Assembly: GCA_026709915.1 (NCBI GenBank)
Contig: JAPORZ010000022.1
Span: 1-33,030 of the forward strand
Length of the DNA: 33,030 nt
Reading direction: 5' to 3'
From: Gammaproteobacteria bacterium
GTDB taxonomy: Bacteria; Pseudomonadota; Gammaproteobacteria; Eutrophobiales; Eutrophobiaceae
The translations under genes were made by a program, and so were the position numbers. Every line of letters starts with the position of its first letter. The first letter of the stretch is position 1. The notes under the pieces were generated by a model, which made no database searches, was not told where the DNA came from, and worked only from the letters and a program-made list of their open reading frames with translations. Below are positions 1-33,030 of this stretch, in pieces.

Positions 1-98
1 AGAGATTTTATTCGGACAACCTGTGTGATATGTATAAAAGTGTGCGGTTGCCCTATTGACAGGATGTGAAGCTCCTGTTTTAATGTTGTTTATCTTAC
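1..98. other. Gene-free left edge with a small hairpin
   Basis: No coding region is supportable here. A perfect 6-bp hairpin (ACAGGA / TCCTGT, loop TGTGAAGC) lies at about 59-78. Its loop and stem resemble positions 12985-13002 inside the 107-bp repeat variant (GGGG TGTGCAG CTCCC), so this may be a decayed part of the same repeat family. TGCGGTTGCC at 43-52 resembles TGCGGTTACC at 302-311 and 7941-7950. Confidence 0.35.
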
Positions 99-249
99 GG
101 TAACCTCTAAAAATGCCATCCGTGGCATTTTCAGAGACGGAAATGAAAAAGTGTGATTTTTCATTTTCTTCATTTTCAAGCACTTACGTGCTTAAAAATG
201 GCAGCACATCCCTGTGCTGCACGGTCACCTCTAATTAATAGAGGTGACC
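99..249 (+). repeat. 151-bp multi-hairpin intergenic repeat, copy A
   Basis: The element starts GGTAACCTCT and ends AGAGGTGACC, an imperfect terminal inverted repeat. Almost every base falls in one of five consecutive hairpins: S1 105-136 (CTCT.AAAATGCCA / TGGCATTTT.AGAG), S2 141-166 (AAATGAAAAA / TTTTTCATTT), S3 172-199 (ATTTTCAAGCAC / GTGCTTAAAAAT, one mismatch), S4 201-220 (GCAGCACA / TGTGCTGC) and S5 223-249 (GGTCACCTCTA / TAGAGGTGACC, loop ATTAA). A near-identical copy of the same length lies at 29737-29887 in the opposite orientation, and another begins at 32889. There is no ORF, so it cannot move by itself. It resembles REP/BIME or MITE-type elements in general form, but I do not recognise the family. 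Confidence 0.9.
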
Positions 250-384
250 TTACTTTGAAAGTTAGATATGCAACATAAAATAATGCGAACAAACCTCCTC
301 TCTGCGGTTACCGTGAACCTGTCCGAGGCGCCAGACGCGGTGAAAACTGCCATTGTAATGGCAACTTTATGTCATTACGTGCAA
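250..384. other. Intergenic spacer downstream of the hydrolase gene
   Basis: No gene is visible. GCGGTTACCGTGAACCT at 303-319 nearly matches GCGGTTACCCTGAACCT just after yicC (7942-7958). This suggests a second, shorter dispersed repeat type. The only other structure is the small hairpin at 348-363, described separately. Confidence 0.4.
341..363 (-). terminator. Possible weak terminator of the RND/hydrolase operon
   Basis: Read on the minus strand, 21 bp past the hydrolase stop, there is a perfect 7-bp stem TGCCATT / AATGGCA with a 2-nt loop, followed by GTTTTC. The T-run is only four long and the stem is A/T-rich, so intrinsic termination would be weak. Confidence 0.3.
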
Positions 385-1341
385 TTAAGTTGTAAAAGCC
401 CTTATTAGTGCGTCGCGCCGTTCTTTTTCAGACTGAATTGCTATGAGGGATTCTGCCGCCATCTCATACCCATGGTAGGCGCCGGGATAAACATGTAACT
501 CAACGTTTACACCCGCACGCAGCATACGTGTGGCGTAGTCAATATTTTCTTCAAGAAACAGATCCAGTGAACCGACACTGAGATAAGCAGGGGGCAAATT
601 TGACAAGTCGGTTGCGCGTGCGGCGGCGGCGTAGGGCGAAACGTTAGCGCCACCGGGTTTTGCTCCCAGCAAAGCCTCCCAACCGAAGGCGTTTGACTCA
701 CTTGTCCACAGGAATTCGCCGGTATGCGGATTGTCGTTCTGCCCCGCAGCCGTGCGATCATCAAGCATGGGGTAGATCAATACCTGAAAACAAATGTTAA
801 ATTCGCCCCGGTCACGGGCAAGTAGCGCCAAAGCCGCAGCCAAGCCGCCGCCGGCGCTTTCGCCGCCTATTGCGATTCTGTTACGATCCACACCCAGCTC
901 GTCAGCATTTTCGTGCAGCCACTTCAAGGCGGAATAGCAATCTTCCACTGCCCCGGGGGCTCTGGTTTCCGGGGCCAGACGGTAGTCCACCGAGACCACC
1001 ATACAGCCCACTTCGGCGGCAGTACGCACATTTCCGGGCCCACTGAAAGCAGCCGTCCCTGCTACATATCCGCCTCCATGGATGGAAACGCAGGCGGGAA
1101 TTGATGCAATAGAGTTCCTGGGTTTGTAAACAATAATTTTGACGTCAGGCCCAGCAAAAGCGTGAGCAATACTGAGGTGTTCAATCTCTATCTCAGGATG
1201 GGCATATTCTTCCTCGTCAAGGACCAAAGTTGTGTCGAGGAGTCGTCGCATTTCCACCAGCGTGTCAGTTCTGAGGGCGATCTCAGGCACTAACTCCAAA
1301 CCTGGCAACAGTTCAGTGGCGATAAGGTGTCGAGTATTCAT
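385..1341 (-). CDS. Alpha/beta hydrolase, hormone-sensitive-lipase type esterase
   Basis: This is a 318-residue cytoplasmic hydrolase, expected to cleave short-chain esters. The oxyanion-hole motif HGGG is at residues 88-91. The nucleophile Ser162 lies in GESAGG, and the likely acid and base are Asp260 (GSLD) and His290 (YHGYE). This is the catalytic set of the bacterial HSL/family IV lipases, and the length is normal for them. The start is well supported: GGAGGT precedes the ATG at good spacing. The gene starts 23 bp after the RND pump stop on the same strand, so it is probably the last gene of that operon. The natural substrate cannot be told from sequence. No signal peptide is seen. Confidence 0.9.
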   Translation of the reverse strand: MNTRHLIATELLPGLELVPEIALRTDTLVEMRRLLDTTLVLDEEEYAHPEIEIEHLSIAHAFAGPDVKIIVYKPRNSIASIPACVSIHGGGYVAGTAAFSGPGNVRTAAEVGCMVVSVDYRLAPETRAPGAVEDCYSALKWLHENADELGVDRNRIAIGGESAGGGLAAALALLARDRGEFNICFQVLIYPMLDDRTAAGQNDNPHTGEFLWTSESNAFGWEALLGAKPGGANVSPYAAAARATDLSNLPPAYLSVGSLDLFLEENIDYATRMLRAGVNVELHVYPGAYHGYEMAAESLIAIQSEKERRDALIRAFTT

Positions 1342-1364
1342 TTTATACCTCCGTGGGTAGCTTT

Positions 1365-4300
1365 CTAATCCGCGTGCTGTGAGGATAGTCCCAGCCGTTC
1401 CCCAACCTGCAACGTTAGCGACAACAAGGTCGGCATGAAAGTCAGCGTTATCAGCGTGGAGAACAGCAGGCCGAACATGACGATGGCGCCGAGGCCGCGG
1501 TATAACTCAGTGCCGGCGCCGGGGTTAAATACCAGGGGCGACAGGCCGAACACGGTCGTTATGCTGGATATCATGATCGGCCGCAGGCGGGCGCGCACGC
1601 TTTCCTGCACTGCATCAACAGCGGCCATGCCCCGGGTCTTGATATTGCGCAAGGTGCGGTCAATGATCAAAATGGGGTTGTTCACTACCGTGCCAATCAG
1701 GATCAGGAAGCCGAGCATGGTGATCACGTCAAACGGCTGGTGGATATTGGCAAGTCCCAGCAGCGACAGGTTGCCGCCAATGGCGTTCAGCAACCACAGA
1801 CCAAACAAGCCGCCGCCGATGCCGATGGGCACGGTGGTCATTACCAGCAGCGGGTAGCCCCAGTGCGAAAAGATAGCTACCAGCAGCAGGTAAGCAATGA
1901 CTATCGCGACAATGAAGTTCCCGGCCAGGGCCGCGCGGGTAGCGCTAAGCTGGTCGCTGGCGCCGGTGATGTTCATGCTGATGTCGTCTCCGATCTCGCC
2001 GCTGACCCGTAACGCGGCGATAACGTCGTTGCGCACTATCTCCACCCCCCGCTCCAACGGAATAGCGCGCGGCGGGATGATGCCTAAGGTAATGGTTCTG
2101 GCGCCGTCCACCCGGCGGATGGTCTCGGTATTAACCGTCTGGCGGATGTCTGCCACTGCGCTGAGTGGCACCATGCCGCCCTGGGGGGCATACAACATAA
2201 TGTTATCCACATCCTCCGGCTGCTGAATGGTGCCCTGGGTGGAATACAGGAAAATATCGATCTTTTCATCACCCAGGAAAAACTCATCCACGAACGCGCC
2301 GTCGGAGAAAGTCCAGATACTGTAGCCCAGGTCGTCCACATCCAGGCCCAATTCGCTGGCGCGCTCCCAGTCAGGACGGATCTCCACCAGCGGCTGACCC
2401 ATGGTCAGGCTGGAAGGTTCCGGGCGAATGCGAGGATTGTCAAATACGGACTGCGCTTTGACGAACGCCTGCTGCCCGGCGTCAAACAAAGATACCAGGT
2501 CGGGACTGCTCAATTCCAGGTTGATGCTGCGGGAACCGCCCCAGTTGCTGGAGAAAATCGACCCCCGGGAAGCAAACGCGTGGATGCCGGGTATCTCCCT
2601 GATTTTCGCCACGATGATGTCCAGCATGTCATCAACCTGATGCGGGGACGTTGCCTGCACGATTAAGACGTTGCGAGAGGCGCCGGCATAGCCCACCACG
2701 TAATCCAGACCGGGCAGGTCGGCTTCCCCGTCCGCGTACAGTTGCGGGTCCTGGCCGATGTAAGACACCAGGTAAGCATCCAGTTCCCGGTAAAGAGCAT
2801 GCATCTCGTTGATATTGTAACCGGGCGGCGCATACATCTGGATGAATACCTTACTCTCCTCGCCTTCCGGCAGGTATTCCGCCTTGGGAATGGCGGCAAA
2901 GATCAGCAGAGTAATGCCCGCCACCACGCCCACCAGCGCCAGGCGACGAGACACGCCTTGCAACAACCAGTCAACAAATTGCAGCAGCGCGTTGCCAATG
3001 CGCGCGCCGAGTGCGTGCAGGCTGGACGCAGTCACCGGATCAACTCGGTGCGGAGCGAGAAAGCGGCTGCACAGGGACGGCACTACCAACGTGGCTATCG
3101 CCAGGGACATCAGGATGGAAGCAGAGATAGCCACTGCGATATCAGAGTACAGTTGTCCGGCCTCTTGTTTGATGAAGATGATGGGCAGGAACACGAACAC
3201 CGTAGTCAGAGTGGATGCCAGCAGCGCCGGCCATACTTCCAGTACACCGTCGAGGGCGGCGTGTCGGCGCGGCGTGCCGGACACCAGGTGCCGGTAGATG
3301 TTTTCCAGCACCACAATACTATTGTCCAGGGTCATGCCGATGGCAAACGCAACCCCGGCCAGGGAAATGACGTTAATAGTGCGCCCGCTGACCAACAGGC
3401 CGAGAAAGGCGGCCAGGGTGCAGATGGGGATACCCACGGCGCCGATGAGCGTGGCGGCAGGAGTCCTGAGGAACAGAAACAGGACCAAGGTAGCCAACAG
3501 CGCGCCGGTCAGCAGGTTGTTGCGCACCTTCACCACGGAGTCGGTCACGTATTGCACATCTTCGGAATTCAGTGTCATGTGCAAACCGCGCGCTCGCAAC
3601 AGTCCGTTATTCAATTCTTCCACCTTGTGCATGACCTGTTGCTGTACTTCAACCACATTGGAACCGATCTGCCGGCGCACCCCAATACTGATATTGGGAA
3701 TGCCGCGCCCGTAAGACCAGGTTTGGATCTCATAAGTGGACAATTCTGCATAGCCCAGGTCGCGCACACGGATAAATGCGCCCTCGCGGCGGGCGATAAC
3801 CATGTTTTCGATGTCTTCAACGGTCTGGAAACGGCCTACCGTGCGCAACAGGTAACGGCGCTTGCCGCTATCCAGGTCGCCCCCGGACACATCCCGGTTG
3901 CGGGCGCGGATGGCATTGCGCAGCTCGGTCAGCGTGAGCTGGCGCTCGGCCAGTTTGACCGGGTCCACATAGACCTTGATCTGGCGCTCGGCCCCACCCC
4001 ACAGGCGCGCCTCCGAGACGCCCGGCACCCGTTCGATCTGCGTGCGCACGTGATCCTCGAGAAAATCGCGCATTGCCACCATATCCACGTTCTGCGGGTT
4101 GCCCGGCAGGGGGCGCACCAGAAAAAACAGGAAGGGGTTGTTGGAGACGGTGCTGGTAACAAGGCGCGGCTCATCCACATTTTCCGGATAACCTGGCACC
4201 TGGGTCAGGGCGTTGTTGACCCGAATCAATACCTCGTTGATATCGACGCCATAGGGAAACTCCAGTTCAATCTGCCCGCGCCCGGTGCTGGCTTGGGAGA

Positions 4301-4535
4301 TCATGCGTTCCAGTGCGGGAATGCGCCGCAGGTACTCCTCCTGCTCGATGATGATCTCCTTTTCCACATCCTGGGGGCTGGCGCCGGGCCACTGGGTAAT
4401 CACAGTGACCACCCGCACATCTAAATCCGGGATCATCTGGATTGGCACCCGAAAAATAGCCAGCAGCCCGAACAAGCAGATGATCAACACCCCGACGGCG
4501 ATGATCAGCGGTTTTTCAATGGCAAATCGGAACAT
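1365..4535 (-). CDS. RND efflux pump inner-membrane permease (HAE1/AcrB type)
   Basis: This 1056-residue protein has the classic RND build: an N-terminal membrane helix, a large periplasmic loop, a block of helices from about residue 335, a second periplasmic loop and a C-terminal helix block. The TM4 motif reads GMTLDNSIVVLENI. It keeps one of AcrB's two adjacent proton-relay aspartates (D407) and has Asn at the D408 position, which is common in this AcrB-related subgroup. The protein would export small hydrophobic compounds by proton antiport, together with the adaptor encoded 12 bp upstream. No outer-membrane channel gene is nearby, so a TolC-type protein elsewhere is presumably shared. 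The spacer before its ATG is C-rich with no Shine-Dalgarno sequence, which suggests translational coupling to the adaptor. Substrates are unknown. Confidence 0.93.
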   Translation of the reverse strand: MFRFAIEKPLIIAVGVLIICLFGLLAIFRVPIQMIPDLDVRVVTVITQWPGASPQDVEKEIIIEQEEYLRRIPALERMISQASTGRGQIELEFPYGVDINEVLIRVNNALTQVPGYPENVDEPRLVTSTVSNNPFLFFLVRPLPGNPQNVDMVAMRDFLEDHVRTQIERVPGVSEARLWGGAERQIKVYVDPVKLAERQLTLTELRNAIRARNRDVSGGDLDSGKRRYLLRTVGRFQTVEDIENMVIARREGAFIRVRDLGYAELSTYEIQTWSYGRGIPNISIGVRRQIGSNVVEVQQQVMHKVEELNNGLLRARGLHMTLNSEDVQYVTDSVVKVRNNLLTGALLATLVLFLFLRTPAATLIGAVGIPICTLAAFLGLLVSGRTINVISLAGVAFAIGMTLDNSIVVLENIYRHLVSGTPRRHAALDGVLEVWPALLASTLTTVFVFLPIIFIKQEAGQLYSDIAVAISASILMSLAIATLVVPSLCSRFLAPHRVDPVTASSLHALGARIGNALLQFVDWLLQGVSRRLALVGVVAGITLLIFAAIPKAEYLPEGEESKVFIQMYAPPGYNINEMHALYRELDAYLVSYIGQDPQLYADGEADLPGLDYVVGYAGASRNVLIVQATSPHQVDDMLDIIVAKIREIPGIHAFASRGSIFSSNWGGSRSINLELSSPDLVSLFDAGQQAFVKAQSVFDNPRIRPEPSSLTMGQPLVEIRPDWERASELGLDVDDLGYSIWTFSDGAFVDEFFLGDEKIDIFLYSTQGTIQQPEDVDNIMLYAPQGGMVPLSAVADIRQTVNTETIRRVDGARTITLGIIPPRAIPLERGVEIVRNDVIAALRVSGEIGDDISMNITGASDQLSATRAALAGNFIVAIVIAYLLLVAIFSHWGYPLLVMTTVPIGIGGGLFGLWLLNAIGGNLSLLGLANIHQPFDVITMLGFLILIGTVVNNPILIIDRTLRNIKTRGMAAVDAVQESVRARLRPIMISSITTVFGLSPLVFNPGAGTELYRGLGAIVMFGLLFSTLITLTFMPTLLSLTLQVGERLGLSSQHAD

Positions 4536-4547
4536 GCGGAGGGGGGG

Positions 4548-5648
4548 TTATAAATTCACTTCCAGCTCTTCCTTGATCTCCACCAGTTGGCCGGGGCGCA
4601 GGATCTCATTGCCGCGCACTACTACCCGGTCGCCGGCCTGCACCGCGCCGGTGGTGATCTCGATGTGCTTGCGATAACTGCGACCGGCGCTGACAGGGAC
4701 TTGTCTGGCGCTCAGGCCGTCACTACCGGGGGTCACCACCCAGACCGAGGCGCTGCCGTCCGCCTTGCGCACCAGCGCGTCCTGGGATACCAGCAAGGAT
4801 TCTGCGGCCCCACTGTCACCCAGCCGGAACATCACTCGCGCCGACATGCCCGGCGCAAACAGACGCTCGCTGTTTGCCAGATCTATCCGCACCGGAAAAG
4901 TCCGGGCCGCTTCGCTGCTGAGTGGGACTTTCATAGTAACGCGGGCGTGGAATTCGCGACCCGGGTAAGCATCCAGAGCAAGTCGCACCGGTGTGCCCAC
5001 ATGCACATCGGCGAAGTAAAACTGGGGCACCGGCACCTGCACCCGCAGCCGGTTTATTTCAGTCAGCACCAACAACGAAGTGTCGATCTGCACCCATTCG
5101 CCCGCCTCTACCATCTTCCGGGTAATAACGCCGTCGAACGGCGCGCTGACGCTATGGCGTCGCACCAGTTCCTGCCGGCGTTCCAGCTCCTTGTGCAGGC
5201 GCTCTAATGCTGCGCGCGCGATGGCAACCACAGCCTGGGCGGCTTCATGGCGGGTGGGTGGAATGTGTTGCTTCTCCACCAGGCGCGCCGTTTCGTCCTG
5301 TTGGCGTAGCGCCTCTGCCAACCTGGCTGTTGCCTCCGCCACCTGCGCCGCGCTGCTGTCTCGCTCGATGCGCGCAATATCCCGGTCCAGTTCCAGCAAT
5401 AAATCACCCCGGCTGACTTCATCTCCCTCATCCACATGCAGCCGGGCCACCAGCCCCGCCACTTCCGGCGAAAGCCGGGACTGACGGCGCGTAGTGACAC
5501 TGCCGGTCAACGGCAGCTCTTCATACACCGGCGCCATGACAGCCCGCACGACCTTCACCGGTATCGCCTTGCGCTCCTGTGCCAGGGTAACGCTTGTGAC
5601 CAGCAACAGGATAAGGACGGGTACTGTTCGCATTACTCGATTACGCAA
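4548..5648 (-). CDS. RND efflux periplasmic adaptor (HlyD/AcrA-type membrane fusion protein)
   Basis: This 366-residue protein has an N-terminal signal peptide (hydrophobic VLILLLVTSVTLAQ, cleavage near residue 23) with no lipobox cysteine. A lipoyl/barrel-sandwich half (SPEVAGLVARLHVDEGDEV) is followed by an alpha-helical hairpin rich in Ala, Glu and Arg at about residues 95-165. The second lipoyl half (SAPFDGVITRKMVEAGEWV) and the beta-barrel domains come after it. It should bridge the RND permease to an outer-membrane channel. It overlaps the end of rdgB by 8 bp and is followed 12 bp later by the pump gene. An alternative start at the second Met (position 5633) would still keep the signal peptide. 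Confidence 0.92.
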   Translation of the reverse strand: MRNRVMRTVPVLILLLVTSVTLAQERKAIPVKVVRAVMAPVYEELPLTGSVTTRRQSRLSPEVAGLVARLHVDEGDEVSRGDLLLELDRDIARIERDSSAAQVAEATARLAEALRQQDETARLVEKQHIPPTRHEAAQAVVAIARAALERLHKELERRQELVRRHSVSAPFDGVITRKMVEAGEWVQIDTSLLVLTEINRLRVQVPVPQFYFADVHVGTPVRLALDAYPGREFHARVTMKVPLSSEAARTFPVRIDLANSERLFAPGMSARVMFRLGDSGAAESLLVSQDALVRKADGSASVWVVTPGSDGLSARQVPVSAGRSYRKHIEITTGAVQAGDRVVVRGNEILRPGQLVEIKEELEVNL

Positions 5649-6255
5649 ACGCTTGTGCCTCTTTCATCAACTCTGCCAGATGGCGCAGCGCCTGCCCCCT
5701 GTGGCTGATGGAGTTCTTTACCGTTGGCGACAACTGAGCCGCGGTGCAACCATGATCCGGCACGTAAAACACCGGGTCATACCCGAACCCGTTAGCGCCG
5801 GCCGGTTCATCCGTGATATACCCTTCCCAGACTCCGTGCGCCAGCAACGGTTCAGGGTCACGGGCCTCACGCACGTAGGCGATGACACAGCGAAATCTGG
5901 CTGGCGGATGGCGCACGCCGGTCGCGGCAATATTGCGCAACAACAGTCTCAGGTTGTCTGCATCCGCGGCGCCCACGCCGGCGTAGCGCGCCGAATAAAT
6001 GCCGGGGGCGCCATCCAGCGCGTCCACTTCGATGCCGGAATCATCGGCAATGACCGGGCGCCGTGCATGAGTTGCGCCGTGACGCGCCTTCAACAACGCG
6101 TTTTCCGCGAAGCTGGCGCCGGTTTCCGCCACGGCCGGCACGGCAAACGCCGACTGCGGCAATACCCGCACGTCATAGTCGGCGAACATCCGGGAAAACT
6201 CCTGCAGCTTGCCCGGATTGCCGCTGGCTACCACAATTTCCTTATTGCTCAGCAA
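5641..6255 (-). CDS. rdgB: XTP/dITP pyrophosphatase (RdgB/HAM1 family)
   Basis: This is a house-cleaning enzyme that hydrolyses non-canonical purine triphosphates (dITP, XTP, ITP) to monophosphates and so keeps them out of DNA and RNA. The diagnostic N-terminal motif [11 protein letters not shown] is present. [16 protein letters not shown] contains the catalytic acidic residues, and the C-terminal half has GFGYDPVF and SHRGQAL, all standard for the family. I prefer the TTG at 6255, giving 204 residues ([11 protein letters not shown]) and overlapping rph by 14 bp. The upstream ATG at 6294 would add 13 residues unlike family members. The gene sits between rph and the RND adaptor. In many relatives a coproporphyrinogen dehydrogenase-like gene (hemW) follows rdgB, and it is absent here. 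Confidence 0.93.
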
Positions 6256-6961
6256 GCGCGGCTGCCTGTAGGGCCAACAGTCTGTCAATGCCACACCGGG
6301 CCAGCGCCAGCATTTGCTCGAGTTCAGCGAACGTGAACGGACGGCGTTCGGCGGTGCCTTGCACCTCGATCAGTTCGCCTTTGCAATTCATCACCACGTT
6401 CATATCCGTCTGTGCGCCGGAATCCTCCAGATAATCCAGGTCCAGTATCGGGGTCCCGGCAAAGATACCGACGGAAACCGAGGCCAATGCGGCCCGCACC
6501 GGGTCGGTCTTGATTTTCCCTTGCGCCAGCAGGTGCCGCACAGCGTCCACCAGCGCCACGTAAGCGCCGGTGATGGCGGCGGTACGGGTGCCGCCATCGG
6601 CCTGGAGCACGTCACAGTCAAGGATAATCGTATTCTCGCCCAGGGCAGTCAAATCCACAACCGCCCGCAGGCAGCGTCCAATCAACCTCTGTATCTCGAG
6701 AGTGCGCCCGCCCTGTCTGTTCTGGCCCGCTTCACGCCGCATGCGTTTATCCGTGGACCGGGGCAACATACCGTATTCAGCCGTAACCCAACCTTTCCCC
6801 CCGCCCCGCAGGAAATACGGCACGGTATCGTCAAAACTGGCATTGCACAGCACCCGGGTACGGCCAAACTCGACCAGCACCGAGCCTTCCGCATGACAGG
6901 TATAAGCCCTGCTCAGGCGCACTTCTCTCAGTTCATCGCAGGCGCGTCCACTAGGGCGCAT
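6242..6961 (-). CDS. rph: Ribonuclease PH
   Basis: This 239-residue phosphorolytic 3'-5' exoribonuclease trims the 3' ends of tRNA precursors, releasing nucleoside diphosphates. It starts [12 protein letters not shown] and has the family core [34 protein letters not shown]-type segment [11 protein letters not shown], and [18 protein letters not shown]. The length matches the E. coli-type enzyme (about 238). It is the first gene of the minus-strand operon. A perfect TATAAT -10 box lies about 30 bp upstream, and yicC diverges from it. Confidence 0.96.
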
Positions 6962-6992
6962 GGTTCTTCTCCAAAGCCGGATTTAAGCGGTC

Positions 6993-6998
6993 ATTATA
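6993..6998 (-). promoter_or_regulatory. Candidate -10 box for the rph operon
   Basis: The minus strand reads TATAAT, a perfect consensus, about 32 bp upstream of the rph ATG. No convincing -35 is at the ideal distance; the nearest is TCTTGC or GTCTTG at 16-17 bp. The position is sensible for the only promoter of the five-gene minus-strand operon. Confidence 0.45.
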
Positions 6999-7037
6999 AC
7001 CTGACTGGCGCCACGCAAGACGAATTTCATACGGACA

Positions 7038-7046
7038 TGGTATGAT
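7038..7046 (+). promoter_or_regulatory. Candidate extended -10 promoter for yicC
   Basis: TGG TATGAT forms an extended -10 (TGn plus 5 of 6 consensus bases). A start at about 7053 would give a leader of about 30 nt that includes the strong AGGAGG ribosome-binding site before the yicC ATG. No good -35 is visible, which is acceptable for extended -10 promoters. Confidence 0.45.
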
Positions 7047-7082
7047 GGCGGCTTTTGACGCAGCCGCAGGAGGAGTATTGAA

Positions 7083-7940
7083 ATGGTCTCCAGCATGACC
7101 GCTTTTGCCAGCATCGAGGAGTCCGGGGAATGGGGCCATGCAGTGTGGGAAATTCGCACGGTCAATCATCGTTACCTCGATATTTCCATGCGCTTGCCGG
7201 AAGAACTGCGCGCCCTTGAGAGCGGCGTCAGGGAACGCATTGCCAACTGTATTAAACGCGGCAAGGTGGAGTGCAGCCTGCGCTACCACGCGGCCGCGGC
7301 GCTGGACGATCTTGCTGTCAACACCCGACTTGCAGAGAAGCTCCTACAGGCCTCGACCAACCTGCCGCTGACAGACCCCGCCCCCATCAACCCCATCAAT
7401 GTACTGCGCTGGCCCGGCGTCATTGAAAAAAACACACCCGACTTAGAGCAAACCGGCGCGCGCTTGTTCAAGCTGTTGGACCAGGCCTTGCAAGACTTGC
7501 TCGACAACCGCCGCCGGGAGGGAGAAAAAACCGGGCGCATGGTCGCAGAACGCTGTGAACTTGCCCTGCAACAAGTGGGAAAACTGCGCACCAGCGTGCC
7601 GGAAATTATCAAATCACTCGGCGAACGCTACCTCGCCCGGGCCAGGGAACTGGACCTGGAACCGGAGCGTGGACGCCTGGAACAGGAGGTCGCTCTGCTC
7701 GCGCAAAAACTGGATGTGGACGAAGAACTGGACCGACTGGAAACCCATATCCTCGAAGTGCAGCGTGTCCTGACTGATAGCAACCCCATCGGCCGCCGCC
7801 TGGATTTCCTCATGCAGGAAATGAACCGCGAAGCCAACACCCTGGGCTCAAAATCCGCCCACATCGACACCAGCAACGCCTCCATAGAACTCAAGGTATT
7901 GATCGAACAGATGCGTGAACAGGTGCAAAATATCGAATGA
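7083..7940 (+). CDS. yicC: YicC family endoribonuclease
   Basis: This 285-residue protein is of the YicC/YloC family. E. coli YicC is an endoribonuclease that takes part in small-RNA turnover. The N-terminus reads MVSSMTAFAS, typical of the family, with the conserved WEIRTVNHRYLDISMRLPEELR segment just after it. The C-terminus carries GRRLDFLMQEMNREANTLGSK followed by ELKVLIEQMREQVQNIE, the family signature. An AGGAGGAG ribosome-binding site lies 7 bp before the ATG. It diverges from rph, a pairing seen in many gammaproteobacteria. It runs full length. Confidence 0.94.
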   Translation: MVSSMTAFASIEESGEWGHAVWEIRTVNHRYLDISMRLPEELRALESGVRERIANCIKRGKVECSLRYHAAAALDDLAVNTRLAEKLLQASTNLPLTDPAPINPINVLRWPGVIEKNTPDLEQTGARLFKLLDQALQDLLDNRRREGEKTGRMVAERCELALQQVGKLRTSVPEIIKSLGERYLARARELDLEPERGRLEQEVALLAQKLDVDEELDRLETHILEVQRVLTDSNPIGRRLDFLMQEMNREANTLGSKSAHIDTSNASIELKVLIEQMREQVQNIE

Positions 7941-8232
7941 TGCGGTTACCCTGAACCTTGCAGCCGCACTAATTCCTTGAATGTAAAATAGAGTTAAATA
8001 AAAAACTGCTACAGGTCTCAAACACCAGCGGGTTCAGGGTCAATATTCCCAGCCGCAGGGAAATTCATCGGTCACTCGGCGAAACTTGCATGGCAAATAT
8101 GATACGCTATGCCTTCGATTCTCCGAGCTCGGTAAGATAGCTGGCAGGATAGTTGGGGCGCCCTTGCCGGCCTGTGCGACGATGCCTTTCGTGGCATTAT
8201 TGCACATGCCCACTACAATCAAAACAGGTTAC
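7941..8232. other. Spacer after yicC with a long-range inverted repeat
   Basis: No gene is supportable in this 292-bp stretch. ACCCTGAACC (7948-7957) and GGTTCAGGGT (8031-8040) are perfect inverted copies 73 bp apart and could end a small element of about 100 bp. The first arm, with its flank GCGGTTACC, recurs at 303-319. Confidence 0.4.
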
Positions 8233-8469
8233 ATGACGATGCAGAAAAATGTGGAAGACGTACTGGCGCCCTTGTCCGGCGCGGTATGGAAAATTACGGT
8301 GGCGGTTGATGAGGCGGTGGAGGAAGATGATGAAGTGCTTATCATCGAAGCCATGAAGATGGAAACGCCTGTGTTTGCACCCGGTGACGGCAAAGTGAAG
8401 GAGATTTACGTCAGTGAAGGCGAGCAGGTGGAAGAAGATCAACCCCTACTATCTATCGAAACGGCATAA
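8233..8469 (+). CDS. Stand-alone biotin/lipoyl carrier protein (biotin carboxyl carrier-like)
   Basis: This 78-residue protein consists only of a biotinyl/lipoyl attachment domain. The motif EAMKMET contains the acceptor Lys42, and the Met-Lys-Met context indicates biotin rather than lipoate. VLAPLSGAVWK at the start and VSEGEQVEEDQPLLSIE at the end are the usual beta-barrel halves. It is highly acidic. The ATG at 8233 is preferred; a longer reading upstream would add residues unlike the family. The acyl-CoA dehydrogenase begins 1 bp after its stop, so the two are co-translated. A biotin carboxylase/carboxyltransferase partner must be encoded elsewhere. The gene pair suggests an acyl-CoA carboxylation or degradation step, but the exact pathway is not shown. 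Confidence 0.85.
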   Translation: MTMQKNVEDVLAPLSGAVWKITVAVDEAVEEDDEVLIIEAMKMETPVFAPGDGKVKEIYVSEGEQVEEDQPLLSIETA

Positions 8470-8470
8470 C

Positions 8471-9628
8471 ATGTTTTTTGAACTGACCGAAGAGCAGCGA
8501 CTGGTGCAGGACACCGCCCGGCGCTTTGCGCTGGAGGACATTGCGCCGACCCTGGAAGAAGAAGAATGCAACCACGAGTTTCGACTGGAGCGGGTGGCGC
8601 GCATGGGCGAGCTTGGGTTTTTCTCCTGCGCGTTGCCGGAGGCGCTGGGCGGCAACGGCATGGGCTTTTTAGAGTCCGCGCTCATGGCGGAACAGGTCGC
8701 CCAGGTATCGGCCTCCTGGCGCCTGCCGTTCAACATGCAGAACCTGGGCCCGGCCCTGTCGGTGGCGAAATTCGGCACGCCGGAGCAACAGGAAAAATAC
8801 CTTCCAGGCTGGATTAACGGAACGAAAATAGGCTTCTTCGCCATGACCGAACCTGACACCGGTTCGGATGTAGCCAGCATGAAGACCCATGCCATTGACA
8901 AGGGCGACCACTTTGAACTGCACGGCAACAAGATGTGGATTTCCAATGCCCATATCGGCGATGCCGGGCTGTTGTATGCTTATACTGACCGGGAACTGGG
9001 CAACAAGGGTATCAGTTGCTTTATCATCGAACCGAAAACCCTGGCGGGCTGCACTGCGCGCCCTATCGAGACCAAGCTGGGGCTGCACTGCTCGCCAACG
9101 GGCGAGTTTGTCTTTGCGGGGGCAAAAATTCCTAAAAGCGCCCTGCTCGGCAAGTTGAACGACGGCTTTAAGATGTGCATGTGGCAGCTGGGCAATACCC
9201 GCATCGGTTGTGCCGCCGGCGCCCTGGGCGTGGCTGGCGGCGCCCTGCAACTTGCCATTGACTATGCCAACGAGCGCAAGCAGTTCGGCAAGCCCATCGC
9301 CAAACATCAGATGATCCAGGCCCAGATCGCCGACATGGTGGTGGAACATCAGGCCGCACAACTGTTGGTGTACAAGGCGGCCTGGCTCAAAGACCAGGGC
9401 AAACCCAACCAGTACGAGACCTCCGTAGCCAAGCTGGCGGCCGCGGAAGCGGCCGTGCACGCGGCAAACGAGTGTATGAAGATCTTCGGCTCCTACGGTT
9501 ACTCCACCGAATACCCGGCGGAACGGTTTTACCGCGACGCCAAGTCCCTGCAGGTGGTGGAAGGCACATCCAATATACAAAGGGTGATCATCGCCGGTAT
9601 GGCCTGCGGGCACAGTTCCAATCGGTGA
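8471..9628 (+). CDS. Acyl-CoA dehydrogenase
   Basis: This 385-residue FAD enzyme oxidises acyl-CoA thioesters to enoyl-CoA and passes electrons to electron-transfer flavoprotein. The FAD/substrate motif FFAMTEPDTGSDVASM is present. ERKQFGKPIAKHQMIQ and the C-terminal VVEGTSNIQRVIIAGMA are the family signatures, the latter carrying the glutamate that acts as catalytic base in medium-chain enzymes. The length is typical. The ATG at 8471 (MFFELTEEQRLVQDT) matches the usual family N-terminus; an in-frame ATG at 8414 lies inside the carrier gene and is unlikely. The chain-length or branched-chain preference cannot be told. Confidence 0.93.
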   Translation: MFFELTEEQRLVQDTARRFALEDIAPTLEEEECNHEFRLERVARMGELGFFSCALPEALGGNGMGFLESALMAEQVAQVSASWRLPFNMQNLGPALSVAKFGTPEQQEKYLPGWINGTKIGFFAMTEPDTGSDVASMKTHAIDKGDHFELHGNKMWISNAHIGDAGLLYAYTDRELGNKGISCFIIEPKTLAGCTARPIETKLGLHCSPTGEFVFAGAKIPKSALLGKLNDGFKMCMWQLGNTRIGCAAGALGVAGGALQLAIDYANERKQFGKPIAKHQMIQAQIADMVVEHQAAQLLVYKAAWLKDQGKPNQYETSVAKLAAAEAAVHAANECMKIFGSYGYSTEYPAERFYRDAKSLQVVEGTSNIQRVIIAGMACGHSSNR

Positions 9629-9722
9629 GACGTTATTGCGCCAAGGCTATATGCGTACGGCCATGCTGGCGCTGGCGTGCTGTGCAGCGCCCTGATCATG
9701 ATAGTCTGGAGGCGTCCTGAAT

Positions 9723-9790
9723 CCTTGCCTCCTTGATTACCGCCCCCTTAACCACCGCTCCCTTAATCCCTGACTCCTTAATTTTTGGCA
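9723..9790. repeat. 15-bp tandem repeat just upstream of mtaB
   Basis: Four exact-length 15-bp units, each starting CCTTRAT or CCTTAAC, run at 9731-9745, 9746-9760, 9761-9775 and 9776-9790. A partial unit CCTTGCCT (9723-9730) precedes them. The units share CCTTRAYYMCYGMYC-like sequence with drift in the last. The array ends 1 bp before the mtaB start codon and takes up the place where a ribosome-binding site would be; no AGGAG-like sequence is seen. Confidence 0.75.
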
Positions 9791-9791
9791 C

Positions 9792-11171
9792 ATGAAAGTT
9801 GCGCTGAAATCCCTGGGATGTCGCCTGAACGAAGCTGAGCTGGAACATTGGGCCGCGGGGTTCGGCGCGCGCGGCCATCAACTGGTCGAGGTCACGGACC
9901 GCGCCGACCTGGTCGTCATCAACACCTGTGCAGTGACCGCTGAGGCGGTAAAAAAATCCAGGCAACTAATCCGACGCACGCAGCGCCATAACGCTACGGC
10001 CAAGCTGGTGGTAAGCGGCTGCTACGCCAGCCTGCAACCGCGAGAAGCAGGGCAACTGCCCGGCGTGGACCTGGTGGTGGGCAACCCCGACAAGGAACGT
10101 CTGGTTGACATCGTGACCAGTACATTTGCCGAGGAATTTGCCGAGGAACTTGCCGTTGACACTATGCCCGTCGCTGCCACCGAACCCGGCGTCAATGCCT
10201 TGTTTGCGCGTGGGCGCAACCGGGCGTTTATCAAGGTGCAGGACGGTTGCCGGCACAAATGCACGTTTTGTATCGTCACCGTCGCCCGCGGCGCCGAGCG
10301 CAGTCGCCCGGCGCCGGCAGTCGTGGATGAGATTAACAGGGTGCACGCGGACGGCGTACTGGAAGTCATTCTCACCGGCGTGCACATCGGTGGCTACGGG
10401 CCTGAGTCAGGCACAGATCTGGCAGGCCTGCTCAAGACCCTCCTCGCAGAAACCGATATACCAAGAATACGTCTGGGCTCACTGGAGCCCTGGAACATAC
10501 CTGATGCATTCTTCACCTTGTTTGAGAACCCCAGGCTGATGCCACACTTGCACCTGCCCTTGCAGAGCGGTAGCGACACCGTGCTGCGGCGCATGGGCCG
10601 GCGCTGCAAGCAGGCAGAGTTTGCGCGCCTGGCAGGAACTCTGAAAGAGCATGTGCCAGACTTGAACATTACCACCGACATTATTGCCGGCTTCCCCGGT
10701 GAAACCGCGTCGGAATGGCAACAGACTCTGGATTTTTGCCGGGAAAGCAAGTTTGCCCACATCCATGTCTTTCCTTATTCGGCCCGCGCCGGCACCTATG
10801 CCGCAACGCTACCGGAACAGGTACCCGCGGCGATAAAGAAACAGCGTTGCCGGGAACTGTGCCGCTTGGGGCAACAGCTGAAACACGATTATATGCGACA
10901 ACAGCTGGGACGACGCTTTGCAGTGCTGGTGGAAAACGATACCGGCGAGCTTAACGGACAACAGGTGTATTTCGGTTACTCACCCAACTACCTGCGCTGC
11001 GCCATCCCGGCCTCAGGCAATGCGCCCCGCCCCAACAGTATCATCGAAGTGCAGGCCGAAGATTATGCTGCGCGCAACGCGGTACTGATTGCAATGCCGG
11101 GGTCTGCAGGAACTACCCGTCGGCCTCGATCTCTCTTGCCAGATGCTCCAGGTCGGCACGCACCAAGTTGA
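9792..11171 (+). CDS. mtaB: tRNA t6A37 C2-methylthiotransferase MtaB
   Basis: This 459-residue radical SAM enzyme converts t6A at tRNA position 37 to ms2t6A, which stabilises ANN codon reading. The N-terminal UPF0004 domain has the three auxiliary-cluster cysteines C10, C46 and C77 (SLGCRLNEAE, NTCAVT, SGCYA). The radical SAM cluster is C153-X3-C157-X2-C160 (GCRHKCTFC). HLHLPLQSGSDTVLRRMGR and TTDIIAGFPGE are typical of methylthiotransferases, and a TRAM-like region follows. The SLGCRLN start and spacing favour MtaB over MiaB or RimO. Its 3' end overlaps the convergent gene at 11113 by 59 bp. A 15-bp tandem repeat sits where the RBS should be. Confidence 0.92.
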   Translation: MKVALKSLGCRLNEAELEHWAAGFGARGHQLVEVTDRADLVVINTCAVTAEAVKKSRQLIRRTQRHNATAKLVVSGCYASLQPREAGQLPGVDLVVGNPDKERLVDIVTSTFAEEFAEELAVDTMPVAATEPGVNALFARGRNRAFIKVQDGCRHKCTFCIVTVARGAERSRPAPAVVDEINRVHADGVLEVILTGVHIGGYGPESGTDLAGLLKTLLAETDIPRIRLGSLEPWNIPDAFFTLFENPRLMPHLHLPLQSGSDTVLRRMGRRCKQAEFARLAGTLKEHVPDLNITTDIIAGFPGETASEWQQTLDFCRESKFAHIHVFPYSARAGTYAATLPEQVPAAIKKQRCRELCRLGQQLKHDYMRQQLGRRFAVLVENDTGELNGQQVYFGYSPNYLRCAIPASGNAPRPNSIIEVQAEDYAARNAVLIAMPGSAGTTRRPRSLLPDAPGRHAPS

Positions 11172-11568
11172 CTTTTTGCAGTTCCCGACTGAGGTCTTCG
11201 AGACCTGAGAAGGCGCCGAGTAATGGCGGGTTTTGCAGCAAGACGTGACCCTGGTACAGGCGTTTTTCAATTACCCTGGCCTGTTCGGGCGGGACCCGTA
11301 GTTTCCATATTCCGGCCTTGAGCCGGCCTAGTTGTTGGCGCACCTCGGTGCGCGCCTGCTCCAGTTTTGCATACTCGGCGCGCATGGCGGCCCGGCGCGC
11401 CGCCGCCTGCGCCTCGAGGTCCGGTTGCGGAGATACCGGCACGCTGGTTTGTGGCCGGGCAACCGGCGTTGCGGTCGCATGCGGAGTGTCCTTGCCGGGG
11501 TCAAACAACAGGTAAAGCGGGATGCCAATGCCCAACAGCAGGGTGATAATGAGCACGTTTCGATTCAT
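11113..11568 (-). CDS. Hypothetical membrane-anchored coiled-coil protein
   Basis: This is a 151-residue protein of unknown function. It has a single N-terminal membrane segment (VLIITLLLGIGIPLYLLF, about residues 5-22), then a Pro/Thr-rich linker (about 24-48) and an Ala/Arg/Glu-rich helix likely to form a coiled coil (about 50-85). A helical C-terminal part follows. The topology suggests an inner-membrane anchor with the rest in the periplasm. The gene converges on mtaB and overlaps its last 59 bp, so the two transcripts are complementary there. I do not recognise a named family. Confidence 0.7.
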   Translation of the reverse strand: MNRNVLIITLLLGIGIPLYLLFDPGKDTPHATATPVARPQTSVPVSPQPDLEAQAAARRAAMRAEYAKLEQARTEVRQQLGRLKAGIWKLRVPPEQARVIEKRLYQGHVLLQNPPLLGAFSGLEDLSRELQKVNLVRADLEHLAREIEADG

Positions 11569-11712
11569 TGCCGCTACTCAGCAAAACCGCCTTCATTCAG
11601 GTTAAATATCATATAGATCGCTTAAACTTATGTTTTTTTGAAAAAAACACTTGAACTATCTCTGCCAATAGGATATAAAATGCCACTGCTAACCGCAACC
11701 AGAGGAACGGCC

Positions 11713-12225
11713 ATGTTATTACAACTTGCAAAAAACATGATGGGAATCGGCGCCACTGAGGCGCGTCGCAGCACCCGCAGAGGCGCTGCCGGAAGGCTCC
11801 CTGTCACTGACGCGCAAACGGGGTTTATCCAGCACCGCTACGACATTCCACTGGATTATAAGCGTATCGAGCCCGCGCCTGAAGAGGACCCGCTAACGGC
11901 TCAGCACGGCAATGTCGGCTTGTTGTTCGAATCCGGCAAGCGCGTAAAGCCGGGTGAGTTTATCGAAGTGGCCCTCGGCCTGCAAAACAAACCGGAAAAG
12001 CTACGCGGCAAGGTAGTTATGGTACGGGAGCGGGACGGCTACTATGAAATAGGCTTATGGCTGGCTACGCGCGCAGACGCCAGTCGTATGCGTATCCTGG
12101 AGCAGTCCTGCTACATCGAAGACTACATAAAGGAAAAGAAATTACGCGAAGGCCCGTTTGCGCTCAACCGCGACCGCGCCGCGCAGGAATGGATCAGGAA
12201 ATACGCCGCGGATTTGCCAGGGTAA
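11713..12225 (+). CDS. PilZ-like domain protein
   Basis: This 170-residue protein has a PilZ-type beta-barrel pattern at about residues 40-125: NVGLLFESGKRVKPGEFIEVAL, GKVVMVRERDGYYEIGLWL. The C-terminus (CYIEDYIKEKKL ... AAQEWIRKYAADLP) is like a group of Pseudomonas PilZ-domain proteins. PilZ proteins usually bind cyclic di-GMP through RxxxR and D/NxSxxG motifs. Here the second motif reads NVGLLFES without the serine and no clean RxxxR is seen, so binding is doubtful. I chose the ATG at 11713 because AGAGGA lies 7 bp upstream; an earlier start at 11638 would add 25 residues. It converges on msrA with a 21-bp gap. Confidence 0.7.
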   Translation: MLLQLAKNMMGIGATEARRSTRRGAAGRLPVTDAQTGFIQHRYDIPLDYKRIEPAPEEDPLTAQHGNVGLLFESGKRVKPGEFIEVALGLQNKPEKLRGKVVMVRERDGYYEIGLWLATRADASRMRILEQSCYIEDYIKEKKLREGPFALNRDRAAQEWIRKYAADLPG

Positions 12226-12246
12226 CGGGCTTGTGAGTTTTTGCAG

Positions 12247-12894
12247 CTACCCGCGCCGCGTACCCTGGTCATCGAAACAAACCCCGGTGCCACCCAGACC
12301 ACAGTAGCCGCCGGGATTTTTAGCCAGATATTGCTGGTGGTAGTCTTCGGCATAGTAGAATACCGGAGCGTCGATGATCTCGGTGGTAATCCTGCCGTAA
12401 CCCCTTGCTTGCAGTAGCGCCTGATAGCTGTTTCGAGTGTCGATGGCCGCATTTTTCTGCGCTTTAGAACCGGTATAAATACCGGAGCGGTATTGCGTGC
12501 CCGTATCGTTACCCTGGCGCATGCCCTGAGTCGGGTCGTGCGCCTCCCAGAATACTTGCAGCAGCTCGCGATAGGAGATAACGCCGGGGTCATGGACTAC
12601 CAGCGTGACTTCGTTATGGCCGGTCAGCCCGCTGCACACTTCCTGGTAGGTCGGATTGGGCGTGTAACCACCGGCATAGCCGACTGCGGTGGTGTAAACG
12701 CCGTCAAGCTGCCAGAATTTCCGCTCCACGCCCCAGAAGCAACCCAGCCCGAACAGCGCTCGCTCCAGCTCTTCAGGAAATGGCGGCTGTAATGGCCGGC
12801 CATGGACGTAATGCCTGTCGGTAACCGGCATCGGCGTGGCACGTCCGGGCGGGGCTTGATGTGCATCCGGCATTTTCGTCTTCTTCATCAACAT
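12247..12894 (-). CDS. msrA: Peptide-methionine (S)-S-oxide reductase MsrA
   Basis: This 215-residue enzyme reduces methionine-S-sulfoxide in oxidised proteins and free methionine sulfoxide, using thioredoxin. The catalytic motif GCFWG holds Cys52. [53 protein letters not shown] and [13 protein letters not shown] are all hallmark MsrA blocks. The E. coli-like N-terminal extension of about 45 residues is present. No signal peptide is seen, so it acts in the cytoplasm. The exact start is uncertain among Met1, Met3 and Met8. The 107-bp repeat variant begins 24 bp upstream of its start codon. Confidence 0.95.
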
Positions 12895-12918
12895 GGGTCT
12901 GGCTCAGTTTCATGATTA

Positions 12919-13025
12919 GGGAACCTCTAAAAATGCCATCCATGGCATTTTTGCTATGTAAATTTTGAAAATTTACATACTGTCGGGGTGTGCAGCTCCC
13001 TGATCATGAGGGTTTAGAGGTGGCC
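12919..13025 (+). repeat. 107-bp variant of the multi-hairpin repeat, copy B
   Basis: It has the family ends GGGAACCTCT ... AGAGGTGGCC and keeps hairpin S1 (AAAAATGCCA / TGGCATTTTT). The middle is replaced by a different perfect hairpin, ATGTAAATTTT / AAAATTTACAT (12957-12979), followed by a GGGG-TGTGCAG-CTCCC stem and a CCCT / AGGG stem. It therefore shares termini with the 151-bp copies but not the cargo. It lies between the divergent msrA and kamA-like genes. Confidence 0.8.
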
Positions 13026-13103
13026 ATTACGTTGGTAAATGATTTTAATACTGACGTAGCCAAAATGAAAGAGCGTGCGGCCATGATTGATGCAGCGCAG
13101 CGC

Positions 13104-13132
13104 TTTTCATACCGGGGTTTTCCTGTTATACT
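13104..13132 (+). promoter_or_regulatory. Candidate sigma-70 promoter for the KamA-type gene
   Basis: TTTTCA (13104-13109) and TATACT (13127-13132) are separated by exactly 17 bp. Transcription from about 13139 would give a leader of about 105 nt before the gene. Confidence 0.5.
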
Positions 13133-13168
13133 ACGCGCCAGAAGTGAAAAAAATATAACCGCTGCGCG

Positions 13169-13217
13169 CTGTGCAACCCTTATATAACGGTGTAACGCTT
13201 ATATGACAATTGCACAG
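13169..13217 (+). promoter_or_regulatory. Two-tier hairpin in the leader of the KamA-type gene
   Basis: CTGTGCAA (13169-13176) pairs perfectly with TTGCACAG (13210-13217). Inside, ATAUAA-type ATATAA (13182-13187) pairs with TTATAT (13199-13204). The two stems are separated by a symmetric 5 x 5 internal loop (CCCTT / GACAA) and capped by an 11-nt loop. It lies between the candidate promoter and the GGGAGA ribosome-binding site. No U-tract follows, so it is not a terminator. It could be an RNA control element, or the outer dyad could be an operator in DNA. Confidence 0.5.
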
Positions 13218-13246
13218 GGCTGAAAATAAATATAGGGAGAGTGTCT

Positions 13247-14608
13247 TTGAATTATGCTGCAACTGCCAGACGGCCTGAGCTCGTGCCGAGCTCGAAGTTT
13301 AAGGTGTACAATGAGAAAAATCTTGACCAAATCGACTATTTACATAACCTGCCGGATGAATTGCGCCATGAAATTAATGTAGTCGCCAAAGTCTTGCCGT
13401 TCCGGGTCAATCAGCATGTGATTGACCAGCTTATCGACTGGGATAACGCCGCAACCGACCCCATATTCCTGCTCACGTTCCCGCAACGGGACATGCTGGA
13501 ACCCACCGCATTCAAGCGCATGGAGAAACTGCTGGCCGCAGCTGCCGACCCCAAAGCCGTACACGCCCTTGCTGTTAAAATTCGTGCGGGACTTAACCCG
13601 CACCCGGCCGGACAAATGGAGCTTAACGTGCCGCGACTGGATCAGGAACCCTTGCGCGGGATGCAGCATAAATACCACGAGACGGTGCTGTTTTTTCCAT
13701 CCCAAGGTCAGGTCTGCCATTCCTACTGCACTTTCTGTTTCCGTTGGGCGCAATTTGTCGGCGATAAATCGATGCGTTTCTCAGCCAGTGAAACAGACGG
13801 CCTGTATGCTTATCTGAAACGACACAAGGAGGTCACTGACTTGCTCGTCACCGGGGGCGACCCCATGGTGATGAAAACCCGCCACCTCAGCAGTTACTTG
13901 GAACCCCTGCTGGACCACTCCCTGCACCATGTGCAGACCTTACGTATCGGCAGCAAGGCGCTGACCTACTGGCCGCACCGGTTCGTCACCGATGATGATG
14001 CCGACGACCTGCTGCGCCTGCTGGAACGACTGGTGAAAGCAGGCAAGCATGTGGCGTTCATGGCTCACCTCAACCACTGGCGGGAACTGGAATCCTACAT
14101 GACCCGGCGCGCCATCCAGCGTATTCGTTCCACCGGCGCCGAAATCCGTTGCCAGGGACCATTGCTGGACAAGATCAACAACGACCCGTTGGTCTGGTCC
14201 AGGATGTGGCGGGAACAGGTGCGCCTGGGCCTGATACCGTATTACATGTTTGTTGAGCGCGACACCGGCGCCCGGCGCTACTTTGAGGTGCCGTTGGCGC
14301 GTGCGCTGGAAGTTTACCAGCAAGCCTACCGGTCGGTTTCCGGTCTGGCTCGCACCGTGCGCGGCCCTTCGATGAGCGCCTCACCGGGCAAAGTGCAGGT
14401 GCAGGGAGTGATGGAAATCAATAACGAAAAAGTATTTCTGCTGCGTTTCCTGCAGGGCCGCAACGAAAACTGGACACAACAGCCGTTCTTTGCCCGGTTT
14501 GATGAGCACGCGACCTGGTTGGACGACCTGGAACCGGCCTTCGGCGCCGAGCAGTTCTTCTTTGAGGAAGAACACCAACAGCTGTCCAGGCAGCGTCTGG
14601 CAGGTTAA
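13247..14608 (+). CDS. KamA family radical SAM protein (lysine 2,3-aminomutase-like)
   Basis: This is a radical SAM enzyme of about 453 residues related to lysine/glutamate 2,3-aminomutases, which move an amino group using SAM, a 4Fe-4S cluster and PLP. The cluster motif is C-X3-C-X2-C at residues 157, 161 and 164 (CHSYCTFCF). DLLVTGGDPMVM is the glycine-rich SAM-binding segment. RGPSMSASPGK near the C-terminus aligns with the aminomutase region that contains the PLP lysine. I prefer the TTG at 13247, with GGGAGA 6 bp upstream; a GTG at 13241 is too close to that site. The substrate is not determined. It is not the short EF-P beta-lysylation enzyme EpmB, which is about 340 residues. No pathway genes are adjacent. 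Confidence 0.82.
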   Translation: MNYAATARRPELVPSSKFKVYNEKNLDQIDYLHNLPDELRHEINVVAKVLPFRVNQHVIDQLIDWDNAATDPIFLLTFPQRDMLEPTAFKRMEKLLAAAADPKAVHALAVKIRAGLNPHPAGQMELNVPRLDQEPLRGMQHKYHETVLFFPSQGQVCHSYCTFCFRWAQFVGDKSMRFSASETDGLYAYLKRHKEVTDLLVTGGDPMVMKTRHLSSYLEPLLDHSLHHVQTLRIGSKALTYWPHRFVTDDDADDLLRLLERLVKAGKHVAFMAHLNHWRELESYMTRRAIQRIRSTGAEIRCQGPLLDKINNDPLVWSRMWREQVRLGLIPYYMFVERDTGARRYFEVPLARALEVYQQAYRSVSGLARTVRGPSMSASPGKVQVQGVMEINNEKVFLLRFLQGRNENWTQQPFFARFDEHATWLDDLEPAFGAEQFFFEEEHQQLSRQRLAG

Positions 14609-14639
14609 CGGCGCCACTGAAAAGCAGGGGCGCCTTTAT

Positions 14640-14666
14640 GGGAACCTCCAATTTTTAGAGGTGGCC
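14640..14666. repeat. Solo terminal hairpin of the repeat family, copy E
   Basis: GGGAACCTCCAATTTTT followed by AGAGGTGGCC is a 27-bp version made of only the family's terminal hairpin. It lies alone between two convergent genes (KamA-type ends 14608, phaC ends 14704). There is no T-run after the stem on either strand, so it is not a textbook terminator, but the location suggests it ends or protects transcripts. Confidence 0.65.
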
Positions 14667-14703
14667 TGATACTTTTACAAATGCTGTACTGCCGGAATAT
14701 GCC

Positions 14704-16302
14704 TCACGGCATCTTCACGTAACTGCCCGGCGCATCTTCAAGAATGGCCTGCCCGGCGGCGCCGGGGCGACGCGCGGGAACCTGTTCGCCGCTGTATTGC
14801 TCCAGCCATGCCTGCCAGTCCGACCACCACGAACCGGCATGAGGCTCAGCCGCGGCGTGCCACTCCGCTGCGGGAAGGTCAACCTGAGGCCCGGTATAAT
14901 AGCCATACTTGTTGGCGTCAGGCGGGTTGATGATGCCGGCAATATGGCCGGATTTGCCCAGTACGAAGCGCACCGGGCCGGAAAACAGTTGCGCGCCTAA
15001 GTAGGTGCCTTGCCAGGGGGCGATGTGATCCTCTTCGGTTGAAATAAAATAGGCCGGCGTGCGAATTTTGCTCACGTCTATGGGAACGCCGGCAACGCTG
15101 AAGCCGCCCGGTTCCTTAAACCGGTTTTCCAGGTACATGGTACGCAGGTAGGTGCTGTGCATTTTTGCCGGCAACCGGGTCGAATCGGCATTCCAGTAAA
15201 GCAGATCAAATGGCGCCGGTTCCTTGCCCAGCAGGTAGTTACGCACGTAAAACGACCAGATCAGGTCGTTGGCGCGCAACATGTTGAAGGCGGCAGCCAT
15301 TTCCCTGCCGTCGTGGTAGCCGCGCTCGGCCATGGTGCGTTCCAGGCTTTCGAGTTGTTGCTCGTCAATGAACACGCCCAGGTCACCGGGAATGGAGAAG
15401 TCTATCAGCGTAACGAAAAAGGTGGCTGAAGCGACGCGGCTATCGCCCGTTTCCTGCATATAGGCCAGAGTTGCCGCCAGCAGCGTGCCGCCGATGCAAT
15501 AACCGACCAGATTAACCTGGGGCTCACCGGTAGCTTGTGTCACTGCGTCAATCGCCGCCAGCGCCCCTTCCGTAACATAGTCGGCAAAATCCTTGTGCCC
15601 CAGGCTGGCATCGGGATTAACCCAGGACACAACAAACACCGTGTGCCCCTGCGCCACCAGCCACTTGATGAGGGAGTTTTGCGGTTGCAGGTCCAGCACG
15701 TAATACTTGTTGATCCAGGGCGGCATGATCAGCAACGGTTGCTTATAAGTCTGTACTGTGGAGGGTTCGAACTGCAACAGTTGCAACAGGTCGTTCTGAA
15801 ACACCACCTTGCCCGGCGTCGTGGCAACGTTGCGGCCCAGTGCAAACGCCTCCCGGTCCGTCATGCTGATACGAAGCTGGCCCGATTCGCCATCAAAGTC
15901 GTCGATAAGGTTCTGCAGTCCCTTGAGCAGATTGTCTCCTTTTGATTCCAGGGTCGCCTGCATCACTTCCGGATTGGTGAGCGGGAAGTTGGACGGCGAC
16001 ATCGCATCCACGAATTGCCTGGTATAAAACCGCATCTTATGCGCGGTCGCCTCATCCACGCCATCCACTTCGGCGATAGCGGACTGCATCGCATCGGCAG
16101 CCACCAGGTAGGATTGCTTGATGAGACTGTAGAAGGGATGCTCATCCCAGGCCGGGTGGCGGAAGCGTCGGTCGCCGTCCTCCGGCTTCTTCACCGGGCT
16201 GCTCTCCTCCCCCAAAAATGCCTTGGTGGTGTTAATCCACAAGTCAGTGTAGGCGTTCCAGGCGCGGGTTTGGGTCTCAAACAATTTTTGCAGATTATCC
16301 AT
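14704..16302 (-). CDS. phaC: Class I polyhydroxyalkanoate synthase
   Basis: This 532-residue enzyme polymerises (R)-3-hydroxyacyl-CoA into polyhydroxyalkanoate storage granules. The lipase-like box GYCIGG carries the catalytic Cys269. WVNPDASLGHKDF, ISTEEDHIAPW (Asp region) and GKSGHIAGIINPP (His) complete the synthase signature. The N-terminal domain of about 180 residues and the total length fit class I. It begins 7 bp after the leuD stop on the same strand, so it is probably co-transcribed with leuCD, an unusual partnership. No phaA, phaB or phasin gene is in the window. Its product acts at the granule surface in the cytoplasm. Confidence 0.92.
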   Translation of the reverse strand: MDNLQKLFETQTRAWNAYTDLWINTTKAFLGEESSPVKKPEDGDRRFRHPAWDEHPFYSLIKQSYLVAADAMQSAIAEVDGVDEATAHKMRFYTRQFVDAMSPSNFPLTNPEVMQATLESKGDNLLKGLQNLIDDFDGESGQLRISMTDREAFALGRNVATTPGKVVFQNDLLQLLQFEPSTVQTYKQPLLIMPPWINKYYVLDLQPQNSLIKWLVAQGHTVFVVSWVNPDASLGHKDFADYVTEGALAAIDAVTQATGEPQVNLVGYCIGGTLLAATLAYMQETGDSRVASATFFVTLIDFSIPGDLGVFIDEQQLESLERTMAERGYHDGREMAAAFNMLRANDLIWSFYVRNYLLGKEPAPFDLLYWNADSTRLPAKMHSTYLRTMYLENRFKEPGGFSVAGVPIDVSKIRTPAYFISTEEDHIAPWQGTYLGAQLFSGPVRFVLGKSGHIAGIINPPDANKYGYYTGPQVDLPAAEWHAAAEPHAGSWWSDWQAWLEQYSGEQVPARRPGAAGQAILEDAPGSYVKMP

Positions 16303-16309
16303 TGTTACC

Positions 16310-16957
16310 TCAGGTCAGGTCGGGGAACAGCCACGGGCGTTCCTGTAAGCGCCGTTGTTCATACGCGCGAATCAGGTCGCGGCGCTCCAGGGTCATACCG
16401 ATATCGTCCTGACCCAACAGCAGCCGCTCCTTGAGCGCGGCTTCAATCTCAAAACCGAACACCTGCCCGGTCGGGGCGGCGACTGTCTGTGCGCGCAGGT
16501 TTACCTGCAACCGGTAGCCTTTGGTTTGCTCGACTTCCCGGAACAACTGCTCCACCTGCGCCAGGTCAAGCACAATGGTCAATAAACCGTTCTTGCCGGC
16601 GTTGGTGGCAAAAATATCGCCGTAACTCGGCGCAATGACACAACGAAAACCGTACTCGTACAAGGCCCACACAGCATGTTCCCGGGAGGAGCCGCAACCG
16701 AAATTGTCCCGCGCCAGCAGTATTTGCGCACCCTGGTAACGCGGCAAATTCAACACAAAGTCCTGTCGTAACGGCCGCCCGCGGCAATCTTGCTCCGGCT
16801 CGCCGGTATCGAGATAGCGCCATGAATCAAACAGGTTCGGGCCAAAACCGGTACGATGAATAGATTTTAAGAACTGCTTGGGAATAATCGCGTCGGTATC
16901 GACATTGGACCGGTCCAGAGGGGCGACCAAACCATTTAATGTTGTGAAGGCTTGCAT
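16310..16957 (-). CDS. leuD: 3-isopropylmalate dehydratase small subunit
   Basis: This 215-residue swivel domain of isopropylmalate isomerase, with LeuC, interconverts 2- and 3-isopropylmalate in leucine synthesis. The family motifs are [28 protein letters not shown] and [18 protein letters not shown]. It starts 5 bp after leuC ends. In most relatives leuB follows, but here phaC does. Confidence 0.96.
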
Positions 16958-16962
16958 CTGTA

Positions 16963-18393
16963 TTAATTCGCGTTACCCGCGTCAGCTGCGCACAAATACT
17001 CGCGCACATCGATAAAGTGACCGGCTATGCCTGCCGCCGCGGCCATGGCCGGGCTCACCAGATGAGTGCGACCGCCAGCGCCTTGCCGGCCTTCAAAGTT
17101 GCGGTTGGAAGTGGAGGCGCTACGCTCGCCCCCCTCGAGCCGGTCGTCGTTCATGCCCAGGCACATGGAGCAGCCCGGCTCGCGCCACTCAAAACCGGCA
17201 TTAAGGAAGATGCTGTCCAGCCCTTCGGCCTCGGCCTGACGTTTGACCAGACCGGAACCTGGCACCACCAGGGCTTGTTTGATGTTGCCTGCCAGGCGCT
17301 TCCCGGTCACCACCTGCGCGGCTGCGCGCAGGTCTTCAATGCGCGAGTTGGTGCAGGAACCGATAAAAATCTTGTCGGGGCGGATGGCGCTGATGGGCAT
17401 GCCCGCCTGCAAGCCCATATAGGACAGGGCGCTCGACATGCCTGCACGCCGCACCGGGTCTGCCTCCTGCGCCGGGTCCGGCACCTGCTCGTGTATGGAC
17501 GCCACCATCTCCGGCGAGGTGCCCCAGGTCACACAGGGCGCCACCGCGGCGGCGTCAATCTCCTCCGTCCGGTCAAACGCCGCGTCGGGGTCGCTGCGCA
17601 GGTCCTGCCAGGCGTCAACAGCCTGCGTCCAGCTATCCCCGGTTGGCGCAAACGGCCGTCCCTTGACATAGTCGATAGTCTGTTCATCCACCGCCACCAG
17701 GCCGGACCGGGCGCCGGCTTCGATAGCCATGTTGCACAAGGTCATACGCCCCTCCATGGACAGGGCGCTGACGCCCTCCCCGCAGAACTCGATGGCATAG
17801 CCCACGCCGCCGGCTGTACCAATCCTGCCGATGATATGCAGGATCAGGTCTTTGGCAGTAATGCCCGGCGCCAGCCTGTTGCTGACTCGCACCTGCATGT
17901 TCTTCATTTTTTTGGCTACCAGGGTCTGGGTGGCCAGCACATGCTCCACCTCGGAAGTGCCGATACCCATAGCCAGCGCCGCCAGCGCGCCGTTGGTGGT
18001 GGTGTGCGAATCACCACATACAATCGTCATGCCTGGCAGGCAGGCGCCCTGCTCCGGACCAATGACGTGCACGATACCCTGGCGTTCATCAGACAGCTCA
18101 AAATAGGGAATACGCGCAGCTTTTACGTTTTGTTCCAGGGCCTGCAGTTGCTTGCGTGCAACCGGGTCGGCAATGACCGCGCGCGCGCGGGTGGGCACGT
18201 TGTGGTCGGGCACGGCCAGACTGGCGCCGCGCCGCCAGGGTTCCCGGCCGGCAAGGCGCAGCCCTTCGAACGCTTGCGGAGAAGTGACTTCATGCACCAG
18301 GTGGCGATCGATATACAGCAGGCAGACACCGTTGCCGAAGTCCTGCACCAGATGTTCATCCCACAGTTTGTCGTAGAGTGTTTTTGCGGTCAT
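16963..18393 (-). CDS. leuC: 3-isopropylmalate dehydratase large subunit
   Basis: This is the aconitase-family subunit that holds the 4Fe-4S cluster. Its ligands are visible in [11 protein letters not shown] (first cysteine) and CSMCLGMN (last two). [46 protein letters not shown] and the C-terminal [10 protein letters not shown] are hallmark blocks. I start at the ATG at 18393 ([14 protein letters not shown], 476 residues) and not the GTG two codons upstream. Its start codon lies only 17 bp from the start of the divergent Sel1-repeat gene, so the two promoters must overlap each other's coding region. Confidence 0.96.
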
Positions 18394-18410
18394 GGGCACA
18401 GTATGCCATA

Positions 18411-19640
18411 ATGCACACTATACTTATACCATCTCCGCACACTCTCGTGATTCGACTTTTCCCGCACGCTGGCCTATTCATTTTGCTCATAAGCGTTGAC
18501 GCGCACGCAGACACCGCGATGACAGATACCCTGGATGCTGCTTACGTAGCGCTACGGAACCAGGAGTACGACATTGCCTATGACCTGTTTGCGGCGCTGG
18601 CCGCGCAGGACAATGCTCAGGCCCAGCATGAACTGGCGGCGCTTTATCACCGCGGCGCCGGTGTGGAGGTGGATATCGCCAGGGCCGCGCGCTGGTATGC
18701 GCGCGCGGCGGAACTAGGTCATGCCGACGCCCAGTACCGGCTGGGTAATATGTTCCTGATGGGAGAAGGCGTGCGCCAGAGCGATTCCGAGGCGTTGCAC
18801 TGGTATGAACAAGCGGCGCAACAAGGCCATAATGATGCCCGCAACAACCTTGCCAGCCTGCAGCGCATCAGTGCGGCCAAAACCCGCACAGAACTGGAAC
18901 GGGAGGCCGCAACGCTGCCGCCGCTTGCAGTCAAACCCAAATCTGATCCCGGTAAAAAAACTGAACCACGCGGCTTTTTCAAGCGCTGGTTCGGCAAGGA
19001 CGACAGCCCCGCGCCGGACGCGGATACTGCTACTCAGGCTCAGCCGCGGACCCACACCGACAATACCGGCAATACGGGTGATACTGACAATAACGCCGGA
19101 GTTACCACGCCACCACCGGCGCCGACGGAAGCTGTTGCCTCAGCCGCGGACGCGTCCGCAGCAGGGCGCGGCGGGGCAACATCGGCACGCCCTGCCCCAC
19201 TGGCAAATTCAACCGCGGTGTCCAACTATGAATTGGGGCTGGCCTACGCCGTGGGCGATACCCTGGCGCAGGACTACGAACAAGCCTTTGCCTATTTCAG
19301 TAAATCCGCACAGCAAGGTTACGCCCCCGCCCAATATCGTCTGGGCGCGGCCTACGCCAACGGCGACGGAACCGGGCAAGACCCGGAGCAGGCGCTGGAC
19401 TGGTACCGGAAAGCCGCCGACCAGGGCCATACCGCCGCCCGGCGCAGTCTGGCACAGCTCTACCTGCAGGGCTTAGGACGCCTGCCCCCGAACAAACCGC
19501 TGGCCCTGGCCTGGTACATCCTGCTGGCCGAGGACGGCAACCAGCTGGACCTGCACCGGCGCGACAGCCTGCTGCAGGAGTTATCGGAGGAAGACATCGG
19601 CAGGGCTGAGGAGTTGGCGGCTGAGCTGCGCCGGGAATGA
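18411..19640 (+). CDS. Secreted Sel1-repeat (SLR/TPR-like) protein
   Basis: This is a protein of about 409 residues. A hydrophobic N-terminal signal segment (residues about 12-33, ending DAHA) points to export. Two to three Sel1-like repeats follow at about 60-150 ([38 protein letters not shown]). Next is a Pro/Thr/Asn/Ala-rich linker of about 110 residues containing an Asn-Thr-Gly-Asp stretch. A second block of Sel1 repeats occupies about 275-380 ([42 protein letters not shown]). Sel1 proteins serve as scaffolds or adaptors; this one's partner is unknown. The ATG at 18411 is chosen because it gives a complete signal peptide; no Shine-Dalgarno is seen. Confidence 0.8.
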
Positions 19641-19688
19641 TGAACGGGGCGAGAATGACGAGCGGGACGGCAATGGCAGATGATTAAC

Positions 19689-19715
19689 GGTAACCTCTGA
19701 TTTTTAGAGGTCCCC
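19689..19715. repeat. Solo terminal hairpin of the repeat family, copy F
   Basis: GGTAACCTCTGATTTTT followed by AGAGGTCCCC has a 6-bp ACCTCT / AGAGGT stem. It is another solo hairpin, located between the convergent Sel1 gene (ends 19640) and radA (ends 19737). Neither strand has a T-run after the stem. Confidence 0.65.
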
Positions 19716-19736
19716 TAACGTCATTTCAGGCGCCAT

Positions 19737-21113
19737 TTACGAACGCAACGCCGCAATAGCCTGGCTCAACTTGCGCACCGGGGTTATGTTGAATTTTTCC
19801 GGCATTTTTTTGGGGGCGTTGGCGGCGGGGATGATGGCTTGGTTGAACCCGTGCTTCTGCGCCTCTTTGAGGCGTTCCAAGCCTTCCTGAACGGGCCTGA
19901 TTTCCCCCGTCAGACCCACTTCACCGAACACCACCAGATTATCCGCCGGAGACTGATTGTGCAGGCTGGACAGTACCGCCGCCAGCACCGCCAGATCCGC
20001 CGCAGTTTCATTGATACGGACGCCGCCGGCCACATTGACAAATACATCCTGGTCGTAGGTCGCCACCCCCGCATGCCGGTGCAGGACTGCCAGCAACATA
20101 GACAGGCGGTTTTGCTCCAGCCCCACGGTCACCCGCCGCGGCTGGCTGCCGTGGCATTGATCCACCAGCGCCTGCACCTCCACCAGCAACGGGCGGCTGC
20201 CTTCGCGGGTGACCAGGATGGCTGTGCCGGGCGCCGCTTCGCCGTGGTTGGACAGGAACAGCGCCGAAGGATTGCTGACCGCGCGCAAGCCCTTGTCGGT
20301 CATGGCGAATACACCGAGCTCGTTCACTGCGCCGTAACGGTTCTTGACGGCGCGGATCATGCGGTAGCGGCTGTTGCTGTCGCCCTCGAAATACAACACC
20401 GTATCCACCATGTGTTCCAGCACCCTGGGGCCTGCTAACGCCCCCTCTTTGGTGACGTGTCCCACCAGAAACACCATGGTACGGGTTTGCTTGGCGTAGC
20501 GCACCAGCCGCGCCGCGCACTCGCGTACCTGGGCCACCGAACCGGGCGCTGAGTGCAGGGTTTCGGAAAATACCGTTTGAATGGAATCCACCACCAGTAC
20601 CCGCGGCGCGCGGGCGCTGGCCGCCTCAATGATATGCTCCAACAGGTTCTCTGCAAGCACGTACAAGCCGGTTGCCGGCAACCCCAGACGGCGCCCGCGC
20701 AAGCTCACCTGTTCGATCGATTCTTCTCCGGTAACGTACAGGGTGGCAAGCTTATCATCCTCGCTCAGCGATGCTAACGCCTGCAATAACAAAGTGGACT
20801 TGCCGATGCCCGGGTCGCCGCCCAGCAACACCACGGAACCACCCACCAGGCCGCCCCCCAGCGCGCGATCAAGTTCCTTGGACCCGGTCGGCATACGCGG
20901 CTCCTGTTCCAGTCCCACTTCGTCCAGTTTGCACACCTCTGCGCGCGTGGCAAGATGTGACTGAAAGCGCATATCACCCGGTGCGACTTGGTCGGGCGCA
21001 ATTTCGACCAGGGTATTCCAGGCGTTGCAATCCGCGCATTGCCCGGTCCACTTGGGCGCGCGGGCGCCGCATTCACTGCACTGGTATTGTTTCCTCGCTC
21101 TGGTCTTGGTCAT
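19737..21113 (-). CDS. radA: DNA repair protein RadA
   Basis: This 458-residue RecA-like ATPase processes recombination intermediates and helps branch migration. An N-terminal zinc finger (CSECGARAPKWTGQCADC) is followed by Walker A GGDPGIGKST. The RadA-specific motif KNRYGAVNELG and the C-terminal Lon-protease-like domain (NVAGGVRINETAADLAV, GEVGLTGEIRPV) come after it. I start at the ATG at 21113 (MTKTRARKQYQCSEC). That start lies inside the 3' end of alr (41-bp overlap), implying translational coupling. A longer in-frame reading to 21230 would put 39 unrelated residues before the zinc finger. Confidence 0.95.
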   Translation of the reverse strand: MTKTRARKQYQCSECGARAPKWTGQCADCNAWNTLVEIAPDQVAPGDMRFQSHLATRAEVCKLDEVGLEQEPRMPTGSKELDRALGGGLVGGSVVLLGGDPGIGKSTLLLQALASLSEDDKLATLYVTGEESIEQVSLRGRRLGLPATGLYVLAENLLEHIIEAASARAPRVLVVDSIQTVFSETLHSAPGSVAQVRECAARLVRYAKQTRTMVFLVGHVTKEGALAGPRVLEHMVDTVLYFEGDSNSRYRMIRAVKNRYGAVNELGVFAMTDKGLRAVSNPSALFLSNHGEAAPGTAILVTREGSRPLLVEVQALVDQCHGSQPRRVTVGLEQNRLSMLLAVLHRHAGVATYDQDVFVNVAGGVRINETAADLAVLAAVLSSLHNQSPADNLVVFGEVGLTGEIRPVQEGLERLKEAQKHGFNQAIIPAANAPKKMPEKFNITPVRKLSQAIAALRS

Positions 21114-22185
21114 AAGCCACAAACTCAAGGCGCTTGTGTACGCCGCACAGCACCTCATAAGGCACGGTCGCGGCGCCGATTGCGGTCTCTTCAACCGGCA
21201 ATCCGTCACCCCACAACAATACCGGGTCACCGGGCGCGGCGTCCGGGCAGGCGCGCAGGTCCAGCGTCATCATGTCCATAGACGGCTTGCCGATTAACGC
21301 GCAATCCTTGCCGCGCACCTGGATGCGGGTGCCGGTCACTGCATGACGCGGGTAGCCATCACCATAACCGGCAGCCACTACGCCTACCGGCATGTCCTGC
21401 GGACAACGCCAGCTGGCGCCATAGCCGACCGGGTCGCCGCCGCGCAAGCGCTTCACGGAAATCAGGCTTGAGCCAAAGGTCATGACGGGCTTCAGGTTGA
21501 AGCCGGTTCCAATGCGCGCATCCAGCGGTGACACCCCGTACAACATCAGGCCGGGTCTGACCCAGTCCAGGCAGTAGTCCGGGCGACTCAGCAACGCTGC
21601 GGAATTTGCCAGGGACTTTTCCGCGCGGTAAGGTTGTGTCGCCTCAAAAAAGACCTCGCCCTGCTTCTGCGTCAGTGGGCTGTCGGGCTCGTTGGCGCAC
21701 GCCAGGTGGGAAATAAAGCGGACATTCTGAGCCACGCCGTTAATGCGCAGCAGCCGCGCGCACACCGGCGCTATGTCCTCCGGCGCAAAGCCAAGCCGGT
21801 GCATACCGCTATCAACCTTGAGCCACACCTTGAGCGGAACATTGATCTCAGCTTGTTCGAGCAGTTCCAGTTGCACGCGGTGGTGGATCACGATATCAAG
21901 GCGTCGCTGTTGTATCTCGGCGAGTTCCGTCGCGCCGTAAGGCCCTTCCAGCAACAGGATTTTCTGTTCCACCCCCGCCTGCCTGAGTTGCCGAGCCTCC
22001 TCCAGACAGGCAACCCCGAAGGCATCGGCCTGCGCCAGCGCCGGCGCCACGCGACTGATACCGTGTCCATAGGCATCGGCCTTGACGATTGCCATCACCT
22101 TGCTGTGCGGGGCATACTCCCGGACCCGGACCAGGTTATGGCGCAGCGCCGCAAGGTCGATGCTCACCCTGGCGGGCCGGGTCAT
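21073..22185 (-). CDS. alr: Alanine racemase
   Basis: This 370-residue PLP enzyme interconverts L- and D-alanine for peptidoglycan. The PLP-lysine motif VKADAYGHG has Lys35. WLKVDSGMHRLGF, the SANSAALL-like LANSAALLSRPDY, RPGLMLYGVSP and GYGASWRCPQDMPVGVVAAGYGDGYPR carry the other conserved residues, including the second-subunit tyrosine. Its start overlaps the dnaB stop by 4 bp (ATGA type), and its end overlaps radA. Only one alr is seen here; whether it is the housekeeping or a catabolic copy is not clear, but the dnaB linkage favours housekeeping. Confidence 0.95.
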   Translation of the reverse strand: MTRPARVSIDLAALRHNLVRVREYAPHSKVMAIVKADAYGHGISRVAPALAQADAFGVACLEEARQLRQAGVEQKILLLEGPYGATELAEIQQRRLDIVIHHRVQLELLEQAEINVPLKVWLKVDSGMHRLGFAPEDIAPVCARLLRINGVAQNVRFISHLACANEPDSPLTQKQGEVFFEATQPYRAEKSLANSAALLSRPDYCLDWVRPGLMLYGVSPLDARIGTGFNLKPVMTFGSSLISVKRLRGGDPVGYGASWRCPQDMPVGVVAAGYGDGYPRHAVTGTRIQVRGKDCALIGKPSMDMMTLDLRACPDAAPGDPVLLWGDGLPVEETAIGAATVPYEVLCGVHKRLEFVAYDQDQSEETIPVQ

Positions 22186-23576
22186 TCATCCATGCCCGAC
22201 AGGTATGAAGGTTCTTCGGTGTAATTTTCAAAACGTGTGAACTGGCCCAGAAACGCCAGTTTCACCGTGCCGATGGGACCGTTGCGCTGCTTGCCGATAA
22301 TAATCTCGGCCATACCCTTGTCGGCGCTGTCTTCATTGTAAACCTCATCCCGGTAGATGAATACGATCACATCGGCATCCTGCTCGATGGCGCCGGATTC
22401 ACGCAGGTCGGACATGACCGGGCGCTTGTTCGGGCGTTGCTCTAAGCTGCGATTCAACTGCGACAGGGCCACTACGGGCACGCTGAGTTCCTTGGCCATG
22501 GCTTTAAGGGAACGCGAGATCTCGGAAATTTCGGTGGCCCGGTTCTCCATGGTGCCGGGGATTTGCATCAGTTGCAGGTAATCAATGATGATCAGGTCCA
22601 GGCTGTGTTCCCGGGCCAGACGCCGGCACCGGGCGCGTAATTCTGCCGGGGTCAGGGCCGGGGTGTCGTCAATGAACAGTTTTTTGTCCTGTAGCAGTGA
22701 TACCGCCGAGGACAGGCGCGGCCAGTCCTCATCCTGCAACTTGCCGGTGCGCACCTTTTGCTGATCGACCCGCCCCAACGACGACATCATGCGTATGGCC
22801 AGTTGTTCCCCCGGCATTTCCATGCTGAACATGACCACGGACAGTTTCTCCCTGATGACCGCGTGTTCAGCGATATTGACGGCAAACGCCGTCTTGCCCA
22901 TGGAGGGCCTGCCGGCGACGATGATCAGGTCGGATTTCTGCAAGCCGGCCGTGCGTTCATCGAAGTCCTCGAAGCCGGTGGCAAGGCCGGTAACCGGGGT
23001 TTGTTTGTGGTACAGCTCATCCACCCGCTCCAGGGCGCTGTTTAACAGGGTGGTAATCTTTGTATAGGCGCGCTTGCCCCGGGTTTCCCCTTCGGCTATC
23101 TCAAAAATGGCCTGCTCGGCAAAATCCAGCACCTGCTCGCTATTCATGCCCATCGGGTTGAAGATGGTTTCGTTGATCCTGACAGTAGCGGCAATCAAAC
23201 GCCGCAGTATGGAGCGCTTGCGCACAATATCCGCATACACCGCAACGTTGCTGGAGGAAGGCGTGTTGTCGGCCAGCGCCGCCAGATAGGACAGGCCGCC
23301 GGCATCGTCCAGTTGCCGGTGGGACTCCAGCCATTCGGCTACCGTGACCAGGTCAAACGGCTTGCCTTCGTTGTCCAGGGACTGAATGGCGTTGTAGATA
23401 ATGCGGTGGTCCTGACGATAAAAATCGTCGGCCTGCACCCGCTCAATTACCTTGATGTAGGCCTCCTGGTCCAGGAACAACCCGCCCAACACCGACTGTT
23501 CCGCCTCAATGGAATGAGGCGGGGTCTTCAGCGCCCTGATTTCAGGATCAGAGACGCTATGTGCGGGCTCGGGCAT
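22182..23576 (-). CDS. dnaB: Replicative DNA helicase DnaB
   Basis: This 464-residue hexameric 5'-3' helicase acts at the replication fork. The N-terminal domain (PPHSIEAEQSVLGGLFLD) binds primase. The RecA-like domain has Walker A AGRPSMGKTAFA, Walker B LDLIIIDYLQLM, the SRSLKAMAKEL segment, and a C-terminal DVIVFIYRDEVYN. Length and motifs are those of E. coli DnaB. No intein is present. It lies 3 bp after rplI and overlaps alr by 4 bp. Confidence 0.97.
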   Translation of the reverse strand: MPEPAHSVSDPEIRALKTPPHSIEAEQSVLGGLFLDQEAYIKVIERVQADDFYRQDHRIIYNAIQSLDNEGKPFDLVTVAEWLESHRQLDDAGGLSYLAALADNTPSSSNVAVYADIVRKRSILRRLIAATVRINETIFNPMGMNSEQVLDFAEQAIFEIAEGETRGKRAYTKITTLLNSALERVDELYHKQTPVTGLATGFEDFDERTAGLQKSDLIIVAGRPSMGKTAFAVNIAEHAVIREKLSVVMFSMEMPGEQLAIRMMSSLGRVDQQKVRTGKLQDEDWPRLSSAVSLLQDKKLFIDDTPALTPAELRARCRRLAREHSLDLIIIDYLQLMQIPGTMENRATEISEISRSLKAMAKELSVPVVALSQLNRSLEQRPNKRPVMSDLRESGAIEQDADVIVFIYRDEVYNEDSADKGMAEIIIGKQRNGPIGTVKLAFLGQFTRFENYTEEPSYLSGMDE

Positions 23577-23579
23577 GAT

Positions 23580-24044
23580 TCAGGCCGCATCCTGCTCCTG
23601 CTCTGCGACGATTTTCAGTTTGATGCGGGCGTGCACATCTGCGTGCAGCTGCAATTCAACCTCATACTCGCCCAAGGCTCTGAACGGGCCGTCCGGTAGC
23701 CGGACTTCATGTTTGGTAATCTCCTGTCCTGCGGCCTGTGCCGCTTCGATAATATCGTGAGTGCCTACCGAACCGTACAGGCGGTCGTCGGAGACAATCT
23801 TCCTGGGCAGCACCAGTTCCAGCGTGTTGAGTCCATCCGCTCGAGCCTGGGCTGCGGCAAACGTCTCGGCCTGGGCTTTTTCCAGCTCGGTCCGCTGCGC
23901 CTCAAACTTCGTTATATTATCCGGCGTGGCCGGGACCGCCTTGCCGCTTGGAATGAGGAAATTTCGCCCATAGCCGGGTTTGACGTTCACCTGCTGTCCA
24001 AGCTCGCCCAGTTTCCCGATCTTTTCCAGTAATATCACCTGCAT
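23580..24044 (-). CDS. rplI: 50S ribosomal protein L9
   Basis: This 154-residue two-domain L9 binds 23S rRNA. The N-terminal signature is MQVILLEKIGKLGELGQQV followed by VKPGYGRNFLIP. The C-terminal domain is typical, with a short alanine/glutamate tail. An AGGAG ribosome-binding site precedes the ATG by about 3-4 bp. The gene sits between the DUF2232 membrane protein and dnaB, as in pseudomonads. Confidence 0.97.
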   Translation of the reverse strand: MQVILLEKIGKLGELGQQVNVKPGYGRNFLIPSGKAVPATPDNITKFEAQRTELEKAQAETFAAAQARADGLNTLELVLPRKIVSDDRLYGSVGTHDIIEAAQAAGQEITKHEVRLPDGPFRALGEYEVELQLHADVHARIKLKIVAEQEQDAA

Positions 24045-24066
24045 TGCATTACTCCTGCGTGTTACG

Positions 24067-24085
24067 CAAGTCCGCCGCGGACTTG
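24067..24085 (-). promoter_or_regulatory. Hairpin in the rplI leader
   Basis: A perfect 8-bp stem CAAGTCCG / CGGACTTG with a 3-nt loop lies about 22 bp upstream of the rplI ATG. It could affect L9 translation or protect a processed 5' end. No function is known. Confidence 0.35.
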
Positions 24086-24162
24086 TTCAAGTTTGCTTCA
24101 AGGCACCTGTGACAACACTCTTCCTGCCGTTGTCGGAGACGCGTTTTAACTATAGCATAAAG

Positions 24163-24185
24163 GCGTCGCTAAAAATCAGCGGCGC
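24163..24185 (-). terminator. Possible weak terminator/attenuator between the DUF2232 gene and rplI
   Basis: On the minus strand GCGCCGCT, a GATTTTT loop and AGCGACGC form an 8-position stem with one mismatch, followed by CTTTATG. The U-run is short, so partial attenuation is more likely than full termination. Confidence 0.3.
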
Positions 24186-24201
24186 ACATGCTTATGAGTT
24201 T

Positions 24202-25116
24202 TTATCCGTGGCCGGTCTTATCCGTGGCTCGGGCCGGCGTCCAGCCCACGCAGGCGTTGACGAGCCCGACACAGGTCACAAATAACAGAATGAAGTGAGG
24301 TAGCACGAAAAACGTCCCGTACAGGCCAATAGAACCGATCCTGGGAATACCTCTCGTATAAAAATAATAATGCATAACCGACAAGCCCTGGAACAGGTAC
24401 AGAATTAGCATCAGGATTACCGCATCCCGGATCGCGCCGGAGGTAAATGACGGCACCAGCAGCAGACCTAACAGCCCGACCATGGTCGCGAATACCAGCG
24501 CCCGCGGCAGCCTCAAAGCATGAAACTCCTCTCTGAAACCGCCCGGGTTGAACAGCGCCGACTGCCACCAGCGCGCCAGCAACAAGGCGCTGATCAGACC
24601 CAGCACAAAACCCGATGCGAACAGCGCCGACAGCAGCGAAGTAACCAGTTGGTTGGCCTGTTCAAGTTGTGCGGCGTCCAGTTGCGACAGGCCATAGTCC
24701 TGCAAGCGTTGGAACAGATCCTGCCACCAGTTTTGCAGCTCATCCAGCCTGGCGTAGATGGAGGCGGTAAACAGCAGGCCGGCAGCGCCGGCGCACAGCA
24801 CCATCATCCCCTGAGATTGAGTCTTGCGCAGTACCTCGGCGCAGCACAGCACGGGTATCCACACGCTGACCAGGAATGCCAGGGGCAGCGCTGGCGGCAT
24901 GTTCAATGCCAGTGTGGCCAGCAGCGTCAGCGCCAGGCTGAGCAGAGCTACCTGCGTACCGAACGTAACGCCTTTGCGCAACGTTACCAGCGCCAGCGGC
25001 GTACCGCTGAGAATATAGGAAAATGGTGGAAAAGCGATTGCCAGCAGCGTCAATGCAGCCACCGACAGGGCTGCGCGAGTACGCGTTGTCAATAGAAAAT
25101 TACCAAATGCCTTCAT
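24202..25116 (-). CDS. DUF2232 family multi-pass membrane protein
   Basis: This is an inner-membrane protein of about 304 residues with seven or eight predicted helices, for example ALSVAALTLLAIAF, LLSLALTLLATLAL, VLGLISALLLA and FATMVGLLGLLLVP. A loop region at about residues 125-165 is rich in Gln and Leu. It matches the uncharacterised YybS-like/DUF2232 proteins found between rpsR and rplI in pseudomonads and relatives. I start at the ATG at 25116 (MKAFGNFLLTTRTR); the reading from 25146 adds ten unlikely residues. The role is unknown, though the syntenic position in a ribosomal-protein operon is conserved. Confidence 0.8.
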   Translation of the reverse strand: MKAFGNFLLTTRTRAALSVAALTLLAIAFPPFSYILSGTPLALVTLRKGVTFGTQVALLSLALTLLATLALNMPPALPLAFLVSVWIPVLCCAEVLRKTQSQGMMVLCAGAAGLLFTASIYARLDELQNWWQDLFQRLQDYGLSQLDAAQLEQANQLVTSLLSALFASGFVLGLISALLLARWWQSALFNPGGFREEFHALRLPRALVFATMVGLLGLLLVPSFTSGAIRDAVILMLILYLFQGLSVMHYYFYTRGIPRIGSIGLYGTFFVLPHFILLFVTCVGLVNACVGWTPARATDKTGHG

Positions 25117-25209
25117 GTCAAGCTCTTGTGTGGTCGAGCGTGCCACCCTGCCGGCGCAACCCGTGCGGCCCGATGCAACTCGCGTGGGAACGAACGGCAG
25201 GCTCGGGGA

Positions 25210-25434
25210 CTAATGCGCGTCGCTGTACGGCAGCAAAGACAGGTATCTGGCGCGCTTGACCGCCGCCGCCAACTGCCGCTGGTACTTGGCCTTGGTGCCT
25301 GAGATCCTGCTTGGCACAATTTTGCCTGTTTCCGTAACGTATGCTTTCAAGGTATTGATATCCTTGTAATCAATCTCTTCAACACCTTCTGCGGTAAACT
25401 TGCAGTAGCGTTTTCTTCTGAAATATCTTGCCAT
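25210..25434 (-). CDS. rpsR: 30S ribosomal protein S18
   Basis: This 74-residue S18 has the family signature FRRKRYCKF, then [25 protein letters not shown] and [16 protein letters not shown]. It forms a heterodimer with S6 on the 30S platform. It lies 24 bp after rpsF with no priB between them, unlike enteric bacteria. Confidence 0.97.
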
Positions 25435-25458
25435 GTCTCACCCAATTCGTTGTAAACG

Positions 25459-25947
25459 TCAGTCAGCCTGTGCGGCTTCTGGTTGTTCCTGCACTGCAGC
25501 CGCAGGCGCCGTTTCGGTAGTGACACCCGCTTCGGCGGCGGTGTCAGCGCCTGCCTCAGCCGTCTTGCCCGCTGCCTGTTCTGGTTTGGCATTGTCCGTA
25601 TCTCCCTGTGCCTCCTGCTCCTCCTGTTCTTTGGATTTTGCCAGTGGCGAAGGCTCGGTTACGGCCGCGTCTCTGCGGAAGATGAGATCGCGGATGACTG
25701 CGTCATTGAACCGGAACGCATTGTTGAGTTGCTGTAAGGTGGGCTGATCGCACTCAATGTTCATCAACACATAGTGCGCCTTGTGAATCTTGTTAATCGG
25801 ATAAGCCAACTGGCGCCGCCCCCAGTCTTCCAGGCGATGGATACTGCCCTGGTCGGCTTCGATCATGGCGCGGTAGCGCTCGATCATGGCCGGCACCTGC
25901 TCACTCTGGTCCGGGTGGACCAGAAACACGATTTCATAATGTCTCAT
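25459..25947 (-). CDS. rpsF: 30S ribosomal protein S6 with a long C-terminal tail
   Basis: The first 100 residues are a standard S6 ([56 protein letters not shown]). The protein runs to 162 residues; the last 60 or so are a low-complexity Ala/Glu/Gln/Thr tail ([16 protein letters not shown] onwards). E. coli S6 is about 131-135 with a tail that can be extended by glutamates. This tail is longer and acidic. GAGGA lies 7 bp before the ATG. It heads the rpsF-rpsR-rplI-dnaB string. Confidence 0.95.
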
Positions 25948-25967
25948 GGTAAATCCTCATGGATAAA

Positions 25968-25990
25968 GCCTCCCGTCAAGGCGGTGAGGC
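25968..25990 (-). promoter_or_regulatory. Possible S6:S18 feedback hairpin in the rpsF leader
   Basis: The leader can fold as GCCTC / GAGGC with an inner CCG / CGG stem around a CCTTGA loop, about 20 nt before the rpsF ATG. In many bacteria an S6:S18-binding leader hairpin with a conserved CCG lies here and represses the operon. The match is by position and the CCG only. Confidence 0.35.
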
Positions 25991-26007
25991 AAGGATCAGG
26001 AGGCGGC

Positions 26008-26036
26008 AGTATAAGGCAGCTACGCCGAAGATGCAA
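26008..26036 (-). promoter_or_regulatory. Candidate sigma-70 promoter of the rpsF operon
   Basis: Minus strand: TTGCAT (26031-26036), exactly 17 bp, then TATACT (26008-26013). Transcription would start about 55 nt before the rpsF ATG and include the leader hairpin. Confidence 0.6.
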
Positions 26037-26048
26037 ACTCGCGATTTA

Positions 26049-26128
26049 ACATGGATGCACAGGATGGACAGGATGTTTGTGTCGTAGCCATGCCTGCCTC
26101 GACATTTCATCCTGTATATCCCTGTCAG
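26049..26128. repeat. ACAGGATG-type inverted repeat after the PfkB kinase gene
   Basis: ACAGGATGGACAGGATG (about 26060-26076) faces CATCCTGTATATCCCTGTC (about 26108-26126), so two ACAGGATG-like units face two inverted ones. The pair directly follows the kinase stop codon and could fold in RNA as a long hairpin separating the kinase from the rpsF promoter. Confidence 0.5.
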
Positions 26129-27064
26129 TCATAAAATAGAATAGCCGAAGTGTTGTTTGAATAAATCCGTAAATTCCTGTTGGGCAAAGCGGTGGTTCTG
26201 GGTGCCGCGCACCTCAACTTTGATTTTTCCCATCAATGAGGCGATGCGCCCGGTGGTTTCCCAGTCCAGGCCCTGCAACAGTCCGTAAATCAAGCCGGCG
26301 CGGTAGGCGTCGCCACAGCCGGTGGGGTCGATTGCATGTTCGCTGTGCGCCGGGGGAATATCGATTTGTCCGGCGCCGGTATGAATGACAGAACCGGATC
26401 CGCCGCGAGTGATAATCAAGCTATCCACCCGCTCCAGCACACTGGTGTGCGTTAAACCGGTCTTGCCTTCCACCAGTTGCCACTCGTAGTCGTTGAAAAC
26501 CAACCAGGTTGCATACTGAAAACTGTCCAGCAGTTCATCTCTGGACAACACGGTTACGTTCTGCCCCGGATCGAAGATGAACGGAATGCCTACTTCGGCA
26601 AACTGCTGCGCGTGCTGCAACATGCCCTCCTTGCCGTCCGGCGCGACGATGCCGAGGCTGATATCCTGCGCCATCGACACCTTATTCTGCTGAGAATACG
26701 CCATGGCGCCCACCTGGAAGGTGGTAATCTGGTTGTTGTCGCTATCCGTAGTGATGAAACATTGTGCCGTATAGACGCCGTCAATAACGCGCAGATGGCG
26801 CATATCCACCCCGTTCTGCTGCAACCAGCGCCGGTAGGCGTCAAAATCGACCCCCACTGTGCCCATGGGCAGGCAATCCGCCCCCAGCAGCCCGGTGTTA
26901 TAGATGATATTGCCGCCGCACCCCCCAAACTCGCGCCGCAACTCCGGCACCACAAAGCACACATTCAGGATATGAATCTGATCCGGCAGAATATCCTCCC
27001 GAAACCGCCCCGGATACGCCATCAGGTGGTCGTAGGCAAATGAGCCGCAGATAAGAGCAGTCAT
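26129..27064 (-). CDS. PfkB family carbohydrate/nucleoside kinase
   Basis: This 311-residue ribokinase-fold kinase has the family's first signature near the N-terminus (FGGCGGNIIYNTGLLGAD) and the second as DPTGCGDAYRAGLIYGLL, where the Asp before AYRAG is the catalytic base and GCG forms the anion hole. The family phosphorylates sugars or nucleosides with ATP. The overall look is near adenosine kinase-like members, but the substrate cannot be assigned. It stands alone, flanked by its own spacer and the ParA accessory block. An inverted repeat follows the stop. Confidence 0.85.
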   Translation of the reverse strand: MTALICGSFAYDHLMAYPGRFREDILPDQIHILNVCFVVPELRREFGGCGGNIIYNTGLLGADCLPMGTVGVDFDAYRRWLQQNGVDMRHLRVIDGVYTAQCFITTDSDNNQITTFQVGAMAYSQQNKVSMAQDISLGIVAPDGKEGMLQHAQQFAEVGIPFIFDPGQNVTVLSRDELLDSFQYATWLVFNDYEWQLVEGKTGLTHTSVLERVDSLIITRGGSGSVIHTGAGQIDIPPAHSEHAIDPTGCGDAYRAGLIYGLLQGLDWETTGRIASLMGKIKVEVRGTQNHRFAQQEFTDLFKQHFGYSIL

Positions 27065-27160
27065 GGGTTAGGTCCGGGAATCACCGGTACTGACTCGGCA
27101 AGTATGGCTTCATCAGTTCAGGGTTTGAGTAATGGGTTCAGGGGCCGGCTGCATAATAAA

Positions 27161-28162
27161 CTACGAAGCCGAGCTGGTCTCTTCGTTCATTTTACGGATA
27201 ATTTTTTCCGACAGTGTGCGAAAATCGTCATAGCAACTTCTGGCAGCCTGTTGTTGCGCACCGATGACGCCATCGGCGGGTTTAAGCATGAACATGGGTT
27301 TGTTCGCCTCTTGCGCCATGGGCATGAGTGAACGGTAGTCTTTCAGGTGGGCCAGCAAATGCTCATCAGTATCGAGCGCCGGCGCGACCAGGCTGTTTTC
27401 CTGCAAAACTGATGTCCGGTACTCTACGGGTATCTTTTCAATCCAGCGCAGGTAGGCTTTTACGGGACGATCCAATCTGGCGGAATGTCGCATCACAATG
27501 TAACCCAATGGTTTCATGTTGCCTTTGGGTAGTGTGATAGTCAGTTCTGGCGGTTTGCGTTTAACCCGGTCGCGCCACCCGCCCTTCCAACTTCTCAGAG
27601 TAGGCCCGGTATTTCCCAATCCTTGTAATGAGAACAGATCAGGGGCAAGGGGTATGACCACATAGTCGCTGGCCACCAGTGCGGCTCTGTTGATGGCGCC
27701 GAGATTAGGACCGACATCCAGCAAGGCCAGTTCGGCCTGGAATGCTTTACCTGCGTCGGCAATCAGGCGAGCAAACGCGGTGGTCACGCGAAAAGCCCGT
27801 TTATCCTGATCCAGGCACTTCGACCATTGTTCTGACAAGTCACCTTCACGTCGAGCAAGGTTCAAATCACCAACCAGAAGACCAAGGCGATCATCAATTT
27901 CCTCAACATGGGGCGCACTGGCGATATCGCCGGTGCCCTCAAACAACGGGGCAATATCGCCGTCTATCGTCTTTTTTTCCAAACCTTGCCAAAGTTCTGC
28001 CAAACGTCTTTCATCAAGGAACATCCCGCTCAAATTGGCTTGAGGATCCAAATCGATAGCCATAACACGCCTGTCGGTTTCCCTGAACATCCAGGCCAAA
28101 TGATAAACAAGAGAGGTTTTCCCCACACCGCCCTTATTATTGAAAAAGGCTATGGTCTTCAT
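27161..28162 (-). CDS. ParA-family ATPase (AAA_31/MinD-like)
   Basis: This 333-residue deviant-Walker P-loop ATPase has KGGVGKTS at about residues 10-17, with the signature lysine in KGGVGKT. A MAIDLDPQANLSG switch segment and LALLDVGPNLGAINRAALVASDYVVIPLAPD follow. Such proteins form ATP-dependent dimers on DNA or membrane and position plasmids, chromosomes or complexes. This one is not next to a parB, a centromere or dnaA-gidAB, so it is not the chromosomal ParA. Its ATG overlaps the stop of the upstream ATP-binding gene by 4 bp, showing a coupled two-gene unit. The block is more AT-rich than its neighbours, suggesting acquisition. Confidence 0.85.
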   Translation of the reverse strand: MKTIAFFNNKGGVGKTSLVYHLAWMFRETDRRVMAIDLDPQANLSGMFLDERRLAELWQGLEKKTIDGDIAPLFEGTGDIASAPHVEEIDDRLGLLVGDLNLARREGDLSEQWSKCLDQDKRAFRVTTAFARLIADAGKAFQAELALLDVGPNLGAINRAALVASDYVVIPLAPDLFSLQGLGNTGPTLRSWKGGWRDRVKRKPPELTITLPKGNMKPLGYIVMRHSARLDRPVKAYLRWIEKIPVEYRTSVLQENSLVAPALDTDEHLLAHLKDYRSLMPMAQEANKPMFMLKPADGVIGAQQQAARSCYDDFRTLSEKIIRKMNEETSSAS

Positions 28163-29064
28163 CGCTGCTTTTTGACTGTTGCTGTGACAAAGTTTTCCTG
28201 CACATCAAATTCAACCGGCGGATTATTGTTATCTTCAAGCGCCCTGTTTGCCGTGGCGATGCCGATCCCGAAGCGTTGCATAAAACCCAGGTTTTTCATG
28301 GCTTCCGCAATGGTGGGATTACGATAAGCAGTAATGCCCGGCTGCCCGAAATTCTCTTGAGTGACAGCGCCATACACCGAGCCGGGGCTGACAATCTGGA
28401 TATTATCGGTAAACCAGTGAATCCTGACCGGTGTATTGGAGTTTTCATAATTTCTGTGAATCACTGCATTACGAACGAGTTCTCGCAGCGCGACAAGGGG
28501 ATAATCCGGATTTTCCTTGTGCAGGTCTCCGCTGGTGTCCAATGCCTGGGAAATATTTGTTTTCAGAACTCTGTCCAATTCAAGCAGTTGCTCAGGCAAG
28601 ACACCACTTATTTCCCTGTGATCGACAATGGCATCTGTCACTTCAATACCGTTATAACGAACAAATTGAACATAAGCTCCCGGGAACCAGTATTGCGGAT
28701 CTTTGCCCAAGGTGAGAATGGCCGTCACGCTGGGCAAACCGTCCTGCGTTGACAGACGCAAGGCTTGTAACTGTTCTGGTCGGCTGCGTTCATTCGCTGC
28801 CAATGCCTCCGGTGACACAGCCTGCGGCATGTAGTCGTTTTCAAATATCTGCAAGTTCAGGTCGGTCGCTACAGACGCACCCTTCACGCCCTGCAGGTCG
28901 TAGGACAGATTTCCCCAACGCCTTTTTTCTGTGAGACGACGTTCTTCTTCGGCGGTGGCTTGAGCCCGTCTTGGCCCTATCCAAATCCAGCATCTGCCAT
29001 CAACTTTCACCGGAGGATTATCGGAAGGCTCGAATGTCAAGCTATGTGTTATTGACTTCAGCAC
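28159..29064 (-). CDS. ATP-binding protein of the RecG-like/AlbA_2-HATPase family, N-terminally truncated
   Basis: This is a 301-residue protein. From residue 18 (NPPVKVDGRCWIWIGPRRA) it aligns in pattern with proteins that carry an N-terminal AlbA_2 (Schlafen-like) DNA-binding domain and a C-terminal GHKL-type ATPase. The ATPase motif ALRELVRNAVIHRNYE is at about 190-205, and MQRFGIGIATANRAL lies near the end. The AlbA_2 part, about 100 residues, is missing. The only start is a GTG directly preceded by an in-frame TGA, and the divergent toxin gene begins 35 bp away. Either a shortened protein is made or this is a decayed remnant. It is coupled to the ParA-type gene by a 4-bp overlap. Function is unknown; relatives are often annotated as transcriptional regulators or helicase-like. 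Confidence 0.75.
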   Translation of the reverse strand: MLKSITHSLTFEPSDNPPVKVDGRCWIWIGPRRAQATAEEERRLTEKRRWGNLSYDLQGVKGASVATDLNLQIFENDYMPQAVSPEALAANERSRPEQLQALRLSTQDGLPSVTAILTLGKDPQYWFPGAYVQFVRYNGIEVTDAIVDHREISGVLPEQLLELDRVLKTNISQALDTSGDLHKENPDYPLVALRELVRNAVIHRNYENSNTPVRIHWFTDNIQIVSPGSVYGAVTQENFGQPGITAYRNPTIAEAMKNLGFMQRFGIGIATANRALEDNNNPPVEFDVQENFVTATVKKQR

Positions 29065-29080
29065 TCAGAACACCTATCAT
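29052..29080 (+). promoter_or_regulatory. Strong sigma-70 promoter of the toxin-antitoxin pair
   Basis: TTGACT (29052-29057), exactly 17 bp, then TATCAT (29075-29080), each 5 of 6 to consensus. Transcription would start at about 29087. The -35 box lies within the coding region of the truncated ATP-binding gene on the other strand. Confidence 0.65.
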
Positions 29081-29098
29081 CTTTGCATGGGAGCTCGT

Positions 29099-29431
29099 TT
29101 GCAGACAGTGGTGGAGACACCTGCATATCTCTCGGCGGCCAAAGGTATTTTATCTGATATTGAACGGACCGAAGTTGTCAACATTGTAGCAAAAAATCCG
29201 TTAGCGGGCGTGTCGATTGGAGGAGGTATCCGTAAAATGCGGCTTGCCCGTTCAGGCCGTGGCAAGAGCGGCGGAGCGCGCGTAGTGTTTATTTTTGCTG
29301 ATGAGGATACCCCTGTGTTTTTGCTTACAGTTTTTGCCAAGAATGAGAAAACGAATCTCACCGTTGGCGAACGAGCCGCCCTGATCATCAGTGCAAAAAA
29401 GATAATCGCAAGTTACAAGAGTCACAAATGA
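29099..29431 (+). CDS. Type II toxin, RelE/HigB family
   Basis: This small basic toxin (about 110 residues) is likely a ribosome-dependent mRNA interferase. It has NPLAGVSIGGGIRKMRLARSG, GGARVVFIFAD and LTVFAKNEKTNLT, the standard sequence run of HigB/RelE toxins. I prefer the TTG at 29099, giving MQTVVETPAYL, which is how relatives start. GGGAG lies 5 bp before it, and the predicted transcript begins at about 29087. The ATG at 29087 would be leaderless. The stop overlaps the antitoxin start (ATGA). Toxin-first order is typical of this higBA-like group. Confidence 0.85.
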   Translation: MQTVVETPAYLSAAKGILSDIERTEVVNIVAKNPLAGVSIGGGIRKMRLARSGRGKSGGARVVFIFADEDTPVFLLTVFAKNEKTNLTVGERAALIISAKKIIASYKSHK

Positions 29432-29721
29432 GTACAGCATTCGATAAAATCATGAACGGCATCAGGGATGCCGGTGATTACCTGGATGGTAAACGTGACA
29501 GCTTCGCCGTGCACGAAGTTAAAGTGTCCAGGCCTGATGTTGTGACGATTCGAAACAAGACTGGCCTCTCTCAGCCTGCTTTTGCCAAATGTATTGACGT
29601 ATCACTGAATACACTGAAAAATTGGGAGATGGGACGTCAGCATCCGGAAGGACCAGCGCGCATTCTCTTGGCGTTAATTGAAAAACAACCTTCCATCATA
29701 AGCAAAGAACAAGGTTTATAG
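29428..29721 (+). CDS. XRE-type antitoxin (NadS/HigA-like)
   Basis: This 97-residue helix-turn-helix protein has its HTH at about residues 37-75 (TIRNKTGLSQPAFAKCIDVS, NTLKNWEMGRQHPEG) and a short C-terminal helix. As antitoxin it would bind the toxin encoded just upstream (4-bp overlap) and repress the shared promoter. The 151-bp repeat starts 16 bp after its stop. Confidence 0.87.
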   Translation: MSTAFDKIMNGIRDAGDYLDGKRDSFAVHEVKVSRPDVVTIRNKTGLSQPAFAKCIDVSLNTLKNWEMGRQHPEGPARILLALIEKQPSIISKEQGL

Positions 29722-29736
29722 AAACCTCTGACTTTA

Positions 29737-29887
29737 GGCCACCTCTAAAAATTAGAGGTGGCCGTGCAGCATAGGGACATGCTGCCATTTTTAAGCACGT
29801 AAGTGCTTGAAAATGAAGGAAATGAAAAATCACACTTTTTCATTTCCGTCTCTAAAAATGCCACGGAGGGCATTTTTAGAGGTTGCC
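29737..29887 (-). repeat. 151-bp multi-hairpin intergenic repeat, copy C (inverted)
   Basis: This is the reverse-oriented twin of copy A, same length, with GGCAACCTCT at 29887 reading leftward and the terminal hairpin GGCCACCTCTA / TAGAGGTGGCC at 29737-29763. Compared with copy A, the third base pair of the terminal stem changes from T-A to C-G on both sides, and S4 changes from GCAGCAC/GTGCTGC to GCAGCAT/ATGCTGC. These are compensatory changes. It exactly fills the gap between the convergent antitoxin (ends 29721) and uvrA (ends 29899). Confidence 0.92.
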
Positions 29888-29898
29888 TTTAGAAGCGC

Positions 29899-32784
29899 CT
29901 ATAACATTTCCGTCTGTTCGGCCGCCTCGACCATGCTCGGCGCGGGATGTTGCCCCAGCAGTGGCGCCAGGTATTGGCCGGTGTGGGAGTGGGGGCTTGT
30001 GGCAACGTCTTCGGGGGCGCCGGTGGCGATGATTTCGCCGCCGCCGTCGCCGCCTTCGGGGCCGAGGTCGATGATCCAGTCGGCGGTCTTGATGACGTCC
30101 AGATTGTGTTCTATGACGACCACCGTGTTGCCTTGATCGCGTAACTGGTGCAGCACCCGCAATAACTGTTTCACGTCATGGAAATGCAGGCCGGTGGTGG
30201 GCTCGTCCAGGATATACAAGGTCTGGCCGGTGTCGCGCTTGGACAGTTCGCGGGACAGTTTTACCCGTTGCGCCTCACCGCCGGAAAGGGTGGTGGCATT
30301 CTGGCCCAGGCGGATGTAGGACAGGCCCACATCCAGCAGAGTTTGCAGTTTGCGCGCCACGACGGGCACGGCGGAGAAGAATTCCCGCGCCTCTTCCACC
30401 GTCATTTCCAGTACTTCATGGATATTTTTGCCCTTGTACAGCACTTGCAGGGTCTCCCGATTGTAGCGCTTGCCTTTGCACAGATCGCACATCACGTAGA
30501 TATCCGGGAGAAAGTGCATCTCCACCTTGATGAGGCCGTCGCCCTGGCAGGCTTCACAACGCCCGCCCTTGACGTTGAAGCTGAAACGGCCCGGCTTGTA
30601 CCCCCTGGTGCGGGCTTCCGGGGTGGCTGCAAACAGGTCGCGGATGGGGGTGAACAGTCCCGTGTAGGTGGCCGGATTGGAACGCGGCGTGCGGCCGATA
30701 GGACTTTGATCGATATCCACCACCTTGTCGATAAGCCCCAGGCCGGAGACGGACTGGTAAGGGGCCGGCCTGACGGCGGAACGGTTAATCTCGCCGGCGG
30801 CAATCCGGTACAAGGTGTCATTGATCAAGGTGGACTTGCCGGAACCGGAAACACCCGTGACGCAGGTCATCAGGCCCAGCGGCAGCTCCAGTTGCACCGA
30901 TTTCAGGTTGTTGCCGGTGGCGCCGTTAAGGACGATGATCTGCTCCGGGTCGGGGCGGGTACGCGCCGGCGGCAGCTCGATGCGTTTGCGCCCGGACAGG
31001 TAGTCGCCGGTCAGTGACGCGTGACACCGGGCCACCTCATCCGGGCTGCCCTGCGCCACTACCTCGCCGCCGTGCACGCCGGCGCCCGGCCCCATGTCGA
31101 TAACGTGGTCGGCGGCGCTGATGGCTTCTTCATCGTGCTCGACGACGATCACCGTGTTACCCAGATCGCGCAGTTGCTGCAAGGTGGACAACAGCCGCTT
31201 GTTGTCGCGCTGGTGCAAGCCGATGGAGGGTTCGTCCAGAACGTACATGACGCCCACCAGTCCGGCGCCGATCTGGCTGGCCAGACGGATGCGTTGGGCC
31301 TCGCCGCCGGACAGGGTCTCGGCGCTACGGTTCAGGGTCAGGTAATCCAGGCCCACGTTCACCAGGAAGCGCAACCGGTCTTCAACTTCCTTCAGAATGC
31401 GCACGGCAATCTCCCCGCGGCGACCGGGAATGACCAGACGCTGAAAAAAATCGCGCGCCTTGAGCACCGGCAAGGCAGTGATGGTCGGCAGGCTGAAATT
31501 ATTGACATAGACATGCCGGGCCGCTTCGTTCAGGCGTTGTCCGTCACAATCAGGACAGGGTTGACTGCTCTGGTAGCGGTTCAGGTCTTCCCGGATCAGC
31601 GCGGACTCGGTTTCCCGATACCGCCGTTGCATATTTGGAATAACGCCCTCGAAGGCGTGGCTGCGGCGCACCACGCCACGCTTGCTGTGCAGATATTCAA
31701 AGCTGATCTTCTCGGCGCCGCTACCGTGCAGGACGACCTGTTTTACCCGCTCGCCCAGCTCGCTATAAGGTGTGTCGATATTAAAATCATAATGTTTAGC
31801 CAGTGATTTAAGTAGCTGAAAATAATAGGCATTGCGCCGGTCCCAGCCGCGTATGGCGCCGTCTGCCAGACTCAGGCTGCGATCCTGGATAATCTTGTCG
31901 GCGTCAAAAAACTGGATAACCCCCAGACCATCGCAACGGGCACAGGCGCCCACCGGGTTATTAAATGAGAACAGCCGCGGCTCCAGTTCACTCAGGCTGT
32001 AGCCGCACTCGGTGCAGGCAAAGCGGGTGGAGAACACCAGTTCCTCAACCTCAGCTTCCGGCCCGTCTTGCTCTATGGGCGCCACGCACACCAGGCCGTC
32101 CGTCAGACGCACCGCAGTCTCCAGCGACTCAGCCAGACGCAAACCAATGTCAGGACGCACCCGGAAGCGGTCCACCACCACTTCTATGGTATGTTTTTTA
32201 CGCAGTTCCAGCGCCGGCACCTCATCTAACTCCAGCACCTTGCCATTGACGCGCACGCGCACGAAGCCTTCGGCCCGAATCCGTTCAATCACCTGCAGAT
32301 GCTCGCCTTTCCGGCCTTGCACCAACGGCGCCAGCAACATCAAACGGCGCCCTTCCGGCTGCGCCAGGATCAGGTCCACCATCTGGCTGATGGTCTGCGC
32401 GGCCAGCGGAGTCTGGTGTTGCGGGCAGCGCGGTTCCCCGACCCGAGCGAACAGCAGGCGCAGGTAGTCATAAATTTCAGTAATCGTGCCGACCGTGGAA
32501 CGCGGGTTATGCGAGGTTGATTTCTGTTCGATGCTGATAGCCGGGGACAGCCCCTCGATATGGTCCACATCCGGCTTTTCCATCATGGACAGGAACTGTC
32601 TGGCGTAGGCGGACAGCGATTCCACATAGCGCCGCTGTCCGTCCGCGTAAATGGTGTCGAACGCCAGAGATGACTTGCCCGAACCGGACAAACCGGTGAT
32701 CACAATCATCCGGTCCCGGGGGAAATCCAGGTTGATATTCTTCAGGTTATGGGTCCTGGCGCCCCGAATCCGTATCGTATCCAC
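29899..32784 (-). CDS. uvrA: Excinuclease ABC subunit A
   Basis: This 961-residue damage-recognition ATPase of nucleotide excision repair loads UvrB. It has two ABC ATPase modules: Walker [15 protein letters not shown] at about residue 31 and [13 protein letters not shown] in the second half. ABC signatures [16 protein letters not shown] and [15 protein letters not shown] are present. Zinc modules appear as CTECGYS...CARCDG and CEACQGDG...[10 protein letters not shown]. It is full length; E. coli UvrA is 940. The gene is flanked on both sides by inverted copies of the 151-bp repeat. No LexA box is evident upstream. Confidence 0.98.
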
Positions 32785-32815
32785 ATTGACTTGCCCGAAA
32801 ATGAATTAACCTGCT

Positions 32816-32844
32816 AATATAAGCCATGCTTGGCGCAAGTCCAA
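32816..32844 (-). promoter_or_regulatory. Candidate promoter of uvrA
   Basis: Minus strand: TTGGAC (32839-32844), 17 bp, then TATATT (32816-32821), about 32 bp upstream of the uvrA ATG. The -10 is good and the -35 moderate. No CTG-N10-CAG LexA operator is seen around it. Confidence 0.5.
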
Positions 32845-32888
32845 CCCGGATGTATCATCGGAGTGATAGTCAGGCGTGTGGATGTTAA

Positions 32889-33030
32889 GGTAACCTCTAA
32901 AAATGCCCTCCGTGGCATTTTTAGAGACGGAAATGAAAAAGTGCGATTTTTCATTTCCGTCATTTTCAAGCACTGACGTGCTTAAAAATGGCAGCATATC
33001 CATAATGCTGCACGGCCACCTCTAATTTTT
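32889..33030 (+). repeat. Multi-hairpin intergenic repeat, copy D (cut by the window end)
   Basis: It begins GGTAACCTCT and carries S1 to S4 in order. Its S2 stem is the most complete (GACGGAAATGAAAAA / TTTTTCATTTCCGTC, 15 perfect pairs). It ends at the window edge in the loop of the terminal hairpin, about 10 bases short of a full copy. It lies upstream of uvrA and points away from copy C. Confidence 0.9.

Follow-up and report, generated by a model that had tools for sequence, protein, structure and literature searches.

A class-wide, IS5-linked MITE of Gammaproteobacteria with two putative CsrA sites in conserved hairpin loops

The 151-bp repeat described here is, by its structure, its insertion marks and its links to the IS5 family, a MITE, an assignment made with high confidence. 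We consider it probable that this IS5-moved MITE carries a reverse-strand RNA with two putative CsrA sites. On this view, selection between the ends keeps a nucleic acid fold, probably that of an RNA transcribed from the reverse strand, and its hairpins 4 and 1 would each display a CANGGANG loop, the site of a CsrA/RsmE dimer. An earlier note on the same DNA had described the copies and their hairpins; the class-wide spread, the palindromised IS ends, the deletion scars and the CsrA-type loops were absent from it.

The window is the whole stretch analysed, 33,030 nucleotides, and corresponds to the entire contig C153 of a 2.6 Mb assembly in 258 contigs. Its features are the following.

99..249, forward strand: element copy 1, full-length, 151 bp (BLAST, fold, target-site duplication TTAC)
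95..98, no strand: left target-site duplication TTAC of copy 1, 4 bp
250..253, no strand: right target-site duplication TTAC of copy 1, 4 bp
105..136, forward strand: hairpin 1 of copy 1, the palindromised left terminal repeat (fold, covariation)
117..124, reverse strand: CsrA/RsmE consensus in the hairpin 1 loop, CACGGATG (CANGGANG) (consensus from PMC6849547)
139..168, forward strand: hairpin 2 of copy 1, conserved loop RTGYGA (fold, covariation, column conservation)
171..200, forward strand: hairpin 3 of copy 1 (fold, covariation)
201..220, forward strand: hairpin 4 of copy 1 (fold, covariation)
207..214, reverse strand: CsrA/RsmE consensus in the hairpin 4 loop, CAGGGATG (CANGGANG) (consensus from PMC6849547)
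223..249, forward strand: hairpin 5 of copy 1, the 27-bp palindromised right terminal repeat (fold, covariation)
12919..13025, forward strand: 107-bp relative with the ends and hairpin 1 of the 151-bp form and other inner hairpins (target-site duplication ATTA, weak covariance-model match)
14640..14666, no strand: solo terminal palindrome, 27 bp, without target-site duplication
19689..19715, no strand: solo terminal palindrome, 27 bp, deletion scar (target-site duplication TAAC)
29737..29887, reverse strand: element copy 2, full-length (target-site duplication TTTA at 29733-29736 and 29888-29891)
32889..33030, forward strand: element copy 3, 142 of 151 bases, truncated where the contig stops (TTAA on its left)

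The earlier note had placed the three long copies correctly. Of these copies, which it called almost identical in sequence and length, copy 2 is 151 bp long and 93% identical to copy 1, and copy 3 is truncated. Further copies lie at contig ends elsewhere in the genome, as is usual for repeats in short-read assemblies. The shared ends are real, reading GGTAACCTCT / AGAGGTGRCC, and two bases after the GG vary among copies. The minimum-free-energy fold as DNA consists of five successive hairpins (-46.3 kcal/mol, z = -12.6), and both strands folded as RNA also give five hairpins (z = -11.0 and -12.0), with 0 of 200 shuffles as good. The back-to-back arrangement is thus as first described, while the wording that nearly every base is paired was a bit strong: the conserved stems hold 57 pairs, or 114 of the 151 bases (75%). 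The element has no coding capacity. When the element is read on its reverse strand, CATTTTT comes directly after hairpin 4 (window positions 29766-29785), and this stretch receives a terminator-like score. Far from being confined to the window, the element gave 41 near-full-length BLAST matches in its own genome, where the covariance model found at least about 55 full-length copies.

Exact 4-bp target-site duplications flank 29 of 40 full-length copies in this genome, against 3.7 expected (maximum 10) when partner flanks are shuffled; their sequences include TTAA, TAAA, TTAT and TAAT. A screen of 607 kb of the genome that required both ends and a duplication recovered 28 elements, compared with 1 in a control with flank words shifted outward, and these fall into size classes of 26-27, 44, 107, 151-152 and 214 bp. 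Two copies in a genus mate (L046 and L049), identical-looking in the alignment, have different duplications, and across the class a duplication accompanies the terminal repeats in 34 of 61 copies. Together with terminal inverted repeats (GGNNACCTCTAAAAAT ends), short length, lack of coding capacity and high copy number (at least about 55 in this genome, G000, and at least 150 in G053), these marks bear out the earlier suggestion of a non-autonomous, structured, non-coding mobile element. In the same genus mate, the copy at G005:C95:20490-20640 (L117, L124, L126) has a piece of a DDE_Tnp_1 transposase gene on either side and apparently interrupts that gene.

For the 27-bp and 44-bp palindromes, the best explanation is that they are scars of deletion. 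Loss of the interior between short direct repeats would leave palindromes of these lengths, and the 44-bp form indeed consists of hairpin 1 and the right end, as deletion between TTTAGAG repeats predicts. The genome also contains many 27-bp palindromes resembling hairpin 5 alone, 11 of 21 with a 4-bp duplication. Among those bearing a duplication, 10 of 11 have unequal arms, most with one arm like the 5′ end and one like the 3′ end, as against equal arms in 52 of 55 instances of hairpin 5 within longer elements (Fisher P = 1.4e-8). Such inequality is predicted by deletion between the direct repeats ACCTCTAA, present in the left end and in hairpin 5, and makes it unlikely that the 27-bp palindromes transpose as units. 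At the other extreme, the 214-bp form has additional hairpins in common with the 107-bp copy. One instance (L076:15680-15893, target-site duplication TACA) combines the inner hairpins of the 151-bp and 107-bp forms, and this may be the ancestral layout.

The search for a transposase with matching ends, which the earlier note had proposed, gave candidate partners in related genomes and none in the assembly itself, where no IS4/IS5-type transposase was matched. This absence speaks against the transposase link, though multi-copy insertion sequences are frequently missing from fragmented assemblies of this type. Within the genus, candidates for an autonomous copy with PF01609 and PF05598 matches have other ends or none. 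The partner transposases belong to NCBIfam NF033581 (334-340 bits against a cut-off of 140) and contain PF05598 and PF01609 domains; the relatives carrying them are from the same taxonomic family and the same class as the host, and their elements have GGAACCTCTGA ends with duplications TTAG, CTAA or CTAG, as expected of the IS5 family. In G037 the insertion sequence has ends GGAACCTCTGAACAAGTCCC / GGAACCTCTGATTAAGTCCC and the duplication TTAG, and in G051 GGAACCTCTGATTAAGTCCC stands at both ends without a clean duplication. The ends in G010, G054, G055 and G056 resemble these, with the duplication TAAG in G056 and, for two copies in G054, TTAG and CTAA. The MITE is also present in G037, G010, G054, G055 and G056. 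Ends differ from the GGAACCTCTGA type in JAHJDE, L301 and L342.

The link extends to the hairpins themselves. In the distant copies L055 and L063, hairpin 1 consists of the IS end joined to the reverse complement of that end, and hairpin 5 is built from the right end in the same manner; the two outer hairpins are therefore palindromised terminal repeats. An IS5-family DDE transposase acting in trans would recognise these repeats and insert the MITE, making the 4-bp duplication, YTAR/CTAG-like in most lineages, and such an enzyme is the predicted mover in the host's own genus. A separate IS-like transposase with DUF772 occurs in 87 copies in G049, of the same taxonomic family (for example L146 and L147), and about half of these contain one TAG in frame, as would result from either amplification of a stop-bearing copy or read-through of the stop.

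Searches with the covariance model across the own and related genomes, as the earlier note had advised, revealed a multi-copy family spread throughout the class. In the taxonomic family of the host the element is found in 9 of 18 genera by BLAST and 11 of 18 by the covariance model; in an even sampling of the class, the model finds it in 57 of 369 genomes, from 47 genera and about 40 families. Carriers frequently have several copies and include complete single-contig genomes. Among the matches listed, the named carriers belong to uncultured Gammaproteobacteria whose isolate names indicate groundwater, marine and biocathode samples. JAHJDE01 has at least 150 matches, and many of its contigs (JAHJDE010000xxx, L159-L253) terminate inside a copy, so that the repeat is probably behind much of the fragmentation of this MAG. 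Outside the Gammaproteobacteria there was one match, in an Absconditabacterales MAG, which the covariance model failed to confirm; plasmid and phage collections gave no match. Rfam, at gathering and permissive thresholds, returned nothing credible, no paper on the family was found in the literature searched, and text searches with the end sequences led to no publication about a repeat or insertion sequence. Within the scope of these searches the family lacks a name, in agreement with the earlier note.

Structure is kept while sequence changes. Among copies of the genus, pairing holds in 97% of pair cells and 9 pairs have changed on both sides; among 45 distinct copies from the own and related genomes, 41 of 57 pairs have done so; and in 61 class-wide copies compensatory changes occur at 56 of 57 base pairs. 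Doubly changed cells in the last set number 726, where shuffles reach 163 and slid controls no more than 102, a margin far beyond these controls for alignments that, being fitted to the covariance model, lean towards the structure. The ends vary by lineage (GGAASCTCTGAA; GAGGAACTTGCAAAA in JAHJDE01), while the inner hairpins persist: L301, with ends CAGGCTGTTGAAAAA and the duplication CTAG, retains them, as does L342, with TTAGTGTCCATCC-like ends. In L342 (G010:C136:38701) the ends, TTAGTTGTCATCC / TTAGTGTCCATCC, are entirely different, hairpins 2-4 are as usual and the GGA loop is missing from hairpin 1. The hairpin 2 loop RTGYGA (window 151-156) is strongly conserved class-wide and matched no motif that could be named.

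Published consensus sequences (PMC6849547) are A/UCANGGANGU/A for CsrA/RsmE and, from SELEX, RUACARGGAUGU. Reverse-strand examples from the element are GCACAGGGATGTGC for hairpin 4 and GCCACGGATGGC for hairpin 1. In 54 class-level copies, the loop columns A, G, G and A carry 1.6-2.0 bits, and column N is nearly unconstrained (0.12 bits in hairpin 1, 0.54 bits in hairpin 4). Two GGA hairpin loops are found on the reverse strand of 51 of 57 copies, the several hairpins with (A)NGGA loops that characterise CsrA-binding RNAs, against 0 of 57 on the forward strand and 12 of 1140 dinucleotide shuffles. Because the first model might favour GGA loops, a second model was built with both loops masked. 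It recovered an almost identical set, 52 of 369 genomes, with two GGA loops in 52 of 60 copies and at least one in 60 of 60, and model bias is therefore rejected as their source. In the family-level alignment no more than 1 of 46 copies shows a GGA loop, whichever strand is read, in any one of hairpins 2, 3 and 5, and some hairpin 1 loops read CCAGGATG in place of CANGGANG. The CAGGAUG repeat of CsrB is close to CCAGGATG. In favour of the CsrA reading, csrA (PF02599) is present once per genome in 7 of 7 genomes of the genus. Two points count against it: the two CsrA-type sites lie about 90 nt apart, and Rfam gave no CsrB/Rsm match for the element, with a single non-significant RsmV fragment at 14.9 bits. 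The RMfam paper (PMC4333381) drew on like evidence when it proposed that TwoAYGGAY and the reverse complement of Bacillaceae-1 bind CsrA. That the reverse strand is transcribed, that CsrA binds its RNA and that genes are affected are predictions from these sequence patterns, and a role for the conserved pair of sites is a strong hypothesis.

The most serious alternative, possible though we think it unlikely, is a plain MITE without RNA function, its hairpins being kept perfect by strand switching, in which one arm is copied from the other, or because transposition requires them. The mobility marks and the palindromised terminal repeats of the end hairpins suit this explanation, as does the lack of orientation or position bias, and arm copying would yield paired changes too, so that it could partially mimic the covariation. 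Such copying, however, leaves loops unconserved, yet the two GGA loops are among the most conserved columns, their single free position falls exactly at the free position of the CsrA consensus, and they persist in copies from about 40 families with differing end sequences.

The genomic context bears both on how an RNA would act and on a second alternative. Co-directional copies number 16 versus 8 in the own genome, a non-significant excess favouring the other strand, and 11 versus 11 across the class; with no such bias, the cis-regulatory reading tested in this way was set aside. No sigma-70-like promoter was found in the surroundings of copy 2. Together, these two results argue against a simple leader role, which would leave a sponge or low-level read-through. 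Copies are almost wholly intergenic, commonly less than 50 nt from a stop codon, two terminator-like hairpins have T runs, and 9 of 18 solo palindromes lie between convergent genes, all as would be expected of a terminator or mRNA stabiliser at transcript ends of the kind proposed for REP/ERIC repeats. Class-wide, however, divergent sites (14) are as frequent as convergent ones (13), and the GGA loops conserved on one strand would be left unexplained, which makes this account improbable. Still less probable is a structure acting as single-stranded DNA whose loops are contacted by the transposase or a host protein: the good fold as DNA and its retention in lineages with different ends agree with it, but IS5-family transposases act on double-stranded ends and the loop consensus is that of a known RNA-protein interaction, free position included. 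The REP/RAYT link raised in the earlier note is not supported, in view of the true terminal repeats and the 4-bp duplications, which with the IS5-family partners indicate a DDE transposase instead.

Comparison with known systems sets the element apart. Correia elements (CREE/NEMIS, Neisseria) and other structured bacterial MITEs are likewise short, non-coding and numerous, with terminal inverted repeats, target-site duplications and folded transcripts (PMC10969869). Unlike Correia elements, which are recognised by a TA target duplication, the element has 4-bp YTAR-like duplications, IS5-family ends, and five fixed hairpins with strong class-wide covariation and two conserved CsrA-type loops; we know of no CsrA-type motif in Correia elements. 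The bcr1 repeats of the Bacillus cereus group, which PMC4853749 cites, are also about 150 bp, structured and mobile-looking, but have hosts in a different phylum. CsrB, RsmY and RsmZ bind CsrA through several hairpins with GGA loops (PMC4383904, PMC4333381), as the element may, but are single chromosomal sRNA genes, whereas here the sites lie in a transposable element with tens to more than 100 copies. TwoAYGGAY (RF01731) and the reverse complement of Bacillaceae-1 (RF01690) are likewise conserved structures without an assigned function that carry two CsrA-motif hairpins, the latter on the strand opposite to the first-described one (PMC4333381); these occur in Clostridia and Bacilli, and the element matches neither Rfam model. 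REPs are shorter, at 20-40 bp, and mostly bear a GTAG or CGTC tag at one of their ends (PMC3733652). The element resembles REP/REPIN sequences with RAYT in being a multi-copy extragenic palindrome and differs in its 151 bp, true terminal inverted repeats, paired ends and 4-bp duplications.

In the preferred reading, that of an IS5-moved MITE with two putative CsrA sites, scattered copies would serve as CsrA-binding RNAs, which would either act as a sponge or bring mobile CsrA sites close to genes. For the class as a whole, we see an even chance that this is a transposable element carrying, as its conserved cargo, an RNA with two CsrA-binding sites; the element would spread, and perhaps profit from, the sites of a global regulator, its terminal repeats, and hence its transposase, being swapped while the cargo is kept.

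Two consequences are practical: a covariance model is now available for a repeat at which many short-read assemblies break, and the solo palindromes offer a clear example of solo-LTR-like deletion scars in a bacterial MITE. In many Gammaproteobacteria, metabolism, biofilm and virulence are under the control of CsrA/RsmA, and competing RNAs with GGA hairpins determine how active this regulator is. If the preferred reading is true, an unnamed family would add tens to more than 100 paired CsrA sites per genome, and both the free CsrA pool and the origin of new CsrA targets would have to be rethought.
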